Position numbers and translations under genes: made by a program. This document shows positions 1-64,000 of a stretch of 64,000 nucleotides of DNA, in pieces (positions within the stretch are counted from its first letter, which is position 1; the number at the start of each line of letters is the position of its first letter). The stretch is taken from positions 124,001 to 188,000 of the forward strand of contig NZ_WOWO01000004.1 of NCBI RefSeq assembly GCF_009831455.1. Reading direction: 5' to 3'. The notes under the pieces were generated by a model that did not search any database, was not told the DNA's origin, and saw only the letters and a program-made list of their open reading frames with translations. The stretch is from Salinirussus salinus (GTDB taxonomy: Archaea; Halobacteriota; Halobacteria; Halobacteriales; Haloarculaceae).

Positions 1-90
1 CACGACACCGAGAGCGTCGACCTGGGCGCCTACGTCGCCGGCATGGACGAGATGCGGCAACTCTACCTCGACAACCGCGGCCGGATCTGA
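1..90 (+). CDS. C-terminal fragment of an unidentified protein
   Basis: An open frame runs from the left edge to a TGA and encodes the last 29 residues of a protein ending in ...YLDNRGRI. The acidic composition and codon use match the neighbouring real genes. The fragment carries no recognisable domain, so no function is proposed. It is followed by a 38-base gap and then by the 3' end of a minus-strand gene, so the two converge. Confidence 0.6.
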   Translation, partial: HDTESVDLGAYVAGMDEMRQLYLDNRGRI

Positions 91-128
91 CGGACGCGGT
101 CGGATTCTCGCCTGGCGGGGCCGGGCCG

Positions 129-545
129 TCAGTTGCGGCGGTTGGAGGGGGCGCGCTCGGGCGGGTCGGCCTCGACCCAGTTGGCCTCGTCAAGCACCAC
201 CCGCGAGATGGCCGCAGCCACCCGGCGGGCGGTCTCCTTGCGGCCGAAAAAGGAGACGTTGCCGAGCGAGGCGCTGACCGACCGGCTCACCTCCGCCGTC
301 GGCAGCGACTCGTCGCCGACGACGTCCTCCACCTCGCGGGTGAGCCGCTCGGCGACCTCCTGGTGGGCGGTCGGCGCGAGCTGGCGGCCGGCGGGCAGCA
401 GGTCGTAGGTGACCGCGTACCCCTCCTCGTAGGCCTCGACGGCGAAGAAGGGGACGCGCTCGCGCTGGGCGGCGGCGTAGCCCTCCTCGACCGCCTCGCG
501 ACCCTCGTACAGCGGGACCTCGGACGGTTCATACCCCTGTGTCAC
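129..545 (-). CDS. conserved haloarchaeal protein of unknown function
   Basis: Encodes 138 residues from a GTG start (VTQGYEPSEVPLYEG...). The longer reading frame upstream is an Arg/Pro-rich artefact of high GC, so the GTG was chosen. The protein is acidic and soluble, with no signal peptide or membrane segment. A weakly basic patch (NVSFFGRKE) lies in the C-terminal half. It lies about 80 bases downstream of the rad25 helicase gene on the same strand, so the two could be cotranscribed. I recognise it only as a small family that seems typical of haloarchaea; no function is inferred beyond a possible link to the helicase. Confidence 0.7.
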   Translation of the reverse strand: MTQGYEPSEVPLYEGREAVEEGYAAAQRERVPFFAVEAYEEGYAVTYDLLPAGRQLAPTAHQEVAERLTREVEDVVGDESLPTAEVSRSVSASLGNVSFFGRKETARRVAAAISRVVLDEANWVEADPPERAPSNRRN

Positions 546-625
546 GCCTTCGGGTAGGGGACTCGGGCGTATGTAGTTGTTCCCGGGGCGGCACGGGGCA
601 TCCGCCCCCGACGCCGCCCGTCCGG

Positions 626-1969
626 CTACCGTCGACGGTCGGCCACCCGCTGCTCGGCCGTCTCCACCGTCACGAGTTCGTACAGCAGCGCCCGCTCGCC
701 GTCGCCGGGCCGGAGCAGCCGGCCGAGCCGCTGGGTGAACTCCCGCTCGCTGCCGGAGCCGGCGAGCAGGACCCCCACGTTCGCGTCCGGGACGTCCACC
801 CCCTCGTCGAGGACGTTCGCGGTGACGACCCGGGAGTAGGTGCCCGACCGGAACCGCTCGAGTATCTCGCGGCGCTCGTCGGTGCCCGTCTCGTGGGTGA
901 TCGCGGGGATCAGAAAGCGTTCGGAGACCCGGTAGACGAGGTCGGTCGAGGCGGTGAAGACGATGACCCGGTCCCCGCGGTGACGGTCCAGGAGGTCGGC
1001 GAGGCGGTCGACCTTGCGCCGGGCGGTCATGACCACCTCGCGGGCCCGCTGTTTGGCCAGCAGTGCCTCCCGGGCCCGCGGGTCCGTCCCCGACCGCTTC
1101 ACGAGTTCCTGGTAGTCGCTGCCGCTCCGGAGCTGAATGTTCGACGACGCCAGGTAGTCGGTGAACGTCCCCTGGTACCGCTCGTAGCGTTCCCGTTCCC
1201 CGGGGGTGAGCTCGACCTCCAGACGCTTGATGTCGTAGGGAGCGAGGTGCTCGCCGGCCAGGTCCTCCGGCGACAGCCGGTAGACGACCGGCCCCAGAAG
1301 CTCCGCCACGGCCTCGTGGGCGCCGTCGGGGCGTTCGAAGGTGGCGGTCAGTCCCAGTCGGGCTGGCGCGGCCAGCAGGCGGGCGATGTCGCGGTAGCCC
1401 TCGCCGCCGAGGTGGTGGACTTCGTCGAAGACGACGAGCCCGAACCGGTCGCCCAGTTCGTCCGCGCGGAGGTACGCGGAGTCGTAGGTGGCGACGGTCA
1501 CCTCCCCCACGCGCTGCTTGCCCCCGCCGAGCCGGCCGATGTCGGCGTCGAACTCCCGGGCGAGTTCCTCGTGCCACTGCTCCAGCAGGTCGATCGTGGG
1601 GACGACCACGAGCGCGGGCGCGCCGACGGCCGCGACTGCCGCGAGGCCGATGACGGTCTTGCCGCTGCCGGTCGGGAGTTCGACCACCCCGCGCCGGTCG
1701 GCGTCGGTCCACGCCTCGAGGGCGTCCCGCTGGTAGGGCCGGAGTTCGTAGGCCGACGCGAGGTCGAGGCCGGGCGAGTCCAGAACGCCGTCGTCGACGC
1801 TCACGCCGCGGTCCGCGAGGACACCCCGGAGTTCGGCGTACCGGTAGGCGGGCGCGCGGCCGGACCCCGAGCGCGGGTCCAGTTCGACACCCGGCAGGTC
1901 CGCGAGGACCTCCTCCGGTCCGTCGACCCGGACTGTTCCCTCCTCGAAGCGAAGCGTGACGTCGGCCAC
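626..1969 (-). CDS. rad25: DNA repair helicase of the Rad25/XPB family
   Basis: Encodes 447 residues from a GTG start (VADVTLRFEE). Superfamily 2 helicase motifs are in order: Q-like motif RPYQ (about residues 77-80), Walker A PTGSGKT (99-105), Walker B/DEAH-type DEVHH (182-186), motif III LTATFERPDG, and motif VI QRLGRLLRPG near the C terminus. Archaeal XPB homologues unwind DNA 3' to 5' in nucleotide excision repair or transcription-linked processes. The length of about 450 residues is normal for archaea. The more upstream in-frame ATG would overlap the divergent gene by over 400 bases and give a Ser-rich N terminus, so it was rejected. The gene starts about 80 bases from the divergent gene at 2049, so the two share a short promoter region. 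Confidence 0.93.
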   Translation of the reverse strand: MADVTLRFEEGTVRVDGPEEVLADLPGVELDPRSGSGRAPAYRYAELRGVLADRGVSVDDGVLDSPGLDLASAYELRPYQRDALEAWTDADRRGVVELPTGSGKTVIGLAAVAAVGAPALVVVPTIDLLEQWHEELAREFDADIGRLGGGKQRVGEVTVATYDSAYLRADELGDRFGLVVFDEVHHLGGEGYRDIARLLAAPARLGLTATFERPDGAHEAVAELLGPVVYRLSPEDLAGEHLAPYDIKRLEVELTPGERERYERYQGTFTDYLASSNIQLRSGSDYQELVKRSGTDPRAREALLAKQRAREVVMTARRKVDRLADLLDRHRGDRVIVFTASTDLVYRVSERFLIPAITHETGTDERREILERFRSGTYSRVVTANVLDEGVDVPDANVGVLLAGSGSEREFTQRLGRLLRPGDGERALLYELVTVETAEQRVADRRR

Positions 1970-2048
1970 AGTGGAGGTGGGAGCGACGGGGGGAAAAGCC
2001 TGTCCGGCGACCGTCACGCTAACGGCATCCGCGCCCCAAGCGAGGGTA

Positions 2049-3035
2049 ATGAGTGACTCCTCCGAGGCCGACGGCGAGGGCGAGGGGGTCGGCGACGGAC
2101 CGCCCGACGAGCCGGCCGACCCACGAGCGGCGGCCGCCGAGGACGGTCGGGTCGGGGCCGACGACAGCGTGGCCTCCGGCAACGGCCCCGACGGCGGGAG
2201 CGAGCAGGAGGACGCCGAACTCGACGCGCTCCGCCGGGAGGTCGAGGAGAAGTACGACTTCGAGAACTTCGGACCCCGGGACATGGCGGAGATGAGCCAG
2301 CAGGAGTGGGAGGCGGCCTTCGACCCCGATACCTGGATCACCGGCGAGGAGCTGCTGGACCGGGTCGAGGCCGACGTCAAAAACCGGGTGGCGAGCCGGG
2401 ACATCTTCGCCCGCGTCGAGCGGTTCGACGACCTGCTGATCGCCTACTCCGACAACGGCTACGCCGCGGTCTACCCCGACGGGAGCGTCGAGGGTCGGGG
2501 GACGGTGCTCCGGGACGTGAAGCCGGTCGTGGCGCTGTGCTCGATGGACTCCTACGAGGTGCCCGACGCCCCCGAGGAGGCCGTGCTGCCGGCACCCCAG
2601 GAGGTCCCCGAGTCCAGCGACGCGCTCGGCAACACCGTCCTCCAGGTCGTCGCGGGCGCACAGGTGCTCGCCGGGCTGGCGCTGTTCGTCGCCTCGCTGC
2701 TCTACGGCTTCGGTATCATCTCACAGCCGGGGACGACCTCGCAGTTCAGCAACCCGGCGCTTCTGTTCGTCGCCGCCCTGGGGTTTCTGGTGATCGGGGT
2801 CGCCCTCTTCGCCGTGGTCGCCAACGCCCGCCTCTCCGACAAGTACCGCGCCGAGGAGTTCCGCAACCGGCTGCGTGCGGTCGGGCTGGAAGACGGCGAG
2901 CGGCCGGACTTTCTCGACGAGCTCTCCGGCGTCGAAGGGGAGCTCCCCGAGGAACTGGTCCGGGAGGGCGGAGCCGACGACGCCGGGGAGGAACCGGCCG
3001 GCGAGGGGAGCGGCGACGAGCGTCCGGCGGGCTGA
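2049..3035 (+). CDS. acidic membrane protein at head of the cytochrome bc cluster (DUF7319-like)
   Basis: Encodes 328 residues. The first ~60 are a low-complexity acidic Ser/Gly/Glu tail. A conserved cytoplasmic-looking domain follows (LRREVEEKYDFENFGPRDM), containing the phrases WEAAFDP and TGEELLDRVEADVK. Two membrane segments follow at about residues 200-225 and 239-262, and then a second acidic tail. I recognise it as a family that accompanies haloarchaeal halocyanin/Rieske/cytochrome b genes, which I recall as DUF7319 (unverified). Its position directly ahead of halocyanin suggests an accessory or assembly role for the complex. A strong hairpin after its stop codon suggests that its transcript may end there. 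Confidence 0.75.
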   Translation: MSDSSEADGEGEGVGDGPPDEPADPRAAAAEDGRVGADDSVASGNGPDGGSEQEDAELDALRREVEEKYDFENFGPRDMAEMSQQEWEAAFDPDTWITGEELLDRVEADVKNRVASRDIFARVERFDDLLIAYSDNGYAAVYPDGSVEGRGTVLRDVKPVVALCSMDSYEVPDAPEEAVLPAPQEVPESSDALGNTVLQVVAGAQVLAGLALFVASLLYGFGIISQPGTTSQFSNPALLFVAALGFLVIGVALFAVVANARLSDKYRAEEFRNRLRAVGLEDGERPDFLDELSGVEGELPEELVREGGADDAGEEPAGEGSGDERPAG

Positions 3036-3040
3036 CGGGA

Positions 3041-3058
3041 ACCCCCAATACTGGGGGT
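3041..3058 (+). terminator. hairpin after the first gene of the bc cluster
   Basis: A perfect 7-bp stem (ACCCCCA/TGGGGGT) with a 4-base loop sits 5 bases after the stop codon. There is no U-run, so termination is inferred from position only. Confidence 0.45.
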
Positions 3059-3126
3059 GGACGCACGGCTCGACAGACCCGTCCGTAGCGGCCGGAAAGC
3101 GCCACCCGTTCCGGGTATTCGGTGGG

Positions 3127-3133
3127 TTTATAC
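3127..3133 (+). promoter_or_regulatory. TATA-like element for halocyanin
   Basis: TTTATAC lies about 28-34 bases ahead of the halocyanin ATG at 3161. This is the usual spacing for a leaderless haloarchaeal transcript and implies that the copper protein and the genes behind it have their own promoter. Confidence 0.6.
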
Positions 3134-3160
3134 AATCACAGTCCTGACCCACGTCTGTAC

Positions 3161-3811
3161 ATGAACCGACGGGATTTCCTCCGGACGGCCGCCGCCGGTG
3201 CCGGCGGTTCCGCCGCTGCCGCCGGTGCCGCCGCCCCGGCAGCCGCCCAGGAGACGACGGGCGGTGGCGGCGGTGGCGGGGAGCCGGATTTCGGCGGGTG
3301 GCTGGACGACGTCGGGAATTTCAACGGCGTCGAGGACATGCGCGGGAACGACCAGGTCACCGTCCAAGTCGGGACGGAGGCCAACGGTGGTCCCTACGGG
3401 TACACTCCCGCTGCCGTTCACGTCGACGCCGGGACCACCATCCAGTTCGAGTGGACCGGCAATCAGGAACACAACGTCGTCCACCAGGACGGCGAGTTCG
3501 AGAGTGACCTCTACACCGCCGCCGGCGTCAACTACGAGTATACCTTCGAGGAAGACGGCATTTACAACTACTACTGTACGCCACACCGGGGGCTGGGGAT
3601 GAAAGGGTCAGTGGTCGTCGGGTCGGACTACCCAACCGCCGGCGGCGGCGACGGTGGCGGTGTGACGCCGCTGAACCCCGAGCACATGGGCGTGCCGTTC
3701 CAGGCCCACTTCGTCGGGCTAGCGACGATCCTCGCCATCCTCTCCTCGCTGGTCTTCACCTTCTACCTGCTGAAGTACGGCGAGTCCTCACACACCAAGG
3801 GAGGGAACTGA
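3161..3811 (+). CDS. hcp: halocyanin, membrane-anchored blue copper protein
   Basis: Encodes 216 residues. It begins with a twin-arginine signal (NRRDFLRT, residues 2-9) followed by an Ala-rich stretch, so it is exported folded. The plastocyanin/azurin-type domain carries the type 1 copper ligands His104 (NQEHNV), Cys139, His142 and Met147 in the pattern CTPHRGLGM. A single membrane helix at about 181-203 anchors the C terminus, with a short polar tail. Halocyanins are peripheral electron carriers in haloarchaea; next to the Rieske and cytochrome b genes, this one probably accepts electrons from that complex and passes them to a terminal oxidase. It is followed after one base by the next gene, so an operon is likely. 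Confidence 0.93.
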   Translation: MNRRDFLRTAAAGAGGSAAAAGAAAPAAAQETTGGGGGGGEPDFGGWLDDVGNFNGVEDMRGNDQVTVQVGTEANGGPYGYTPAAVHVDAGTTIQFEWTGNQEHNVVHQDGEFESDLYTAAGVNYEYTFEEDGIYNYYCTPHRGLGMKGSVVVGSDYPTAGGGDGGGVTPLNPEHMGVPFQAHFVGLATILAILSSLVFTFYLLKYGESSHTKGGN

Positions 3812-3812
3812 G

Positions 3813-4211
3813 ATGCCATCCGAAGGAAGCACCTACGGCGACATCCACCGGTACGAACCGCCCCGCGAGAGCACGGCCGCGGCGGTCGCGATCGTCTTGC
3901 TGACCGTCGTCGAGATCGTGTTGGTCGGCCTGTTCACCTTCGGCCTCGTCAACGGCTGGGGGCTGCCGGACCTGACTGGCGCGGTCGGGAACATGTTCCT
4001 CGGGACGGTGCTCGCGGCTATCTTCATCAACCTCGCCTTCATCATGCTGCTGTACCGAAAGGAGTTCCTCCCGGACGTGATGATCGTCAAGAAGCGTCGC
4101 CGGAAGTGGGAGGACCTGTATATCCGCGAGGAGGACGTCGACGGCGAGTCGATCACGGACGGCCTCGGTGACAGCATCAAACGCGCGGTCTACCCCTACT
4201 ACAAACGCTAA
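3813..4211 (+). CDS. small membrane protein of the bc cluster (DUF7318-like)
   Basis: Encodes 132 residues with two predicted membrane helices at about 22-47 and 60-81 and a basic cytoplasmic stretch (VKKRRRKWEDLY) after the second. It starts one base after the halocyanin stop, with 2 bases to the Rieske gene. I recognise it as a haloarchaeal family found only in this gene context, recalled as DUF7318 (unverified). A structural subunit or assembly factor of the quinol-oxidising complex is the natural inference. No cofactor-binding motif is visible. Confidence 0.75.
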   Translation: MPSEGSTYGDIHRYEPPRESTAAAVAIVLLTVVEIVLVGLFTFGLVNGWGLPDLTGAVGNMFLGTVLAAIFINLAFIMLLYRKEFLPDVMIVKKRRRKWEDLYIREEDVDGESITDGLGDSIKRAVYPYYKR

Positions 4212-4213
4212 CC

Positions 4214-5077
4214 ATGCCAGAAAACGAAGACAAGTATCCGACGCAGTCAGGCCGGCGCCGCTTCGTGAAGGGCGTCGTCGGCAGCGCGGCGCTGTCGGGC
4301 GTCGCCGCCGGGACCGCGGCGACTGTCAACTCAGCGACCTCCTCCGGCGGGGCCGGAGGCGGTACGACGCAGTTCATCGCCATCGAGAACACCGCCGGCC
4401 CCGCGCCCCGCGGGATGCCGGTCATCCCCATCGAGATCGACGGCGGCGAGCTCAGCGGGCTGTGGCCGGAGGTGCGCGAGATCCAGGAGGGGGGTCGGAC
4501 CATCCAGATCGCCGAACAGGACGTCGGCGGTGTCACCTACTCCTCGGCGTGGTTCCAGTACTGTGGCGTCCAGCAGTACTCGAGCGCACAGCCCAGCACC
4601 GAGGCGAACAACACCTTCCTCGCGGGCGGTGGCTACGACTGGATGGAAAGCGTCGAGCGCGGCGAGCCCCTCACCGTCGACATGTTCGACGACTACGAGG
4701 AGTGGGGCAACGGGATCGGCCGGGAGGGGATAGGCAAACCCGCCTCGGCAACCTGGCGCCAGCCCGAGGAGGGTCGTGGCATGCCCGTGCAGGTCATCCG
4801 GAGCGTCGAGGTCGAGAAGATGGCGAACGGCGAGGGGCGGTACGCGAGCCTGCCGGGGGACGTCCGGTCCTTCATCAGCGCCGCGACCCAGGACGGCTTC
4901 CTGGCCTGGCTCAACAAGTGCACCCACTTCTGCTGTACGCCGGGGTTCAAGAACGACCCCGGGAGCGAACAGTACGGCGGGGGAGACCGGGTGTACTGCC
5001 AGTGCCACCAGTCGCTGTACAACCCGTTCAGCCCCGTGAGAGCACAGTTCGTCGCCCTGCCGCGTCCCCTGGAGTGA
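4214..5077 (+). CDS. petA: Rieske [2Fe-2S] protein of the cytochrome bc complex
   Basis: Encodes 287 residues. A twin-arginine signal anchor (GRRRFVKG, about 13-20) precedes a hydrophobic segment. The C-terminal Rieske fold holds CTHFCC (cluster ligands Cys236 and His238) and CQCHQS (Cys262 and His265); Cys241 and Cys264 are placed to form the disulfide usual in high-potential Rieske proteins. About 160 residues between the anchor and the first cluster motif are longer than in bacterial homologues. It takes electrons from quinol and hands them to halocyanin or a cytochrome. It lies in a tight run between a small membrane protein and cytochrome b. Gene symbols differ between genomes, so the function is surer than the name. 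Confidence 0.93.
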   Translation: MPENEDKYPTQSGRRRFVKGVVGSAALSGVAAGTAATVNSATSSGGAGGGTTQFIAIENTAGPAPRGMPVIPIEIDGGELSGLWPEVREIQEGGRTIQIAEQDVGGVTYSSAWFQYCGVQQYSSAQPSTEANNTFLAGGGYDWMESVERGEPLTVDMFDDYEEWGNGIGREGIGKPASATWRQPEEGRGMPVQVIRSVEVEKMANGEGRYASLPGDVRSFISAATQDGFLAWLNKCTHFCCTPGFKNDPGSEQYGGGDRVYCQCHQSLYNPFSPVRAQFVALPRPLE

Positions 5078-5081
5078 TACG

Positions 5082-5885
5082 ATGAGTCTAGAACGCAAAG
5101 ACGACCACGACCACAAAGCCTGGATGGAAAAGCGGGACCTGACGCCGGTGGAGTCGATCTACCTGTCGGTCCTGGTGTGGTTCGACAAGCGGCTGCGCAT
5201 CGTCGACTACCTCGAGCTGCTGGAAGACCTCTACTACAAGGTCAACATGCAGATGCCGAAAAGCCACACCGAGCAGTACAATCTGGACAACAAGTTCTGG
5301 TACTGGTATCCGCTGTACGCGCTCGGGTCTTTCTCGACGATCGCGTACATCGTGGCGGCCATCTCCGGGGCGCTTCTGGGCTTCTATTACGCCCCCGCCG
5401 CAGCGGCGGCCGACGGGACGCCGACGGTTGCCTACCAGCAGATCTCGCTGATCATGACGGACCTGAACATGGGCTTTTTCCTCCGCTCGCTGCACCGGTG
5501 GTCCGCCCAGGTGATGGTCGCCGCCGTCTTCCTGCACATGCTCCGGGTCTACTTCACCGGCGCCTACAAGGAACCCCGCGAACTCAACTGGATCATCGGC
5601 ATCGTCCTGATCTCGCTGACGATGGTCTTCGGGTACACGGGGTACCTGCTGCCGTGGGACCAGCTGGCGTTCTGGGCCGGCCAGATCGGCGTCGAAATGG
5701 CGCTGTCGATCCCGCTCATCGGCGAGTGGGTCGCCCAGCTGCTGTTCGGCGGCTTCACGCTCACCCAGGCCACACTGCAACGGATGTACCTGTTGCACGT
5801 GTTCCTGCTGCCGTTCGTCGTGACGGCACTGATCGCCGTCCACATCGGCATCGTCTGGATGCAGGGCATCGCGGAACCGCACTAA
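5082..5885 (+). CDS. petB: cytochrome b, N-terminal (b6-like) subunit
   Basis: Encodes 267 residues. It carries both bis-histidine heme pairs expected of cytochrome b6: His138/His152 (14 apart, SLHRWSAQ...LHM) and His239/His254 (15 apart). GYTGYLLPWDQ (about 184-194) marks the quinol-site helix. The first 75 residues are a charged cytoplasmic extension, followed by about four membrane helices. The 15-residue spacing of the second pair is like b6f rather than mitochondrial b. It oxidises quinol together with the Rieske protein and forms one complex with the next gene product. It starts 4 bases after the Rieske stop. Confidence 0.94.
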   Translation: MSLERKDDHDHKAWMEKRDLTPVESIYLSVLVWFDKRLRIVDYLELLEDLYYKVNMQMPKSHTEQYNLDNKFWYWYPLYALGSFSTIAYIVAAISGALLGFYYAPAAAAADGTPTVAYQQISLIMTDLNMGFFLRSLHRWSAQVMVAAVFLHMLRVYFTGAYKEPRELNWIIGIVLISLTMVFGYTGYLLPWDQLAFWAGQIGVEMALSIPLIGEWVAQLLFGGFTLTQATLQRMYLLHVFLLPFVVTALIAVHIGIVWMQGIAEPH

Positions 5886-5889
5886 GACA

Positions 5890-6699
5890 ATGACCGAGGA
5901 AACCACTACCGACGCGGAGGAACCGACCGAGGACGTGGCCACCGACGGCGGCGAGGAAGCTGCCACGGACGGCGCGGGGCCGGGCATTGTCCCGCCGGAC
6001 GACGAGACGCCGACCTGGAGCGAGCGCAAGCAACGCTCACAGGGGCTCTCCCGGCTGACCTACGAGTACTTCGAGCGGGCCCGCCGGGAGGACCAGGACC
6101 TGCGCCAGGAGTCGAGCTACGTCGAGCGGGACGTGCTGGGCTTCCCGGCCTGGCCCCACGAGATGATCCGCAACCTCGCGATCACCAGCTTCTTCGTGGG
6201 GATGATCATCCTGCTGGCGGCGACGCTGCCGCCCCACATCGAGCCGCCAGCCAACTCCGGGTCGACGCCCTCGATCATCCTTCCGGACTGGTATCTCTAC
6301 TGGTCCTTTGGCCTGCTGAAGCTCGGGCCGCTGAACCCCGACCTGAGCCTGCTGGGCGGGCAGAAGCTGATGGCCGACCGCACGTTCGGCGTGCTCGCGA
6401 ACCTGGTCGTCGTCGGCGCCATCGCCATCGTCCCCTTCCTGAACAAGGGGGCGGCCCGCCGGCCGGTCGAGCAGCCCTTCTGGGCTGCCGTCGGGTTCGG
6501 CGGCGTCGTCTTCGCCTTCACCATCGCCGCCTACTCGGTGAACAACCTGATCCCGATGGACCCGCCCCTGCAGTTCGACCTGGCCTTCCTGCTGCCGGTG
6601 CTGGGCGCCTGCATCGCCTACTCGGTGCTGAAGTCGATGCGGGAGGGGTACATGTTCGACCTGAACCGGCGGTACTACCGGCTCCGGCCGCCGAAGTAG
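5890..6699 (+). CDS. petD: cytochrome b, C-terminal (subunit IV-like) subunit
   Basis: Encodes 269 residues. An acidic, disordered N terminus of about 45 residues precedes three or four membrane helices. PDWY at 132-135 corresponds to the PEWY motif of the quinol-oxidation site, with Asp in place of Glu. The split into separate b6-like and subunit IV-like chains repeats the layout of cytochrome b6f. It is separated from petB by 4 bases, and its stop codon abuts the next ATG. No c-type heme motif is present in this or neighbouring genes, so halocyanin is the likely electron acceptor. Confidence 0.92.
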   Translation: MTEETTTDAEEPTEDVATDGGEEAATDGAGPGIVPPDDETPTWSERKQRSQGLSRLTYEYFERARREDQDLRQESSYVERDVLGFPAWPHEMIRNLAITSFFVGMIILLAATLPPHIEPPANSGSTPSIILPDWYLYWSFGLLKLGPLNPDLSLLGGQKLMADRTFGVLANLVVVGAIAIVPFLNKGAARRPVEQPFWAAVGFGGVVFAFTIAAYSVNNLIPMDPPLQFDLAFLLPVLGACIAYSVLKSMREGYMFDLNRRYYRLRPPK

Positions 6700-7047
6700 A
6701 TGGCCGGCGCCGGCGACGCCGACCCCGACGAGCCGGACGCGTCGGTTGACCGCCCGCGCCGCGCCGACGACGGAAAGGACGTCGTCGTCCCGCTCCGGCT
6801 GTACAAGACCGTCACCGTCTTCTCGACGCTGTTCGCAGTCGTGTTCGTCCTGGCGGGCTTTGTCATGCTCGACTCGGCGACCAACCGGGCGACCGCCGAG
6901 CTCTCGGAGGTCGACCCCGTACTGGGGGTGCTGGGGCTCGCGTCGCTGGTCTTCGGGGCCGCCATCTACGCCTTCTCCACGCGGTTTCGGACCGAGGAGA
7001 TGGGAAAGGCTAAAGACGACTCTGACGAAGACTCAGATAATGGCTGA
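6700..7047 (+). CDS. small two-helix membrane protein of the bc cluster (DUF7315-like)
   Basis: Encodes 115 residues: an acidic N terminus, two membrane helices at about 34-56 and 66-88, and an acidic tail. The ATG follows the petD stop codon directly, and the last codons overlap the start of the next gene, so translation is probably coupled. I recall the family as DUF7315 (unverified). Nothing in the sequence suggests catalysis; the conserved position points to a small subunit or assembly factor. Confidence 0.72.
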   Translation: MAGAGDADPDEPDASVDRPRRADDGKDVVVPLRLYKTVTVFSTLFAVVFVLAGFVMLDSATNRATAELSEVDPVLGVLGLASLVFGAAIYAFSTRFRTEEMGKAKDDSDEDSDNG

Positions 7048-7294
7048 CGAGTTCGCCAAAGGCTTCGGCATCTTCGTGACCGCCGGACTCGGCTGGATGA
7101 TCCTCGGCGGGTGGTACAACACGCCGGACTTCGAGACGCAGCTGTCCGCGCCCGACCCCGAGCAGGCCGAACTGTACGGCCAGATCGCCATCGCGCTGAA
7201 GGACGCCCTGTTCTGGTTCGCCATCCTCGGGGCGCTGACGTTCTGGGTCGTCATCCCGGCCATCGAGGAAGCCCGGACCGCACTGAGCGAGTGA
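7040..7294 (+). CDS. small two-helix membrane protein of the bc cluster (DUF7314-like)
   Basis: Encodes 84 residues from an ATG that overlaps the previous stop codon by 8 bases. Two hydrophobic helices at about 8-25 and 52-74 flank a short polar segment (PDFETQLSAPDPEQ). It is the last gene of the run that begins with halocyanin; 113 bases separate it from the rhomboid gene. I recall the family as DUF7314 (unverified). Probably a small subunit of the same respiratory complex. Confidence 0.72.
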   Translation: MADEFAKGFGIFVTAGLGWMILGGWYNTPDFETQLSAPDPEQAELYGQIAIALKDALFWFAILGALTFWVVIPAIEEARTALSE

Positions 7295-7407
7295 GCCGGC
7301 CTCCGGCCGCCCGCCCGGGCCACCGGTCGCCACTCGGGTCGGCAGTCTCCCGCGAGCCGTGCGGGCAAGCACAACCCCTTTGCGGTGTCCGTCCGTAGCA
7401 GCCGTCG

Positions 7408-8430
7408 ATGTCGAACTGCGACGAATGCGGCAAGCGCGAGAGCATGCCGTACCAGTGTCGGCACTGCGGCGGGACCTTCTGTGCCGAACACCGGCTGCCC
7501 GAGGCCCACGACTGCCCCGGGCTGGCCGAGTGGGGCGAGCCCGGGGGCGGCGACGGCGTCTTCGATTCGGGCTTCGACGATTCCGTGAGTACCGAAGACG
7601 ACGAGGGTCTGCTCGGCGGGCGGGTCGACACCGGCGTCGGCGGCCCGCTGGGCTACGTCCGCGGGAACATGACCTTCGTCTTCCTGGGGCTGATGTGGGT
7701 CACCTTCGCCGTCCAGCTCGTCTTTCAGGTCGCCACCGGTCTCTACCCGCTCTCGGCGGCGACGATCAACGCCAACCCCGAGGCGTACCAGCTGTACAGC
7801 GCCATCTTCACGCTCTCGCCGGCCCACCCGGAGTACGTCTGGACCTGGGTCACCTCCATCTTCTCACACGGCGGGTTCGCCCACATCGCCATCAACAGCA
7901 TCGTGATCTACTTCTTCGGCCGGCTGGTCGAGGACTACATCGGGTCGAAGGCCTTCGCGGGCCTGTTTCTCGCCAGCGGCGTGGTCGCCGGTCTCGGACA
8001 GATCGGCGTCCAGATCCTCGAGATCGGCTACATTCCCGGCTCGATCTTCGAGGCGATCAACGCCGGCGGCGCGGGCGTGCTCGGGGCCAGCGGCGCGGCA
8101 CTGGCCGTCATGGCCGTCCTGACTGTCTTCAACCCCGGGCTCCGTGTCTACCTGTACTTCCTCATTCCCGTCCCGCTGTGGCTGCTCACGGCGGGCTACA
8201 CCGCGATCACCGTCCTCGCCATCGTGGGCGGCGGGGTCGGCTCCGGCGGCGTCGCACAGGTCGCCCACCTCCTCGGGCTGGTCATCGGGCTGGCCTACGG
8301 CTACCGCGTCCGTGACCGCGTCAGAGTCCCCCGACAGCTCCAGTTCGGCGGCCCCGGCGGTCCGGGGGGCGGCCCGGGCGGCCCGGGTGGACCCGGCGGC
8401 CCGGGCGGCCGGGGCCGTGGCCCCTTCTGA
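7408..8430 (+). CDS. rhomboid protease with N-terminal AN1-type zinc finger
   Basis: Encodes 340 residues. Residues 1-40 form an AN1-like zinc finger (Cys4, Cys7, Cys17, Cys20, Cys25, His28, His34, Cys36). An acidic linker leads to six or so membrane helices from residue 88. The intramembrane serine protease dyad is visible as GASGA (Ser228) and His287 in VAHLLG; HGGFAHIAIN (154-163) is the conserved histidine-rich helix. The C terminus ends in a Gly-Pro-rich run with a final RGRGPF. It cleaves membrane proteins within the bilayer; the cytosolic zinc finger may recruit substrates or partners, which is inference. The stop codon overlaps the next start by one base (TGATG). Confidence 0.92.
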   Translation: MSNCDECGKRESMPYQCRHCGGTFCAEHRLPEAHDCPGLAEWGEPGGGDGVFDSGFDDSVSTEDDEGLLGGRVDTGVGGPLGYVRGNMTFVFLGLMWVTFAVQLVFQVATGLYPLSAATINANPEAYQLYSAIFTLSPAHPEYVWTWVTSIFSHGGFAHIAINSIVIYFFGRLVEDYIGSKAFAGLFLASGVVAGLGQIGVQILEIGYIPGSIFEAINAGGAGVLGASGAALAVMAVLTVFNPGLRVYLYFLIPVPLWLLTAGYTAITVLAIVGGGVGSGGVAQVAHLLGLVIGLAYGYRVRDRVRVPRQLQFGGPGGPGGGPGGPGGPGGPGGRGRGPF

Positions 8431-9179
8431 TGGAGCTCGCCCGCCCGCGGTTTCTGCCGGACGCCGACCGCTCGCGCGGGGAGATGGAAGCGCTCCAGCG
8501 CGAACTCGCGGCGGAAGCCGTCTTCACGGACGACCTGGAGGGTGACCCCGGGAGGCTCGGCACCCACAGCGGGCCGCCGGTCGCCGGGGTCGACCAGACG
8601 TTTCGGGAGCGTGAGGGCGGCGCCGAGGAAGCCGTGAGCGCGGCCGTACTCGTCCGCGGCGGGCGGGTCATCGAGCGCGCGAGCGCCGTCCGCGAGACCG
8701 CGGTCCCGTACATCCCCGGGCTGCTCTCCTTCCGGGAGGGCGAGGCGGTGCTCGCCGCGTTACAAGCCCTGGCGGGCGAGCCCGCGGTGACGCTGGTCGA
8801 CGGGAGCGGCCGGATCCACTTCCGGGAAGCGGGCCTCGCCACGCACGTCGGCGTCACACTCGATACGCCGACGGTCGGCGTCGCGAAGAACCTCCTCTGT
8901 GGGCAACCGCGGCGGTCGGTGGACGGGCTCGAGGAAGGGGAGCGGGTCGCCATCGAGGCCGACGACGACGTGAGCGCCCCCGACGGGACCGTCATCGGCT
9001 ACGCCGTCCAGACCCGCCAGTTCGACTCGCCGAACCGTCACGTCAACCCCGTCTACGTCAGCCCCGGCCACCGGGTGAGCGCGGCGACCGCCGCCGAGGT
9101 CGTTCTGGCGTGTACCGCGGGCTACAAGCTGCCGGAGCCGACGCGGCTAGCCGACGCCGCCGCCGACGACCTGCGGTGA
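8430..9179 (+). CDS. nfi: endonuclease V
   Basis: Encodes 249 residues. Family motifs are present: VAGVDQTF (catalytic Asp55), YIPGLLSFRE (94-103, catalytic Glu103) and LVDGSGR (Asp124), followed by GVTLDTPTVGVAK. The enzyme nicks DNA or RNA one base 3' to inosine and so repairs deaminated adenine. The ATG overlaps the rhomboid stop by one base, so the two are probably cotranscribed, although their functions do not obviously connect. Gln replaces the more usual Val or Ala after the catalytic Asp. Length is typical for archaea with a short N-terminal extension. Confidence 0.93.
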   Translation: MELARPRFLPDADRSRGEMEALQRELAAEAVFTDDLEGDPGRLGTHSGPPVAGVDQTFREREGGAEEAVSAAVLVRGGRVIERASAVRETAVPYIPGLLSFREGEAVLAALQALAGEPAVTLVDGSGRIHFREAGLATHVGVTLDTPTVGVAKNLLCGQPRRSVDGLEEGERVAIEADDDVSAPDGTVIGYAVQTRQFDSPNRHVNPVYVSPGHRVSAATAAEVVLACTAGYKLPEPTRLADAAADDLR

Positions 9180-9293
9180 ACGAAGACTGCCAACACGGGG
9201 GGCTTTCTTGCTGGTATTACCGCCTTCGACAGCAGGCCCACGACCAGCGCGCGACCGCCGACAGTTAACTGTCCCCCCGCCGTCGGGGCGGGT

Positions 9294-10115
9294 ATGGAGG
9301 AGACGGCCCTGGTCACCGGCTGTTCGTCGGGGATCGGACGCGCGACCGCAGAGCTATTCGCCGAGGAGGGCTGGACCGTCTACGCGACTAGCCGCGACCC
9401 AGCCGACGTCGCCGACCTGGCGGAGGCGGGCTGTGAGACGGCCGAGCTCGACGTGACCGACGCCCGCGATGTCGAGCGGGTCCGCGACCGGATCCTCGAG
9501 GAGACCGGCCGGGTCGACTGTCTGGTCAACAACGCCGGCTACGCCCAGTACGGCCCCCTCGAGGACATCCCGACCGACCGCTTGCACGAGCAGTTCGACG
9601 TCAACGTCTACGGCCCCCACCGGATGGTCCGGGCGGTCCTGCCGACCATGCGCGAGCAGGGCGAGGGGACCATCGTGAACGTCTCCAGCATCAGCGGCCG
9701 GGTGTCGACGCCCGGCTACGGGGCCTACGCGGGCTCGAAGTTCGCGCTGGAGGCGATGAGCGACGCGCTCCGTGCGGAAGTCGAGGGCCTGGGGGTCGAG
9801 GTGGTGCTGGTCGAGCCCGGTCCCGTCGAGACCGGATTCCGGGAACGAGCAACGGAGAGCCTCGAGAACACTGAGTTCCGGCCGGAGTACGAGTGGGTGT
9901 ACGACTTCTTCGAGGACCGCGCGGCCGTCGACGCCGACTCGCTGTTCGCGGTCGGCCCCGAGGAGGTCGCCACCACTATCCACGACGCCGCCAGCGTCTC
10001 CGACCCCGACCCGCGGTACCCGGTCGGGCGGGCCGCCCAGGTCATGCTGCTCGCGCGCTTTCTCCCCCACCGACTCCGGGACGCCGTCTACGGGCTGGTC
10101 AGCCGCCTGCCCTAG
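9294..10115 (+). CDS. SDR-family oxidoreductase
   Basis: Encodes 273 residues of the classical short-chain dehydrogenase/reductase fold. Visible motifs are the nucleotide-binding TGCSSGIG (8-15), NNAG (79-82), the catalytic serine region NVSSISG (129-135) and YAGSK (Tyr145, Lys149). Arg34, after the second strand (ATSRDPAD), suggests a preference for NADP(H). The C-terminal extension with a WVYDFFEDRA stretch resembles SDR proteins that act on lipids or steroids, but the substrate cannot be told. The gene converges with the ArsA-like gene, and their stop codons overlap. Confidence 0.88.
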   Translation: MEETALVTGCSSGIGRATAELFAEEGWTVYATSRDPADVADLAEAGCETAELDVTDARDVERVRDRILEETGRVDCLVNNAGYAQYGPLEDIPTDRLHEQFDVNVYGPHRMVRAVLPTMREQGEGTIVNVSSISGRVSTPGYGAYAGSKFALEAMSDALRAEVEGLGVEVVLVEPGPVETGFRERATESLENTEFRPEYEWVYDFFEDRAAVDADSLFAVGPEEVATTIHDAASVSDPDPRYPVGRAAQVMLLARFLPHRLRDAVYGLVSRLP

Positions 10116-11134
10116 TCCAGGCAGGCCGCCACGACCTCGAGCAGCGCCTCGCCGCGGACCTCCTCGGCCAAAAGCGGCACCCGGCGGACGTCGTAGGCCC
10201 GGAACAGGTCCTGGGAGGCAGCGAGCGCGCGCTGCTGGACCTCCCACCGGCGGGCACAGAACTCGCAGTCGGTGTGGTTGGGCGCGACCAGCGCCGAACT
10301 GGCGTCGGCGTCGAACTCCGTGACCTCTGTGGGGTCCTGCATGACGCGGTTGACGACGACGGTCCCCACGGGGATGCCGAACTCGGCGAGCCGGTCGAGC
10401 AGGCGCTCGGACTCGCGGACGCTCAGCTCCTCGGGGACCATCACGACCCGGAAGTCCGTCTTCGCGGGGTCCCGCAGCAGCGTTCGCAGTTCCTCGATCC
10501 GGTCGGCAAAGTCCCGGAGCCCGTCGATCCCCTCCTCCTCGTCCTCACCGCCGAGCAGCCCCTCGAACATCCCCCCCATCCGCTCGCGCAGGGTGACCAG
10601 ACGGCCGACCATCGAGTCGAGCATCTCCGGGAGTTCGAGCAGCCGCAGCGTGTGACCGGTCGGCGCGGTGTCGACGACCACCCGCTCGAACCGGGGGTCG
10701 TCGAGGTATTCCATCAGCAGCCGGATGGCGGCGGCCTCGTCGGAGCCGGGCATCGACCCACCGAGCGGGTTGGCGGCGTCGCCGCCGAGCAGGCCCGCAA
10801 GGGGATTCCCGCCGGCTCCATCGCCGTCCCCCCCGGCGAACGGGCCCTCCGCAAGGGCGTCCTCCGGGTCGATCTCCGCGGCGTAGAGGCTCTCCCGGAT
10901 CTGGGCTGGCTCGGCCGGGATGTCGGCCTCCAGGGTGTCCGAGAGGGAGTGTGCGGGGTCCGTCGAGACGACCAGTGTCGGCGTGCCGCCGCGGGCGCTT
11001 GCGAGTGCCGTCGCCGCGGCCATCGTCGTCTTGCCGACGCCGCCCTTGCCGCCGTAGAGGACGTACTCGGGGGCGTCGACGCCCGCGGGGGCGTCGGCGT
11101 CGATCTCCTCGACCGGCTCGACTTCCAGGTCCAT
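10112..11134 (-). CDS. ArsA/Get3-family ATPase
   Basis: Encodes 340 residues. A deviant P-loop GKGGVGKTT at 29-37 defines the SIMIBI class (ArsA, Get3, MinD). The switch region VSTDPAHSLSD and the motif VVDTAPTGHTLRLLELP follow. A late CxxC pair (Cys290, Cys293) fits the dimer-bridging zinc site of Get3/TRC40. The insertion after the switch is shortened and rich in Gly (GGDGDGAGGNP). Archaeal members probably target tail-anchored membrane proteins; arsenite transport is less likely because no ArsB or ArsR gene is nearby. The gene stands alone between a convergent SDR and a small zinc protein on the same strand. Confidence 0.88.
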   Translation of the reverse strand: MDLEVEPVEEIDADAPAGVDAPEYVLYGGKGGVGKTTMAAATALASARGGTPTLVVSTDPAHSLSDTLEADIPAEPAQIRESLYAAEIDPEDALAEGPFAGGDGDGAGGNPLAGLLGGDAANPLGGSMPGSDEAAAIRLLMEYLDDPRFERVVVDTAPTGHTLRLLELPEMLDSMVGRLVTLRERMGGMFEGLLGGEDEEEGIDGLRDFADRIEELRTLLRDPAKTDFRVVMVPEELSVRESERLLDRLAEFGIPVGTVVVNRVMQDPTEVTEFDADASSALVAPNHTDCEFCARRWEVQQRALAASQDLFRAYDVRRVPLLAEEVRGEALLEVVAACLD

Positions 11135-11197
11135 ACCCGGCCTTCGCCGCGGGCAGTTGTGTGCCTTACGAGCCGGGGACCACAGCCGGCCGAAATC

Positions 11198-11359
11198 CTA
11201 CGACCGAGAGGAACGGGCTGCCCGGACCTCGGCACCGTCCCGGAGCTTGTCCTCGCAGTTGGGGCACACCCGGGGGCCGTCTTTCTCGTATCCCTCGGGT
11301 GCGAACACGCGGACGTAGCGCTCGGTGACGAAGCCGCCGCAGTTCTGGCAGGTGGGCAT
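11198..11359 (-). CDS. small zinc-ribbon protein (DUF7563-like)
   Basis: Encodes 53 residues from an ATG at 11359 (MPTCQNCGGFV). Two CxxC knuckles, CQNC near the start and CPNC in the middle, form a zinc ribbon around the strand YVRVFAPEGY. The frame extends eight codons further upstream, but MPTCQNC matches the family as I remember it. It is a one-domain protein found widely in haloarchaea, recalled as DUF7563 (unverified). It may bind nucleic acid or a partner protein. It sits between two minus-strand genes with short gaps. Confidence 0.75.
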   Translation of the reverse strand: MPTCQNCGGFVTERYVRVFAPEGYEKDGPRVCPNCEDKLRDGAEVRAARSSRS

Positions 11360-11397
11360 TCTTTGCACGACTCGTCGGCGCACGTAAACACCTTGCG

Positions 11398-13842
11398 TTA
11401 CCCGTCACTCGCCCAGAAGGTCCGGAGCTTGTCGGCGAGGAAGTCGGGGGTCATCCGGACGAACTCCGCCCGTTCGGCCGGCGAGAGGTACTCGAAGACG
11501 CTGTGGCGGGCGCCGGGGACGTACCGCCGGCCCACCAGCGCCCGGACCCCGCGCTCCTCCGTGCCGCGGATGACGCGGCCGATGGCCTGGCGCGCGCGCC
11601 GGACGGCGGGGACGGTCAACGCGTATTCGAAGGCGCGGTCCTCGCCGAAGGCGTCGGCGTAGGCCCGCCGGACCGCCCGGACCCGCGGCGAGCCGATGTT
11701 CACGAGGGGGACGCCGACCACCGCACACAGCCCCAGCTTGTCGCCGTCGTAGTCGACCCCCTCGGTGAGCGTGCCGCGGGTGCTCGTCACCAGCACCTTC
11801 CCCTCGCCGGCGAAGAAGTCCCGTTTCAGCCGCTCGGTGGCCTCGTTGGAGGAGGACTCGTCGACCAGCACGGGCTTGTCAACGGCCTCGCGGAGGTAGT
11901 CGCCGGCCCACCGGGCCTCCCGGTAGTTGGGCAGCGCGAGCATGACGTTGCCCGGCGACCGGGCCAGCGTCCGGAGGGCGTGGGCGTACTCGTCGCGGGT
12001 CCGGTTCCAGCCGTCGGGGTCGGCCTGCTCGGCCGGGTCGCCGCGGTTGTGCGCGGTGAAGGGCTCGGCGTCGACCAGCCAGGAGGCGCGGTTCTCCTCG
12101 GGGAAGGGCAGCCCGTAGCTGCGCTCGATGACCGGCCGCCCCTCCCTGCGCAACGCCTCCAGCCCCGAGACTTCCGTGAAGACGGAAAGCGGCGCGAGCG
12201 TCGCGCTCATCAGGACGCCCCCGCCGAGTTCGTCGAAAATGTCCCGCAGGGACTCGCCGGGCATGCACTCGAAGCGCACCAGGCCGGCCGTGTAGGCGGC
12301 CTGCCAGGGCTCGCCGACCGCGCGCTCGTCGGCCGGGGCGTGCTCCAGTTCGAGCTCGCGGAAGCTGGCGGCGTGGTCGGCCTCGTACCACCGGCGCAGG
12401 AGGACGCCGACGCCCGCGGCGACGGCCGACCGCTCGCCCAGCTCCGAGAGGGTCTCCTCGACGGCCGCGCCGACCGCCGGGAGCGTCCGCCAGTCCGCCC
12501 CGGTGTATCCCTCCCGTTCGGCCCACTCGGTCAGCTCGTCGCGCTCGACGGTTTCGGGGTCCCGCAGCGGTACCTCCCGGTCCCGCTCGGGCAGCGTCCG
12601 GGGGTCCGCGCGCCACTCCGGGCCGTGTTCCTCGACCAGATACGCCGCGACCCGGTCGTCCAGCCAGCCGATGACGTCGTCGTAGAAGTCACGCGCACGC
12701 TCGACGGCGTCGAGGCTCACCTCGTGGCTTGCCAGCCGGTCGGCAATCTGGCTGCGGCGGTCCTCGCCCTCACGGGCCCGGGTGAGCAGGCTCGCGCAGT
12801 CGTTGCGCGCCCGGACGAGCGTCGCGCGCCCGAGCCGGTCGGAGAGCAGGTCCCGGACCCGCTCCTCCAGGCGGTGGGCCTCGTCGACGACGACGAAGGT
12901 GTCCTCGTCGAGAATACTCGCCAGCAGCGGCCGGGAGTCGGGGTCGAAGAGGTGGTTGTAGTTGCCGACGACAACCTCGGCGGCCTCCAGCAGGACGCTC
13001 ATGACGCGGTGGGGGCAGGTCCCTCGCTCGGTCGCGGCCGGGAGGTACTCCTCGGGGGTCACCACCCCGTGCTCACCGACAGCAAAACCGACCGGCGAGC
13101 CGCGGTTGCGGGCGTACCAGTCGGCCTCGAAGGGGCAATAGAGCGGACCGTCGTCCTCGCCGTCGCTCATGTCGGCGGGCGCGGCGGGCTGGCTGTGGCG
13201 GTAGGGGCTGGTCGCGCCCGCCGTCGACAGCGACTCCTCGGCGAGGGTGCGCTGGCCGGCCGCGTCCGGCCGCGCGGCCGCCGCCAAGTCGGCGCCGCGC
13301 TGTGGGTCCCACCAGACGTCTTCGGCGGCTCCAGGGACGGCCGCCTCCGCGGCCGGCCGGTCATCGCTCGTCCCCTCGCTCTCGACGAGGCCGGCGGTGT
13401 TCTCCCGGAGGTCCTCGCAGCGGTCGTGGGTGGAGGTGTCGCCGAAGACTTCCTCGCGGCCGTAGGGACAGAGGTCCCGCTTGCCGGTCAGCGAGACCCC
13501 CCGCAGGGGCTCCTCGAGGCCGGCGTTCATGGTCCGGAGGTCCTCGACGAACTGGCGCCGTTGCTGTTTGACCGGCGTGACCACGAGCACGCGCTCGTAG
13601 TCGCCCCCGCGGACGAGCGCGGCGCCGGCGGTCAGCGCGGCCATGGTCTTGCCGGTCCCGCAGGGTCCTTCCATGGCGAGGTAGCCGCGGGCTCTTCCGG
13701 CCTGCATGGCCGACTCGACCGCGTCGGCCTGGTTCTCGTAGGGCTCGGGGAAACCGAAGTACTCGCGCCAGTCGGGGCTGCCGGCGCCGTCGCTGCCGGC
13801 TCCCCCGGCGTCGGCCCCGTCGGTGTCGGCGCCGTCTCCCAT
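11398..13842 (-). CDS. XPD/Rad3-like iron-sulfur DNA helicase
   Basis: Encodes 814 residues. A disordered Gly/Asp/Ala N terminus of about 22 residues precedes the helicase core. Walker A is GPCGTGKT (59-66), and DEAHRLEE is the DEAH box. Between motifs I and II lie four cysteines (LCPYGRE, HDRCEDL, YCPFEADW, TCPHRV), positioned as in the [4Fe-4S] domain of XPD. Motif VI is QAIGRVIRGTEERG. The iron-sulfur domain holds a long insertion containing acidic and Ala-rich sequence. The protein unwinds DNA 5' to 3'. Archaeal XPD is nearer 550-720 residues, so this is a long member; a DinG-type helicase cannot be fully excluded. Confidence 0.9.
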   Translation of the reverse strand: MGDGADTDGADAGGAGSDGAGSPDWREYFGFPEPYENQADAVESAMQAGRARGYLAMEGPCGTGKTMAALTAGAALVRGGDYERVLVVTPVKQQRRQFVEDLRTMNAGLEEPLRGVSLTGKRDLCPYGREEVFGDTSTHDRCEDLRENTAGLVESEGTSDDRPAAEAAVPGAAEDVWWDPQRGADLAAAARPDAAGQRTLAEESLSTAGATSPYRHSQPAAPADMSDGEDDGPLYCPFEADWYARNRGSPVGFAVGEHGVVTPEEYLPAATERGTCPHRVMSVLLEAAEVVVGNYNHLFDPDSRPLLASILDEDTFVVVDEAHRLEERVRDLLSDRLGRATLVRARNDCASLLTRAREGEDRRSQIADRLASHEVSLDAVERARDFYDDVIGWLDDRVAAYLVEEHGPEWRADPRTLPERDREVPLRDPETVERDELTEWAEREGYTGADWRTLPAVGAAVEETLSELGERSAVAAGVGVLLRRWYEADHAASFRELELEHAPADERAVGEPWQAAYTAGLVRFECMPGESLRDIFDELGGGVLMSATLAPLSVFTEVSGLEALRREGRPVIERSYGLPFPEENRASWLVDAEPFTAHNRGDPAEQADPDGWNRTRDEYAHALRTLARSPGNVMLALPNYREARWAGDYLREAVDKPVLVDESSSNEATERLKRDFFAGEGKVLVTSTRGTLTEGVDYDGDKLGLCAVVGVPLVNIGSPRVRAVRRAYADAFGEDRAFEYALTVPAVRRARQAIGRVIRGTEERGVRALVGRRYVPGARHSVFEYLSPAERAEFVRMTPDFLADKLRTFWASDG

Positions 13843-13949
13843 CAGGTGCCCTGGGGCGCCCTCGGGTTTGAAGCTTTAGAACGGAGCCCCGGAGCGCGTC
13901 GCCAGCCCCGTCCCCCGCCGCTTTTGCCGGTCGCCCCCGAGGGAGTGGT

Positions 13950-14474
13950 ATGGACGCACACGCCGAGGACCCGCCGGTGGAGGAGCGCGCCGGGGAGGCG
14001 CTGCGGGAGGCCGGCGAGACGGTCGCCGTCGCCGAGGCCGCGGCCGGGGGACTGGTGGGCGCGCTGCTCACCGCGCCGCCGGGCGCCAGCGACTACCTCG
14101 ACCGGAGCTACGTCACCTACAGCTACGACTCCTTGCGGGAGGTGCTGGCGGTCCCCCGGGAGACGCTGGACGAGCACGGGGCAGTCAGCGAGCCGGCGGT
14201 CGCGGCGATGGCCCGGGCCGCCCGCGACCGCGCACGGACGGACTGGGGGCTGGCGGTCGCCGGGGTCGCCGGCCCCGGCGGCGGGGTCGCGGACCGGCCG
14301 GTGGGGACCTGCGTCGTCGGCGTCGCCCGCGCCGCTCCCTGGGAGAGCGGCGACTCGGAGACGACCACCGAGCGCCGCGTCCTCGACGGGGAGAGCCGCT
14401 CCGACCGCCGCGAGCGGTTCGCGCGGCAGGCAGTGGCGGACCTGCTGGCGGCAGTCCGGGCCACACGGGGCTGA
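13950..14474 (+). CDS. CinA-family nicotinamide-nucleotide amidase
   Basis: Encodes 174 residues matching only the C-terminal domain of CinA. The motif VAEAAAGGLVGALLT (about 29-43) corresponds to the AESCTGG active site, with Ala in the cysteine position. Later elements TDWGLAVAGVAGPGGG and GTCVVGVA follow the family pattern. The enzyme converts NMN to nicotinic acid mononucleotide in pyridine nucleotide salvage. The N-terminal molybdopterin-binding domain of bacterial CinA is absent, as is usual for stand-alone forms. The start lies 107 bases from the divergent XPD-like gene. Confidence 0.85.
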   Translation: MDAHAEDPPVEERAGEALREAGETVAVAEAAAGGLVGALLTAPPGASDYLDRSYVTYSYDSLREVLAVPRETLDEHGAVSEPAVAAMARAARDRARTDWGLAVAGVAGPGGGVADRPVGTCVVGVARAAPWESGDSETTTERRVLDGESRSDRRERFARQAVADLLAAVRATRG

Positions 14475-14588
14475 CACGGACGCGGCGGGCGCCCCGTCCC
14501 GACCGGGCGTAGTGCGGTAGGCCGATACTTCCGGACTGCGACGGTGCGTAAGGGAAGCTTTGTAACCCCGCCGCCCGCCCCTCAGGGT

Positions 14589-15092
14589 GTGAACAAACGC
14601 GGCCACGTGCTGAACGCGGCGTTGCTGGCCATCGGCTTCGGCTACGTCCTCAACCCCGACGGCGGCGTCGAGACCTTCCGGACCATCGCGGAGGTGTCGG
14701 TCCCGGTCATCCTGGGGGCGCTGTTTCCCGACGTCGACACCGCGTTCGGCAAACACCGCAAGACGCTGCACAACCTCCCGGTGCTCGCGGTCGTCGGTGC
14801 CTACCCCTTCTTCTTCGCGAACCTCCAGTGGGTCTGGCTGGGCGTCGTGACCCACTACGTGCTCGACGTGCTCGGCACGACCCGGGGGATCGCCCTCTTT
14901 TACCCCCTCTGGGACCGCGAGTTCGACGTCCCCTTCGGCGTGCCGGTCGACAGCAAGTGGTCGGGGGTACTCACTGTCGTGATCACGGCCGTCGAACTCG
15001 CGGTCATCGCCGGGCTGGTCTACTACGCCCCGCCGGCCGTCCAGCAGGTCACCGAGGGCCTGGGGCTGGGGGCGCAGACGCTCGGGTTCTAG
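14589..15092 (+). CDS. membrane-bound metal-dependent hydrolase-like protein (YdjM/DUF457 type)
   Basis: Encodes 167 residues from a GTG start (VNKRGHVLNAAL). The GTG was preferred because a TATA-like CTTTGTAA lies about 27 bases upstream, which fits a leaderless mRNA. Four membrane helices are predicted. Conserved polar residues include HVLN at the start, FPDVDTAFGKHRKTLHNLP in the first loop and THYVLDVLG; the His and Asp residues could bind a metal. Members are called predicted membrane-bound hydrolases; the real substrate is unknown. The stop codon overlaps that of the convergent PHP gene. Confidence 0.82.
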   Translation: MNKRGHVLNAALLAIGFGYVLNPDGGVETFRTIAEVSVPVILGALFPDVDTAFGKHRKTLHNLPVLAVVGAYPFFFANLQWVWLGVVTHYVLDVLGTTRGIALFYPLWDREFDVPFGVPVDSKWSGVLTVVITAVELAVIAGLVYYAPPAVQQVTEGLGLGAQTLGF

Positions 15093-15847
15093 TAGACCCG
15101 GACGTCGTCGAAGCGCCCGTCGTAGGCGACGTGGCCGGGGTGGGTCGGCTCGGTGCCCGAGAGGTAGACGCGGTCGAACTTCTTCCAGGAGTTCTCCCAG
15201 CCGAGGTGGGCGAACTCCGCGCCGCGGCGCAGCAGGTGGGCCGGGCCCCGCCGGTGGTCGACCTGGCGGGGCACCCCCTCCCGGACTGCCGTCAGGACGT
15301 CCGCCGGCTCCTCGAGGTCGGCCTCGAAGGTCGTCCAGCACTCCCCGACCGTCCCCCGGAGGTGGGCGTAGGAGGAGGTGAACGCGGGCAGGCCCATGTC
15401 GGCGGCGATCCGGCGGGCACGGCTGTTGTCCCAGGGGAGGTGTTTGGGGTTGTAGACCTCGACGGCGTCGACCTGGTCGCGGTAAGTCTCGAGGTGTTCG
15501 CGGCCGAGGCTGACGGTGAGAAAGCCGGGGTGGGGGACGAGCACGAGCGCGTCCTGGGCGGCCAGTTCGTTCATCGTCCCCTCCAGCGTGAGGAAGTCGG
15601 GAACCGGCCGCTCCAGGTCGAGCGCGAGGACGTGCCGGCGGGTGCGCCAGTCGCCGGTGAACAGCTCGCGGCCGGGCACCACCAGCAGGTCGTCGTCGGA
15701 GAAATCCTCGGCGCGGTCGACGACGTCCGGCCAGCGGGTGAAGTGGGGGGCGTAGACCAGCGCGTCCAGGTCCCGGGCCTTCGCCCGGCGGACGACCCGC
15801 TCGTCGAGCACCTTCACGTGCATGTCCACGCGCGTCCCGTCGGTCAC
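15089..15847 (-). CDS. PHP-domain metal-dependent phosphoesterase
   Basis: Encodes 252 residues from a GTG (VTDGTRVDMHVKVLDERV). An in-frame ATG at 15886 would add 13 residues, but a TATA-like CCTAAGAG lies in that stretch about 30 bases ahead of the GTG, so the shorter form is favoured. The fold begins with DMHVK, corresponding to the usual DxHxH with the second His replaced. Later metal-site elements are VVPGREL, VPHPGFLTVS and AFTSSYAH. The protein is probably a phosphoesterase or a degenerate relative. The missing histidine may lower or change its metal binding. Confidence 0.82.
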   Translation of the reverse strand: MTDGTRVDMHVKVLDERVVRRAKARDLDALVYAPHFTRWPDVVDRAEDFSDDDLLVVPGRELFTGDWRTRRHVLALDLERPVPDFLTLEGTMNELAAQDALVLVPHPGFLTVSLGREHLETYRDQVDAVEVYNPKHLPWDNSRARRIAADMGLPAFTSSYAHLRGTVGECWTTFEADLEEPADVLTAVREGVPRQVDHRRGPAHLLRRGAEFAHLGWENSWKKFDRVYLSGTEPTHPGHVAYDGRFDDVRVY

Positions 15848-15943
15848 GCCCGAACGTGCCCCCGCGTCGCTCTTAGGCGTTCCCATCTCTCAGCTCGTGC
15901 CGGTTCCCGGGGGTCGCCCGGCAGGCAGCCACGACCGGGACCG

Positions 15944-16909
15944 TCACCCCTGGTGGATCTGCGTGTACGACCCCACCAGCGCCCCGGAGAGGTCGAGTCC
16001 CCGGATGTCCGCTTCGGAGTCGACCAGCGAGCTCTCGACCCTGCCGTCGGCGACGGTCGCGCCGGGGAAGACCACCGAGCGCTCGAGGTCGGCGTTTCTG
16101 ACTGTAGCCCCCTCCATGACGTGGACGTTCGCGCCGACTGCAGTGTCCTCGACGGTCGCGGAGTCGGCGACGACCGACTCCCCCTCCAGCGCCCACTCGA
16201 TGGCCTCCAGGTAGCTGTCGGGCGTGCCGATGTCGTACCACGCGCCGTCGAAGCTGAACGCGTACACCGGCTCGCGGTCGACGAGCCACTGGATGAACCA
16301 GCCGGGCTCGTCGGGGTTGTTATCGCCCGCCAGGTACTCACCGAAGCGGACCGCGTCGGCGGGGAAGGCATAACAGGCGATGGAGACGAGCGTGCTCGGC
16401 GGGTCGTCGGGCTTCTCTTGGAAGTCGACAACCTCCTCGCCCTCGATGTCGACGAGGCCGTATGATTTGGCTTTCTCCCGGGAGCCGACGTCGTAGGCCG
16501 CGAGCGTCGGCGCCTCCCGTGCCTCGAAGAAGTCGATGAACTCCGCGATGTCGAAGTCCATGAGGTTGTCACCGGCGACGACGAGCAGGTCCTCGTCGGC
16601 GACCTCCTCGCGGTCGACGAGCTGAGCCAGCGCCCCCACGACGCCGAACTTCTCGTCTTCCTCGGTGGTGTCCTCGACGCTCAGCCGGGCCTTTCCGTAG
16701 CCCTCCGCCGCGATGTGCTCGCGGAAGTCCTCCGCGAAGCGTTCGTTGGTCGAGAGGAAGACCTCGTCGACCCGGTCGTCGGCCTCGAGACCGGAGAGCA
16801 CGCGGTCGATGACGGTCGTCTCGCCGACCGGGAGGAGCATTTTCGGACGGTGGCGGGTGACCGGCCACAGACGCGTCGCGTACCCCCCGGCGAGCACGAC
16901 TGCCTTCAT
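15944..16909 (-). CDS. sugar nucleotidyltransferase with left-handed helix C terminus
   Basis: Encodes 321 residues. The start KAVVLAGGYATRLWPVTRHR is the nucleotide-binding loop of glucose-1-phosphate thymidylyl/uridylyltransferases, followed by PKMLLPV, the metal-site GDNLMDFD and the product loop FQEKPDDPP. The last ~75 residues repeat hexapeptide-like units (VVADSATVEDTAVG...). It makes an NDP-sugar for glycoprotein, S-layer or exopolysaccharide synthesis; the sugar and nucleotide cannot be fixed from sequence. A TATA-like GGGATATACA at about 16934-16945 on this strand lies 27 bases ahead of the ATG, indicating a leaderless mRNA. No other glycan genes are adjacent. Confidence 0.88.
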   Translation of the reverse strand: MKAVVLAGGYATRLWPVTRHRPKMLLPVGETTVIDRVLSGLEADDRVDEVFLSTNERFAEDFREHIAAEGYGKARLSVEDTTEEDEKFGVVGALAQLVDREEVADEDLLVVAGDNLMDFDIAEFIDFFEAREAPTLAAYDVGSREKAKSYGLVDIEGEEVVDFQEKPDDPPSTLVSIACYAFPADAVRFGEYLAGDNNPDEPGWFIQWLVDREPVYAFSFDGAWYDIGTPDSYLEAIEWALEGESVVADSATVEDTAVGANVHVMEGATVRNADLERSVVFPGATVADGRVESSLVDSEADIRGLDLSGALVGSYTQIHQG

Positions 16910-17381
16910 GTCACAGACGACCGAGCGGGCGTGTATATCCCTTTTCATCCATGAACCGGGTGGCGCCCCGCACTTCCCGGCGACCGACCACGCGTGCGGA
17001 ACGTGACCCGGCAGGTGGCGCGCGCTGTCGCGGCTCCGGCCGCGACAAGCGCCGTGCGAGGGATGAGCGACCGACCAAAGGGAGGGAGCGAATCGGTTGG
17101 GGAGGTATGTGGCGTGCGTTGCGCGAACGGAGTGAGCGCAACGAGGGGGCGAGTAGCGCGGAGCGAAGCTCCGCGGACCGTGCGAGCGGGCCGTGCGCGG
17201 CGCAAAGCGCCGCGATGGCGGGGCGGTGAAACCGCCCCGCTGCCCGCGAGCAGACGGCGCCGGCCGCGAGCACGGGCGGGACTGGAAGGGGCGAGTGTTT
17301 CTGCTATTTACAGTCGTACTGTCACAACCAAGTCCCCACGAAGCGCACAAGAGGTTTACCGGCTGACGCCGACCCCGAAAT
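16910..17381. other. 472-base intergenic region with promoters and hairpins
   Basis: No coding sequence is supported. The left end holds the promoter of the minus-strand nucleotidyltransferase. The middle holds five perfect hairpins. The right end holds an AT-richer stretch and a TATA-like GGTTTACC at about 17354-17361, some 27 bases ahead of the regulator at 17382. Confidence 0.7.
17026..17240. repeat. array of five perfect hairpins
   Basis: Hairpins occur at 17026-17047 (8-bp stem, 6-base loop), 17117-17143 (8-bp stem CGTTGCGC/GCGCAACG, loop GAACGGAGTGA), 17157-17175 (8-bp stem, GAA loop), 17196-17214 (8-bp stem, AAA loop) and 17218-17240 (10-bp stem, GAA loop). The stem sequences differ from each other. 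The short purine loops are typical of stable folded RNA or of DNA cruciforms. No U-tract follows. See the findings for the loop shared with the array at 28020. Confidence 0.8.
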
Positions 17382-17672
17382 ATGCGCGAGGCAAGCCGGA
17401 CCACCCGCGAGCGGATCGCCGACCGCCTGCGCGAGGAGACGCTGGCGGCGGGCGAACTCGCCGCCGAGTTCGAGATCCGGACGGCCGAGGCCCTGGACCA
17501 CGTCCGGCACGTCGCCCGGTCGCTGGAGCCGACCGGGGAAGACCTCCTGGTCGCGCCGCCGACCTGCGAGGAGTGTGGCTTTTCGGAGTTCGACGACCTG
17601 GTCAACCGTCCCAGCCGGTGCCCGGAGTGCAAGAGCGAGGCCGTCACCGAGCCGGCCTTCCGGATCGAGTGA
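17382..17672 (+). CDS. HTH plus zinc-ribbon transcriptional regulator
   Basis: Encodes 96 residues. The N-terminal half is a small winged-helix-like HTH (TRERIADRLREETLAAGELAAEF, then EIRTAEALDHVRHVARSLEP). The C-terminal half is a zinc ribbon with CEEC and CPEC knuckles. This arrangement is that of a predicted archaeal transcriptional regulator family with an HTH and a zinc ribbon (COG3357-like, from memory). Targets are unknown. A TATA-like element about 27 bases ahead of the ATG suggests a leaderless transcript. It converges with the GNAT gene, with a 10-base gap. Confidence 0.82.
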   Translation: MREASRTTRERIADRLREETLAAGELAAEFEIRTAEALDHVRHVARSLEPTGEDLLVAPPTCEECGFSEFDDLVNRPSRCPECKSEAVTEPAFRIE

Positions 17673-17682
17673 CCCCCGGTGG

Positions 17683-18222
17683 TCAGCTATCGTCGTCGGC
17701 CCGCCACTCCTCCTCCAGGGCCCCGTACCAGAGCGCGTCCCGGTACTCGCCGTCGATGAATGCGGCCTCGCGGCTGGTCCCCTCGTGGGTGAAGCCGACC
17801 CGCTCCAGAACCTTCCGCGAGGCGTCGTTGAAGTCGAACACGCGGGCCTCGATACGGTGGACGCCGAGCTGGTCGAAGGCGTAGCCGGTCAGCAGTTCGG
17901 CGGCCGCCGTGGCGTACCCCTGGCGGTGGTGGTCGGGTGCGACCCAGTAGCCGAGTTCGGGAGTCTCCGGGCCGCCGAGGCCGTTGATCCCGACGGTCCC
18001 AACGGGCTCGCCGTCGGCACAGACCAGCAGGTGGACGCCGTCGTCACCGCCGACGACCTCGTCGAAAAAGTCCCGCTCCTGTTGGCCGTTGACCGGGCGA
18101 TTCCGGCCGATACGGCGCCAGACCTGCGGGTCGTTGACGCTCTCCTGAAGGAACTCCAGGTCCTCCTCCTCGATGGTGTGGAGGTCGACGCTGTCGCCGG
18201 GGATGAACACCGGTCCGGGCAT
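17683..18222 (-). CDS. GNAT acetyltransferase of the RimJ/RimL type
   Basis: Encodes 179 residues from an ATG at 18222 (MPGPVFIPGDSVDLHTIEEEDL). The acetyl-CoA loop is seen in HRQGYATAAAELLTGYAF (Q/RxxGxG/A), and the end matches the family pattern NDASRKVLERVGFTHEG. This subfamily acetylates N-terminal amines of proteins or small molecules. The longer frame upstream is Arg-rich and has no family similarity, so it was left out. About 210 bases without a gene separate it from the minus-strand Rieske-type gene. Confidence 0.87.
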   Translation of the reverse strand: MPGPVFIPGDSVDLHTIEEEDLEFLQESVNDPQVWRRIGRNRPVNGQQERDFFDEVVGGDDGVHLLVCADGEPVGTVGINGLGGPETPELGYWVAPDHHRQGYATAAAELLTGYAFDQLGVHRIEARVFDFNDASRKVLERVGFTHEGTSREAAFIDGEYRDALWYGALEEEWRADDDS

Positions 18223-18431
18223 ACTCCGAGCGTGGGCCGACTGTGGAATGAACGTTTCCCAGGCGCGGTAGCACACCACACAACCGTCTGCACGTCTACC
18301 GACTTTGGGAACAGGATGAAAGTCTCGCCCCGCCCGGACAGCCGTATCGGGTGGGGTCGAAAGGGGCGGAGCCTTCTCGCTGTCAGCAGTCCCGGACGCG
18401 CAGCGACACGACCCGCAGAGCAGGCCGGGTC

Positions 18432-18848
18432 TCAGTTCCCGGAGAAGTCGATCCGGCCCCGCGAGGAGAGGTCGTGCTCGCCGGAGGGGCCGACCTCCTC
18501 GAACTCGTAGTCCTCGTCGGTCAGGTAGACATTGCCGTCGGCGACGGTCACCTCCAGGCGCTCGATGGTGGCGCCCTCGCAGGGGCCGTGGGTGCACTCC
18601 CCGGTCGCGGCCTCGAAGGTGGCACCGTGTTTCTCACAGACCAGTTCGCCGTTCCGGCGGGTCGCGCCGCTGCCCTTGTCCAGGCGGACGTCCGTCCAGT
18701 GGGGGCAGTAGTTCCGCAGCGCGACCACTCCGTCGGAGAGCCCCAGGAGGATCGCTTCCTCGCGGTCGAAGCCGTCCCGCACGGTAAAGAGCAGCGAGCC
18801 GTCCGCCGGCACCTCCTCGACGGCGGCGATCCGGCTGTCCTCGTCCAT
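18432..18848 (-). CDS. soluble Rieske-type [2Fe-2S] ferredoxin
   Basis: Encodes 138 residues. The cluster motifs are CPHW (Cys48, His50) and CEKHGA (Cys71, His74). The disulfide-forming cysteines of respiratory Rieske proteins are absent, so this is a low-potential ferredoxin of the NirD/dioxygenase type. A second cysteine pair (ECTHGPC) follows the cluster, as in related proteins. No signal peptide is present, so it is cytoplasmic. No oxygenase or nitrite reductase gene is adjacent, and its electron partner is unknown. The downstream part ends in an acidic tail. Confidence 0.86.
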   Translation of the reverse strand: MDEDSRIAAVEEVPADGSLLFTVRDGFDREEAILLGLSDGVVALRNYCPHWTDVRLDKGSGATRRNGELVCEKHGATFEAATGECTHGPCEGATIERLEVTVADGNVYLTDEDYEFEEVGPSGEHDLSSRGRIDFSGN

Positions 18849-18972
18849 ACCCCGGCCTCGGCCGGGAGCGGCTTCAACGGTGCGGTCCAGGGCCGGCCGT
18901 CGGCGGCCGGTCCGCCCGGACGCTATGTCTCTAGAGACGGGATCTATGTCCCCCGCGCCGCCAGCCCGTCCC

Positions 18973-19744
18973 ATGGCCGACCGACAGAGGCCGACGGGTG
19001 AGGCGAACCGGGTCACCAGGCGGCGGCTGCTGGCGACACTCGGCGTGGCGACCGCGACCGGGCTGGCCGGCTGTGGCGGCGGCAGTGACGGCGGCGGGAG
19101 CGGGACCGACGACGTGCCGACGGTGGGCGGGACGCCCACGCCGCCACCGGAGATGGAGCAGACACCGACCGAGGCGTCGATGCAGACGCCGACAGAGGCC
19201 ACCGCGGAGTCCGGGCCCTGGAGACTCGGACTCGACGGGCCCGCTCACCTGCACCGACTTCGCGGGGGAGTACACCGCCTTCGACCCCGGCGAGCGCCGG
19301 CTGATCTTCCGGGGCGAGTACCCCACGCCGTACCAGGAGCCCTCCTACGACCCGAGCTCCGTGACGATGCGGACGGCGTTCGGCAGCGACGCCCCGCGAG
19401 CGGAGATCCAGTTCGGACAGACGTTCGAGTCGCCGTCGACGCCGATCCCGGAGCGCGATGGCTACGAGCCGTTCACCGAAACGACGTTCAACGGGCAGAC
19501 CCGCGCCGTCGGTCTGGCCACTGAAACCCCTAACATCCAGGGGATCGCCGTCCAGGCGGAGGCGCTCGTCTCGGGGACGTACGGCGGGAGCGAGGAACGG
19601 TTCAGGATACGGATCTTACACAACGTCCTTCCGGAGGGCGACACCGACACCGAGGCCTGCCGGTCGGCGCTGGCCGAAGCTGTCCGACACGCCTTCGAGA
19701 CGCTCGAGGCCAACCCCGACACGACCGTCGCGGAGACACTGTAG
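18973..19744 (+). pseudogene. Tat-exported lipoprotein gene interrupted by a one-base frameshift
   Basis: The first part reads from ATG 18973 with a twin-arginine lipoprotein signal (TRRRLLATLG...LAGC) and a Thr/Pro-rich linker (TPTEASMQTPTEA). Near 19213-19218, in the string GGGCCC, the meaningful frame shifts by +1. It then continues as GPGDSDSTGPLTCTDFAGEY through a conserved-looking domain to TAG 19744. Removing one G restores a single frame of about 256 residues. After the shift the original frame turns Arg/Pro-rich, like a shadow frame. The C-terminal domain is not recognised. It may be a recent mutation or a sequencing error. Confidence 0.75.
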
Positions 19745-19754
19745 ACACGACGGC

Positions 19755-20633
19755 TCAGTAGTGGGCGTTCTCGACCCGGCGGTCGAACAGCCGTCCACAG
19801 AGCTTCGTGAGGGGCCCGACCGGCTTCTCGTAGCCGTCTATCTCGGTCACGGGCCGGACCTCCCAGGTGGAGTTCGTCAGGAACAGTTCGTCGGCCTCCC
19901 GGACGTCGGTGCGGTTGTACCGGCCGGTCTCGACCGGAAACGACTCGCCGTCCGCGATGTCCAGCACGACGCCGCGGGTGACACCCGGCAACAGCGGGAG
20001 GTTCGCGGTCGGCGTGTACAGCGTCCCGTTGTGGACCAGAAAGAGGTTACTGCCGGCCCCTCCCGTGACGTGCCCCTCCATCGAACGCACCAGCGCCTCG
20101 TCGGCGTCCTCGGGGAGTTCCAGGCGTGCGAGGACCCCGGTGAGGTAGCTGTGGGTTTTGACCGCCGAGGGGAGCGCCTCCTCCGGAGGGCGACGGGTCT
20201 CGACGGTCCGCAGCGTCGCGGGCTCGTCCCAGGCGCGCTCGCCGTCGGTCCCCCCTCGGGGGAGTTCGTCGACGACGACCGTGATGGTGGGGTCGACCCG
20301 CGGCTCCGGCGTGAGTTCCCCGTCCTGAACCCCTCTGGAGACCGACAGCCGGACCGAGGCCTCCGAGAGGTCGTTGGCCTCGAGCGTCTCGGTCACGCGG
20401 TCGTGGAGGTCGTCGCGTGGGGGGAGTGCCTCGTCGAAACCCAGCCTGGCGGCGCTGCGCTCGAGGCGGTCGACGTGGGCGGCCCACTCGAAGGGCTCGC
20501 CGCCGTAGACACGCAGCCGTTCGAAGACCGCGTCGCCGTACACGAACCCGCGGTCCCGGACGTTGACCGTGGCCTCCGCCGCCGGGAGCAGCGTCCCGTC
20601 GACGTGGTAGTAGTCGGTCTCGGAGTCGCTCAC
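19755..20633 (-). CDS. class IV aminotransferase (BCAT/ADC lyase family)
   Basis: Encodes 292 residues from a GTG (VSDSETDYYHVDG). Fold type IV PLP features are visible: VYGDAVFERLRVYGG near the N terminus, the probable PLP lysine in PSAVKTHSYLTGVLA, and GAGSNLFLVHNGTLYTP, then PGVTRGVVLDIA. Members are branched-chain aminotransferases or aminodeoxychorismate lyases. The two are hard to separate by eye, and no pabA/pabB genes are adjacent, so no symbol is given. Its GTG is 4 bases beyond the stop codon of the upstream HhH gene, suggesting one transcript. Confidence 0.86.
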   Translation of the reverse strand: MSDSETDYYHVDGTLLPAAEATVNVRDRGFVYGDAVFERLRVYGGEPFEWAAHVDRLERSAARLGFDEALPPRDDLHDRVTETLEANDLSEASVRLSVSRGVQDGELTPEPRVDPTITVVVDELPRGGTDGERAWDEPATLRTVETRRPPEEALPSAVKTHSYLTGVLARLELPEDADEALVRSMEGHVTGGAGSNLFLVHNGTLYTPTANLPLLPGVTRGVVLDIADGESFPVETGRYNRTDVREADELFLTNSTWEVRPVTEIDGYEKPVGPLTKLCGRLFDRRVENAHY

Positions 20634-20637
20634 GCGT

Positions 20638-21213
20638 TCAGCGGTTCCGTGCCTGCTCGAGCCAGCCGGTGACCCGTGACTCCGGCGCCTCGGCGGCGTC
20701 GGCGACGGTCCCGATGTCGGCGGCCGCCAGGTCCCCGACAGTCTCGATACCCGCGTCCCCCAGCCGCTCGGCGTAGGTCGGCCCGATCCCGTTGATGCTG
20801 TCGACGGGCTCCGACGCCTCCCCCGACTCGTCCGGCCCTGCCGACTCCGGCTCGCCGGCCTCCGCGTCGCCCTCTCCGTCGACCGCGGATCCGTCCGACT
20901 CCCCGGATTCGGGTTCGTCAGGCTCCGCCGTTGCTTCCCCGGGCGTCGCCTCCGTGCCGTCGTCCGGTTCGGCACCCGCTGCCGGCCCGTCTGTCACCCC
21001 GGCATCGGTCTGCGTGGCAGCCCCGCTCCCGGCGGCAGCGCCGGCCGCGCGGTCGTCCGCTCCGCCGGTCCCCTTCACCGCGGCCTCGGTCCCGGCCGCC
21101 GGCTCGGCGTCGGGCTCGTGTTCGACGGTCACGTTCGCGGAGCCGCCCTGCCGGCGTCGAGTCTGGCGGTCGTCGCGGCCGAGAAGCGATTTGAGCTTGT
21201 CGAGGAGTCCCAT
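20638..21213 (-). CDS. acidic protein with C-terminal helix-hairpin-helix domain
   Basis: Encodes 191 residues. A short basic N terminus ([20 protein letters not shown]) is followed by about 110 residues of Ala/Gly/Glu/Asp low complexity. The last 55 residues form a helix-hairpin-helix domain ([23 protein letters not shown]), of the kind found at the ends of DNA-binding and ribosomal-associated proteins. The long linker probably stays unfolded in high salt. Binding of DNA through the HhH is inferred; the target is unknown. It is probably cotranscribed with the aminotransferase 4 bases downstream. Confidence 0.8.
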
Positions 21214-21239
21214 AGTTGATAGTTCACACCGCCGGCTAT

Positions 21240-22052
21240 TCAAAGCCGCGCTCGGAGCGCGTCGTTCATCGCGTCGACCGGAGCCTCCCGGCCGGTCCAC
21301 CGCTCGAAGGCCTCGACGCCCTGGTAGAGCAACATCCACGCGCCGTCGACGGTCGTCGCGCCCGCGGCCGCGGCCTCCCGGAGCAGCCGGGTATCGACCG
21401 GCGAGTACACCGCGTCCAGCACCGCGAGGTCGGCGTGCAGGGCGTCTGCGGGCACCGGCGAGACGTCTTCGTCCATACCGACGCTGGTGGCGTTGACCAG
21501 TACGTCGGCGTCCGCGAGCACCTCTGCCAGCCTGTCGAGCCCGTGAGCCGTCGCCCCGGCACCGGGCCCCGCGTCGACGGCGGCGGCGAGTTCCTCGGCG
21601 CGCTCGGCGGTCCGGTTGGCGACCCTGACGGCCATTCCCGCGTCGGCGAGTGCGAACGCGGCCGCGCGCCCGGCCCCGCCCGCCCCGACGACCACGGCCG
21701 TCCCCGCGAGGGCGACGCCGTGGTGGGTCAGCGCCCGTGTGACGCCGGCGGCGTCGGTGTTGTAGCCCGTCGGCGGGTCCGTCCCGAAGTCGACGGTGTT
21801 GACCGCTCCCACCTGTTCGGCCAGCGGGGCGGGCTCGACGGCCGGGAGCACCTGCTCCTTGAACGGGATGGTGACGTTCAGCCCCCGCACGCCCAGCGTG
21901 GCGGCGCTCTCGACGGCCGCCGCGCCCTCGCTTTCGGGGGGCTCGAAGGTGACGTAGCGGGCGTCAAGCCCGGTTGCCTCGTAGGCGGCCTCGTGCATCG
22001 GCGGGGACAGCGAGTGCCCGACCGGGTTCCCGATCAGCCCGTAGACCTGCAT
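21240..22052 (-). CDS. aroE: shikimate 5-dehydrogenase
   Basis: Encodes 270 residues. All AroE hallmarks are present: [20 protein letters not shown] at the N terminus, NVTIPFKE with the catalytic lysine, [15 protein letters not shown] with the catalytic aspartate, the NADP-binding GAGGAGRAA followed by NRT, NATSVGM, and the late YQGVEAFE. It reduces 3-dehydroshikimate to shikimate in aromatic amino acid synthesis. It lies 26 bases upstream of the HhH gene on the same strand. The aminotransferase two genes away could share the pathway if it is an aminodeoxychorismate lyase. Confidence 0.95.
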
Positions 22053-22184
22053 ACCCGACCGTCGCCGGCGGCGGGGTTAAATGGCACGCGCTGTCGCGGT
22101 CGCCGTCCGCTGCGGTCGCCCGGGAGCGGCGGTCGCAGGGGTGACATCGTAAGGCCTACTTTCGGGTTCGACGTTGGGCGAACG

Positions 22185-23597
22185 ATGAGACTCCGGCACC
22201 CGCTGACGGCCGTCGCGGGCGCGGTCCTGCTCTCGGTCCCGTGGGTGCTCACCTTCCTCACGGGGACGGAGTTCGGGACGACCCCGACGGTGCTGGTCAG
22301 CGGCGTCAGCGTCCTCGGGGCGTCCTTCCTGCTGGCGTGGGGGGCCGAGACCGCCGAGAAGGACGTCCCCCGTGCATTCGCCATCGCGGTGCTCGCGGTG
22401 CTGGCGGTCGCCCCGGAGTACGCCGTCGACGCGCTGTACGCCTGGGGGGCCGGCTCCGGCGGCGCGACCGCCGAGGCCTGCCGGGGGGTCGCGACCGGCG
22501 GCGAGGGGCTGGCCGCCGGCGCCGCCGCGAGCGCGGACACGCTGGCCGACGCCTGCCAGAGCGCCAACCTCGCAGTCGCCAACATGACCGGCGCCAACCG
22601 CATCCTGATCGGGCTGGGGTGGGCCGGTATCGCCGTGCTGACCGTCTACAAGGCCCGCCAGACCAGAGACCCCGCCGTCGAGCACCGCGATGGGCTGTTC
22701 GCCAGCGTCGTCCACCTCGACCGCGACATCGCCACCGAGCTCACCTTCCTCTTCCTGGCGACGCTGTGGGCCTTCCTCGTCCCGCTGGGCGGCGGCATCG
22801 GCGCGCTCGACTTTCTCGTGCTCGTCGGCATCTACGTCGTCTACATCGGCATCATCATCCGCGGCGACATCGAGACGACCGAGGAACACGCCGGCGTCCC
22901 GGCCTACTTCCAGGGCTTCCCCCGGCCGGTGCGGGTTCCGGTCGTCCTCGGCCTGTTCGCGTACTCGGGGTTTCTGATCTTCACTGCCGTCGAGCCCTTC
23001 GCCCACGGGCTCGAGGACATCGGGACCGCCATCGGCGTCCCCCCCTTCTTCATGATCCAGTGGATCGCGCCGCTGGCGAGTGAATCCCCCGAGCTGGTGG
23101 TCGTCACGGTGCTGGTTTACAAGGCCCGCTCGACGGCCGGGTTCAACGCCCTGATCTCCTCGAAGCTCAACCAGTGGACGCTGCTTATCGGGACGCTCGT
23201 CGTCGTCTACTCGCTGGCGCTGGGGCAGTACGGCGTGCTCCCCTTCGACCGGATCCAGTCCGGCGAGATCTGGATCACCGCCGCCCAGTCCTTCTTCGCA
23301 CTCGGTATTCTGGTGAACTTCCAGATCTCCATGCGCGAGGCGCTCGCGCTGTTTGGCCTGTTCATCTCGCAGGTGCTCATCGAGTTTACCTTCCTCAGGC
23401 TGTGGCAACCCTTCGCGATGCCCGCCGACGAGGTCAAGTTCCTCATGCTCGTGACGTACACGGTCGTCTACCTCGTATTGGGCGCGGCGCTGCTCGTGCT
23501 CCGGCGGCGGCAGCTCCGCGAACTGTTCGAACTCGCGGCCTTCGCGGCCCGGAAGGCCGCCGGCCAGCAACCGGTCGAGCCCGACCACGCCGACTGA
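22185..23597 (+). CDS. sodium/calcium exchanger-like membrane protein
   Basis: Encodes 470 residues with about eleven membrane helices. The two inverted alpha-repeat signatures of the cation/Ca2+ exchanger superfamily appear as VAPEYAVDALYAW in the first half and ASESPELVVVTVLVYK in the second; the acidic residue of each (Glu in PEY and PEL) would bind the cation. A hydrophilic loop with a 40-residue insertion (AEACRGVATGG...) follows the first repeat and may lie outside the cell. The ion is not determined by sequence. The stop codon overlaps the start of the next gene (TGATG), implying coupled translation. Confidence 0.88.
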   Translation: MRLRHPLTAVAGAVLLSVPWVLTFLTGTEFGTTPTVLVSGVSVLGASFLLAWGAETAEKDVPRAFAIAVLAVLAVAPEYAVDALYAWGAGSGGATAEACRGVATGGEGLAAGAAASADTLADACQSANLAVANMTGANRILIGLGWAGIAVLTVYKARQTRDPAVEHRDGLFASVVHLDRDIATELTFLFLATLWAFLVPLGGGIGALDFLVLVGIYVVYIGIIIRGDIETTEEHAGVPAYFQGFPRPVRVPVVLGLFAYSGFLIFTAVEPFAHGLEDIGTAIGVPPFFMIQWIAPLASESPELVVVTVLVYKARSTAGFNALISSKLNQWTLLIGTLVVVYSLALGQYGVLPFDRIQSGEIWITAAQSFFALGILVNFQISMREALALFGLFISQVLIEFTFLRLWQPFAMPADEVKFLMLVTYTVVYLVLGAALLVLRRRQLRELFELAAFAARKAAGQQPVEPDHAD

Positions 23598-25144
23598 TGC
23601 TCGCTATCGTCGTCTCCCGCGCCGACGAGGCCTCCGTCCACGTCGGCGACCACCTCCTCGACCTCGCCGAGTGGGAGGCACGGACCGACGATAGCCGGCC
23701 GGACGCGGAGGGGGGTGGGACCGTCTACCGGCTGGAGAGCCGGGCCGCCGCTGGCGACGCGACCGGCGGCGGCAGCGACGACGACGGCAACGCAGTGCCG
23801 GTCGAACTCCGGGAGTTCGAGGCGCTTCACCTCGACCTGGAGCGGCCGGCCGACGCCTTCGGCGAGCCGGACCTGCTGGTCTTCGTCTCCCGCCACTCCG
23901 GGGAGACGGGGCCGCTGCTGACGGCGCATCACACCGGCAACGTCGGCCCCGCCGACCACGGCGGCGAGCCGAACCGGTTCGCCCGCGCCTGTCCGAACGC
24001 CCACGCCCGGGTCCTCGAGGCGCTGGCAGCTCACGCACCCGAGGGGTACGAGGTCGGCATGGAGTGTACCCACCACGGACCCAGCGAGGTCGGCGCCCCC
24101 TCGATGTTCGTGGAGGTTGGCAGCGGCCCGGAGGCGTGGGCCGACCCCGACGCGGCGCGGGCGGTCGCCCGGGCGACCCTCGACCTGCGCGGGACCCCCG
24201 CCGACCGCGACGCGGAACGGTCCCACACCGGGTCGGGTCGGGAGGCGGGCGGGGAGGCCGACCGGGACAGGCGCCACCTCCTGGGCGTGGGCGGGGGCCA
24301 CTACGCACCCCGGTTCGAGCGGGTCCTCCGGGAGACCGACTGGGCGGTCGGCCACGTCGCCGCCGACTGGGGGCTGGAGGCGCTCGAAGCGGAGGAACTC
24401 CGTCCCGTGATGGGGCGGCTCCTGGAGGAGAGCCGAGCCGGCTACGCCCTGCTGGAGGGCGAACGTCCGGAGGCCGCGGCGGCCGTCGAGGCTGCGGGCG
24501 GACGGGTCGTCGGCGAGACGTGGGTCCGGGAGACCGACGGCGTCCCCCTCCCGTTCGTCCGGGCCGTGGAGTCCGCGGTGGCGGCCGTCGACGAGGGGCT
24601 GCGCTTCGGCGAGCCGGCGCGGGAGCACGGGGGGAAGACGGGCCCCGGCGACCCGTCGGCGTTCGTCGTCGCCGACCTCCCGGAGGAGCTGCTCGCGGAG
24701 GCCCGCGGTATCGACCGCGAGACGACCCGGGAGCTGCTCGCGGCACGGACGCTCGCCTTCGTGACCGACCAGGGCGGGACCCGCCCGACCGGCCCGGCCG
24801 TCCTCGGCGCGCCCGAGGAGTACGACGAGCTCGTCGACGGTATGGTCGACGTACTCGAAACGCGGTACGACGGCGTGACGCGGCTCGCGGAGGACGGTCA
24901 GGAGGCTGAGAAGACGGCCGGGAACGGCGAGGTGATTATCGCTCGCGAGACTGCCTTCGACCCGGAGAAGGCACGCACACTGGGCGTCCCGGAGGGGCCG
25001 AAATTCGGCAGGCTCGCGGACGGACAGGCCGTCGAGGTCGACGGTGAGCGCGTTCCCCCGGAAGCGGTCAGCACGGAACGGGAGATAGCGTTTTCAGTCC
25101 CGAAAACAGTCAGACGTCCGTCAGACACAGGGGAAAACTCATAA
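23597..25144 (+). CDS. dtdA: D-aminoacyl-tRNA deacylase, archaeal/plant type
   Basis: Encodes 515 residues. It removes D-amino acids wrongly attached to tRNA. The N-terminal part begins LAIVVSRADEAS. The metal and active-site stretches are VFVSRHSGETGPLLTAHHTGN (about 92-112), YEVGMECTHHGPSEVGAP (about 150-167) and LGVGGGHYAPRF (about 233-244), all typical of archaeal DtdA/GEK1. It is longer than the roughly 270 residues of methanogen enzymes because of acidic insertions and a C-terminal domain of about 150 residues that haloarchaeal forms carry. Its ATG overlaps the exchanger stop by one base. The end of the gene contains a hairpin ahead of ftsZ1. Confidence 0.93.
   Translation: MLAIVVSRADEASVHVGDHLLDLAEWEARTDDSRPDAEGGGTVYRLESRAAAGDATGGGSDDDGNAVPVELREFEALHLDLERPADAFGEPDLLVFVSRHSGETGPLLTAHHTGNVGPADHGGEPNRFARACPNAHARVLEALAAHAPEGYEVGMECTHHGPSEVGAPSMFVEVGSGPEAWADPDAARAVARATLDLRGTPADRDAERSHTGSGREAGGEADRDRRHLLGVGGGHYAPRFERVLRETDWAVGHVAADWGLEALEAEELRPVMGRLLEESRAGYALLEGERPEAAAAVEAAGGRVVGETWVRETDGVPLPFVRAVESAVAAVDEGLRFGEPAREHGGKTGPGDPSAFVVADLPEELLAEARGIDRETTRELLAARTLAFVTDQGGTRPTGPAVLGAPEEYDELVDGMVDVLETRYDGVTRLAEDGQEAEKTAGNGEVIIARETAFDPEKARTLGVPEGPKFGRLADGQAVEVDGERVPPEAVSTEREIAFSVPKTVRRPSDTGENS
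25090..25107 (+). other. hairpin in the dtdA 3' end
   Basis: GTTTTC and GAAAAC form a 6-bp stem with a 6-base loop, 65 bases ahead of the ftsZ1 start. It could affect readthrough or RNA processing between dtdA and ftsZ1. Confidence 0.35.
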
Positions 25145-25158
25145 CGGTCGCTGTGTTA

Positions 25159-25163
25159 GGAGG
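25159..25163 (+). promoter_or_regulatory. Shine-Dalgarno sequence for ftsZ1
   Basis: GGAGG stands 8 bases before the ATG. Such a strong site is notable in a genome of mostly leaderless genes and implies that ftsZ1 is translated from a leadered or polycistronic mRNA. Confidence 0.65.
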
Positions 25164-25171
25164 CTCTTAAA

Positions 25172-26347
25172 ATGGACTCCATTATCGATGATGCCATCGA
25201 GGAGGCCGAGGAGGAGCGGGAGGAGGCGACGAACAGCGCCCCGGAGACCGACGGGACGACTCCCGCCGAGTCGTCCTCGACCGGCGAGCCGTCGACCAGC
25301 GGCCAGATGACCGACGAGGAGCTGGCCGACGTCGTCGAGGACCTGGAGACGAAGATCACGGTCGTCGGCTGTGGCGGGGCCGGCGGCAACACCGTCACGC
25401 GGATGATGGAGGAGGGGATCCACGGGGCGAAGCTCGTGGCCGCGAACACCGACGCCCAGCACCTCGCCGACGAGGTCGACGCCGACACCAAAATCCTGAT
25501 CGGGAAGAAGCGGACCGGCGGCCGCGGGGCCGGCTCTGTCCCGAAGATCGGCGAGGAGGCCGCCCAGGAGAACATCGAGGACATCCAGCAGTCCATCGAC
25601 GGCTCCGACATGGTCTTCGTCACGGCGGGGCTGGGCGGGGGGACCGGTACCGGCGCCGCGCCCGTCGTCGCCCAGGCCGCCCAGGAGGCGGGCGCGCTCA
25701 CCATCTCCATCGTCACCATCCCCTTCACCGCGGAGGGCGAGCGCCGCCGCGCGAACGCCGACGCCGGGCTCGAACGCCTGCGCGCCGTGAGCGACACCGT
25801 CATCGTCGTTCCGAACGACCGCCTGCTCGACTACGCCCCCTCGATGCCTCTGCAGGACGCCTTCAAGATCTGTGACCGGGTGCTGATGCGCTCGGTCAAA
25901 GGGATGACCGAACTGATCACCAAGCCCGGCCTCGTCAACGTCGACTTCGCCGACGTCCGCACCATCATGGAAAACGGCGGCGTCGCGATGATCGGCCTCG
26001 GGGAGTCCGATTCGGAGAACAAGGCCCAGGACTCGATCCGCTCGGCGCTGCGCTCGCCGCTTTTGGACGTGGAGTTCGACGGCGCCTCCTCCGCGCTGGT
26101 CAACGTCGTCGGCGGCCCGGACATGTCCATCGAGGAGGCCGAGGGCGTCGTCGAGGAGATCTACGACCGGATCGACCCCGACGCCCGGATCATCTGGGGC
26201 GCCAGCGTCAACAACCAGTTCGAGGGCAAGATGGAGACGATGATCGTCGTCACCGGTGTCGAGAGCCCCCAGATCTACGGGAAAAGCGAGGCCGAACAGG
26301 AACGCGCCGCCAAGGAACTCGGCGAGGACATCGACTACGTCGAGTAG
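25172..26347 (+). CDS. ftsZ1: cell division protein FtsZ1
   Basis: Encodes 391 residues. An acidic, Ser/Thr-rich N-terminal tail of about 60 residues precedes the tubulin-like GTPase: [12 protein letters not shown], the tubulin signature GGGTGTG at 155-161, and the T7-loop region [14 protein letters not shown]. The C terminus ([14 protein letters not shown]... to IDYVE) fits haloarchaeal FtsZ1, which in Haloferax organises the division ring together with FtsZ2. The following secE-spt5 pair, one gene removed, is the order common in haloarchaea. Translation starts from a good ribosome-binding site. Confidence 0.96.
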
Positions 26348-26473
26348 CCGCCGGCGTTACGTGGAGTCCAGTCTGTCCGTTTTCCCGTCCGCTCGTTTCA
26401 CACCTCACCTGCCCGCCGCTCCCGCCGTCCGCTCCTACAAGATACTTATTCGCCCCCCGGGATTTCCCGGCGT

Positions 26474-27190
26474 ATGTCACGAACACGGAGCGTGGCACTC
26501 GCCGCCCTGACCCTCCTGGTCCTCTCCGCGGGCTGTGCCGGACTGTTCGGCGGGGAGAGCGAGCAGGCTCGCCAGCTCCAGCAGGCGAGCCTCGACGCGA
26601 TGGGGAGTGTCGATATCTACGAGTTCGAGATGACGATGACGGCCTCGGCCGAGGAGCAGTCGGTCGAGGTGGAGGCGACCGGCGTCGCGAACCGCTCGGC
26701 GCCGCGCTCGACGCTGACGGTCACCGTCGACACGCCACGCGGCGACCAGCGGGTCACCGCCTACCTCGTCGGCGGGACGGCCTACGCCGAGGCCGGCGGC
26801 AGGTGGCAGACCCGGGAGGTCGACCTCGCAGAGCAACGCGACCGCCTCCAGCAGATGGAGGAGATACTGAACGCCTCGACGGTCACCTTCGAGGGCAACA
26901 GCACGCTCGACGGCGAGCCGGTGTCGACGCTGCGCCTCGAGGTGCCCCAGGACAGACTCGACGAGCTGTCCGTGCTGAGCCAGGGCGGCGGCGTCGGCGT
27001 CGCGGACTTCGACTTCACGGAGTTCACCTACACACTGCAGGTCAGCCGCGACGACCACCTCCCCCGGCAGGTCGAGATCGACGCGACCGCGCAGGCGGGC
27101 GGCCGGTCCATCGACCTGACGGGGACGGTCCGGTACAGCGAGTTCGGCCGGCCACAGAACATCACGCTGCCCGGCGACGCGCCGGCCTGA
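26474..27190 (+). CDS. secreted lipoprotein of unknown function
   Basis: Encodes 238 residues. The signal peptide ends in a lipobox LSAGC (Cys at about 21), followed by AGLFGGES. The mature part reads like a LolA/LppX-type beta sheet protein: EFEMTMTASAEEQSVEVEATG, VTAYLVGGTAYAEAGGRWQTREV, with an RYSEFG strand near the end. Such folds carry lipids or act as membrane sensors, but this is inference from pattern only. A TATA-like ACTTATT at about 26442 lies some 27 bases ahead of the ATG, so it probably has its own leaderless transcript. Confidence 0.8.
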   Translation: MSRTRSVALAALTLLVLSAGCAGLFGGESEQARQLQQASLDAMGSVDIYEFEMTMTASAEEQSVEVEATGVANRSAPRSTLTVTVDTPRGDQRVTAYLVGGTAYAEAGGRWQTREVDLAEQRDRLQQMEEILNASTVTFEGNSTLDGEPVSTLRLEVPQDRLDELSVLSQGGGVGVADFDFTEFTYTLQVSRDDHLPRQVEIDATAQAGGRSIDLTGTVRYSEFGRPQNITLPGDAPA

Positions 27191-27287
27191 CTCTCGCGGG
27201 GCCCGCGGGTGTCTCCGCCCCCGTCCCTGCCGCGTGGGGTCGTCAGCCATCAATAGATAGAAAAGCGAGCACAGATTAGGAGCGGGT

Positions 27288-27461
27288 ATGAACACGCCGA
27301 AGGACCTGAGCTCCTACATCAGGGTGCTCAAGCTGGCGAGCACGCCCTCCTGGACGGAGTTCTCTCAGGTGGCCAAGATCGCCGGCGCGGGGATCCTGCT
27401 GGTGGGACTCGTCGGCTTCCTGATCTACGTCTTCATGTACATCATGCCGGGTGGTCCCTGA
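27288..27461 (+). CDS. secE: preprotein translocase subunit SecE
   Basis: Encodes 57 residues, beginning MNTPKDLSSYIRVLKLASTP. An amphipathic helix and a conserved turn (TPSWTEFSQVAKI) precede one membrane helix (about 31-53), the form of archaeal SecE/Sec61 gamma. It completes the SecYE channel for protein export. The stop codon overlaps the ATG of spt5 by one base, the classic secE-nusG arrangement. The 97-base gap upstream shows A-rich sequence (GATAGAAAA) at about -30. Confidence 0.92.
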   Translation: MNTPKDLSSYIRVLKLASTPSWTEFSQVAKIAGAGILLVGLVGFLIYVFMYIMPGGP

Positions 27462-27898
27462 TGGGTATCTACGCCGTCAAGACCACCGCGAGCCAGGAGC
27501 GGACCGTCGCGGACATGATCATGAACCGCGAGGAGGAGTCGGTCCACGCCGCGCTGGCGCCGGATTCGGTCACCTCATACGTGATGGTCGAGGCCGACGA
27601 CCCCGCGGTCTTCGACCGCATCCTCGACGAGATCCCACACGCCAACGGCGTCGTGCCGGGCGAGACCTCCATGTCCGAGGTCGAGCACTTTCTCTCGCCG
27701 ACCCCCGACGTCGAGGGGATCGCCGAGGGCGACATCGTCGAACTCATCGCCGGCCCCTTCAAGGGCGAGAAGGCCCAGGTCCAGCGCATCGACGAGGGCA
27801 AAGACCAGGTGACCGTCGAACTCTACGAGGCGACCGTTCCCATCCCCGTCACCGTGCGCGGCGACCAGATCCGCGTGTTAGATTCCGAAGAGCGATAG
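27461..27898 (+). CDS. spt5: transcription elongation factor Spt5
   Basis: Encodes 145 residues. An NGN domain (IYAVKTTASQERTVADMI through SMSEVEHFL) is followed by one KOW domain (IAEGDIVELIAGPFKGEKAQVQRID). Archaeal Spt5 pairs with Spt4 on the RNA polymerase clamp and raises processivity. Older annotation calls it NusG. It is translationally coupled to secE. It is the last gene of this run; a set of hairpins follows within 70 bases. Confidence 0.95.
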   Translation: MGIYAVKTTASQERTVADMIMNREEESVHAALAPDSVTSYVMVEADDPAVFDRILDEIPHANGVVPGETSMSEVEHFLSPTPDVEGIAEGDIVELIAGPFKGEKAQVQRIDEGKDQVTVELYEATVPIPVTVRGDQIRVLDSEER

Positions 27899-27966
27899 GT
27901 CCAAGAGCAGCCAAGCGGCGACAAGTCTCTGGCTCTGCAGACACAACGAATACCAGCCGTTAGGCC

Positions 27967-28073
27967 GGGCGCGCGGTTCATCGCGCGCCCACGGGGAAGG
28001 GCAGGCTGACCACGAGCATCCGCGCGAACGGAGTGAGCGCGGTTCACTCGGCGCGACTACAAGGAGCGCCGAG
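27967..28073. repeat. three consecutive hairpins after spt5
   Basis: Perfect stems occur at 27967-27990 (9 bp, GGGCGCGCG/CGCGCGCCC), 28020-28042 (6 bp CCGCGC/GCGCGG, loop GAACGGAGTGA) and 28047-28073 (8 bp CTCGGCGC/GCGCCGAG, loop GACTACAAGGA). The second loop is identical to one at 17125-17135, although the stem differs. They lie between the convergent genes spt5 and the zinc protein at 28149 and could end transcription from both sides. Confidence 0.8.
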
Positions 28074-28084
28074 GTCGTTTTGTA

Positions 28085-28152
28085 CTAAATTTTTGCGAGC
28101 GGGGGTACCGCAGCGCCCCCGGCGCGAGGATACCCCCGAAGTAAAAATTTAG
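28085..28152. repeat. 68-base interrupted palindrome with AT-rich outer arms
   Basis: Outer arms CTAAATTTTT (28085-28094) and AAAAATTTAG (28143-28152) are perfect complements. Inner arms GGGGGTA (28101-28107) and TACCCCC (28131-28137) also pair, around a GC-rich centre. The right arm contains the stop codon of the minus-strand gene. Read from either strand, the long hairpin ends in a T-run, so it may act as a two-way terminator; a small mobile element is the alternative. Confidence 0.75.
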
Positions 28153-28442
28153 TTGTTCTCGAGCCGGTCGACGACCTCGCGGATGTCGGCCTCGGCCTCG
28201 ATGGCCTCCTTGACGCTCTCGCGGCGCCGGACGTCGCCGGCGTCGGCGTCGTAGGCTCGGACGTACTCGGCGCGGGAGTGCTCGTCGAAGGCGTGACGGA
28301 TCGCGAAGTAGCCGTCGGGGACGACCGCGCCACAGACCTTGCACTCGATGCGGTCGTGGGCCGTGGCCTGGTGAACGATGAGGTCCTCGACGCGGTCGAA
28401 GACTTCCTCGTCGCCCTCGATCGCACATTCCCAGCGCGCCAT
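28149..28442 (-). CDS. small C2H2-type zinc-finger protein (DUF7565-like)
   Basis: Encodes 97 residues. An N-terminal WECAIEG element and the unit CKVCGAVVPDG...IRHAFDEH give a C2H2-like zinc site (Cys34, Cys37, His49, His54), with an extra HQATAH histidine pair before it. The C-terminal half is acidic and helical. The family is common in haloarchaea, recalled as DUF7565 (unverified), with no known function. The stop codon is embedded in the palindrome above. It is 72 bases from gnd on the same strand. Confidence 0.78.
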   Translation of the reverse strand: MARWECAIEGDEEVFDRVEDLIVHQATAHDRIECKVCGAVVPDGYFAIRHAFDEHSRAEYVRAYDADAGDVRRRESVKEAIEAEADIREVVDRLENN

Positions 28443-28514
28443 GTGCGGTGGGTGGCGAGCCCGGGATAAAACCGTTCCGACGCCGGCGGGCTGTTCCCGG
28501 GTGCCGGACCGGTG

Positions 28515-29435
28515 TTACCGCCGGGCAACCTCGTGGCGGCCAAATCCGTACCGCAGGCGGTTCGCCAGCCGCCGGGAGAACCGCCCCTCGCCGGGCTCGT
28601 CCGCGGCGTCGCCGGTCGTCCGGGAGCCGAAGCGCTCGGCCAGCGCCGCGTAGATCAGGGGGAGGGGGACCTCCTGTTCGAGGGCCTCCTGGACGGTCCA
28701 GGTGCCCGTGGAGCCGCCGGTGACGTGGTCGGCGACGTCCCCGAGGTCCGACCCCTCCTCGCGGAAGGCCTCCTCGCAGAGTTCCAGCAGCCACGACCGG
28801 ATGACGGCGCCGTTGTTCCACGTGCGGGCCACGGCCTCCAGGTCCAGGTCGTAGCGCCCCTCGTGGAGGAGTTCGAACCCCTCGCCGTAGGCCTGCATCA
28901 GCGCGTACTCGACGCCGTTGTGAACCATCTTCACGTAGTGGCCCGCACCGGCGGGCCCCATCCGGGCGTGACCGTCGGGGCCGGTGGCGACGGCGTCGAA
29001 GACCGGCTCCAGTTCCTCGTAGGCCCACTCCGGGCCGCCGACCATCAGCGAGAAGCCCAGTTCCGCGCCCGCGGGTCCGCCGGAGGTGCCACAGTCGAGG
29101 TAGGCGGCCTCGGTGGCCTCGGCCCGGCGGACCGAGTCCTCGAAGTGGGAGTTGCCCCCGTCGACGACGATGTCGTCGCCGTCGAGGTGACCTTCGAGGT
29201 CCTCCAGTGCGGCGTCGACGGGTTCGCCGGCGGGGACCATCAGCCAGACCCGCGTGTCGGGACCGAGCCGGTCGACGAGGTCGGGGATCGATTCCGCGGG
29301 CTCGGCGCCGTCGTTGGCGACCGCGCCGACGGCCTCGTAGTCGACGTCGTAGGCGACGACGTCGTGGCCTCCCTCGATGGCCCGCCGGGCGACGATCCGT
29401 CCCATCCGCCCGAGTCCGATGATGCCCAGTTCCAT
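28515..29435 (-). CDS. gnd: 6-phosphogluconate dehydrogenase, decarboxylating
   Basis: Encodes 306 residues. The Rossmann domain starts ELGIIGLGRMGRIVARRA. Substrate and catalytic elements include GGNSHFEDSVRRAEA, DCGTSGGPAG and the lysine in YVKMVHNGVEYALMQAYGEG. At about 300 residues it belongs to the short form of the enzyme. It converts 6-phosphogluconate to ribulose 5-phosphate and CO2; in haloarchaea this supplies pentose phosphates through an oxidative route. The ATG at 29435 was chosen because the family begins right at this strand. Confidence 0.94.
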   Translation of the reverse strand: MELGIIGLGRMGRIVARRAIEGGHDVVAYDVDYEAVGAVANDGAEPAESIPDLVDRLGPDTRVWLMVPAGEPVDAALEDLEGHLDGDDIVVDGGNSHFEDSVRRAEATEAAYLDCGTSGGPAGAELGFSLMVGGPEWAYEELEPVFDAVATGPDGHARMGPAGAGHYVKMVHNGVEYALMQAYGEGFELLHEGRYDLDLEAVARTWNNGAVIRSWLLELCEEAFREEGSDLGDVADHVTGGSTGTWTVQEALEQEVPLPLIYAALAERFGSRTTGDAADEPGEGRFSRRLANRLRYGFGRHEVARR

Positions 29436-29500
29436 ACGGAGTGGTCGACCGGCGGGCAGGTAGGGGTTGTGGTCGCCGGCGCGGGCGCCGCCTGTGGGAT

Positions 29501-30127
29501 TCAGCCTCCCTCGGCCGACGTTCGCCGGACCCCGGCGATGTAGGCGGAGTTGGTGCTGTACCGGCGCTCGAAGACCGTCTCGTGGACGAACTCGACGGAC
29601 CATCCCGGCCGGTCGAAGCGGGCGCGCAACTCCGCGGGCGAGAGTCCGTAGATGCTCCGGTCCCGGCGGGCGTCCCCGAGCACGCAGTACAGCCCGCCGG
29701 CCCGGAGCACCGTTTCCAGCCCGTCGACGAAGCGCTCGCGCTCGGCCTCACCGAGAACGTGAAACATCGCACAGTCCAGTACCGTCCGGAACGCGAACCC
29801 GAGGTCGGCCAGCCGGTCGAGCGCCAGCGCGTCCCAGACCAGAAACCGGGCGTCCAGCCCCCGCCGGCGGGCCTTCGCGCGGGCCCGGGCGACCGCGCGC
29901 CGCGAGAGGTCGACCCCCAGCACCGCCAGCCCGCGGTTGGCGAGATACAGGGAGAGTTCGCCCGTGCCACAGCCCACTTCGAGGACCGGTCCCTCGACGT
30001 AGCCGGCCTCCGCGAGCGCGAGGAAGGCCCGCTGGGGGCGGCCGATGTCCCAGTTGGGCACCCCGGCGTAGGCGGCGTCGTAGACGTCGACCAGCGGGCC
30101 GGCCGGTCGCGGGGGGACGGCGGTCAT
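29501..30127 (-). CDS. class I SAM-dependent methyltransferase
   Basis: Encodes 208 residues. The SAM-binding motif I is LEVGCGTGELSLYLA, with motif II VLGVDLSRRAV and a later LRAGGLYCVLGDA. The N-terminal DVYDAAYAGVPNWDIGRPQ resembles small thiopurine/thiol methyltransferase-like proteins, but the substrate is not known. It lies upstream of gnd on the same strand with a 65-base gap. The start region faces the valS promoter, leaving 289 bases between the divergent genes, nearly all of it accounted for by the valS leader. Confidence 0.88.
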   Translation of the reverse strand: MTAVPPRPAGPLVDVYDAAYAGVPNWDIGRPQRAFLALAEAGYVEGPVLEVGCGTGELSLYLANRGLAVLGVDLSRRAVARARAKARRRGLDARFLVWDALALDRLADLGFAFRTVLDCAMFHVLGEAERERFVDGLETVLRAGGLYCVLGDARRDRSIYGLSPAELRARFDRPGWSVEFVHETVFERRYSTNSAYIAGVRRTSAEGG

Positions 30128-30253
30128 CCCGCGTCACCACCGGTCGTGGCCCTGGTCGAGTGGTCCATGCCCGACGGTTGGGTCGGGGGCGTCCTATAGC
30201 TACGGCCCGCGAGCCCCTCGCGTTCCCGGGTGTGGCGGTGTCGTAAGCGAAAA

Positions 30254-30260
30254 TTTATAT
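30254..30260 (+). promoter_or_regulatory. TATA box of the valS transcript
   Basis: TTTATAT, preceded by an A-rich BRE-like CGAAAA, is centred about 28 bases ahead of an ATG at 30284 but 160 bases ahead of valS. The predicted start therefore gives valS a leader of about 133 bases, which is unusual in haloarchaea. Confidence 0.7.
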
Positions 30261-30283
30261 CCGCGACCTCCCAGCCGACACAC

Positions 30284-30325
30284 ATGGACGTGGTTGCGTC
30301 GGTAGTACGTGCGCCGGCACGGTAG
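30284..30325 (+). CDS. candidate valine-rich leader peptide of valS
   Basis: A 13-codon frame, MDVVASVVRAPAR, begins exactly where the TATA box predicts transcription to start, so it could be translated as a leaderless ORF. Four of the 13 codons are valine (GTG, GTT, GTA, GTA); GTT and GTA look uncommon here, where GTC and GTG dominate. It ends in TAG 91 bases before the valyl-tRNA synthetase gene. The design recalls bacterial attenuator peptides. I found a 6-base complement to the valine region (GTCGGT, 30298-30303) at 30379-30384 but no clear terminator pair. Its role is inference; a chance ORF is possible. Confidence 0.45.
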   Translation: MDVVASVVRAPAR

Positions 30326-30416
30326 CCGCCGTTTTCGGGCCGCCTGGCACCTCTCGAACGGGCCCAGCCGCGACAGACACCGACAGCTACGGACACACGT
30401 GCGAACCTGACAAACT

Positions 30417-33095
30417 ATGACTGACCTACCGGACAGCTACGAGGCCGAGACCGTCGAGGCGAAGTGGCGCGAGGAGTGGCAGGAGATGGATGTCTACGAG
30501 TACGAGGATACGGGAAGCCCCGACTACGTCGTCGACACCCCGCCGCCCTATCCGACGGGGAACCTCCACATCGGCAACGCCCTGGGGTGGTGTTACATGG
30601 ACTTCGCCGCCCGGTACAGGCGCCTGCAGGGGTACGACGTGAAGTTCCCACAGGGGTGGGACTGTCACGGGCTCCCCACGGAGGTCAAAGTCGAGGAGAA
30701 CAACGACCTCCACCGGACGGACGTCCCCCGCGACGAGTTCCGGCAGATGTGCATCGACCACACCGAAGAACAGATCGACGCGATGAAGGAGACGATGCAC
30801 ACGCTGGGGTTCTCCCAGGACTGGTCGACGGAGTACAAGACCATGGACCCCGACTACTGGGGGGAGACCCAGCGCTCCTTCGTCCGGATGGCCGACAGCG
30901 ACTACGTCTACCGCGACGAGCATCCCGTCAACTGGTGTCCCCGGTGTGAGACCGCCATCGCCGACGCCGAGGTCGAGACGGAGGAGGGCGTCGACGGGAC
31001 GCTGTACTACATCACCTTCCCCGCCGTCGACGGTGGCGAGGATATCGAGATCGCAACCACGCGCCCCGAGTTGCTCGCGGCCTGCGTCTCGATGGCCGTC
31101 CACCCCGACGACGACCGCTATGCCGACCGGGTGGGCGAGACCTTCGAGGTCCCCCTGTTCGGCCAGGAGGTCGAACTCATCGCCGACGAGGACGCCGACG
31201 CCGACTTCGGGACCGGCGCCGTGATGATCTGCACCTTCGGGGACAAGCAGGACGTCGACTGGTGGGCCGAGCACGACCTGGATCTGCGGCCTGTCGTCAC
31301 CGAGGACGGCCACCTCGGCGAGGCGGCCGGCGAGTACGCCGGGATGGGGATCGACGAGGCAAAGGAGGCTGTCGCCGCGGACCTGGAGGCCGAGGGCTAC
31401 CTGAACGACACCGAGCCGACCGAGCAGAACGTCGGCCAGTGCTGGCGGTGTGACACCCCCATCGAGATCCTCTCGAAAGAGCAGTGGTTCGTCGAGGTCG
31501 ACCGGGCGGAGATCCTCGAGCACGCCCGGGAGGTCGAGTGGATCCCCGAGCACATGTACGACCGCCTGGAGGACTGGACCGAGGGGATGGAGTGGGACTG
31601 GGTCATCTCCCGCCAGCGCGTGTTCGCCACTCCGATCCCGGCGTGGTTCTGTGGCGACTGCGGGCACACCTACATCGCCGGCGAGGACGAACTGCCCGTC
31701 GAGCCGACCGACGAGGCCCCCGCCGTCGACGCCTGCCCGGAGTGTGGGGCGGGCGCGGCTCCGGAGGAGTCGCGGGATGGAGGCGGCGAAGCCGCCGGAA
31801 CCCACTGGCACGGCGAGACCGACGTGATGGACACGTGGATGGACTCCTCGATCTCGGCGCTGTACGTCGGCGGCTGGCCCGACGCGGACTTTTCGCCGGT
31901 CCAGTTGCGCGAGCAGGGCCACGACATCATCCGGACGTGGGCCTTCTACACCATCCTCCGGACTGCGGCGCTGGAAGGGGAGATCCCCTGGGAGGAGGCA
32001 CTCATCAACGGGATGGTCTTCGGCGAGGACGGCAACAAGATGTCCAAATCCAGGGGCAACTTCGTCCAGCCCGAGGAGGCCGTCGAGGAGTACTCTGCGG
32101 ACGCCTTCCGGCAGGCGATGGCGCTGGGCGGCCAGCCCGGCTCGGACATCCAGTTCCAGTGGAAGGAGGTCAAGTCGGCGAGCAGGTTCGGGACGAAGGT
32201 CTGGAACATCACCCGCTTCGCGGCCGGGCATCTGGACGACGAGCGCGAGCCGCTCGCCGACCCCGCCTACCGCGACGTCGACCGGTGGGTGCTCTCGCGG
32301 TGTGCCGACGTCGCCGAGGCCGTCCAGACACACATGGACGAGTACCGCTTCGACGCCGCCCTCCAGGAGCTGCGCGATTTCGTCTGGCACGACCTGGCCG
32401 ACGACTACCTCGAACTGATCAAGGGGCGGCTCTACGAGGGCCGCCCCGGGGAACGGGACGCCGCCCGGCAGGCCCTCTTTACGGCCCTGTCGGCCTCGCT
32501 GCGGATGCTCTCGCCGTTTGCCCCGTTCCTGACAGAGGAGGCCTGGCGGGCCCTGCCCGGCACCGAGGGGAGCGTCCACGCCGGCGCCTGGCCCGACCTG
32601 GAGTTCGACGATGACGGGGCCGAGGTTGCGGGGGAGCTCATCGCCGATGTCGCCTCGACGGTCCGTTCCTGGAAGTCCGACCAGGGGATGGCGCTGAACG
32701 CCGAACTCGAGAAGGTGGAGGTCTACCCCGACGAGACCCCCGAGGCGGCGGTCGACACCTACGACCTCTCGGAGGCAGTCAACGGCCCCGTCCACGTCCG
32801 CGAGGGCGAGCCGACCGTCGAACTCGTCCCCGTCGAGGTCGAGCCCGACCACGCGACCATCGGACCGGAGTTCCGCGACCAGGCCGGCCAGGTCATCGCC
32901 GCCCTGGAGGCGATGGACCCCACCGAGGTCCGCGACCAGCAGCGTTACGAGGAGGAGATCGAAGTCGACCTGGGAGAGGAAGTGGCTGTCGTCCCCGGAG
33001 AGGCCGTCACCGTCCGCGAGGAACACCGCGCCGAATCCGGGGAGGAGGTGACCGTGCTCGAGGGCGAGCGCGCGACCGTGCTGGTCTACGCCTGA
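30417..33095 (+). CDS. valS: valyl-tRNA synthetase
   Basis: Encodes 892 residues. Class I signatures are HIGN (51-54) after PPPYPTGNL, and KMSKS (541-545) followed by RGNFVQPEE, which is typical for ValRS. Zinc knuckles appear as CPRC, CWRC and CGDC...CPEC. The editing (CP1) domain contains ATTRPELL. The anticodon-binding domain follows from about 610. It charges tRNA-Val and edits Thr-tRNA. One long antisense frame covers the whole gene but is a high-GC shadow. Transcription seems to start about 133 bases upstream with a possible leader peptide. Confidence 0.96.
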
Positions 33096-33182
33096 CCGCC
33101 CCGACCGCTGGCGGCGCTTCTCCCGCTCCGTCCGGCCCCGCATCCAGTAACGTTTAGAGACTCGAACCGGTACGTGTCGGTA

Positions 33183-34016
33183 ATGACAGAGGAACCGGCG
33201 GGTAGCCAGCACGGCGACAGCCCGCCAGGGCCGGCGGAGGGCATCGAGGGGGGTGGACCCGGGGCCCGCTCCGGCAGCCCCGGTGGCGACGGTTCCAGCG
33301 ACGACTGCGCCGGTCACGACGGCCCCGGTGGCGGGGAACCGGCCGTCCGTACCGACGGCGGCTCGTTCGGCACCGCGCCGGAGACGCCCGTCGGCGGCCG
33401 GCTGTTCGACCACCTGTCGCTCCGGCCGGGTCTGCTGCTCGGGATGGTCGCGTTCGTCGGCACCTACGCGGTGATGTACTCGCTTCGGGCCGAGCGGGTC
33501 GCCAGCGCGGTCGCGGGCCTCCCGCTCGCGCTCTCGGCGTCGACCCCGGAGATCCCGCAGGTCGTCGGCTGGCTCGTCTACCGCGCCCACTTCGTTCCGA
33601 TCGAGTACTCCGTTACCGGCGCCGGTAGCGACTCCGGCGAGCTGAGCTTCGGCGCCTTCCCGGGGGCCGGCGACCTCGTCGCGGCGCTCGAGCCGGGGTT
33701 GCTCCTCTTTGTCCCCCTCTTCATGCTCTTCATCTGTGGCTTCTACACCGCCATCGAGTGTGACGTCACGACGCCGAAGACGGGCGCCGTGGCGGGTGCG
33801 AGCGTCGTCGTCGGCTACCTCCTGCTCGTGGTCGTCGCCGTCGCCGCGCTCACCTGGAGCCTCTCGCTGGCGGTGTTCAACCTCACCGTCACCGCCTCCA
33901 TCGGCCCGGGAGAGGTCCAGGCCGTGTTCATCGCGGGCGTGGTCTACCCCCTGGTGGGGGGCGCGCTCGGCGGCGCCGCGGCCGGCGCAGTGGCCGACTG
34001 GTCCCCGACGGGGTGA
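33183..34016 (+). CDS. haloarchaeal membrane protein of unknown function (DUF7978-like)
   Basis: Encodes 277 residues. About 75 disordered Gly/Pro/Ser/Asp residues precede four membrane helices (near 80-100, 162-185, 197-222 and 238-262). Sequence phrases such as FVGTYAVMYSL, GWLVYRAHFVPIEY and GGALGGAAAGA are conserved-looking but carry no known motif. A TATA-like GTTTAGAG lies about 30 bases ahead of the ATG; a GTG three codons earlier is an alternative start. I recall similar proteins as DUF7978 (unverified). It shows no obvious link to valS upstream or rimI downstream. Confidence 0.75.
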   Translation: MTEEPAGSQHGDSPPGPAEGIEGGGPGARSGSPGGDGSSDDCAGHDGPGGGEPAVRTDGGSFGTAPETPVGGRLFDHLSLRPGLLLGMVAFVGTYAVMYSLRAERVASAVAGLPLALSASTPEIPQVVGWLVYRAHFVPIEYSVTGAGSDSGELSFGAFPGAGDLVAALEPGLLLFVPLFMLFICGFYTAIECDVTTPKTGAVAGASVVVGYLLLVVVAVAALTWSLSLAVFNLTVTASIGPGEVQAVFIAGVVYPLVGGALGGAAAGAVADWSPTG

Positions 34017-34076
34017 CCCGCTCGGGGCGGTGTCCCCGTCGCCACGCATATGTAGCCACGCGCCGTAGCCGTCGGC

Positions 34077-34550
34077 GTGACGACGGTCGCGCCCGACGGC
34101 GACGCGCCCCGCGTCCGGCAGGCCGAGCGCGCGGACCTGCTCGCGGTTCACCGGATCGAGCAGGCCGCGTTCCCCCAGCCCTGGCCCTTCGACGCCTTCG
34201 AGCGGTATCTCGGCGAGCCCGGCTTCCTGGTCGCCACCCCGCCCGCCGACGAGCGCGTCGTCGGCTACGTGGTGGCCGACTCGGTCCCCAACCACGGCCG
34301 GCCGCTGGGGCACATCAAGGACATCGCGGTCCGTGAGAGCCACCGCGAACGCGGGGTCGGGACCACACTTCTGAAGCGGTCGATGGGCGTGCTCCGGACC
34401 GCGGGGGCCTCCTCGGTGAAACTCGAGGTCCGGGAGGGCAACGACACCGCGCGCCGTCTCTACCGCGAGCACGGGTTCGAGCACCGCCGGACCATCCCCC
34501 GCTACTACAGCGACGGCGAGAACGCCCTGGTGCTGGTCCGTCCGCTCTGA
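34077..34550 (+). CDS. rimI: RimI-type N-alpha-acetyltransferase
   Basis: Encodes 157 residues from a GTG (VTTVAPDGDAPRVRQAERADL). The GNAT fold is clear: IEQAAFPQPWPFDAFERYL is the RimI substrate-binding helix, HIKDIAVRESHRERGVGTTLL holds the acetyl-CoA loop (RxxGxG), and VREGNDTARRLYREHGF is the last conserved stretch. Archaeal RimI-like enzymes (Ard1/NatA type) acetylate protein N termini, broadly in haloarchaea. The small proteins that follow on the same strand are probably unrelated in function. Confidence 0.92.
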   Translation: MTTVAPDGDAPRVRQAERADLLAVHRIEQAAFPQPWPFDAFERYLGEPGFLVATPPADERVVGYVVADSVPNHGRPLGHIKDIAVRESHRERGVGTTLLKRSMGVLRTAGASSVKLEVREGNDTARRLYREHGFEHRRTIPRYYSDGENALVLVRPL

Positions 34551-34583
34551 AACGCCTTTGTGGCTCGGTCGTCTTGACCGGGT

Positions 34584-35093
34584 ATGGGCTACGCCTGCCC
34601 GGTCTGTGAGGACCCCCAGTCCGACGCGACCCACCTCGCGAACCACCTCGCGTTCACCGCCATGCTCCGCGGCGGCGAGCACGGCGAGTGGCTCGACGAC
34701 CACGTCCCCGAGTGGGGCGAGCTGGACGAGACGGAACTCGGCGAGCGGGTCGCCGAGCACGCCCCGGAGACGGAGTTCCCGCAGGTCTTCGAGGACACGA
34801 CCGACCGCGGCCCCGGCAGCCACGGCCACGAGCACAGTGAGGGGGGCCACGGCACGGGCGGCAGCGGGAGACGCACCGGCTCCGGTGACCTGCCGGCCGG
34901 GGCCGACGCCCTCGCGGGCGAGGCGCTCGACGAGGAGGCCCGCGAAGTCATCGCCGAGGCCCGCGAGATGACCCGGAAGCGCCGGGAGAACGCCGACGCG
35001 GCCGGGGCTGACAGCGAGGGAGACACAGACGAGGACAGGGCCGAGGGCAGCGCGGGAGATGACGGGGACAGTCCCGGAACGGAAACGGAATAG
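34584..35093 (+). CDS. acidic zinc-finger-like haloarchaeal protein (DUF5810-like)
   Basis: Encodes 169 residues. It begins GYACPVCEDPQSDATHLANHL, a CxxC plus two-histidine unit that suggests a zinc finger. The middle and C-terminal parts are very acidic, with a His/Gly-rich linker (SHGHEHSEGGHG) and a helix AREVIAEAREMTRKRREN. I recall the family as DUF5810 (unverified). It stands next to a DUF5809-like gene, a pair that travels together in haloarchaea. Function unknown. Confidence 0.78.
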   Translation: MGYACPVCEDPQSDATHLANHLAFTAMLRGGEHGEWLDDHVPEWGELDETELGERVAEHAPETEFPQVFEDTTDRGPGSHGHEHSEGGHGTGGSGRRTGSGDLPAGADALAGEALDEEAREVIAEAREMTRKRRENADAAGADSEGDTDEDRAEGSAGDDGDSPGTETE

Positions 35094-35115
35094 GGCTGCC
35101 GGCCGAAGGGGAGGT

Positions 35116-35544
35116 ATGGAGACGGAGGGGCTGTTCGCACCGGAGACGGCCGCCGCGGCCCGCGAGCGCTACGAGGCGCTCGGGCCGACGGCACAGACGA
35201 CGGTCAAGCAGGTCGCGAAGGCCATGGAGTTCGACCCCGAGGAGTACGAGGACCGGGTCACCGGCGAGGTAGTCGAGACGGCCCGGGAAGTGCTCTTCGC
35301 CTCGATGCTCGAGGTTCACGTCGGGGACCGCGAGGCCTTCGAGGAGTGGCAGGCCAAGCACGAGGGGTGGGAGGTCGTCGAGTTCGGGAGCGAGCACGTC
35401 GACGGGGTGGTCTGGCACGCCGCACCCTTTGCGGAGACGGTCGTCGCCGCCACCTTCCACGAGCAGCGCCGGGCGGCGGTCGAGACGCTGCGCCGGCAGG
35501 CCTTTGGCCGCGTCTACAGCGAGGTGGTCCCGTGCGCCCGATAA
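35116..35544 (+). CDS. haloarchaeal protein of unknown function (DUF5809-like)
   Basis: Encodes 142 residues. It is soluble and acidic, starting METEGLFAPETAAAARERYEALG, with conserved-looking centres FDPEEYEDRVT and WHAAPFAETVVAATFHEQRRAA. No catalytic motif is visible. I recall the family as DUF5809 (unverified). It is 22 bases from the previous gene, and its last codons overlap the GTG of the following gene by 13 bases, so the genes from 34584 to 36517 probably form one transcript. Confidence 0.78.
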   Translation: METEGLFAPETAAAARERYEALGPTAQTTVKQVAKAMEFDPEEYEDRVTGEVVETAREVLFASMLEVHVGDREAFEEWQAKHEGWEVVEFGSEHVDGVVWHAAPFAETVVAATFHEQRRAAVETLRRQAFGRVYSEVVPCAR

Positions 35545-35942
35545 CGAAGAAGGCGGTCTACGTCATCTTCGCAGTCGTGGTCGTGCTCCTCGCGCTGGGC
35601 GCGCTGCCCGGTCTGCTGAAAAGCGGCGACCCCTACTACCTGACCGCCACCGCGGCGACCCCGGCCGGCAACGCCACCCCATTCAACGCGAGCGAGGTCA
35701 CGGGCGACCGCTTCCCCTACACCACGACGGCCCTGGAGCGGGCGAGCGCTGGCGAGCCGGGCCGTTCTGACCCCTACTGGCGTGGCCCCGTCGGGTTCAA
35801 GGGCGCGTTCACCCACTCGCCGTTCGACGAGGAGAACGCCCTGAGCCGGCAGTACCCCAACGCCAGCGCCGACGACGGCGTGTACACCCGCCACGGCGGA
35901 ACGGTCTACCGGCTGAGCATCGTCCGGGAGGCTGAGGGATGA
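35532..35942 (+). CDS. membrane-anchored extracellular protein of unknown function
   Basis: Encodes 136 residues from a GTG (VRPITKKAVYVIF). One N-terminal helix (about 8-30) anchors a polar domain with several Asn-x-Ser/Thr sites (GNATPFNAS). Short conserved-looking parts are FPYTTTALERA and TRHGGTVYRLSIV. The GTG lies inside the end of the previous gene, and its stop overlaps the next ATG by 4 bases, so translation is coupled on both sides. No family is recognised. Confidence 0.72.
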   Translation: MRPITKKAVYVIFAVVVVLLALGALPGLLKSGDPYYLTATAATPAGNATPFNASEVTGDRFPYTTTALERASAGEPGRSDPYWRGPVGFKGAFTHSPFDEENALSRQYPNASADDGVYTRHGGTVYRLSIVREAEG

Positions 35943-36517
35943 CCGGCGACTGGAGCGGCTCCGGGGGCCCTGCCGGCGACGACGCGGTGCCCGACGAGTG
36001 GCCGGTCGTCGAGTCAGTCACGGAGTACGACACGCCCTGGTACACCGGCGGATACGACCTGGTCGAACAGCCCGACGGCTCGCGCAAGCGGTACTACTGG
36101 GCCGAATTCCCGCCGGCGGTGGTGGTGCTCCCGGTCGCGGACGGGCAGGTCGTCTTCGTCGAGCAGTACCGCCCGACGGTCCGGGAGCGCCACCTCGAAC
36201 TCCCGGCGGGGGTCGTCGAGGACGGCGAGTCCTACACCGCGGCCGGCGCGCGGGAGCTGCGCGAGGAGACCGGCTTCGACCCGGCGGGGGTCTCGCTTCT
36301 GGAGGACTTCTGGGTCGCGACGGGCGTGCTTCGCCACCGGCGGGGGATCGTCTTCGCGGAGGGGCTGGAGCCCGTCGGGACCGACCGCGGCGACAGCGAG
36401 TTCCTCTCCGTGCGGACGGTCCCCGTCGAGGAAGCCCTGGCGGCGGCCCGGCGCCAGCCCGCCCACGACGCAACCATCGAGGCCGTCCTGCTGGCCCGCG
36501 AGGAAGGGGTCCTGTAG
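35939..36517 (+). CDS. Nudix hydrolase (ADP-ribose pyrophosphatase-like)
   Basis: Encodes 192 residues. The Nudix box is complete: GVVEDGESYTAAGARELREE followed by TG (Gx5Ex7REUxEExGU). Flanking features VVFVEQYRPTVRERHLELPAG and the late E-x-L-S-V-R-T-V-P strand resemble ADP-ribose/NUDT5-type enzymes. It would hydrolyse a nucleoside diphosphate linked to a sugar. A 20-residue acidic/Gly tail precedes the domain. It is coupled to the previous gene by a 4-base overlap. Confidence 0.9.
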   Translation: MTGDWSGSGGPAGDDAVPDEWPVVESVTEYDTPWYTGGYDLVEQPDGSRKRYYWAEFPPAVVVLPVADGQVVFVEQYRPTVRERHLELPAGVVEDGESYTAAGARELREETGFDPAGVSLLEDFWVATGVLRHRRGIVFAEGLEPVGTDRGDSEFLSVRTVPVEEALAAARRQPAHDATIEAVLLAREEGVL

Positions 36518-36566
36518 GAGACCGGGGAGCGTCAGGGCTTTGGACCGCGCACCCACATTGGCGGGC

Positions 36567-36944
36567 ATGGACGGACAACTCACGGCGCGGGAACTGGAGG
36601 ACCTGCTGGTCGAGTCGGCCCCCCTTATCGTCGACGTCCGCGACGAGCAGTCCTACCGGGCCCGCCACATCCCCGGCAGCGAACACATCCCCTTTGCGGA
36701 AATCCCCAAAGAGAGCGACCGGATCGCCGAAGCCGACCACGTCGTCACGGTCTGCTACGAGGGGATCGCGAGCGCGAAGGCCGCCCGGCTGATCGCCTCG
36801 CACAAGGACTTCGACGGGGTCGTCGAGAACCTCTCCGGCGGCATGGACGCCTGGGAGGGGCCCGTCGACAGCGACGGGAGCGCGGGCGCGAACGGTGGCG
36901 GGGACGCCACCGACGCGGCCGGGACCTCGGACCCGCCCTTCTGA
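36567..36944 (+). CDS. single-domain rhodanese-like sulfurtransferase
   Basis: Encodes 125 residues from the ATG at 36567. The rhodanese domain shows LIVDVRDEQSYRARHIPGSEHIPF and the active-site loop VTVCYEGIASAKAA, with Cys about 74. It probably transfers persulfide sulfur to an acceptor such as cyanide or a thiol carrier. A disordered Gly/Asp tail of 25 residues ends the protein. The two-domain sulfurtransferases at 46.5-48.4 kb are separate. Confidence 0.88.
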   Translation: MDGQLTARELEDLLVESAPLIVDVRDEQSYRARHIPGSEHIPFAEIPKESDRIAEADHVVTVCYEGIASAKAARLIASHKDFDGVVENLSGGMDAWEGPVDSDGSAGANGGGDATDAAGTSDPPF

Positions 36945-37135
36945 GCGCGGGCCAGCAGGGACGTCAGCAACGGGAGCACGGAAACGGTGGCTCGGTGTCA
37001 GGTATCGTCACAAGGGGCTCAGTGGGGGTAACTGTTCGTCATCGCCACCATCCGTGCTGGTCCGCGGACGGGCATAAGTGCAGTGCTCGGCTCGGACCGC
37101 CGGGCCCGGTAGTAGCAGGTGTCCGTCCGGTACCC

Positions 37136-38407
37136 TCAGGTTCCGTGCTGCCAGGAGTCCATGTACTCGCGTTGCGCGTCGCTCAGCGAGTCGTACCCGA
37201 CGCCTTCGGCCGCCAGCTTGATGTCGGCCACCTCGCGGTCGACCGCGTCGGGGACATCGTGGACGCCGGCGTCGTAGTCGCCCTCCAGCAGTTCCTCGAC
37301 GCAGAGCGCCTGCACGCCGAAGCTCTGGTCCATCACCTCGACGGGGTGGCCGAGCGCGACCGGCGCCGCCAGATTCACGAGCCGCCCCTCCGCGAGGACG
37401 TGGATCCGGCGGCCGTCCGCGAGCTCGTAGGCCCGGACGCCGTCGCGGGCCTCGTAGCTGTCGACGGCCATGTCGGCGAGCCCCTCGATGTCGATCTCTA
37501 CGTCGAAGTGGCCGGCGTTCGCCAGGACGGCGCCGTCCTGCATGACCTCGAAGTGGTCCTCGACGATGACGTCGCGGTTGCCGGTGGTCGTGACGAAGAC
37601 GTCGCCCTCCGCGGCGGCCTCGGCCATCGGCATCACGTCGTACCCCTCCATGTGCGCCTCGAGGGCCCGGCGGGGGTCGACCTCCGTCACCACGACGTCG
37701 GCGTTCTGGCCGCTGGCCTTCTTGGCGACCCCCTTCCCGCAGTAGCCGTAGCCGGCGACGACGACGGTCTTGCCCGCCCACGAGAGGTTGGTGGTCATCG
37801 CGATGGCCGCGAGCGCGGACTCGCCGGTACCGTGGACGTTGTCGAACAGCCGCTTTGTGGGCGTGTCGTTGACCGCGAACATCGGGTACTCCAGCGCCCC
37901 GTCGGCGTCCATCGCGCGCAGGCGGTGGACCCCGGTGGTCGTCTCCTCGCAGCCGCCGACGACGGTGCCGAGGAGTTCGGGGTAGTCCTCGTGGATGGCG
38001 AAGACCATGTCGCCGCCGTCGTCCACAGTGATCGTGGGGTCGTGGCCGATGACGGCCTCGATGGCCGCGTAGTAGGCCTCGTCGTCGACGCCGCGCTCGG
38101 CGTAGGATGTGACCCCCTCGACGGCGTCGAGCGCGGCGCTGACGTCGTCGTGGGTCGAGAGGGGGTTACAGCCCGTGATGGCGACCTCCGCGCCGCCGGC
38201 CGCGAGCACCTCCACCAGGGCAGCCGTCTTGGCCTCGACGTGCATCGCCATGCCGATCCGCTCGCCGGCGAGCGGCTGTTCGGCCTCGAAACGCTCGCTG
38301 ACCGCCGAGAGGATGGGCATGTGCTGGCGGACCCACTCGATCTTCCGGCGCCCTTCCGCCCGGGCGGCGTCGGGGTCGTCCAGTCGCTCACTGATGGGAG
38401 CAGTCAT
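37136..38407 (-). CDS. ahcY: adenosylhomocysteinase
   Basis: Encodes 423 residues. Start ATG 38407 (MTAPISERLDDP). Diagnostic sequences are GERIGMAMHVEAKTA, ITGCNPLSTHDDV, EETTTGVHRL, the catalytic lysine/aspartate region with DNVHGTGES, and the NAD fold VVAGYGYCGKGVA; NAGHFDVEID and the end DSWQHGT also fit. The enzyme splits S-adenosylhomocysteine to adenosine and homocysteine and keeps methylation going. A SAH/MTA deaminase gene lies about 1.1 kb away on the same strand, so both clearance routes are close. Confidence 0.96.
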   Translation of the reverse strand: MTAPISERLDDPDAARAEGRRKIEWVRQHMPILSAVSERFEAEQPLAGERIGMAMHVEAKTAALVEVLAAGGAEVAITGCNPLSTHDDVSAALDAVEGVTSYAERGVDDEAYYAAIEAVIGHDPTITVDDGGDMVFAIHEDYPELLGTVVGGCEETTTGVHRLRAMDADGALEYPMFAVNDTPTKRLFDNVHGTGESALAAIAMTTNLSWAGKTVVVAGYGYCGKGVAKKASGQNADVVVTEVDPRRALEAHMEGYDVMPMAEAAAEGDVFVTTTGNRDVIVEDHFEVMQDGAVLANAGHFDVEIDIEGLADMAVDSYEARDGVRAYELADGRRIHVLAEGRLVNLAAPVALGHPVEVMDQSFGVQALCVEELLEGDYDAGVHDVPDAVDREVADIKLAAEGVGYDSLSDAQREYMDSWQHGT

Positions 38408-38477
38408 GGACAGAGCGTGGGCCGGGCCCGGCAAAACCCTACCGAAGCACCGCTACGACCGGGGCGTCCCGCGTCAG

Positions 38478-39302
38478 CTACCTGCCCGCGTGGTCGGGCG
38501 GGCCGGCGCCCTCCGGCGGACCGCGCTCGTCGTCGTCATCCTCGCCTTCCTCGTCGTCATCCTCGCCTTCCTCGTCGTCGTCTTCCTCGCTGTCGTCGGC
38601 CTCGTCTTCCTCGCGTTCCTCTTTCTCCTCGGCGTCGTCGTCGCCCTCGTCGGCGTCGTCACCGCGGTCCTCGGGCGGGCCGGCGTGTGCCGGCGGGCCG
38701 CGCTCGTCGCCCTCGGCACTGCCGTCGACCGTCTCGCCGCGCTCGTCGTCGGTCTCGTTGTCCGCGTCGTCACTGCGGTCCCCGGGCGGACCGGCGTGTG
38801 CCGGCGCGTTGCCGGGGTTGTTGGCGGTCACGAACGCCGCGACGAGCGGTCCGATCCGCGTTACGTTCTCGCCGTCCTGCAGCGCGTGGACGTACGCCGA
38901 GACGCGCTGTCCGAAGCTGTCGGTCCCGTTCCCGTCCGTCTCGTTCTCCTCGACGGCGACCAGCTCGGCGGTGGTCGTCGCCGTGTCGTTACCCGCCTCG
39001 GCGGTCACGTCGACGGTGACGTTCTCCGTGGGCGCGGGCAGCTCGGCCTCCCCGTCGTCGTCAGTCGTATAGTTGCCGTCCCCGTCGTAGGTGCCGTTGT
39101 CGGCTGTCTCGACGAGCACCGAGGCGTTGGCCACGCCGGTGTCGTTACGCGTCACCGACACCGTCACCTCGCCGTCGTCCTGTGCCACGCCGACCGAGAG
39201 GTTCCCGGCAGCGTCGGTCGAGTCGGCTGCCACGGCCCCGGTCAGGGGCGCCCCGACCATCGCCAGGACCATCGCGACCGCGAACAGCGCCTGTCGTGTC
39301 AT
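38478..39302 (-). CDS. secreted acidic protein with repetitive C terminus
   Basis: Encodes 274 residues from ATG 39302. A signal peptide (ALFAVAMVLAMVGAPLTGAVAA) precedes a domain of about 110 residues that looks like a beta sandwich with many Asn-x-Ser/Thr sites (VTVSVTRNDTGVANASVLVE). The rest is extremely acidic and repeats the unit GPPAHAGPPEDR twice, with tandem DDDEEGE blocks, ending GPPDHAGR. A TATA-like GGGTTTATG about 30 bases upstream fits a leaderless transcript. Probably a cell-surface or extracellular protein; function unknown. Confidence 0.78.
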   Translation of the reverse strand: MTRQALFAVAMVLAMVGAPLTGAVAADSTDAAGNLSVGVAQDDGEVTVSVTRNDTGVANASVLVETADNGTYDGDGNYTTDDDGEAELPAPTENVTVDVTAEAGNDTATTTAELVAVEENETDGNGTDSFGQRVSAYVHALQDGENVTRIGPLVAAFVTANNPGNAPAHAGPPGDRSDDADNETDDERGETVDGSAEGDERGPPAHAGPPEDRGDDADEGDDDAEEKEEREEDEADDSEEDDDEEGEDDDEEGEDDDDERGPPEGAGPPDHAGR

Positions 39303-39391
39303 ATCCGTGCCTGTGGCGAGAGACCGCATAAACCCGTACCGTGGTTCAGGCCGTTCACCGCGTTTTTGAGTCGTCAGAGACGGAATCAGTG

Positions 39392-39410
39392 ACCGTTATA
39401 CGGTTTAAAA
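39392..39410. promoter_or_regulatory. palindrome next to a TATA-like tract
   Basis: ACCGT-TAT-ACGGT (39392-39404) is followed directly by TTTAAAA (39404-39410) in a locally AT-rich patch between the 3' end of the deaminase gene and the promoter of the secreted protein. No known gene explains it. Confidence 0.35.
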
Positions 39411-39504
39411 TCCGTGCTTGTCGTTTAATTACCGATCGCGTTCGGGTCACGTGCCACCGGTCGCGCCGGCCGGGTTCGGCTGGTCCCGGCGGGTCGAGTC
39501 GCTC

Positions 39505-40803
39505 TCAGTCGGCGGCCCGCTCGAACAGCGCGCGCGCCTGCTCCTCGGCCTCCTGTCGCGTCCGCTGCAGGTCGATAGTCGTGAGCTCGCGGTCCCGCAT
39601 CAGTACCTGCCCGTCACAGACCGTGTGGCGGACGTCGCTGCCCCGGGCCGCGTAGGCCAGGTGGCTCACGAGGTCGTGCTGTGGGGTGAGGTGTGGGGCG
39701 TCCAGGTCGACCACCGCGAGGTCGGCGTTCGCACCGGGCTCGATTCGGCCGCTCTCGAAGCCAAGCGCGGCCGCGCTGCCCTCCGTCGCCAGCCGGACGG
39801 CCGTGCCCGCGCCGACCGCGCTCGCGTCGTCCGCCGCGAGTTTCCCGAGCATCGCCGCGTCGCGCATCTCGTCGAACATGTCGAGGTCGTTGTTCGAGGC
39901 CGCGCCGTCGGTGCCGAGACCGACGGTCACCCCCGCGTCCAGCAGCTCCTGGACCGGCGCCATCCCGGAGGCGAGTTTCATGTTCGAGGCCGGGCAGTGG
40001 ACCACCGCCGTGTCGCGGTCGGCCAGCAGCTCCATCTCCGCCCGGTCGACGTGGACGCCGTGGGCGACGAAGGAATCCTCCGCCAGCAGGCCGAGGTTGT
40101 CGGCCCACGCGAGCGGGCGCTGCCCGCGCTCCGCGAGGACCGGGTCGACCTCGTCTACCGTCTCGTTGGCGTGGAAGTGGACCGGGAGGCCGGCCTCGCG
40201 GGCCCGCGGGAGAAACTCCTCGAAGTGGGCCTCGTCGACGGTCGTCAGGCTGTGGGGGGTGAACATCGTCCGGACCCGGCCGTCGGCGTAGCCGTCGTAC
40301 TCGCGGGCGAACCCGAGTCCCTCCTCGAAGTCGGCGACGGCCTCCTCCTCGGGGCGGCCCACGGAGATGCAGCCGTGACCGAGCCGGGCGCGCATCCCCG
40401 TCTCGGCGACTACCTCGGCCACCTCGTCCATGAAGAAGTACATGTCGCCGAAGGCCGTAGCACCAGAACGAATCATCTCCGCGATACCCAGACGGGTGCC
40501 CGCGGCGACGTCCGCCGCCCGGAGTTCGGCCTCGACCGGCCAGATGTCCTCCTGGAGCCACGCGTCCAGGGGCTTGTCGTCGGCCGCTCCCCGGAACAGG
40601 GTCATCGCGACGTGGGAGTGGGCGTTGACCAGCCCCGGAACCACCAGCCCCCCCTCGGCGTCGAGTTCGTCGTCGCCGGCCAGCGCGCCGGGGTCGTCGA
40701 CGGCCGCGACGGTGCCGGCGTCCTGGTCGAGCAGTACGTCCGCCCGTTCGACGGCCCCCGAGGGACGGAGCACGCGCCCCCCCGAGACCAGCAGCTCGCT
40801 CAT
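39505..40803 (-). CDS. S-adenosylhomocysteine/methylthioadenosine deaminase-type amidohydrolase
   Basis: Encodes 432 residues. It is an amidohydrolase with metal ligands in GLVNAHSHVAM (HxH), GLPVHFHANET, FVAHGVHVD and LGTDGAASNND; VHCPASNMKLASG matches the MTA/SAH deaminase (MtaD/DadD) group closely. It would turn SAH, MTA or 5'-deoxyadenosine into inosyl derivatives. Its placement near ahcY supports a role in clearing products of SAM enzymes. TRZ/ATZ-type guanine or chlorohydrolase is less likely. Confidence 0.9.
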   Translation of the reverse strand: MSELLVSGGRVLRPSGAVERADVLLDQDAGTVAAVDDPGALAGDDELDAEGGLVVPGLVNAHSHVAMTLFRGAADDKPLDAWLQEDIWPVEAELRAADVAAGTRLGIAEMIRSGATAFGDMYFFMDEVAEVVAETGMRARLGHGCISVGRPEEEAVADFEEGLGFAREYDGYADGRVRTMFTPHSLTTVDEAHFEEFLPRAREAGLPVHFHANETVDEVDPVLAERGQRPLAWADNLGLLAEDSFVAHGVHVDRAEMELLADRDTAVVHCPASNMKLASGMAPVQELLDAGVTVGLGTDGAASNNDLDMFDEMRDAAMLGKLAADDASAVGAGTAVRLATEGSAAALGFESGRIEPGANADLAVVDLDAPHLTPQHDLVSHLAYAARGSDVRHTVCDGQVLMRDRELTTIDLQRTRQEAEEQARALFERAAD

Positions 40804-40926
40804 ACCCCGCGTTGCCCCGCGGGGGGCGTCAATCCCCCGGTCCCGGACGCGCTGTCCCGGACCGCCCGGAGTCCCGTGTCGGGACGCTCCGTCAAGGTCT
40901 TTTACCGCCGGCGTGAGCCTCCTGTC

Positions 40927-42252
40927 GTGTCGTCCCCGGACTCGTATTCCGCCCGTCTGCGAACCGTCGTCGGGGGACTCCGCGGCGGCGGGCGGGGCTG
41001 GACGCTGCTCGCCATCGCCGGCGGGTGGTTTTTCGTCCTCGGCCTGCGCTTTGTCGTCCCCGCACTGCTGCCGGCGATCCGGGAGGACTTCGTGGTCTCC
41101 GATACCGCGGCCGGGGCGGCGATCACCCTGCTGTGGGTGACCTACGCCGCGATGCAGTTCCCCGCGGGGGCGCTCGTCGACCGCGCGGGCGAGCGGACGC
41201 TGCTCGCGACCAGTGCGGTCGCCGGCGCCGTCACGATGGGCGTCTACGCCCTCTCGCCGACCTTCGCGGTCTTTCTGGTAGCGACCGGGGCCTACGGGCT
41301 GGCCTCCGGACTGTACGGCCCGCCGCGGGGAACCGCGCTCACCCGCATCTACACCGAGCAGGACGGGGCCGCGTTCGGGACCGTCCTCGCAGCCGGCAGC
41401 GTCGGCGCCGCGCTGCTGCCGGCGGCCGCCACCTACGCCACCGGCGCCGTCGGCTGGCGGGGTGCGCTGGGACTCACTGCCCCCGCCTTCCTGCTGGCCG
41501 GGGTGGCGCTCTACCGCTCCGTCCCCGAGCAGTCGGCGGCCAGCGCCGTCGAGAGCGGCGGTACCGAGGGCGGGGCTGCCGGCGATGACTCCGACGCGGA
41601 CACTCGTACCGACGGCGGGGCGGCGAGCCTCCGGGCGCGGACCGCCGCGGTCCGGCGGGCCGTCTCCTCCCGGAAGGTGGCGCTGGCGGTGCTCGGTGCG
41701 ACGCTGATGCTTTTCGTCTTCCAGGGGCTGACCGCCTTCTTCACCACCTATCTGGTGACTGCGAAGGGACTGACGGAGGCGACTGCGGGCGTCCTCTTCG
41801 GCGTGCTCTTTCTCAGCGGCGCGGTCTTCCAGTCCGTCGGCGGGGTGCTCGCGGACCGCTACGGCCACGGGCGCGTGCTCGCGGTCGTGGCCTTCGTCGG
41901 CGTCCTCCCGCTCGTGGCGCTGCCCTACACCGGTGGCACCCTCGGACTCGGGCTGGTTGCGGCCTTCCTCGGGATGCGCCTGTCGGTCGGCCCCATCTCC
42001 AACGCCTACATCGTCTCGCTTCTCCCGCCGGGGGTCCGGGGGACCGCCTGGGGGGCGGTCCGGACCGCCTTCTTCATGGTCGGGGCCTTCGGCTCGACGG
42101 CCGTCGGGGCGATGGCCGACTACGACCTGTTCACCGAGGCCTTCCTCCTGCTGGCGGCGCTCACCGCGCTGGCGGGCGTCATCTACCTGTTTTTGCCCGC
42201 ACGAAACCTCGGAAGCGAGGGTCCAGGGGCGGAGGCGGACGCGTCGGACTGA
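40927..42252 (+). CDS. MFS transporter
   Basis: Encodes 441 residues from a GTG (VSSPDSYSARL). TTTTACC lies about 21-27 bases upstream, matching a leaderless start. Twelve membrane helices are predicted, with a central acidic loop (GGTEGGAAGDDSDADTRTDGG). The MFS loop motif after helix 2 is GALVDRAGERTLL, and a second copy GGVLADRYGHGRVLA follows helix 8. The family resembles nitrate/oxalate and general metabolite carriers, but the substrate cannot be assigned. It is divergent from the deaminase gene, with 123 bases between them. Confidence 0.88.
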   Translation: MSSPDSYSARLRTVVGGLRGGGRGWTLLAIAGGWFFVLGLRFVVPALLPAIREDFVVSDTAAGAAITLLWVTYAAMQFPAGALVDRAGERTLLATSAVAGAVTMGVYALSPTFAVFLVATGAYGLASGLYGPPRGTALTRIYTEQDGAAFGTVLAAGSVGAALLPAAATYATGAVGWRGALGLTAPAFLLAGVALYRSVPEQSAASAVESGGTEGGAAGDDSDADTRTDGGAASLRARTAAVRRAVSSRKVALAVLGATLMLFVFQGLTAFFTTYLVTAKGLTEATAGVLFGVLFLSGAVFQSVGGVLADRYGHGRVLAVVAFVGVLPLVALPYTGGTLGLGLVAAFLGMRLSVGPISNAYIVSLLPPGVRGTAWGAVRTAFFMVGAFGSTAVGAMADYDLFTEAFLLLAALTALAGVIYLFLPARNLGSEGPGAEADASD

Positions 42253-42298
42253 GGTCAGGAACACAAACGCTTAGTCGCCGCTGGCCGACCGGACCCGT

Positions 42299-42961
42299 AT
42301 GCAGGTTGCACTTCTCGGCGGCACCGGAGACATCGGCGAGGGACTGGCGCTGCGGCTCGCACGGGACACCGACCACGAGGTCGTCGTCGGCTCGCGGAAG
42401 GCCGAGAAGGCCGAGAACGCGGCCACGGAGTACGAGGAGGCACTCGCCGACCACGGCGTGGAGGCGGCGGTCGGGGCCGCGGAGAACCCCGAGGCCGCGG
42501 CGGGCGCGGACGTGGTCGTCCTCTCGGTCCCGGCCTACCACCTCGCGGACACCGTCGAGTCGGTCGCAGACGACCTCTCGGGGATCCTGGTCTCCCCGGC
42601 CGTGGGCCTCCAGCGCGACGAGGCGGGGCTCCACTACAACCCCCCCGGCGTCGGCAGCGTGACCGCCCTCGCGGCCCAGGCTGCCCCGGAGGAGACCCCC
42701 GTCGTCGGCGCTTACCACAACCTCGCGGCGGGCCGGCTGGCGGACCTCGATGCGGACCTGGACTGGGACGTACCGGTCGTCGCCGACGACGCGGACGCCA
42801 AGGCGACGGTCGCCGACCTGACCGACGAGCTGGCGGGGCTGCGGGCGCTGGATGCCGGCCCGCTGGCCAACGCCACCGAGGTAGAGTCGCTGACCCCCCT
42901 CCTGATCAACCTGGCTGCCAACAACGAGGGGATGCACGACCTGGGTACCAAGTTCTGGTGA
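42299..42961 (+). CDS. npdG: NADPH-dependent F420 reductase
   Basis: Encodes 220 residues. The N terminus QVALLGGTGDIGEGLALRLA is the NADP loop of F420H2:NADP+ oxidoreductase, followed by VVVGSRKAEKAE for the NADP phosphate. Further family parts are VVVLSVPAYH, ILVSPAVGLQRDEAG and PLLINLAANNEGMHDLGTKF. It moves hydride between NADPH and the deazaflavin F420. Gene spacing from the MFS gene is 46 bases on the same strand. Confidence 0.93.
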   Translation: MQVALLGGTGDIGEGLALRLARDTDHEVVVGSRKAEKAENAATEYEEALADHGVEAAVGAAENPEAAAGADVVVLSVPAYHLADTVESVADDLSGILVSPAVGLQRDEAGLHYNPPGVGSVTALAAQAAPEETPVVGAYHNLAAGRLADLDADLDWDVPVVADDADAKATVADLTDELAGLRALDAGPLANATEVESLTPLLINLAANNEGMHDLGTKFW

Positions 42962-43049
42962 GTCGCCGGGGGGGAAGGCGCGGAGACGCGGGCCGGAACA
43001 CGGCGAGGGAGAGCGCAAAGTTCTAATCCGGTGCCGATTTAAGGGCGGT

Positions 43050-43505
43050 ATGCCCGACTGTCCACTCGCCGACGAGTGCCCCAGCTTCTCCGAGCGGATC
43101 GAGGGGATGGGGTGTACCCACTACGGCGACCGGGGGGGCAAGGAGTGGTGCAACCACTACGAACAGCCCATCGAGGACCTCAAGACCCAGCCGGTCAAGC
43201 GCGGCGAGGAGGTCGTGGTCACGGTCGAGGACATCCACGAGAGCGGCGCGGGTGTCGGCCGGACCGAGGACGGCTTCATCATCATGGTCGACGGCGTCCT
43301 GCCGCCGGCCCGCGCCCGCGTCGAGGTGACGGAGGTTCACTCCAACCACGCCCGTGCGGACGAGGTCGAGCGCCTCCCGATGGAAGCGGAGGAGGAAGAC
43401 GAAGACGGCGAGGACGAAGACGCCGAGGCAGCCGAGGAGGGCGGCGCGGACGAGGGAGAGGGCCGTCCGAGCCTCGGCAGCCGGGACGACTTCTGGGGCA
43501 GCTGA
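43050..43505 (+). CDS. TRAM-domain protein with cysteine-rich N terminus
   Basis: Encodes 151 residues. Residues 1-38 hold five cysteines (CPLADECPSF, GCTHYGD, EWCNHYEQP) that could bind zinc or an iron-sulfur cluster. A TRAM domain of about 60 residues follows (VKRGEEVVVTVEDIHESGAG... GFIIMVDGVLPPARARVEV), an OB-type RNA-binding fold. The tail is highly acidic and ends SRDDFWGS. Archaeal TRAM proteins act as RNA chaperones or bind tRNA; methyltransferase or radical SAM domains are absent. A role in RNA handling is inferred. Confidence 0.85.
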   Translation: MPDCPLADECPSFSERIEGMGCTHYGDRGGKEWCNHYEQPIEDLKTQPVKRGEEVVVTVEDIHESGAGVGRTEDGFIIMVDGVLPPARARVEVTEVHSNHARADEVERLPMEAEEEDEDGEDEDAEAAEEGGADEGEGRPSLGSRDDFWGS

Positions 43506-43610
43506 GGCTGCGGGTCCCGAGCGCCCGCGGCGAACGGCGAGTGGACGGCAGGCGGACAGCCCGGAACGGCGGGCGGCCCACTTTTTACGCCCGCACCCGT
43601 CGGCGCGGAT

Positions 43611-44396
43611 ATGGACCTCGGACTTGCGGGGAACACGGCACTGTGTACGGCAGCCAGCAGCGGTCTCGGCCGGGCGAGCGCGCTCGCGCTCGCTCGCGAG
43701 GGCGCCAACGTGGCTATCTGTGGCACCACCCCCGAGCACGTCGAGGAGACGCGCGAGGAGCTGGAGGCCGCGGGCGAGGGGGGCGTCCTCGCCGTGGAGG
43801 CTGACATCACCGACCCCGACCACGTCGAGGCGTTCGTCGAGGAGACCGTCGAGGAGTTCGGCGGGCTGGACCACGTCGTCACGAGCGCCGGCGGCCCACC
43901 GAGTGGCCCCTTCACGTCGATGGAGGACCGGGACTGGTACGGCGCCTACGACATGCTGGTGATGAGCGCCGTCTGGACGCTCCGGGAAGCCCGGCCGCAG
44001 CTGGTGGAGTCCGACGCGGGGAGCATCGTCGCCATCACCTCCCGGACGGTACAGGAGGTCAGCGACGGCCTGCTCCTGTCGAACGCCGTCCGCCGGGGCG
44101 TCATCGGCCTGGTCAAGACCGTCGCCCGGGAGTTCGCCCCCGAGGTGCGTGCCAACGCCGTCCTCCCGGGAGCCCACGAGACCGCCCGGATCGAGCACCT
44201 CATCGAGGACGCCGTCGAGCGCGGCGACGCCGACAGCTACGAGGATGCCTACGACTCGTGGGCCGCCGACGTCCCCCTCGAGCGGATCGGCGAGCCCGGC
44301 GAACTCGGCGACGCCGTGACCTTCCTCGCCAGCGAGCGCGCGAGCTACATCAACGGCGCGACGCTGGCCATCGACGGCGGCTCGATGCGCAGCTAG
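43611..44396 (+). CDS. SDR-family oxidoreductase (3-oxoacyl reductase-like)
   Basis: Encodes 261 residues. The cofactor loop reads TAASSGLGRASA (usual TGxxxGxG, here with Ala), and the centre has VTSAGGPPSGPF. The catalytic Tyr/Lys pair is displaced: after the SIVAITSRTVQE serine region there is no YxxxK, but NAVRRGVIGLVKT instead. This pattern with missing tyrosine is known in a subgroup of atypical SDRs annotated as SDR or FabG-like. Activity as a standard reductase is therefore uncertain. The C-terminal DAVTFLASERASYINGATLA is classical. Confidence 0.85.
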   Translation: MDLGLAGNTALCTAASSGLGRASALALAREGANVAICGTTPEHVEETREELEAAGEGGVLAVEADITDPDHVEAFVEETVEEFGGLDHVVTSAGGPPSGPFTSMEDRDWYGAYDMLVMSAVWTLREARPQLVESDAGSIVAITSRTVQEVSDGLLLSNAVRRGVIGLVKTVAREFAPEVRANAVLPGAHETARIEHLIEDAVERGDADSYEDAYDSWAADVPLERIGEPGELGDAVTFLASERASYINGATLAIDGGSMRS

Positions 44397-44428
44397 CCGG
44401 CCCGACGGCGGCCCGAGCGACCGCCGAC

Positions 44429-45016
44429 TCAGCAGACCGGCTTGGGGTTGATCCCCATCGACTCCAGGCGGTCGACGTACTCCTCGTAGGCGGCGCCCAC
44501 GACCGCCGTGGCGGCCGCCGCGGCGCCCTCGAGGTCGTCGTGGGGTTCCAGCGCGTCGAGCAACTCCCCCCGGAGCGTCTCGTATCCGTCCGATATCTCC
44601 CGGAAGAGGCTCGCCGTTTGCGGGTCGGCCTGTCCGGTGAAGAAGCCGGTCGCCTGGCTCGCCTTCGCCTCGGCGACGAGCGTGTACCCCACCGCGGCCC
44701 CGAGCCGGTCGACCTCCGTCTCGAGCCCGCTGAACGACTCGACGAGAGCCGGCCGGTCGCCGGGCTCGTGGGCGTCGAGTTCGCCCGCGATGTCGGCGTA
44801 GTGGTCGCGCTCGCGGTCGGCGGCGTCCCCGAATGGCTCGCCCCACCCCTCGAAGACCTCGGCGGCGTGGTGGGTGGTGTCGGCGAGCGCCGCGAGGACG
44901 GCGTCGCCCTCCATCTCCCCCTCCGTGTCGGCGTACAGCGACTTCGAGGAGCCCAGCCGGGAGAGTTCGGTGTTGTTCTCCGAACGAACGCGGTCGACGA
45001 GGTCGGTCGGGTCCAT
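44429..45016 (-). CDS. ferritin-like/rubrerythrin-type helical protein
   Basis: Encodes 195 residues, all helical. It starts MDPTDLVDRVRSENNTELSRLGSS, and the second helix carries ADTEGEMEGDAVLA, followed by AADRERDHYADIAGELDAHE; the Glu, Asp and His residues could make a four-helix di-metal site. In some haloarchaeal genomes the family is labelled transcription antitermination protein, a name for which I see no support. It converges with the SDR gene and diverges from the region upstream of gshA. Confidence 0.75.
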   Translation of the reverse strand: MDPTDLVDRVRSENNTELSRLGSSKSLYADTEGEMEGDAVLAALADTTHHAAEVFEGWGEPFGDAADRERDHYADIAGELDAHEPGDRPALVESFSGLETEVDRLGAAVGYTLVAEAKASQATGFFTGQADPQTASLFREISDGYETLRGELLDALEPHDDLEGAAAAATAVVGAAYEEYVDRLESMGINPKPVC

Positions 45017-45190
45017 ACCGAAAGGGTCGGCAGCCGGCGGCTTGTATGCGTCGCCGCGGGGGCACCTCGACGGCCAAGCGGCGCTGACTGCCGGTCCGTC
45101 TTCCTGCCGGGCCACCGGACCGCGACAGCCGGAGAAAAGCAATACGACCATCGTAACGTATTCGGCCCTTGAAATTGCTATTTACACAAA

Positions 45191-45202
45191 TTTATTGTAT
45201 AT
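45191..45202 (+). promoter_or_regulatory. TATA-like element ahead of gshA
   Basis: TTTATTGTATAT sits in a short AT-rich patch (45164-45215). A start about 27 bases downstream falls near the ATG at 45232 rather than at the gshA GTG at 45291. Confidence 0.55.
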
Positions 45203-45231
45203 CCGAATTCGAGCTTGGTCTGAATGAGCGT

Positions 45232-45297
45232 ATGAGTGAACGATCACGTATCGAAACTCCGGCGGAGAGCGACGGCGGGGAGGGAGTACGGTGGTAG
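45232..45297 (+). CDS. 21-codon ORF overlapping the gshA start
   Basis: The frame starts MSERSRIETPAESDGGEG and ends at a TAG that overlaps the GTG start of gshA by 7 bases. Its ATG lies where the TATA element predicts the 5' end, so ribosomes may enter here and reinitiate at gshA. It contains no Cys or Glu run. Acidic composition fits a real haloarchaeal peptide, but the length makes chance possible. Confidence 0.35.
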   Translation: MSERSRIETPAESDGGEGVRW

Positions 45298-46382
45298 ACA
45301 TCCGGCGGAGCGTCGAGGTCGAGTACTGGGTCGTCGACGGCGAGGGCCGGCTGACCGAGCCGGGGGAGCTCGTGGACGCCGCGCCGGGGGTCGAACGCGA
45401 GTTCGTCGAGCCGCTTCTGGAGGTCAAGACCACGCCGTGTGAGACGACCGCACAGCTCCGCAGGGAGCTGTTCGAACGTGTCGGGCGGGTACTGGAGCGG
45501 GCCGCGGAACTCGACAGGGGGCTCGTCCCGCTGGCGACGCCGGTCAACGCGGGGGAGGTCCGGGACCTGCCGAGCGAGCGCACGCGGGTCCAAGAGCGGG
45601 TCGTCGGCGAGGACTTCGAGTACGTCCGCCACTGCGCCGGGACCCACGTCCACGTCGAGCAGCTCCCGGGTCGGGCGGTCGACCAGCTCAACGCGTTCAT
45701 CGCGCTCGACCCCGCGCTCGCGCTCGTCAACTCCTCGCCGTATTTCGGGGGCGAGCACCTCGCCGCCGGCGCCCGGTCGAAGCTCTACCGCCGGATGGCC
45801 TACGGCGACGTCCCCCACCAGGGACGGCTGTGGCGGTACGCGACCGACGCCGACGAGTGGACCCGCCGGCTGGAGCGGCGCTACGAGGAATTCCTCGCCG
45901 CAGCCCTCGAGGCCGGGGCCGACCGGCGGGCGGTCGCGGCCCACTTCACCCCCGAGACCGCCGTCTGGACGCCCGTCCAGCTCCGCGAAACCTTCGGCAC
46001 GGTCGAGTACCGGTCCCCCGACACGACGCTCCCCAGCCGGGCCGTCAGGCTGGCCGACGACCTGGCGGGGGTCGTCGAGCATCTCGCGGACACCGACCTC
46101 CGGGTCGGCGGGACCCCGGGACTGACGGAAGATGCCGTCGTCGTCCCCGGTTTCGAGACCGTCCTCGACCACGTCGACGCCGCCATCGAGGAGGGCCTCG
46201 AGTCGGACTCGCTACGGGCGTATCTCGACCGCATGGGATTCGACACGGACGCCTACGCGCCCGTGACACACGACCTCGGCACCCGGGGGACGGTCACGCG
46301 GGCGGAGGCGCGCGAACTCCGGCTCGACCACGCCGCGCGCCTCAAACGTGACCTCCAGCAGGTGGCCGTCGGCGACGACTGA
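45291..46382 (+). CDS. gshA: glutamate-cysteine ligase (GCS2-type)
   Basis: Encodes 363 residues from a GTG (VVDIRRSVEVEYWVVDG). The EVEYWVVD strand is the ATP/Glu site entry typical of YbdK/GCS2 ligases; EPLLEVKTTPCET, GTHVHVEQLPGR and NSSPYFGG with later VEYRSPDTTLP match the haloarchaeal GshA described from Haloferax. It joins glutamate and cysteine to gamma-glutamylcysteine, the main low-molecular-weight thiol of haloarchaea. No gshB is expected. The nearby sulfurtransferases also handle thiol sulfur. Confidence 0.9.
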   Translation: MVDIRRSVEVEYWVVDGEGRLTEPGELVDAAPGVEREFVEPLLEVKTTPCETTAQLRRELFERVGRVLERAAELDRGLVPLATPVNAGEVRDLPSERTRVQERVVGEDFEYVRHCAGTHVHVEQLPGRAVDQLNAFIALDPALALVNSSPYFGGEHLAAGARSKLYRRMAYGDVPHQGRLWRYATDADEWTRRLERRYEEFLAAALEAGADRRAVAAHFTPETAVWTPVQLRETFGTVEYRSPDTTLPSRAVRLADDLAGVVEHLADTDLRVGGTPGLTEDAVVVPGFETVLDHVDAAIEEGLESDSLRAYLDRMGFDTDAYAPVTHDLGTRGTVTRAEARELRLDHAARLKRDLQQVAVGDD

Positions 46383-46468
46383 CCGCCCTGTCGCTCGGAC
46401 GCAAAAAACTGAGGGTCGGGTCGGCTCCGACTCCCCGCTCCGACCCGAGGCTGGCTCCTGCGCTGCGC

Positions 46469-47338
46469 TTAGTCGCCAGCCTCGCCTTTCTCGATCTCGG
46501 CGCCGACGAGGTTGCCCCACTCCGTCCAGGAGCCGTCGTAGTTGGCGGTGTCGTCGTATCCGAGCAGCTCGTGCAGGGCGAACCACGCGACCGAGGAGCG
46601 CTCGGCGATCCGGCAGTAGGCGATGGTGGTCGAGTCGCCGTCGATCCCTTCCTCGGCGTACAGCTCCCTGATCTCCTCGGGGCTCTTGAACCGGCCGTCG
46701 TCGTTGGTGACGGCTGCCCACGAGATGTTCTTCGCGCCGGGGATGTGACCGCCGCGCTGGGCGGTCTCCTGCAGGCCCGGCGGGGCGAGGATCTCCCCGG
46801 AGTACTCCTCGGGCGAGCGGACGTCGACCAGCGGCAGCCCCCGCTCGATGGCGTTCTCGACATCGTCGCGGTAGGCGCGGATGCTCTCGCGGGGCCCGGA
46901 GGCGTTGTACTCCACGGCGGAAAAGTCCGGCACCTCGTCGGTCAGCGGGTAGTCGTTCTCGACCCAGTAGTCCCGGCCGCCGTCCAGGAGACGGACGTCG
47001 TCGTGGCCGTAGTACTTGAACTGCCAGTAGGTGTAGGCCGCAAACCAGTTCGAGTTGTCGCCGTACAGCACCACCGTCGAGTCCTCGCTGATCCCGTGGC
47101 TGCCCAGCAGGTCCTCGAAGTCCTCCTTGCTCAGGAGGTCGCGCTGGGTCTGGTCCTGGAGCTGGGTCTCCCAGTTGAAGCCGATGGCACCGGGCGCGTG
47201 GCTCTCCTCGTACAGCTCCGTGTCCACGTCGACCTCCACCAGCCGGTGGGCCGGGTCGTCGCTCCCGAACTCGTCGAGTCGCTCCTCCACCCAGTCGGCC
47301 GATACGAGCACGTCCTTGGCGTATCCGTCGTCAGTCAT
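46469..47338 (-). CDS. tssA: thiosulfate sulfurtransferase (two rhodanese domains)
   Basis: Encodes 289 residues with tandem rhodanese domains. The first, inactive domain has VEVDVDTELYEESHAPGAIGF and LYGDNSNWFAAYTYW (no Cys). The second has LVDVRSPEEYSGEI and the active cysteine loop IAYCRIAERSSVAWF. It moves sulfur from thiosulfate to cyanide or a thiol. It diverges from a second such gene at 47602; a TATA-like CATATATGG about 30 bases ahead of its ATG gives a leaderless start. The symbol follows haloarchaeal usage. Confidence 0.92.
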   Translation of the reverse strand: MTDDGYAKDVLVSADWVEERLDEFGSDDPAHRLVEVDVDTELYEESHAPGAIGFNWETQLQDQTQRDLLSKEDFEDLLGSHGISEDSTVVLYGDNSNWFAAYTYWQFKYYGHDDVRLLDGGRDYWVENDYPLTDEVPDFSAVEYNASGPRESIRAYRDDVENAIERGLPLVDVRSPEEYSGEILAPPGLQETAQRGGHIPGAKNISWAAVTNDDGRFKSPEEIRELYAEEGIDGDSTTIAYCRIAERSSVAWFALHELLGYDDTANYDGSWTEWGNLVGAEIEKGEAGD

Positions 47339-47601
47339 GGTGCGTTGAACTATTCGTCTACTGCACATATATGGCTACACGTCCCGGCAGGCCCCGCCAC
47401 TCCTCCCGACTCCCGGCAAAAATATCTGGTTCGGAGGCGAAACCCGGCCCGTGACCTGCTGTCGGCCGGGACGGCGTCGGGGGATCGGCTCGGCCAGGCA
47501 CCATCTCCCACGATCCGGCGGAAATTGTTGCCTGGAGCTTCGAGTGACAACGCGAGGGGCGGAGAGACATCTTCAAGCGGGTTCGCGGGCAATGGCCGAC
47601 G

Positions 47602-48429
47602 ATGAGCGCGATCGTCTCGCGGCCGTGGCTGGCCGACCGGCTCGGGGAGGTCCGGGTGGTCGACGTCCGCGACGCCTGGGAGTACGACGGCATCGGACAC
47701 GTCCCCGGGGCGGTGAACGTTCCCTTCGACTCGTTTCGCGCCGGCGAGAGCGGCGACGAGGGGATGCTCCCCGGGGCGGACGTCTTCGCCGGCCTGATGG
47801 GCGAGGCCGGGGTCGAGCGCGGCGACCACCTCGTCGCCTACGACGACCACCACGGCGTCTTCGCCGCCCGGCTGCTCGTGACCGCCGAACTGTACGGCCA
47901 CCCGCGGGACCGACTCCACCTGCTCGACGGCGACTTCACCGCCTGGCAGCGCGAGCGCGAGACCACGACCGACGCCCCCGATGTCGAGGCGACGACCTAC
48001 GAGGTCGAGCGCCCGGCCGAGACGCCGCTGGTCGACGCCGAGGCGGTCGCCGCGGCGGTTGAGGACCCCGACACCGTCGTCGTCGACACCCGCGAGGACT
48101 GGGAGTTCGCGGAGGGGCACATCCCCGGCGCGGTTCGGCTGGACTGGCGGGCGGTCGTCGACGACGGGAGCCGCGGGCTGAAACCCGAGGCCGACGTCCG
48201 GTCGCTGCTCGAAGCACGGGGGATCGGTCCCGGGAAGCGCATCCTGCTGTACTGCAACACGGCCCGCCGTATCAGCCACACCTACACCGTGTTGCGCCAC
48301 CTCGGCTACCCCGACCTGGCCTTCTACGAGGGGAGCCTCACCGAGTGGGAGAGGGAGGGGCGGCCCGTGGAGACCGGAGGTGCCGAGGCGGAGGGGGAGG
48401 AGAACCCGGGCGCGGGGACGGACGCCTAG
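47602..48429 (+). CDS. tssB: thiosulfate sulfurtransferase (two rhodanese domains), paralogue
   Basis: Encodes 275 residues. The first domain has VVDVRDAWEYDGIGHVPGA and an active-site position occupied by Asp (VAYDDHHGVFAA); the second has VVDTREDWEFAEGHIPGA and the catalytic loop LLYCNTARRISHTY. It is clearly related to the divergent gene at 46469 but far from identical, so this is an old paralogous pair. The tail is acidic. The 263 bases between the pair hold both promoters. Confidence 0.9.
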   Translation: MSAIVSRPWLADRLGEVRVVDVRDAWEYDGIGHVPGAVNVPFDSFRAGESGDEGMLPGADVFAGLMGEAGVERGDHLVAYDDHHGVFAARLLVTAELYGHPRDRLHLLDGDFTAWQRERETTTDAPDVEATTYEVERPAETPLVDAEAVAAAVEDPDTVVVDTREDWEFAEGHIPGAVRLDWRAVVDDGSRGLKPEADVRSLLEARGIGPGKRILLYCNTARRISHTYTVLRHLGYPDLAFYEGSLTEWEREGRPVETGGAEAEGEENPGAGTDA

Positions 48430-49571
48430 TCGAGTTCTTCGACGTCGCTTGGCGCGGCATCCTCCGTCCCCTCGACGTCCCCGGGCGGCGGGGCGGGTCC
48501 GTCCCCGGCATCCGGGGTCTCTGCTGGCCCGCCGGCCCAGTCGTCGACCGTGGTCCGCCGACCCTCCGCGCTGGTCTCGGCCGAGAGCAGCGCGACGGCC
48601 TCGGCCAGCCACGCGACCGCGACCGGGCCGGCGACGATCCCGACCAGCCCGACGGAGAGGGTGCCGCCGGTGAAGCCGATGAAGTAGAGGCTCGCGGGGA
48701 CGTCAGTCGCGATGTGGGCCAGACGAGGCCGGAGGAGCGCGTCGGGCAGGAAGCCGATGACGACGAGTCCGACCGAGACGACGGCGACGGCCTGGTTCAC
48801 GTTGCCCGCGACCACCTCGGTCGTGCCGACGACGATGATCAGGACGCTCGGGCCGAGGATCGGGATGAACTGGAGGAGTCCCGAGAGCACCGAGAGGGTG
48901 AACCACGAGTCGTAGCCGAGCAGGAAGAAGACGACGAGCGCGACGGCGAAGGTGGCAGCGGCGACCGCCGCCTGGAGGACGTAGATGCCATACAGCATCG
49001 ACCTCGTCCGCTCGTGGAAGGCGAAGACGACGTCGTGGTACTCCCGGGGAACCGGACGCAGCAGCGCCTCGCCGAGCCGGCCGGGCCGGATGAGCAGGGC
49101 GTACACCACGAGCGTGAACAGAAACAGCTTGAACGCGAGTGCCGGCAGTTGCTGTGCGAGGCCGAACGCGAGCCCGCCCGCCGCGTCCTGGAGGGCCTGG
49201 AGCAGCGTGGCGAACTCGACGGTGTAGGAGAACCCGCCGACCGTCAGGGTCAGCTCTTCGGGGATCTGTCCGAGAAACGCAAACAGCGTGTCCCGCCGGA
49301 AGTACAGCGCGGAAGCCAGCGGGACGACGAGAACGAGGACGGCGACGAAGGCGACGGTGGTACTGACCGCCGCGGCGGTCCGCGGGCCGAGGCCGCGGCC
49401 GACGAGAAACTGCCGGACGGGGTAGAGGACGTAGGCGACCGTGATGGCGAAAAAGACCGTCGCGAACACGCTCTGGAGGACGTACCCTGCGGCGAGGACG
49501 ACGGCTGCGAACACGCCCACGAGCACGGTGAGGCGGCGACGGTCCGGCACGTCCCGCAGGTCACCGGCCAC
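48426..49571 (-). CDS. AI-2E/PerM-family membrane protein
   Basis: Encodes 381 residues with about seven membrane helices. The family pattern is seen in VLYPVRQFLVGRGLGPRTAA near the N terminus and in GLLQFIPILGPSVLIIVVG in the second half, then HIATDVPASLYFIGF. Members export small molecules or act as ion antiporters; the substrate is not deducible. The C terminus is a 45-residue acidic tail. It converges with tssB with a 4-base overlap, and its start faces the tRNA gene. Confidence 0.88.
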   Translation of the reverse strand: MAGDLRDVPDRRRLTVLVGVFAAVVLAAGYVLQSVFATVFFAITVAYVLYPVRQFLVGRGLGPRTAAAVSTTVAFVAVLVLVVPLASALYFRRDTLFAFLGQIPEELTLTVGGFSYTVEFATLLQALQDAAGGLAFGLAQQLPALAFKLFLFTLVVYALLIRPGRLGEALLRPVPREYHDVVFAFHERTRSMLYGIYVLQAAVAAATFAVALVVFFLLGYDSWFTLSVLSGLLQFIPILGPSVLIIVVGTTEVVAGNVNQAVAVVSVGLVVIGFLPDALLRPRLAHIATDVPASLYFIGFTGGTLSVGLVGIVAGPVAVAWLAEAVALLSAETSAEGRRTTVDDWAGGPAETPDAGDGPAPPPGDVEGTEDAAPSDVEELD

Positions 49572-49636
49572 TGTCTAAACAGTTGCGGCGAGCGCAACGA
49601 AAGCTTTTCCTCCGTGTTCGGCCGACGTGTGTGTGC

Positions 49637-49709
49637 GGGCTCGTGGGTTAGCCTGGTATACTTCGGGCCTTGGGTGCCCGTGACCGCGGTTCAAATCCGC
49701 GCGAGCCCA
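49637..49709 (+). tRNA. tRNA-Pro (anticodon UGG)
   Basis: A complete 73-base cloverleaf. The acceptor stem is GGGCTCG/CGAGCCC with discriminator A. The anticodon stem CGGGC/GCCCG encloses the loop CTTGGGT with TGG at 49671-49673. The T arm is CGCGG-TTCAAAT-CCGCG. No CCA is encoded and there is no intron. It lies alone between the exporter gene and a small membrane protein; no integrase or repeat of its 3' end is visible nearby. Confidence 0.97.
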
Positions 49710-49861
49710 TCGTGTTTTGCGACGAACGGACGCGAGGAGCGACCTGTCTGCGAGCAGACTCCGGCGACGGCCGGCGAGGTAGTGCCGTCGTCGCCGCGGC
49801 GGAAGACGGGGCGGGCGCCACACGACAGCAAATAAGTGGTTGCACGCGAGAGGTGTGGTCA

Positions 49862-50134
49862 ATGAGTTCGGAACACGACGAGACTCGCGGCGGGTCGCTC
49901 GAGGACATCCGCGTCGACGATGTCGAGATCGACAGTCCGCTGCAGTACAACGTCCAGCAGCTCAAGCGCCGGTGGAAGGCGTTTCTGCTGATACTCGCGA
50001 TGGCACTGACGTCCTACGCCGTCTACTGGGTCGAAAACGCGGTCACCCTCGACGTCATCGTCTTCGGCGTCCTGGCCGTCGGGGCGCTGCTGTATACCGG
50101 CGTGATGATCCGGTCGGACCTCGAACTCGAGTGA
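49862..50134 (+). CDS. small two-helix membrane protein
   Basis: Encodes 90 residues from ATG 49862. An acidic N terminus (SSEHDETRGGSLEDIRVDD) leads to a basic turn (QLKRRWKAF), then two membrane helices at about 40-58 and 63-84. AAATAAGT about 30 bases upstream is a plausible TATA box. I do not recognise the family. It is 103 bases from the RDD gene on the same strand. Confidence 0.7.
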   Translation: MSSEHDETRGGSLEDIRVDDVEIDSPLQYNVQQLKRRWKAFLLILAMALTSYAVYWVENAVTLDVIVFGVLAVGALLYTGVMIRSDLELE

Positions 50135-50237
50135 GCCCGGCGACCGGACCGGAGCCGGCCCGGGCACACCCGGGACCGGACCCGACACCGCGAGACAGAC
50201 ATCCGAGCGCGGCCACAGCGGGCAGGGCAGAGACACC

Positions 50238-50810
50238 GTGATCGACAGCATCCTCGACCGGTTCCAGCCGACGAAAAAGCGGCCGACGCCAGCCATGGAT
50301 ACGGTCGGCGACCGCGGCATCATCGGACAGCGCGGCGCCGCGGCGGCGATCGACCTCGTGATCTGCTATTTCCTCATCGAGACGCCGATACTGTACGTCG
50401 TCGACTTCCTCTTTCGGACCCGCGTCGACCAGCTGGGCGGGGTCGTCCTCGTCTCGGTGCTGCTCCTGTTCCCGCTGTATATCACCTACTCCTTCGGCTT
50501 CGAGTGGCGGTACGGCCGGACCCCCGGGAAAGTCAACCGCGGGCTGGTCGTCACTATGGAGGACGGGAGCCACTGCACGGGCCGGGCCAGCGCCGTGCGG
50601 AACATCCTCCGCTATATCGACCTGTTGCCGGTCGTGTTGCCCTACGCTGTCGGGGTCGCCGCCGCGGTCGTGACCGACGGCCGCCGGACCGGGGACCTGG
50701 CCGCCGACACCGTCGTCGTCCGCACCCGCGTCGAGGACCCGGCAGACCAGGCCGCCCGGGCCGACCTCGAGACCGACGCCGCCGCGAGACGCGACAGCCA
50801 GAGTAGCTGA
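50238..50810 (+). CDS. RDD-family membrane protein
   Basis: Encodes 190 residues from a GTG. Three membrane helices are predicted. The family triad is recognisable: RGAAAAIDLVICY (Arg-Asp at the first helix) and RTPGKVNRGLVV after the second, then LRYIDLLPVVLPY. RDD proteins probably transport small molecules or ions; some exchange Na+/Li+ for H+. The acidic tail ends QSS. It converges with the ABC transporter ATPase gene. Confidence 0.88.
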   Translation: MIDSILDRFQPTKKRPTPAMDTVGDRGIIGQRGAAAAIDLVICYFLIETPILYVVDFLFRTRVDQLGGVVLVSVLLLFPLYITYSFGFEWRYGRTPGKVNRGLVVTMEDGSHCTGRASAVRNILRYIDLLPVVLPYAVGVAAAVVTDGRRTGDLAADTVVVRTRVEDPADQAARADLETDAAARRDSQSS

Positions 50811-50814
50811 CTGG

Positions 50815-50874
50815 CCGCTCCGCGGCTCCGCCGGTCGCGCGGATGCGAGGGCGCGTGCTACGCGCAGGGAGCGG
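50815..50874. terminator. nested hairpins between convergent genes
   Basis: Outer arms CCGCTCC (50815-50821) and GGAGCGG (50868-50874) enclose an inner hairpin GCGCGT-GCT-ACGCGC (50851-50865). The site lies between the stop codons of two converging genes, so a two-way terminator is likely. Confidence 0.45.
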
Positions 50875-50905
50875 CGATGCTCGAAAAGGTGCTGCCGTGT
50901 GGGCC

Positions 50906-52003
50906 TCAGGCGACGCGGTCGCCGGAGACGGGGTCGAACAGCCGGACGTAGTTCTCGTCGATCACCAGCCCGTACTCGCCCTCCCGGCCCTCGAAGTCGG
51001 GGTCCGTGACGACGATGACCTCGCCGAACTCGGTGTCGAAGAAGCTGTGGGTCTCGTCGCCGAGCGGTTCGTCGAGGATGTGGGTCGCGTTGATCCCCTC
51101 GTTGGGGTCGTCGCTGACCCGGATGTGCTGGGGGCGGATCCCCACCCGGATGTCGTGTTCGCCCTCGCCGTAGCCGTTGAGGTCGGCGGAACTCATCGAG
51201 AGGTCGAACTCCATATCCGAGATGGTCAGCGACGTCGAGCCGTTCTGTGCGGCCAGCCGGCCGTCGAAGAACTGCGTCGAGGGCTGCCCGATGAAGCTGC
51301 TGACGAACTCCGAGTCGGGGTCCTCGTAGACCACCTTCGGCGGGTCGACCTGCTCGAGGTTGCCGTCGTTGATGATCGCCACGCGGTCGGACATCGTCAT
51401 CGCCTCCTCCTGGTCGTGAGTGACATACAGCGTCGGACAGCCGATCTCGTCGGTGACCTGCTCGATGACCGGCCGGAGTTCGGCCTTGAGCTTGGCGTCC
51501 AGGTCCGACATCGGCTCGTCGAACAGGAACACTTCGGGGTCCCGGACCAGCGACCGCCCCAGCGCGACGCGCTGTTGCTGGCCGCCGGAGAGCTCTGCGG
51601 GGCTCTTGTCGAGCTGGTCGCTGATCTGCAACAGCTTGGCGGCCTCCTCGACGCGGGCGTACCGCTCCTCGCGGGAGAACCCGCGGATCTTCAGCCCGTA
51701 GGCCATGTTGTCCCGCACGCTCATGTGCGGGTACAGCGCGATGTCCTGGAAGAGCAGGGCGATGTCGCGCTCCTGGACCGGGAGGTTCGTGACCTCGCGG
51801 TCGCCGAAGGTGATCGTCCCGCTGGTGGGCTTGTTGAGGCCGGCGACACACCGCAGCGTCGTGGTCTTGCCACAGCCCGACGGGCCGACCAGGGTCACGA
51901 ACTCGCCGTCGTCGATCGTGAGGTCGATGCCGTCGACCGCCACGATCTCGTCGTCGCCGTCCTGGTAGATCTTCGTCAGGTCTCTGATTTTGACGTCTGA
52001 CAT
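50906..52003 (-). CDS. sugar ABC transporter ATPase (MalK/UgpC type)
   Basis: Encodes 365 residues. Walker A GPSGCGKTT (40-48), Q-loop ALLFQDIALYPHMSV, ABC signature LSGGQQQR, Walker B LFDEPMSDLD and switch VTHDQEEAM are all present. The C-terminal MalK-type TOBE/OB domain of about 120 residues includes IRVGIRPQHI. It powers the two permeases encoded just upstream. Last gene in a five-gene minus-strand cluster. Confidence 0.94.
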   Translation of the reverse strand: MSDVKIRDLTKIYQDGDDEIVAVDGIDLTIDDGEFVTLVGPSGCGKTTTLRCVAGLNKPTSGTITFGDREVTNLPVQERDIALLFQDIALYPHMSVRDNMAYGLKIRGFSREERYARVEEAAKLLQISDQLDKSPAELSGGQQQRVALGRSLVRDPEVFLFDEPMSDLDAKLKAELRPVIEQVTDEIGCPTLYVTHDQEEAMTMSDRVAIINDGNLEQVDPPKVVYEDPDSEFVSSFIGQPSTQFFDGRLAAQNGSTSLTISDMEFDLSMSSADLNGYGEGEHDIRVGIRPQHIRVSDDPNEGINATHILDEPLGDETHSFFDTEFGEVIVVTDPDFEGREGEYGLVIDENYVRLFDPVSGDRVA

Positions 52004-52052
52004 GAGTGGATTGAGTGTTGGGTTTCGGGAATCGGTGATTAATGTTCTGGTT

Positions 52053-52934
52053 TCACAGCGAGCGGATCTGGAACCCCTTCAGCAGGTAGCTCTGCATGAA
52101 GTACGCGAAGATCAGGGGTGGGAGCGTCATCGCCATCGAGACGGCCATGACGTCGACCCGCGCGATGTCGTAGCCGCGCTGGATGAGCCGGAACACGCCC
52201 GGCGCGAACGTCGACGCCTCGTTTGCCGGCAACAGGATCTGGGCGAACGTGAAGTCGTTCCAGGCCAGCGCGAAGGCAAACAGCGCGGCGGCGATGATCG
52301 CCGGCTGGGTCTGCGGGATGATGATGTCCCGGAAGCCCTGCCAGCGCGAGGCGCCCGCGACCCAGGCGCTCTCCTCCATCGCCTCCGGAATTGTCTGGAT
52401 GTACTTCCACATCAACCACACCGCGAAGGGCATCGATATCGCCGTCAGCGCGATGATCAGTCCCAGCCGGGTGTTCAGCAGCCCGAGGTTCTGCCAGATG
52501 AGGTACAGCGGCACCCCGAGGACGATCGGGCTGAACAGGTACCCCAGCAGGAGAAACCGTGCGAAGTTCTCCTTCTGGGGCATGTTGAACCGGGCCAGCC
52601 CGTAGCCCGCGATCAGCGAGATCAGCACCACGAGGATGATCGTCCCGAGCGTGACGACGACAGAGTTGATGACGTACAGCGCGACGTCGGGGTTCGTGAG
52701 CACCTCGTAGTTCTCGAGGGTGAACGTCTCCGGGGTCGGGAACCAGGAGATACCGCTGCTGCTGGCTCGCGCCCGGGTCGTCAGCGACGCCTGGAGCATC
52801 CAGTAGATCGGGAAGACCCCGACGACGACGAAGACGGCTGCGCTGATCTGCTTGAGACGGGAGAACAGCTTCTCCTCGGCCCGGTAGCCGAGCCCGAAGA
52901 TGCCGTCCGTGTCGGATGGTGTGTCGGTGCTCAT
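52053..52934 (-). CDS. sugar ABC transporter permease (MalG type)
   Basis: Encodes 293 residues with six membrane helices. The inner-membrane EAA loop that contacts the ATPase is EAMEESAWVAGASRWQGFRDI. The start overlaps the stop of the partner permease by 4 bases. Together they form the channel of a CUT1-type importer. Confidence 0.93.
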   Translation of the reverse strand: MSTDTPSDTDGIFGLGYRAEEKLFSRLKQISAAVFVVVGVFPIYWMLQASLTTRARASSSGISWFPTPETFTLENYEVLTNPDVALYVINSVVVTLGTIILVVLISLIAGYGLARFNMPQKENFARFLLLGYLFSPIVLGVPLYLIWQNLGLLNTRLGLIIALTAISMPFAVWLMWKYIQTIPEAMEESAWVAGASRWQGFRDIIIPQTQPAIIAAALFAFALAWNDFTFAQILLPANEASTFAPGVFRLIQRGYDIARVDVMAVSMAMTLPPLIFAYFMQSYLLKGFQIRSL

Positions 52935-53890
52935 GTCGACGTCTCCACCTCCTCACTCGGGTTGAACAGGATGAAGTACGCGACGGCGCCGATGCCCAGG
53001 AACAGGAACATGACGACCGCGAGCGCGTTCGCGAGCCCGTAGTTCCCGCCGGTGAAGGCCGTCTCGTAGGCCAGGATGGGCAGGGTCGTCGTCGCGCTGC
53101 CCGGGCCGCCCTGCGTGAGCACCCAGATGATGTCGAACTTGTTGAACATGAAGATCGAGCGCAGGAGGACCGCGACGAGGATGACCCCCTGGATCCGCGG
53201 GAGCGTGATGTCCCGGAACATCTGCAGCCGGTTGGCCCCGCAGATCTGTGCGGCTTCATAGAACCGGTCGGGAATGGCCCGCAGCTGGGCGAGCGCGAAG
53301 ATGGTGATGAAGACACCGAACTTCCAGGTCCCGACGAGGATCAAAAGCGGCATCGCCCACGTCTGGCTGAAGGTCATCGGCGCCGTGTTCCCGGCCCACA
53401 GGCCGAAGTCACTTCCCAGCGACTGGAGCACACCGAGCCCGATGTTCGGGGTGAACATGTAGCCGGCGACGAACGCCAGAATGATCGTCGGGATGAGGTA
53501 GGCGGTGAAGACGACCGCGGTCAGGAATTTCTGCCCACGTGCGATCTTGTTCAGCGCGAGCGCGAGCCACAGCCCGACGCCGAGCTGGATCAGCGTGCTC
53601 CCCACCATGTAGATGATCCCGCGCCACAGCGAGCCCCAGAACGTCTCGAGTTCGAACACTTCGTAGTAGTTCTGGAGTCCGGCCCACTCCCACTGCGGGT
53701 TCAGCAGGAACACCTCGTGGAAGGAAGCGTTCACCGCGTACGCGACCGGGCCGATCGCGATAATGAAATACAGGATCAGGACAGGAAGGACCGACGCGTA
53801 CCCGATGAGCGTCTCCTTGCTGACCGGTAACCGGTGCCACGGAATGGTCGGTTCGTCAGTCTGCGTTGGTTCGAGTGTTTCACCAGCCAC
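52931..53890 (-). CDS. sugar ABC transporter permease (MalF type)
   Basis: Encodes 319 residues from a GTG. Six membrane helices; the EAA loop reads DRFYEAAQICGANRLQMFRDI. A TATA-like stretch (GTTTAATATATC on this strand, about 53921-53932) lies some 30-40 bases upstream, so the permeases and ATPase may be transcribed separately from the binding-protein genes. The operator palindrome found at those genes is absent here. The N terminus before the first helix is short, unlike the enterobacterial MalF. Confidence 0.92.
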   Translation of the reverse strand: MAGETLEPTQTDEPTIPWHRLPVSKETLIGYASVLPVLILYFIIAIGPVAYAVNASFHEVFLLNPQWEWAGLQNYYEVFELETFWGSLWRGIIYMVGSTLIQLGVGLWLALALNKIARGQKFLTAVVFTAYLIPTIILAFVAGYMFTPNIGLGVLQSLGSDFGLWAGNTAPMTFSQTWAMPLLILVGTWKFGVFITIFALAQLRAIPDRFYEAAQICGANRLQMFRDITLPRIQGVILVAVLLRSIFMFNKFDIIWVLTQGGPGSATTTLPILAYETAFTGGNYGLANALAVVMFLFLGIGAVAYFILFNPSEEVETST

Positions 53891-54102
53891 GTATTGCCAC
53901 CTACCAGTGCCTCACCGTGAAGATATATTAAACTCACGACTGTCGGACCGACGAGTGTCAACGAGCCACAAGACAGCCGCGCCGTCCCCGGATTCGCCTG
54001 TCTGTCGTCAGCCACGAGGTGCGCAGTGCGCGCCCGTTGTGTGGCGCCAGCGCCGCCGCTCCTCCCGGGAGAAAAACAGAAAGTGCCGTGCGCGATCGGG
54101 GT

Positions 54103-55557
54103 TCAGCGGAAGCGGTTGCGGCCCTCTTCGAGCCGGGTCATGAGGCGGTCACGACCCCACTCGTAGGCCTCCTGCACCGAGTCCGAGCCGGTGACGACGC
54201 GGTTGACCATCTCGCCGTGGAACCACTGACGCTGCACGTACAGGAACACCGGGTCGTTGACGTTCGACTCGGGCACCTGGCCGTAGTGCTCCCCGAAGTG
54301 GACGTTCTGGATTTTCACCAATTCGTCGAGGAGCTGCTGGTTCTCGCCTTGGTCCCAGAAGCCAAAGCCCTGGAAGGTGTCGCTTTCGAGGATGTCGGCG
54401 TAGATGGGGAGGAACCGGGTGGGCTCCTGCTGGTACATGTTCGCCGACCGTTCGAGGCTGCTGCCGTAGCAGTACTCCATCCACTGGCGGGCGCCGGGGG
54501 TGTTGTCCCCGCCCGCGAAGATGTGGTGGCCGTCCGGCGTCGGCTCGTACAGCCAGGAATCGCCCTTGCTGACCCCGCCCTCTTCCCAGTAGGGGTTGAA
54601 CGCGGTCTTGGTGTTGTAGGCGATCTCCGGGATGTCGGAGGCGGCGGCGATGCCTGCGGGCCAGTGGTTGAGGTGGTACTGCTGGGCGAACTGCCCGCCG
54701 AGCCAGTTCGAGATCGACGACGACCAGCCCAGCGATGTCGGGTCCGGCGAGTACTGGGAGATGTCCTTGAAGAACTGCAGCAGCGTCGTGACCTCTTCCT
54801 CCGGGAAGTAGGCCTCGACTTCGTTGCGGGCGTCGGGGTCCTTCCAGCGCACGCCGACCCCAGGGACGCCCATCTGGGACAGGTAGACCTGGAACTCGTC
54901 CTGGCTTTTGCCGACCTTCTTGCCGGCCAGCCCGTACCCCCGGATGTCCAGGTCGGACTCGTCGATCACCCGCGCGTTCTCCAGCAGTTGCGCGAACGAG
55001 GTGGGTACGTCAAGCCCGAGTTCCTCGTAGACGTCCTCCCGGTAGTGGAAGTTCGACACGTAGTAGCCGTGGGGCACCTGCCAGATGTCGTCGTCCACCG
55101 TCAGCGGGGTCGAGAGGAGTTCACCGTTGGTCGATTCGGCAGCCTCGACGACCCCGTTGGTCGTCGCGAGCCCGTCGGTCGACCAGACGTCGGCCACCTG
55201 GTCGAACGTCGACGTGTTGATGTCCGGGGGGTTGCCGGACTGGATCAGTGTCGCCAGCCGGTTTTCCTGTTGCCCGGACATCCCCGAGTACTCGATGTTC
55301 ACGCCGATGTCCGTCTCGTCGGTGAACGAGGAAGACAGGCTGTCCCACTTGGCCTGCCACGGTTCGTTGTTGTAGTCCGTCAGCATGAACACGTCAGGCA
55401 ACTGCGTCGGGTCGCCCCCGCCGCCGTTGCCGCCGTTACCGTTGCCGCCCCCGTTGCCACCGCCACCGAGACAGCCGGCCATCATCGCCGCTACTCCCGC
55501 GCCCGTCCCTTGCAGCACCCGCCGTCGGCTGGTATCGCTGAGCTGTTTCCTGGTCAT
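54103..55557 (-). CDS. sugar-binding lipoprotein, copy 1
   Basis: Encodes 484 residues from ATG 55557. The twin-arginine lipoprotein signal (TSRRRVLQGTGAG...MAGC) is followed by a Gly/Asn linker (GGGNGGGNGNGG). The mature part is a family 1 extracellular binding protein: SSFTDETDIGVNIEYSG, FDQVADVWSTDGL, and TRFLPIYADILE near the end. It shares most of its length with the neighbour at 55733, including long identical runs such as the region around QQENRLATLIQ. A GTG three codons upstream is an alternative start. It captures the sugar outside the cell and delivers it to the permeases. Confidence 0.93.
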   Translation of the reverse strand: MTRKQLSDTSRRRVLQGTGAGVAAMMAGCLGGGGNGGGNGNGGNGGGGDPTQLPDVFMLTDYNNEPWQAKWDSLSSSFTDETDIGVNIEYSGMSGQQENRLATLIQSGNPPDINTSTFDQVADVWSTDGLATTNGVVEAAESTNGELLSTPLTVDDDIWQVPHGYYVSNFHYREDVYEELGLDVPTSFAQLLENARVIDESDLDIRGYGLAGKKVGKSQDEFQVYLSQMGVPGVGVRWKDPDARNEVEAYFPEEEVTTLLQFFKDISQYSPDPTSLGWSSSISNWLGGQFAQQYHLNHWPAGIAAASDIPEIAYNTKTAFNPYWEEGGVSKGDSWLYEPTPDGHHIFAGGDNTPGARQWMEYCYGSSLERSANMYQQEPTRFLPIYADILESDTFQGFGFWDQGENQQLLDELVKIQNVHFGEHYGQVPESNVNDPVFLYVQRQWFHGEMVNRVVTGSDSVQEAYEWGRDRLMTRLEEGRNRFR

Positions 55558-55563
55558 ATCGGT

Positions 55564-55582
55564 CACGTCACTGTGTGACGTG
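55564..55582. promoter_or_regulatory. candidate operator, binding-protein copy 1
   Basis: CACGTCACTGTGTGACGTG is a perfect 8-bp inverted repeat with a 3-base spacer. It covers the predicted transcription start, about 7 bases ahead of the ATG, so a bound repressor would block initiation. Confidence 0.65.
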
Positions 55583-55600
55583 TTGCCAGTGAGTGGGGTC

Positions 55601-55610
55601 GTTAATAAAT
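55601..55610 (-). promoter_or_regulatory. TATA box, binding-protein copy 1
   Basis: On the minus strand ATTTATTAAC, preceded by GAAG. It is followed about 27 bases downstream by the operator palindrome. Confidence 0.65.
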
Positions 55611-55732
55611 CTTCGTCCGATTTGTGCTGATTTTACATGATTGGGTGTGCGGCCGGTCATCCCAGGGACAGACGAGTGCGCCAGCGGCGGCTGTTCGGGG
55701 ACGAAACGCGAGGAAGATACCGCGAACTGGGG

Positions 55733-57178
55733 TTAGCGGAAGCGGTTGCGACCCTCTTCGAGCCGGGTCTCGAGGCGGTCGCGACCCCACTCGTAGGCCT
55801 CCTGCACCGAGTCCGTACCCGTGATGACGCGGTTGATCAGCTCGCCGTAGAACCACTGCCGGGTGACGTACAGCGCCACCGGGTCGTTGAGGTCCGACTC
55901 GGGCACCTGGCCGTAGTGGTCACCGATGATGGTCTCCTGGGTGTACTGCAGCTGCTCCAGGAGCTTCTGGTTCTCGCCCTGCTGCCAGAAGTCGTAGCCG
56001 GTGAAGGTATCGCTGGTGAGGATGTCCTCGTAGATGGGGAGGAACCGGGTGGGCTCGGCCTGGTAGATGCCCGCGGTCCGTTCGAGGCTGTCGCCGTAGA
56101 CGTACTCGAGCCACTCCCGTGCGCCGGGGGTGTTGTCCCCGCCCGCGAAGATGTGGTGGCCGTCGACCGTCGGGTCGAACAGCCAGGAGTCGCCCTGGCT
56201 GGCGCCACCCTCTTCCCAGTAGGGCAGGGGCGCGATACCGGTGTTGTAGGCGACCTCCGGGATGTCGGAGGCGGCGGCGATGCCCGCCGGCCACGTGTTC
56301 AGGTGGTACTGCTGGGCGAACTGCCCGCCGAGGTAGTTCGAGATCGACGACGACCAGCCCAGCGACGTCGGGTCCGGTGAGTACTCCGAGAGCTGGTTGA
56401 AGAACTCAAGCAGCGTGGTGATCTCCTCCTCGGGCCACCAGACCTCGAGTTCGTTGCGTGCGTCGGGGTCTTTCCACCGCAGGCCGATGGTGGAGACACC
56501 CATCTGACCCAGGTAGGACTGGAACTCGTCCTGGCTCTTGCCGGTCTTCTGGCCCGCCAGCCCGTACCCCCGGATCTCGATGTTCGAGTTGTCGATCGCC
56601 CGCGCGTTGTCGATGAGTCCCTGGAAGGACGTCGGAACGCTCAGGCCGAGTTCCTCGTAGACGTCCTCCCGGTAGTTGAACGTCGAGGTGTAGTAGCCGT
56701 GGGGCACCTGCCAGATGTCGTCGTCGACAGTGAGCGGGCTGGCGATCAGCTCGCCGTTGACCGACTCGGCGGCCTCCACCACCTCGTTGGTGGTGGTGAG
56801 CCCGTCGGTCGACCAGACGTCGGCCACCTGGTCGAACGTCGACGTGTTAATGTCCGGGGGGTTGCCGGACTGGATCAGCGTCGCCAGCCGGTTTTCCTGT
56901 TGCCCGGACATCCCCGAGTACTCGATGTTCATCCCGATGTCCGTCTCCTCCGTGAACGAGCCGGACAGGTCCTCCCACTGGGACTGCCACGGCTCGTTGT
57001 TGTAGTCCGTCAGCATGAAGACATCGGGCATGTCTGCGGGGTCGCCCCCGCCGCCGTTACCGTTGCCGCCCCCGTTGCCACCGCCGCCGAGACAGCCGGC
57101 CATCATCGCTGCCAGTCCTGCACCTGTTCCCTGCAACACCCGCCGCCGACTCGTACCGCTGAGCTGTTTCCTGGTCAT
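55733..57178 (-). CDS. sugar-binding lipoprotein, copy 2
   Basis: Encodes 481 residues with the same layout as copy 1: Tat lipoprotein signal, Gly/Asn linker and family 1 binding domain. Differences cluster in the middle and C-terminal lobes (for example YTSTFNY against YVSNFHY, and GLRWKDPDARNELEVWW against GVRWKDPDARNEVEAYF), which may alter the ligand. The 3' ends of both genes are also alike. A tandem duplication explains the pair. Copy 2 stands first in transcription order, with its own promoter and operator half-matching copy 1. Confidence 0.93.
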   Translation of the reverse strand: MTRKQLSGTSRRRVLQGTGAGLAAMMAGCLGGGGNGGGNGNGGGGDPADMPDVFMLTDYNNEPWQSQWEDLSGSFTEETDIGMNIEYSGMSGQQENRLATLIQSGNPPDINTSTFDQVADVWSTDGLTTTNEVVEAAESVNGELIASPLTVDDDIWQVPHGYYTSTFNYREDVYEELGLSVPTSFQGLIDNARAIDNSNIEIRGYGLAGQKTGKSQDEFQSYLGQMGVSTIGLRWKDPDARNELEVWWPEEEITTLLEFFNQLSEYSPDPTSLGWSSSISNYLGGQFAQQYHLNTWPAGIAAASDIPEVAYNTGIAPLPYWEEGGASQGDSWLFDPTVDGHHIFAGGDNTPGAREWLEYVYGDSLERTAGIYQAEPTRFLPIYEDILTSDTFTGYDFWQQGENQKLLEQLQYTQETIIGDHYGQVPESDLNDPVALYVTRQWFYGELINRVITGTDSVQEAYEWGRDRLETRLEEGRNRFR

Positions 57179-57181
57179 GGT

Positions 57182-57194
57182 GTCACTGTGTGAC
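57182..57194. promoter_or_regulatory. candidate operator, binding-protein copy 2
   Basis: GTCACTGTGTGAC, a 13-base palindrome, lies 3 bases ahead of the ATG. It is identical to the core of the copy 1 operator and is followed by the same GTG half-extension on one side. Confidence 0.65.
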
Positions 57195-57216
57195 GTGTAA
57201 CGGCAATCGGGGAACG

Positions 57217-57226
57217 TAGATAAATC
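57217..57226 (-). promoter_or_regulatory. TATA box, binding-protein copy 2
   Basis: On the minus strand GATTTATCTA preceded by GAA, with the same spacing to the palindrome as in copy 1. Confidence 0.65.
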
Positions 57227-57234
57227 TTCATTCT

Positions 57235-57697
57235 CACCACGACGCGTTCATGTCGTATATAATGTATAAACTAAGGAATCGTGTTCTAGTTTTCCACACA
57301 CTACGGCGCCATAGCGGTAGGCATTGTGTGCCGTGTTTTGTGGGAACACCAAACAAATATAAGAAGTATGTTATTATTGGGGGAAGCGGACCTGAGAAAA
57401 AACGTTGCTGTAGTTGTTGTCGTGTCACCCCACCGCCTGGCGAGCGGCCGGTGTGGCCTCGCCCGCCACGGTAGGCCGGCAGGAGCGGCCGGGCGCTGTG
57501 TCGTCACCGCGCGCTCGTGTCGCGGGACTCCGTCCTCGTTGCGGTACCCCTTCGTTTCCCCACCACTCCGGTCGCTGCCTGTCGGTTTCGGACCGCGATA
57601 ATCACGTTCACTCCGGTCAGGGTCCGGCGACCGGCGGCGGCCGCCACCCAGCGTGCGAAAGTTCTTGAACGGAGGGGGTCTAAGGATTCCCCAGTCA
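57235..57697. other. intergenic region with AT-rich island upstream of mcm
   Basis: No coding sequence is supported. Bases 57241-57420 are about 42 percent GC, far below the surroundings. They hold several TATA-like tracts (TATATAATGTATAAA near 57256; ATATAAG near 57357) and short inverted elements (TTTTCCACAC at 57290-57299 and TGTGGGAACAC at 57339-57349). From 57430 to mcm the DNA is GC-rich again; TCTAAGG about 28 bases ahead of the mcm ATG is its likely TATA box. Confidence 0.65.
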
Positions 57698-59794
57698 ATG
57701 GCCCGAGCGGAGGACACGGAACTCATCGACGTCTTCGAGGAGTTCTACCGGAGCTACTACCGCAACGAGATCGGGGAGCTCGCCCAGAAGTACCCCACCG
57801 AACAGAAGTCGCTGTACATCGACTGGGGTGACCTGTACCGGTTCGACCCCGACCTGGCCGACGACTTCCGCACCAAGCCCGACCAGCTGCGGGAGTACGC
57901 CGAGGAGGCGCTTCGCCTCTATGACCTCCCCGTCGACGTCTCGCTCGGGCAGGCACACGTCCGCGTGCGCGGACTCCCCGAGTCGACGGAGATCCGCGAC
58001 ATCAGGGCCGACAACCGTGGAGCCCTGCTCTCGGTCCAGGGGATCGTCCGCAAGGTGACGGAGGTCCGCCCGAAGGTGACAAACGCCGCCTTCGAGTGCC
58101 AGCGGTGTGGCACCCTCACCCGCATCCCCCAGTCGGACGGCGACTTCCAGGAGCCCCACGAGTGCCAGGGCTGTGAGCGGCAGGGGCCCTTCCGGGTGAA
58201 CTTCGACCAGTCCGAGTTCGTCGACGCACAGAAGCTGCGGGTCCAGGAGTCCCCCGAGGGGCTGCGCGGCGGGGAGACCCCCCAGGCGATCGACGTCAAC
58301 ATCGAGGACGACATCACCGGCGAGGTCACGGCCGGCGACCACGTCACCGTCACCGGCATCCTCAAACTCGACCAGCAGGGCTCGGACCGCGAGAAGTCGC
58401 CGATGTTCGACACCTACATGACCGGCCTGTCGGTGGAGATCGAGGACGAGCAGTTCGAGGAGATGGACATCTCCGAGAGCGACAAGACCGAGATCGTCGA
58501 ACTCTCGAACGACCCCGAGGTCTACGAGAAGATGGTCGGCGCCATCGCCCCCTCGATCTACGGCTACGAAATGGAGAAGCTCGCGATGGCGCTGCAACTG
58601 TTCTCGGGGGTCACCAAACACCTCCCCGACGGCTCCCGGCTCCGCGGAGACCTGCACATGCTCCTGATCGGGGACCCCGGAACTGGCAAATCGATGCTAC
58701 TCCAATATATTCGACAAATAGCCCCGAGATCAGTGTACACATCGGGGAAAGGATCCTCTGCTGCGGGGCTCACTGCGGCGGCCGTGCGCGACGACTTCGG
58801 CGACGGCCAGCAGTGGACTTTAGAGGCCGGCGCGCTGGTTTTGGCCGACCAGGGGATCGCGGCCGTCGACGAACTTGACAAGATGGCCCCGGACGACCGC
58901 AGCGCCATGCACGAAGCGCTCGAACAACAATCAATTTCCGTAAGTAAGGCAGGGATTAACGCAACGCTGAAAAGTCGGTGCTCCCTGCTGGGCGCCGCGA
59001 ACCCCAAGTACGGCCGGTTCGACCAGTACGAGCCCATCGGCGAGCAGATCGACCTCGAGCCCGCGCTCATCTCCCGCTTCGACCTGATCTTCACAGTCAC
59101 CGACCAGCCGGACCAGGAGGAAGACGCGCGCCTCGCCGAGCACATCCTCCAGACGAACTACGCGGGCGAGCTCAACACCCACCGGACGGAGACGACGGCC
59201 TCGAACTACACCGAGGAGGAGGTCGAGACGGTGACCGAGGAGGTGGCGCCGACCATCGAGCCCGACCTGCTGCGCAAGTACGTCGCCTACGCCAAGCGCA
59301 ACTGCTTCCCGACGATGACCGAGGAGGCCAAAGCCGAGATCCAGGACTTCTACGTCGACCTGCGAGCGGAGGGAACCGGCGACGACGCCCCCGTCCCGGT
59401 CACGGCCCGGAAGCTGGAAGCGCTGGTGCGGCTGGCGGAGGCCAGCGCCCGCGTTCGCCTCTCCGATACCGTCGAGAAGGAGGACGCCGAGCGGGCGACC
59501 GACATCGCCCGGTCGTCGATGGAGGACATCGGAATGGACCCCGAAACCGGGGAGTTCGACGCCGACGTCGTCGAGACCGGCACCTCGAAGAGCCAGCGCG
59601 ACCGCGTGAAGAACATCCTCGACCTGGTCGGGGAGATCGAGGAGGAGTACGACGAGGGCGCGCCGGTCGACGTCGTCGTCGAGCGCGCCGAGGAACAGGG
59701 GATAGAGCCCTCGAAGGCCGAACACGAGATCGAGCAACTCAAACAGAAAGGCGAGGTGTACACCCCGACGAAGGGACACCTCCGGACCACCTGA
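57698..59794 (+). CDS. mcm: replicative helicase MCM
   Basis: Encodes 698 residues from ATG 57698. The N-terminal domain holds a zinc site (Cys134, Cys137, Cys156, Cys159). The AAA+ core has Walker A GDPGTGKS (325-332), Walker B AAVDELDKM and the arginine-finger SRFD. A winged-helix end follows after about residue 620. No intein is present, although the Walker A and sensor regions are encoded by AT-rich, unusual codons (see findings). It forms the hexameric helicase at the fork. The next gene overlaps its stop codon. Confidence 0.97.
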   Translation: MARAEDTELIDVFEEFYRSYYRNEIGELAQKYPTEQKSLYIDWGDLYRFDPDLADDFRTKPDQLREYAEEALRLYDLPVDVSLGQAHVRVRGLPESTEIRDIRADNRGALLSVQGIVRKVTEVRPKVTNAAFECQRCGTLTRIPQSDGDFQEPHECQGCERQGPFRVNFDQSEFVDAQKLRVQESPEGLRGGETPQAIDVNIEDDITGEVTAGDHVTVTGILKLDQQGSDREKSPMFDTYMTGLSVEIEDEQFEEMDISESDKTEIVELSNDPEVYEKMVGAIAPSIYGYEMEKLAMALQLFSGVTKHLPDGSRLRGDLHMLLIGDPGTGKSMLLQYIRQIAPRSVYTSGKGSSAAGLTAAAVRDDFGDGQQWTLEAGALVLADQGIAAVDELDKMAPDDRSAMHEALEQQSISVSKAGINATLKSRCSLLGAANPKYGRFDQYEPIGEQIDLEPALISRFDLIFTVTDQPDQEEDARLAEHILQTNYAGELNTHRTETTASNYTEEEVETVTEEVAPTIEPDLLRKYVAYAKRNCFPTMTEEAKAEIQDFYVDLRAEGTGDDAPVPVTARKLEALVRLAEASARVRLSDTVEKEDAERATDIARSSMEDIGMDPETGEFDADVVETGTSKSQRDRVKNILDLVGEIEEEYDEGAPVDVVVERAEEQGIEPSKAEHEIEQLKQKGEVYTPTKGHLRTT

Positions 59795-60096
59795 TGGACC
59801 GGATATCGGCGCTCCGAAACGTCGAGCGCGCGCTCGCGGAGTACGAGGCCGGCGAGTGCACGCTGCCGGAGCTGGAGCGGGAGGTCCGTGGCGTGTTGCG
59901 CAGTTACGCCACGGAGTACACCGACGGGAGTGCCTGGCGTGCCCGCGGGGACAAGCGCGTCGACGGGCTGGTGGTGGTCGCTCCCTCGCGGTCGGAGGCC
60001 CGCGAACGGGCCGCGGCGACCGTCGACGACCCCGTGACTGTCGAGGTGGACCCGCTCGAAGAGCCCGGCGCGGACGACACGGCGGAGGGCGGGTAA
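59794..60096 (+). CDS. small protein coupled to mcm (DUF7854-like)
   Basis: Encodes 100 residues. The ATG overlaps the mcm stop by one base. The sequence is helical and acidic: RNVERALAEYEAGECTLPELEREV, then VLRSYATEYTDG and VVVAPSRSEARERA. No motif is known. I recall the family as DUF7854 (unverified). Its tie to mcm suggests a replication-linked role, but nothing in the sequence proves it. Confidence 0.78.
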   Translation: MDRISALRNVERALAEYEAGECTLPELEREVRGVLRSYATEYTDGSAWRARGDKRVDGLVVVAPSRSEARERAAATVDDPVTVEVDPLEEPGADDTAEGG

Positions 60097-60197
60097 CTGC
60101 GGCCGGCTCGGGGCGGACGCGGGACGCCGGTCTTTGCGCTTTCGGTCCCGGATAGTTACCAGTTAGATTTACACGTCTGTCGGCCACAGCACCCGGT

Positions 60198-60536
60198 GTG
60201 CTGCTGGTCATCGCGTACTCGCGGGAGGCGCGACAGACGCTGCGCAACGTCTGCCGGGCCCACGGGGACACGGTCGTCCGGCAGGCCGGGCGGGTAGCGC
60301 TGCTCGCGGAGACGGAGTTCGGGGCGTTCCAGGCGCTGCGGCTGCGGGCGAAACACGGGGTACAGATCCAGGTCGAGCGGACGGAGCCGTTCAACGAGTT
60401 CGAGGCGGTCCGCGAGGACGTCCGGGAGGCCGCCCGGGCCTACGAGGCCCGCGACGAGCCGGCCACCCCCTACACCGCCTTCGCGTCCGGCCGGGACCTG
60501 CCGAGCGAAGCCGAGATGCGGGACCGGGAGCTGTGA
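60198..60536 (+). CDS. haloarchaeal protein in the mcm cluster (DUF7855-like)
   Basis: Encodes 112 residues from a GTG (VLLVIAYSREARQTLRNVCRAHGD). AGATTTACAC about 27-35 bases upstream is a likely TATA box, giving a leaderless transcript. Conserved-looking parts are LLAETEFGAFQALRLRAKHG and FNEFEAVREDV. Recalled as DUF7855 (unverified). Its last bases overlap the next gene by 4. Confidence 0.78.
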   Translation: MLLVIAYSREARQTLRNVCRAHGDTVVRQAGRVALLAETEFGAFQALRLRAKHGVQIQVERTEPFNEFEAVREDVREAARAYEARDEPATPYTAFASGRDLPSEAEMRDREL

Positions 60537-61384
60537 GGTGTCGGGTGGGGGCGGCCGTCCGGACCGGCGAGGCCGTCACGGTGCCGGGGGTCGAGGCCGA
60601 CCGGCTGGCTGCGGCCGTCGAGCGCGAGGCGCCCGTCGAGGCCGGGGACGGGCCGTCGGTGACCGTCGACTGCCCCGCGCCGGGCCCGCTTCACGGCTAC
60701 GTCTCCCCCCTCGGGGAGGGGATGGGGCTGCGCGTCCGGACGGCGCTCGCGGTTGCGGCCCGGAGCCGCGGGCTGGGGACGCCACACGACGAGGAGCTCG
60801 CGGCAGTCCGCGAGCGGCTGGCGGGGCTGACAGTCGAGGCGGCCACGAGCGCAGAGGAGCGGCGGGAACTGGCGGAGACGACGGACACCGGCCGCCTGCG
60901 CGAGCGGGTCGCGGCGGCGCGGGGCCGGCTCCAGGCCGCCCGCGAGGCCGGCGGGGACATCGCCGCGGCGAGCGAGGCGCTGGAGGCCGCCGTCCGGGAG
61001 CTCTCGGAGGCCGAGACGCGGGCGGCGGCAGCGACCGACCGCCTGGAGGCCGCCCGCGGGCGCGAGCGGGAGGTCCGGGACCGCCTGGAGCGTCGGCGCC
61101 GGCTCCAGGACCGCGCGGCGAACCTCGAACGGGACGCCCGGGCGGCGCTGGTCGAGCGGGTCCGCGGGGAGTACGCCCGTGCGGTCCGGAGTCTGGAAGA
61201 CGCACATCCGGGTACCGAGGACCCCTTCGAGGCCCCGCCGGCCGTCGCCGCCCTGGCTGTCGTCCGGGTGGCCGCCGTCGACGCCCCGGTCGTCCTCGAC
61301 GGCGGCGGCCGGGTCGGGCGGGCGTTCGCCGACGCCGACGCGGCGGCCGCGTGGCTGGACGCGCCGGTGATTTATATCCCATGA
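60533..61384 (+). CDS. coiled-coil protein in the mcm cluster (DUF7856-like)
   Basis: Encodes 283 residues from a GTG overlapping the previous stop. A short N-terminal domain (about 1-85, with GPLHGYVSPLGEGMGLRVR) is followed by a long Ala/Glu/Arg coiled coil (about 95-215), then a small C-terminal domain with APVVLDGGGRVGRAF. A structural or scaffolding protein is possible. Recalled as DUF7856 (unverified). Confidence 0.78.
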   Translation: MRCRVGAAVRTGEAVTVPGVEADRLAAAVEREAPVEAGDGPSVTVDCPAPGPLHGYVSPLGEGMGLRVRTALAVAARSRGLGTPHDEELAAVRERLAGLTVEAATSAEERRELAETTDTGRLRERVAAARGRLQAAREAGGDIAAASEALEAAVRELSEAETRAAAATDRLEAARGREREVRDRLERRRRLQDRAANLERDARAALVERVRGEYARAVRSLEDAHPGTEDPFEAPPAVAALAVVRVAAVDAPVVLDGGGRVGRAFADADAAAAWLDAPVIYIP

Positions 61385-61400
61385 CGGGGCCACCCGGCCC

Positions 61401-62129
61401 ATGGCGACACTCGAGGCCAACTGCAGGACCGCCGGCAGCGTGACGCTGGTGGAGGTGTGCGTGACCGCCGCCCGGCCCCGGCGGGTGCGCGTCGAGAACC
61501 GGCTGGAGGGACCGGTCTGGCCGCCCCGCAGCGACGGCGTCCCGGAACCGGGCTGGGACGGGGAGGGGTTCGAGGGTCGAGTGGCACCCGACGACCGGCT
61601 CGTCCTCGGCTACGCGAGCCCGGCCGACCCCGTCGACCCGCCCGCGCGCATCGCCGACGAGGGCGAGCCGGGCGACCGGGAGCCGACGCCGCAGGCCGTC
61701 GTGAAGGCCCTGGGACGGCGCGAGCCGCCGCGGGCGGCGATGCCCGGCGGAGCGGATGGAGCCGACAGCGCCACTGACTTCGACGGGGCCCGTCCCGGAC
61801 CGGAGACCGAGTCGGACGCTCCGAGGCCGGGGCCGGATACCGGCCCCGGGAGCGGGAGTGGCGGCTCGGCCGGGAACCCGGTCGACGCCTGGTTCGCGGC
61901 GGTGGAGGGCCGGCTTGAGGCCGCCGAGGACCTGGTCGCGGCCACCTCCGTCGAAGACGCGGAGGCCGCAGTCGAGCGGGCGGGTGGCATCGAAGCGGTC
62001 AGACGGCTCCAGAAGCGGGTGCAGGAGGACCGCGCAGTGCTCGCCCGCCTCGACCGGCGGTGCTCGCGGGCGCGGGAGCGCGCCGAGGCGGTCGACGTGC
62101 CCGTGGAGGCACTGGCGCGTCTGGCATGA
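61401..62129 (+). CDS. haloarchaeal protein next to a MinD homologue (DUF7857-like)
   Basis: Encodes 242 residues. The N-terminal half looks like a beta domain (NCRTAGSVTLVEVCVTAARPRRVRVENRLEG). A disordered Gly/Pro/Asp linker (about 115-160) leads to a helical end with VDAWFAAVEGRLEAAEDLVAA. Its stop overlaps the MinD-like ATG by 4 bases. Recalled as DUF7857 (unverified). The coupling hints at a partner of the ATPase. Confidence 0.78.
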   Translation: MATLEANCRTAGSVTLVEVCVTAARPRRVRVENRLEGPVWPPRSDGVPEPGWDGEGFEGRVAPDDRLVLGYASPADPVDPPARIADEGEPGDREPTPQAVVKALGRREPPRAAMPGGADGADSATDFDGARPGPETESDAPRPGPDTGPGSGSGGSAGNPVDAWFAAVEGRLEAAEDLVAATSVEDAEAAVERAGGIEAVRRLQKRVQEDRAVLARLDRRCSRARERAEAVDVPVEALARLA

Positions 62130-62809
62130 CGCTGGCGGTCACCGCGGGGAAGGGCGGCGTCGGCAAGTCGACCGTCGCGTACAATCTGGGTGCGGAACTC
62201 GACGCCGTCGTCGTCGACGCGGACCTGGGGATGGCCGACCTCCCGGCCCGGCGGGGTCCGGACCTGCACGACGTGCTCGCCGGGCGGGCCGACGCCCTCG
62301 AGGCCGTCGACGAGGGAGGGCCGGTCGCGCTGCTCCCCTGCGGACGGTCGCTCGCGGGCGCCCGGGCAGCCGACGTCACTGCCCTCGCCGGGACGCTCGA
62401 TACCGTGAGTCGCCACTACGGCGAAGTCGTCGTCGACTGTCCCGCAGGACTGGGCAGCGATGCCGGCGTGGCGCTGCTCGCGGCCGAGGCCTGCCTGCTG
62501 GTGACACGGCCGACCGAGCCGGCGCTGGCCGGTGCGGTCCAGAGTCGCGAGCTGGCCCGTGTCCTCGGGACGCCGCTGGCACGGGTCGTCCTCAACAGGG
62601 CCGGCGAGGCGGCCACCCGCCCGGTCGCCGACGCGCTCGGCGCTCCGGTGACGACCGTTCCCGAGAGCGACGCGCTCGCGCGGGCACAGCGGGCCGGGCA
62701 GCCGGTGGGAGCTGTCGCACCGGACTCGCGGGCTGCCTCGCAGTTCCGGGCACTCGCGGACAGCGTCGGGCCGCTGCTCGACCGTCACTCCTCGCGCAGT
62801 TCGGTGTAG
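62126..62809 (+). CDS. MinD/ParA-like ATPase
   Basis: Encodes 227 residues, short for MinD. The deviant Walker A KGGVGKST at 9-16 starts right at the N terminus (TLAVTAGKGG); VVVDADLGMADLP and EVVVDCPAGL follow. The C-terminal membrane-targeting helix of bacterial MinD is absent. It might position or load a partner encoded upstream. The 3' end overlaps the convergent TFB gene by 25 bases, so expression of one could interfere with the other. Confidence 0.88.
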   Translation: MTLAVTAGKGGVGKSTVAYNLGAELDAVVVDADLGMADLPARRGPDLHDVLAGRADALEAVDEGGPVALLPCGRSLAGARAADVTALAGTLDTVSRHYGEVVVDCPAGLGSDAGVALLAAEACLLVTRPTEPALAGAVQSRELARVLGTPLARVVLNRAGEAATRPVADALGAPVTTVPESDALARAQRAGQPVGAVAPDSRAASQFRALADSVGPLLDRHSSRSSV

Positions 62810-63651
62810 GTCGCCCGCAGCGTCACCGGCGTCACGTCCGCGACCTCCGCCGCTGCTTCCTGTGTGAGCTCGCAGCCGAGCGCCCGCGCGGCGGTGTAGA
62901 GACAGGCCGCCGCGACGCCGCTTGGGTTGCGCCCGTTGTCGATCCCCTCCTCGCGGGCGCGGGCGGCGTACTCGCGGGCACGCCGCTCGACCTCGGTCGG
63001 GAGGTCCAGCCGGCTGGCGAAGCGGGCCAGGTACTCCGCGGGGTCGATCGGGCCGGTCGGCAGTCCGAGTTCACGGTTCATCGCGTCGTAGGCGGCGTCC
63101 AGTTCCGCCCGCGTCGCCGTGGCTGCCGCCACGACCTCCTCGACGGTCCGCGAGACCGACGCCGTCCGGCAGGTGGCGTAGACGGCCGCGGCGGCGAAGC
63201 CCTCGATCGACCGGCCCTGCAGGAGGCCGGCGTCCTGGGCGGACTCGAAGAGGACACACGACCGGTCGCGGACGTGCTCGGGCAGGTCGAGGTCGCCCAC
63301 GAGCCGGCGGATCTCGGTGAACGCGTAGACGCGGTTGCGCTCGGCCTTGGAGGCGATCTGGGCGCGCTTGTGCTGGCGGCGCATCCGTGCCACCCGGCGG
63401 CGCTTGCGCCCCTTCAGGCGGGTCGAGTGGCCGATCTCCGTCGAGAGCCCGCGGTCGTGGCGGGCCCGTGTCAGCGGCGCTCCGGTCCGCTCGGGCTGTG
63501 TTCGGTCGTCCTCGAACGAGCGCCACTCCGGACCCGGGTCGATGGCGTGCTCGTCGACGACGAGCCCACACTCCTGACAGACCGTCTCGCACTCCCCGGA
63601 CCGGAGCGAGCCGTTGCACTCGGGACAGGACTGGGTTGTCGTGGCTGCCAT
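62785..63651 (-). CDS. tfb: transcription initiation factor IIB
   Basis: Encodes 288 residues. The N-terminal zinc ribbon (Cys9, Cys12, Cys25, Cys28) and the B-finger region PEWRSFEDDRTQ precede two cyclin-like repeats (VYAFTEIRRLVGDL... and AEYLARFASRL...); the recognition helix end reads VADVTPVTLRATY. Haloarchaea carry several TFBs with different promoter preferences; this is one of them, and it is shorter than the roughly 320-residue general forms. TTTAAAA about 30 bases ahead of its ATG is the TATA box. Confidence 0.95.
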   Translation of the reverse strand: MAATTTQSCPECNGSLRSGECETVCQECGLVVDEHAIDPGPEWRSFEDDRTQPERTGAPLTRARHDRGLSTEIGHSTRLKGRKRRRVARMRRQHKRAQIASKAERNRVYAFTEIRRLVGDLDLPEHVRDRSCVLFESAQDAGLLQGRSIEGFAAAAVYATCRTASVSRTVEEVVAAATATRAELDAAYDAMNRELGLPTGPIDPAEYLARFASRLDLPTEVERRAREYAARAREEGIDNGRNPSGVAAACLYTAARALGCELTQEAAAEVADVTPVTLRATYTELREE

Positions 63652-63679
63652 CCTACCCGATCCTGGGTGCGGTATCCAC

Positions 63680-63686
63680 TTTTAAA
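63680..63686 (-). promoter_or_regulatory. TATA box of tfb
   Basis: On the minus strand TTTAAAA lies about 30 bases before the tfb start, fitting a leaderless transcript. Confidence 0.55.
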
Positions 63687-63793
63687 CTGGAGCGGATCGC
63701 GGGGGTGGCCGGAGAGCCACCGCCAACGTACCTACCGGTTACCGGTTGGTACATCAGCCGCGACCGCTGTGTCTGCCGGACCCGGAGCCAGAG

Positions 63794-63800
63794 TTTTATG
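63794..63800 (+). promoter_or_regulatory. TATA box of the right-edge gene
   Basis: TTTTATG lies about 29 bases before the ATG at 63826, with a purine-rich element GAGCCAGAG just upstream. Confidence 0.55.
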
Positions 63801-63825
63801 TAGGACGAGGAACCAGTCACTCCCG

Positions 63826-64000
63826 ATGGGACTGTCGGAGATCGCGGCCGGGATCGAGGTCACGGCCGAACAGGAACGGCGGGGCGTCGCGACCGTCGAC
63901 GACACGGACGCGACCCTTGAGGAGCGGCTGTCGGAGTTCGCCGGCGAACTGCCCTGCAGTCCTGCGGAGGCGGCGGTCGCCGTCGAGCGGTACGCCGCCG
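63826..64000 (+). CDS. haloarchaeal protein, N-terminal part (DUF7858-like), cut by window edge
   Basis: The first 58 residues are present: GLSEIAAGIEVTAEQERRGVATVDDTD, then an acidic helix with LPCSPAEAAVAVERYAA. I recall this family as DUF7858 (unverified), found in the mcm-MinD-TFB neighbourhood of haloarchaea. The alternation of helices suggests a regulator, possibly HTH-like, but the rest lies outside the window. Confidence 0.72.
   Translation, partial: MGLSEIAAGIEVTAEQERRGVATVDDTDATLEERLSEFAGELPCSPAEAAVAVERYAA

Follow-up and report, generated by a model that had tools for sequence, protein, structure and literature searches.

The window, i.e. the whole 64,000-nt stretch of the Salinirussus salinus genome analysed here, contains an spt5 gene and a convergent gene for a DUF7565 protein, with a composite element of several hairpins between them. 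The features referred to below are as follows (coordinates are those of the window):

17117-17143, plus strand: the other copy of the 11-base motif of hairpin 1, here with a stem of 8 bp; it lies between divergent genes, among further hairpins
27461-27898, plus strand: spt5, the upstream neighbour of the element (gene finder; Pfam domains Spt5-NGN and KOW)
27967-27990, no strand assigned: separate perfect hairpin between spt5 and the element, with a 9-bp stem and a 6-base loop, not of the G·A type
28014-28019, plus strand: GAGCAT, a short sequence also seen ahead of hairpin 1 in other copies
28020-28042, plus strand: hairpin 1, the subject of this analysis, with a 6-bp stem, tandem G·A mismatches, 2 bp and a GGA triloop
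28043-28046, plus strand: TTCA spacer, which recurs in other copies
28047-28073, plus strand: hairpin 2, with an 8-bp stem, tandem G·A mismatches, 2 bp and an ACA triloop
28078-28081, plus strand: terminator-like T tract (T4) after hairpin 2
28084-28152, plus strand: the core, a long hairpin (hairpin 3) reading ACTAAATTTTT ... AAAAATTTAG, with a T tract on each strand
28149-28442, minus strand: convergent gene, DUF7565 (Pfam)

Hairpin 1 reads CCGCGC-GAACGGAGTGA-GCGCGG, with the 11-base motif at 28026-28036, and the same 11 bases sit on a different stem at 17117-17143 (CGTTGCGC-GAACGGAGTGA-GCGCAACG), so that the initial annotation was right about one sequence being carried by two hairpins. Hairpin 2 (CTCGGCGC-GACTACAAGGA-GCGCCGAG, 28047-28073), which had likewise been pointed out as a neighbour with another 11-base loop and an 8-bp stem, is present and follows the same plan. 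What had to be corrected is the view of these 11 bases as an open loop, as they are internally structured: a GA dinucleotide, two paired bases, a triloop (usually GNA), the two pairing partners and a second GA, which yields tandem G·A mismatches around a 2-bp helix. Written in columns, GAACGGAGTGA is GA, AC, GGA, GT, GA and the motif of hairpin 2 is GA, CT, ACA, AG, GA; in both, the outer dinucleotides form G·A and A·G mismatches, and two Watson-Crick pairs close the triloop. The mismatches are probably of the sheared type, because their context is mostly 5'-YGAR-3'. With RNA parameters, ViennaRNA folded all three window hairpins (17117, 28020, 28047) into this G·A plan on the plus strand, while with DNA parameters the 11 bases were left open in both GAACGGAGTGA hairpins and paired in hairpin 2. 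Two further observations concern the window beyond the element: the divergent intergenic region around the 17117 motif (16990-17270) is dense with perfect hairpins (AAA, GAA and TCCG loops), and at 55000-57100 a gene is present in two similar copies at a distance of about 1.63 kb, with the same hairpins at 55179 and 56809 and motif matches at 55022/56652 and 55367/56997, which from its sequence looks like a tandem gene duplication.

Within the window alone, the excess of such structures is modest. GAACGGAGTGA occurs twice exactly, matches with at most two mismatches number 14 against 24 expected, and there are 6 loops of 3-15 nt which end in GA on both sides and have a stem of 6 bp or more, compared with 1-6 in ten Markov controls. 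With more sequence, the counts go well past anything expected by chance: the exact GAACGGAGTGA loop was found 22 times in 2.68 Mb, 14 times on a stem of at least 5 bp, while shuffled loops averaged 0.8 occurrences, 0% of them with such stems. The initial annotation had reasoned that frequent occurrence of the loop without paired flanks would make the pairing a matter of chance, and this holds in part, as 8 of the 22 exact loops lack a stem of that length. The whole genome of S. salinus contains 13 copies of GCGAACGGAGTGAGC and none of its reversed control; perfect stems reach 6 bp or more in seven of these (eight if L085 and L091, with 6 bp each, are both included), the stem lengths being 3 bp in L089, 2 bp in L081, L084, L087 and L092, and 6-8 bp in the other eight (7 bp in L093). 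GACTACAAGGA on its own is unremarkable (three occurrences in 2.68 Mb, one with a stem), and hairpin 2 belongs to the family by architecture, not by sequence.

The pairing itself was assessed on 278 distinct sites that match YGA-N-CGNAG-N-GAR, a pattern which does not require pairing, in 3.09 Mb comprising 80 spt5 loci, 800 kb of the S. salinus genome, 400 kb of the genome G031, the window and smaller loci; part of this set had been fetched through a related pattern or the core pattern, which favours such sites, yet not their pairing. The inner pair, formed by the two N positions, was complementary in 81% of the sites, compared with 37% after shuffling (sd 2.5%), with G-C (119), A-T (77) and C-G (27) all in use. 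The closing pair was formed in 89% (74% shuffled) and outer positions 2 to 6 in 61-81% (26-38% shuffled), declining to 45% (28%) at position 7 and 39% (28%) at position 8, with the signal gone at position 9. Among the 189 sites with intact first pairs, the next two pairs are of the Watson-Crick type in 119, whereas 21 have another tandem G·A step in their place. Besides, of 76 tandem mismatches on stems of 6 bp or longer, 29 were GA/GA or its complement TC/TC. The closing pair was C-G or T-A in 110 of 128 distinct hairpins with stems of at least 5 bp, and 98 of these hairpins carried a GNA triloop (GGA 38, GAA 35, GCA 18, GTA 7, others 30). Hence, covariation covers the inner pair and six outer pairs, out to about position 7, and selection keeps the pairing, not the sequence of the stem, which bears out the earlier claim of a selected fold with a free stem.

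The motif recurs widely in haloarchaea, as the initial annotation had surmised. GCGANCGNAGNGAGC matched 54 of 58 relatives, usually above its reversed control (65 versus 11 in S. salinus itself), and in a phylum-wide draw it matched all 19 genomes of the order, S. salinus included. Outside the order, most genomes had 0-3 matches to the G·A motif. Two genomes from there, G244 and G266, both of genus g55, had 33 and 31 matches compared with 3 and 1 in the controls; judged by sequence, they would constitute a second lineage with the G·A fold.

Hairpins with a paired inner position lie between genes in 14 of 16 cases in the 800 kb of S. salinus, 15 of 17 in the 400 kb of G031, three of three in the window and 44 of 49 in the 80 spt5 loci, whereas motifs with an unpaired inner position mostly lie inside genes (34 of 36, 12 of 18, four of four and 50 of 62, respectively). 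Chance or base composition as the whole story is therefore rejected, given that paired motifs are intergenic and unpaired ones coding, and that pairing exceeds the shuffles. When sorted by the type of gap (with genes called by a codon-usage script and tRNA genes left out), 35 hairpins fell into convergent gaps versus 10.8 expected from gap length, 29 into tandem gaps (34.6 expected) and five into divergent gaps (23.6 expected), with 16 not being intergenic; as all spt5 loci have the same setting, they may inflate these counts, but a hand tally of S. salinus, G031 and the window only gave 16 convergent, 15 tandem and one divergent. Consequently, the G·A hairpins are tied to the 3' ends of genes, being enriched where two genes converge and depleted ahead of promoters.

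This placement bears on the level at which the fold acts. It is conceivable, though rather doubtful, that the G·A hairpin serves as single-stranded DNA or as a cruciform, e.g. in replication, repair or nucleoid binding, and that its position at gene ends is secondary. Tandem G·A mismatches with a C(GNA)G triloop make a very stable DNA fold, and the strand bias relative to genes is weak, with 20 hairpins on the same strand and nine on the opposite one in tandem gaps (8 to 7 in S. salinus, G031 and the window alone). A comparison of wobble pairs as an indicator of RNA or DNA gave three G-T versus one A-C, which favours neither. Against a role at the DNA level stand the strong enrichment at 3' ends, the T tracts that accompany many copies (the hairpins of G031 often come without one) and the predicted RNA energies of the window hairpins, which are lower on the GA strand than on the opposite strand. 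Tandem G·A pairs next to helices are also a hallmark of kink-turns, the sites of L7Ae, which have a 3-nt bulge, whereas the motif described here is symmetric, without such a bulge, and its inner helix has only 2 bp.

The hairpins are part of a larger, ordered arrangement. In the window, the order is GAGCAT, hairpin 1, TTCA, hairpin 2, TTTT, ACTAAATTTTT, hairpin 3 and AAAAATTTAG, while other copies in the same genome read hairpin, TTCA, hairpin, TTTTT, CCCAC, GTTTTTGC, hairpin 3 and AAAAAGTGG, and it varies which of the hairpins are of the G·A type. T tracts follow the gene stop both as T4 at 28078-28081 and as T5 in the core, with A5 on the other side. The stretch from 28083 to 28151 is strongly folded (z -5.2 as DNA, -5.9 as RNA), and the right arm of the core extends into the stop codon of the DUF7565 gene. 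Elsewhere, the core ends in GTGG. Among 90 distinct cores, which were found through T5...A5 and the inner stem only, leaving the arm sequences unspecified, the arms paired in 86% compared with 64% when shuffled (sd 2.3%), as CCAC/GTGG, as CCAT/ATGG in eight cases and as CTAA/TTAG in the window. A strict core pattern matched 44 of 145 genomes, mostly of the family of S. salinus, and its reversed version none; since the pattern misses variants (L010 and L051 were seen by eye), core counts are lower bounds. In a phylum draw of 120 genomes, the core matches listed came only from S. salinus and G005, both of that family. The core pattern had no match in the viral sequences of IMG/VR, and Rfam at the gathering score had no family for the element, its only match in the window being a tRNA (49637-49709). 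In one case (L096, contig C2 of S. salinus, 56760-57890), two inverted composite elements flank several hundred base pairs in which the gene finder called no gene. Separately, a possible MITE with inverted ends like ATACTGCCGGACGTGACT / AGTCACGTCCGGCAGTAT was seen at L055 (10435-10600) and in L027 downstream of spt5.

On inspection of the 80 spt5 loci, the sequence following the GTGG of the core often turned out to be the end of spt5 once more. Twelve of 28 elements (from 30 rows of the core pattern, two being reverse readings) are followed, at a distance of 0-7 nt from the core, by the 3' end of the adjacent gene as a direct repeat, one of the 12 being a tRNA-like gene end read by eye, while only three of 591 random sites reached the score of 16. 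When loci were fetched by the core pattern alone (one per genome), a tail copy lay 0-7 nt after GTGG in 18 of 30, a set that includes one pair of orthologues (L195 and L196) and two repeats of other loci (L203 of L129, L215 of L012). In a scan of genes, eight of 2,561 had a tail copy within 500 nt, compared with none of 1,024 in a gene-internal control; for seven of the eight, the copy starts where a core ends (five by pattern; L055 and L078 judged from their flanks), and six of the eight genes are spt5 because spt5 was the bait. The eighth copy (L033, gene ending at 332) is 22 nt long and lies 36 nt downstream without a core. Orthologue surveys gave six tail copies and 12 cores in 80 loci with the gene end for spt5, 11 and 17 in 28 for argF, and nine and 12 in 30 for nuoI; these are not random samples, argF having been drawn from the 30 best protein matches to S. 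salinus (two without the gene end) and the nuoI genomes being hand-picked, with one row (L267) mis-called. Target genes checked against Pfam encode thiolase, HisE, ETF alpha, ArgF, HMG-CoA synthase, IlvD, PolD DP2, Spt5 and a 4Fe-4S protein, which we take to be NuoI, and those named by eye IleRS, Elp3, GatA, HisH, a methyltransferase and a RecJ-like protein. The repeats vary in length from 21 to about 150 nt, with roughly 30-130 bp of gene tail copied, in units of about 140-210 bp. The window's own element has no tail duplication.

These copies might simply be ordinary tandem duplications, i.e. the hairpins would be terminators only, duplicated within one genome through slippage or repair at strong hairpins and trimmed later. 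We regard this as unlikely, although some loci do fit it: one chromosome of G014 (L216) contains ten tandem cores in 171-bp units of gene tail, terminator and core, most of them identical, G062 has three cores at 182-bp spacing, and the copies of L036, L075 and L078 are 100% identical, terminator included. Left and right tails have diverged, with 68 of 89 differing coding positions at codon position 3 and 65 codons synonymous versus 21 not; this count dropped pairs that had a repeat score below 18, lacked a reading frame with a stop ahead of the core or showed a low third-position bias, and it kept arrays and orthologues, so that the counts are not independent. The third-position excess amounts to about five standard deviations (by hand, uncorrected for related loci), while free decay of one copy predicts about half at most; therefore, most of the divergence arose while both tails were coding, and much of it predates duplication.

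Also at odds with duplication alone, right copies often run into native downstream DNA without a core. Of the 25 copy-bearing loci examined, four (L022, L247, L264 and L293) have a relative with an empty site: it lacks the core, and what follows the right copy lines up with it directly at its stop codon or only a few bases away; for the other loci, the comparison gave no close core-less relative or only a partial match. Which copy resembles the relative varies. At L264, the right copy equals the relative at five of five differing sites and the left copy resembles the tail of another species (four of five), and at L022 the right copy agrees at six of eight; L247 is even (three sites each), the single differing site at L293 (nuoI) agrees with the left copy, as do four of five at L236 (argF), and L055 and L075 show no differences between copies. 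The stop codon of the right copy equals the relative's, and differs from that of the left copy, in L022, L247 and L264. We thus favour an incoming cassette, with mixed support from this comparison, and the empty sites could also stem from deletion by recombination between the repeats. Finally, the junctions leave a mark of their own. Among 62 distinct junctions, 15 were seamless, 27 unresolved and 20 with an insertion; the latter consist of GTGG, three gene bases (four or five in three cases), an inserted C, T, CC or CT and the rest of the gene, the insertion thus being pyrimidine in 20 of 20. It is conceivable that the inserted pyrimidine pairs, over the three bases in between, with the final G of GTGG. 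The same junction recurs at different loci (e.g. argF in L209 and L227), which again speaks against duplication alone.

Could the element be a non-autonomous transposable element, moved by a transposase of the IS200/IS605 type (Y1) or another one that recognizes hairpins, in the manner of PATEs or REPs? It is palindromic, repeated and intergenic, has a fixed GTGG end and empty sites, and haloarchaea do carry PATEs and small mobile repeats (SMRs); yet, we consider this improbable. The Y1 transposase domain (Y1_Tnp) occurs in 29 of 58 genomes and does not track the element, and at E 1e-3 it was absent from S. salinus, G014 and G024, which hold 6, 14 and 11 strict cores, respectively, although the element may be a relic of a REP/Y1 (RAYT) system. 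A large autonomous form or cargo was sought as a long-range tail copy after the GTGG end, and none was found among 2,616 genes. According to the accessible part of the report on Haloquadratum (PMC3119063), PATEs and SMRs are likewise short, non-coding, palindromic and mobile, with PATEs linked to IS605 palindromes, and they form the nearest mobile match; there, they and IS605 types are reported not to duplicate their target, whereas the element described here copies about 30 to 130 bp of the adjacent gene's tail. MITEs and SMRs share terminal inverted repeats with it (the core arms), yet have short target duplications of fixed length or none, as opposed to the variable repeats seen here. REP elements, as far as the accessible text covers them (PMC3733652), are also intergenic palindromes beside a short tag (GTAG), but the tag here, be it GTGG, GTAG, ATGG or TTAG, pairs as the 3' arm of a stem, and the element can be present without a Y1 transposase.

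Retro-insertion, whereby a 3' fragment of an mRNA is reverse transcribed and returned by target priming, would fit the fixed 3' end, the variable 5' reach into the gene and the extra pyrimidines at junctions, but it is highly improbable, as retroelements need a reverse transcriptase and its domain (PF00078) matched none of 58 genomes, the control having matched in three of 14. Integrative elements that duplicate the 3' end of a gene rebuild that end on one side and leave a fragment on the other, much as seen here; neither an integrase gene nor cargo was seen between the repeats of the present units, and no enzyme was found for the element.

Functionally, archaeal T-tract terminators come closest to this element. 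Work on Haloferax volcanii (PMC7237163) describes intergenic T tracts and hairpins close to some of the termination sites, one of which brought about termination in a reporter; T tracts with nearby hairpins are common to both systems. The accessible part of that paper reports a T stretch and hairpin clusters, and does not mention the tandem G·A hairpin, the T5/A5 core or the gene-tail copy that characterize the present element; a search of the open-access literature found neither tandem G·A hairpins nor gene-tail copies described in haloarchaea.

In summary, we consider it somewhat probable (about 0.6) that these hairpins are modules of a haloarchaeal element at gene 3' ends, which serves as a two-way terminator and, in addition, spreads as a gene-tail cassette. 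The modules share one build: an outer helix, then the G·A and A·G mismatches in tandem, then 2 bp and, in most cases, a GNA triloop. Hairpins 1 and 2 lead into a T tract and then into the long hairpin with its T5 and A5 arms, so that hairpin 2 and its T tract would end spt5 transcription, and the T tract opposite A5 that of the convergent gene. The cassette, comprising gene tail, stop, terminator and a core ending in GTGG, would enter the 3' end of a homologous gene, presumably through homologous recombination, with a seamless left join and a right join fixed at GTGG, leaving the native tail downstream. The covarying fold, its place at gene ends, the tail copies at the GTGG end, the empty sites and the tandem arrays are direct observations, whereas termination, the direction of insertion and the part played by homologous recombination are inferred. 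More tentatively, and with appreciably less confidence, we propose that it represents a new class of selfish, protein-free haloarchaeal elements, each a gene-specific cassette of a gene tail, a terminator and a structured core with a fixed GTGG end, which would enter the 3' ends of housekeeping genes, using the gene tail as attachment sequence, rebuild the gene with their own tail and displace the native one, amplify in tandem at times and leave three bases followed by a pyrimidine as a junction mark.

If true, the tails of many housekeeping genes in haloarchaea (spt5, argF, nuoI, ilvD and the genes for ETF alpha, HMG-CoA synthase, DNA polymerase D and thiolase) would have come with a mobile terminator, and this would be a new route for exchanging gene ends between species. 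Tandem G·A mismatches with a GNA triloop would then also provide a defined, testable fold that marks 3' ends in haloarchaea, whose terminator structure is still poorly understood.

Follow-up and report, generated by a model that had tools for sequence, protein, structure and literature searches.

Tandem receptor genes of a CUT1-like importer in Salinirussus carry a conserved operator-like palindrome downstream of each TATA box

A CUT1-like importer with two receptor genes

The window, by which we mean the whole stretch of 64,000 nucleotides analysed here (G000:C4:124001-188000), is part of contig C4 in the 3.37-Mb genome of a haloarchaeon of the genus Salinirussus. It contains an ABC importer transcribed from the minus strand in the order binding protein copy 2, binding protein copy 1, permease 1, permease 2 and ATPase (Table 1). 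The open reading frames bear out a preliminary description of this DNA, which had placed two tandem binding proteins with a common Tat lipoprotein signal before a permease pair and an ATPase. Both receptors carry the leader SRRRVLQGTGAG..AAMMAGC, which combines the Tat signal and the lipobox, and the two proteins are 79% identical (copy 1 has 484 residues when read from the ATG that matches the start of copy 2). Permease 1 was also correctly described as having a TATA box of its own and no palindrome; its TATA-like box lies at about 53921-53931, and no palindromic element is found there.

Table 1. Features of the importer locus and its promoters (positions within the window)
Feature	Position	Strand	Basis
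RDD-family membrane protein, convergent with the ATPase gene	50238..50810	+	PF06271; neighbour kept in Natrinema and other relatives (synteny)
ABC ATPase, UgpC/MalK-like	50906..52003	-	PF00005; NCBIfam best match UgpC subfamily, under its cut-off
ABC permease 2	52053..52934	-	PF00528
ABC permease 1, own TATA-like box, without palindrome	52931..53890	-	PF00528; sequence
Binding protein copy 1, Tat lipoprotein, SBP_bac_1, 484 aa	54103..55557	-	ORF; Pfam PF01547 E 4e-12
Operator-like element ACACGTCACACAGTGAC, copy 1; symmetric arms reach 55564-55582	55567..55583	-	Alignment of four promoters
TATA/BRE block GAAGATTTAT, copy 1	55605..55614	-	Invariant in four promoters
Binding protein copy 2, first gene of array, Tat lipoprotein, 481 aa	55733..57178	-	ORF; 79% identity with copy 1
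Operator-like element ACACGTCACACAGTGAC, copy 2; arms symmetric only 57182-57194	57182..57198	-	Alignment of four promoters
TATA/BRE block GAAGATTTAT, copy 2	57220..57229	-	Invariant in four promoters

A profile search with the receptor matched 5ci5, 8vqk and 1eu8, and the best PDB match of its predicted fold was 1eu8 (TM-score 0.73 by target length; model mean pLDDT 66.7). This trehalose/maltose receptor of Thermococcus litoralis is the best solved match. By the profile search and a predicted fold of moderate confidence, the receptors group with CUT1 binding proteins. The remaining components are also of CUT1 type: besides a binding protein with a MalE-like fold (SBP_bac_1; PF01547 in copy 1, fold match 1eu8), the locus encodes two different permeases (PF00528 in each) and one MalK/UgpC-type ATPase (PF00005, with a weak TOBE_2 match in addition). 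The ATPase motif of CUT1 systems is quoted as G[IV]RPE[DH] (PMC11519228); the window ATPase reads GIRPQH, one residue off, and we therefore term the importer CUT1-like.

Duplication and divergence of the receptors

Natrinema and other relatives have a single receptor, 53-55% identical to those in the window, in the same gene order, and the second copy is thus specific to the Salinirussus lineage. The nearest relative among the genomes compared is a MAG of the same genus, Salinirussus sp. LUM.44 (G001; L034, L035), with two contigs that are most likely haplotypes because both carry mcm and align at ~92% over 2.9 kb. Over the first 335 bases of the receptor gene, the window copies are 88.7% identical to each other and 85-88% identical to LUM.44. 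Given this slight excess of identity between the window copies, either the duplication dates from about the time of the split from LUM.44 or gene conversion has acted. Both LUM.44 contigs stop 335-345 bases into the receptor gene, within a stretch that is 97% identical between the window copies, which fits a break caused by the repeat.

The preliminary description had also suggested that diverged lobes of the two receptors may widen the range of sugars taken up, and this was not supported. The 96 differences between the copies (83.5% DNA identity) are scattered across most of the mature chain; nine of them, including W285Y and H298T, change residues that relatives conserve. The copies are under constraint (dN/dS 0.41) and evolve at equal rates according to relative-rate counts, which rule out asymmetric evolution of one copy.

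A palindromic element downstream of each receptor TATA box

Each receptor gene has its own TATA box, ATAAATC, at 55605-55611 (copy 1) and 57220-57226 (copy 2). Downstream of each lies GTCACACAGTGAC in the minus-strand reading (GTCACTGTGTGAC), at 55567-55579 and 57182-57194, and its offset from the TATA box is the same in both copies (55605-55579 = 57220-57194 = 26), in agreement with the arrangement first described. The palindrome of copy 1 had been called perfect over 19 bases; instead, two perfect 8-base arms (55564-55571 and 55575-55582) flank a TGT centre that is not palindromic. In copy 2 the symmetry is limited to 5-base arms.

A TATA box at about -26/-27 would put the start of transcription at the upstream edge of the palindrome, which would then cover approximately +1 to +15. 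The earlier claim that the palindrome covers the start thus stands for an overlap at this edge, with the start placed from the TATA box. Archaeal repressor sites are typically found downstream of the TATA box, overlapping the start, whereas activators normally bind upstream of BRE/TATA (PMC4158304, PMC10817205). The element, a conserved inverted repeat downstream of TATA that overlaps the TATA-derived start, has the layout of a repressor operator, and we favour a repressor site because a position just downstream of TATA matches that of archaeal repressor sites.

Conservation of the element

For footprinting, the two window promoters were aligned with the promoters of the orthologous receptor gene in the two LUM.44 haplotypes (A and B). 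The alignment contained two invariant blocks, GAAGATTTAT (BRE/TATA) and ACACGTCACACAGTGAC, the latter 17 contiguous bases long and located at a nearly constant distance of 24-25 bases from the TATA box in all four promoters. Only 19% of the remaining upstream columns were invariant. Outside the blocks, the window promoters are 27% identical to each other, and window copy 2 is 54-57% identical to LUM.44. By phylogenetic footprinting the element is real, and its assignment as an operator is well supported, although an initiator or a function in the 5′ leader could equally conserve bases that lie so near a conserved coding start.

Could the identity of the palindromes merely reflect the shared ancestry of a recent duplication, without any function? 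The two receptor genes did arise by tandem duplication (83.5% DNA identity), and the core promoter was copied with them. However, the upstream flanks in the window have diverged to the random level of 27%, which argues that the palindrome is not a mere leftover of duplication, and the 17 bases are intact in all four promoters, two of which belong to another lineage. We regard this explanation as highly improbable.

The arms of the palindrome bear on a second alternative, in which a hairpin in the 5′ leader (GUCAC ACA GUGAC) would control translation or stability of the receptor message. The leader of copy 1 can form an 8-bp stem directly before the start codon (-11.5 kcal/mol, z -2.2), and that of LUM.44 A reaches -11.3, whereas only 5 pairs of the stem remain in copy 2 and in LUM.44 B; the copy 2 leader is no more stable than its shuffles (z 0.0). 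Copy 1 and LUM.44 A have the right-arm extension GTG, which copy 2 and LUM.44 B lack; all four promoters retain the left extension ACAC, even where it has no pairing partner, and none shows a compensatory change. Because ACAC is always kept and GTG is missing from two promoters, an RNA hairpin is disfavoured as the conserved unit, and we consider RNA-level control quite unlikely.

Search for further sites and for a regulator

Pattern searches of the genome found the exact 13-mer only at the two receptor promoters, and the same was true of ACGTCACACAGTGAC. Of 146 genomes of the family, four contain ACGTCACACAGTGAC; two of these are Salinirussus, with two sites each, and only in these two is the element at the receptor locus. 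Symmetry by itself says little, since the genome has six occurrences of the generic palindrome GTCACNNNGTGAC. A genome-wide regulon was considered and rejected: scans allowing ≤3 mismatches returned 47 forward and 29 reverse sites, near the reversed control (26 and 36), and none of the inspected sites from these relaxed scans was clearly arranged as in a promoter or made a convincing third site. The preliminary description had counted a lack of further genomic occurrences against its proposal; the site is indeed confined to the two receptor promoters, but this agrees better with a regulator dedicated to one locus than with a regulon and does not refute the operator.

One sequence, GTCACAGAGTGAC (G000:C2:355447-355459; L001), places the core palindrome over the start-codon region of another ABC receptor lipoprotein gene. 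It falls within codons for SQSD, no orthologue of this receptor gene was found in LUM.44, and it may be a third site or a coding coincidence.

The preliminary description had envisaged a nearby regulator of the TrmB, IclR or GntR type, and none was found. Pfam scans of ten neighbouring genes between 42299 and 63651 turned up no HTH regulator apart from a TFIIB paralogue. The TrmB sensor domain PF11495 was absent from the whole genome, with Haloferax volcanii as a positive control. The genome has just two IclR genes, G000:C1:53557 and C3:771112, neither of them on contig C4, and one GntR gene above the cut-off, on a different contig; a sub-threshold GntR match at C4:122213, just before the window, is more than 50 kb away. 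With neither a linked regulator nor a convincing third site, there was no sign of an autoregulated repressor that uses the site; most simply, these results point to an unlinked regulator dedicated to this locus. The TFIIB (TFB) gene (62785-63651) lies beyond mcm, ~5.6 kb from the receptor genes.

Proposed control of the receptor genes

We propose, as the rather probable reading, a CUT1-like importer whose receptor gene and core promoter were duplicated in tandem and in which a putative dimeric, unlinked factor represses both copies from the palindrome. The binding-protein gene would have been duplicated together with its core promoter within the Salinirussus lineage, leaving each receptor copy to be driven by its own TATA box. 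A dimeric transcription factor encoded elsewhere would bind the imperfect palindrome (A)CACGTCAC-ACA-GTGAC at each transcript start and block recruitment of RNA polymerase until an inducer frees the site, and both receptors would therefore be switched together. We infer protein binding, repression over activation, the inducer and joint regulation of the receptors. Of the operator proposed in the preliminary description, the operator-like element is upheld by conservation in the sister MAG amid diverged flanks, while repression is argued from position.

The main rival to repression is that the element is an activator site or a strong initiator/core-promoter element, since XacR, GacR, RhcR and MscR, the haloarchaeal IclR-type regulators of sugar catabolism, are activators (PMC11519228). 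This counts against the repressor model, as do the presence of the element at this locus in only two Salinirussus genomes and the fact that the LUM.44 contigs break off within the receptor gene. Moreover, the element occupies the initiator position, and relatives have a different conserved block, TTAGCANTG, in a similar place. Activator sites are, however, usually located upstream of BRE/TATA (PMC4158304, PMC10817205), and a general initiator would be expected to recur throughout the genome, which the 13-mer does not. Activation or core-promoter function thus stays a live rival, if an unlikely one.

Repression from the palindrome would resemble the sugar ABC operons of Thermococcales under TrmB, TrmBL1 or Tgr, in which a palindrome likewise lies at BRE/TATA or at the start of a CUT1-type binding-protein gene and repression operates by blocking RNA polymerase recruitment (PMC4158304). 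The known sites are TACT-N3-AGTA at malE, the TGM TATCAC-N5-GTGATA and TACT-N7/8-GAGTA (PMC4158304). The Salinirussus site, GTCAC-N3-GTGAC, matches none of these three motifs, and the locus further differs from TrmB-type operons in the absence of PF11495, the lack of a linked regulator and the presence of two receptor genes. MscEFGK/MscR of Haloarcula hispanica and XacGHIJK/XacR of Haloferax volcanii are alike in having a binding protein, two permeases and a MalK/UgpC-like ATPase, and in substrate-specific control. In those systems MscR and XacR act as activators, and the msc cluster contains mscR along with the genes for transport and catabolism (PMC11519228), whereas the Salinirussus importer has no IclR or other regulator gene and no catabolic genes beside it, and its receptor is duplicated.

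The type of control is ordinary, and the operator, itself new, is well supported. To our knowledge, few operators of haloarchaeal transport genes have been defined. At 17 conserved bases, present twice and only at this locus, the operator is sharply delimited and offers a clean handle for fishing the regulator.

Related loci and the substrate

Relatives with one receptor keep the order binding protein, permease, permease, ATPase with the convergent RDD gene. Among them, Natrinema ejinorense (L032), N. salsiterrestre (L033) and L073-L078, with receptors ~53-55% identical, differ from Salinirussus in their single receptor, in another promoter block and, in most cases, in genes of acyl-CoA metabolism close by. 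Their promoters (L032, L033, L073-L076, L078) have a different conserved block downstream of TATA in place of the palindrome, TTTATATG followed after about 14-18 bases by TTAGCANTG. This suggests that the promoter control of the transporter has turned over.

An acyl-CoA ligase and related genes were found near the transporter in 8 of 10 relatives' 18-kb loci (L072-L076, L078, L083, L084), a count to which the loci do not contribute independently because they are mutually related. Varying sets of acyl-CoA dehydrogenase, MaoC/FAS1-like dehydratase, enoyl-CoA hydratase, thiolase, SDR and one MFS family accompany the ligase at the eight loci. In 20 control windows, largely from the same genomes, neither ligase nor dehydrogenase occurred, and only one SDR was seen. 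The association is not universal: the cluster is missing at L077, L079 and in Salinirussus itself, where a search of the genome found the MFS marker but none of the remaining cluster genes adjacent to it. No relevant report of haloarchaeal transporters of this kind next to acyl-CoA genes came up in a literature search.

The substrate was originally labelled as sugar. Family and fold are indeed sugar-binding, yet the conserved neighbourhood in relatives is one of acyl-CoA chemistry, and with such genes at 8 of 10 loci "sugar" is an unproven family label. From these neighbourhoods, the imported compound may be something other than a simple sugar. A more specific combination, in which a so far undescribed haloarchaeal repressor acts at a single locus with two operators and the diverged receptors import a non-sugar, CoA-activated compound through a CUT1 architecture, seems to us doubtful. 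Caution is warranted for the clade as a whole: its transporters are called sugar importers by family, and with a conserved acyl-CoA neighbourhood the substrate of the entire clade may be misassigned.

In the window, the mcm helicase gene that neighbours the receptor genes (57653-59794) is free of large insertions. In LUM.44, mcm (L034:3-4820, L035:3-3197) contains large in-frame insertions that resemble inteins, two in one haplotype and one in the other.
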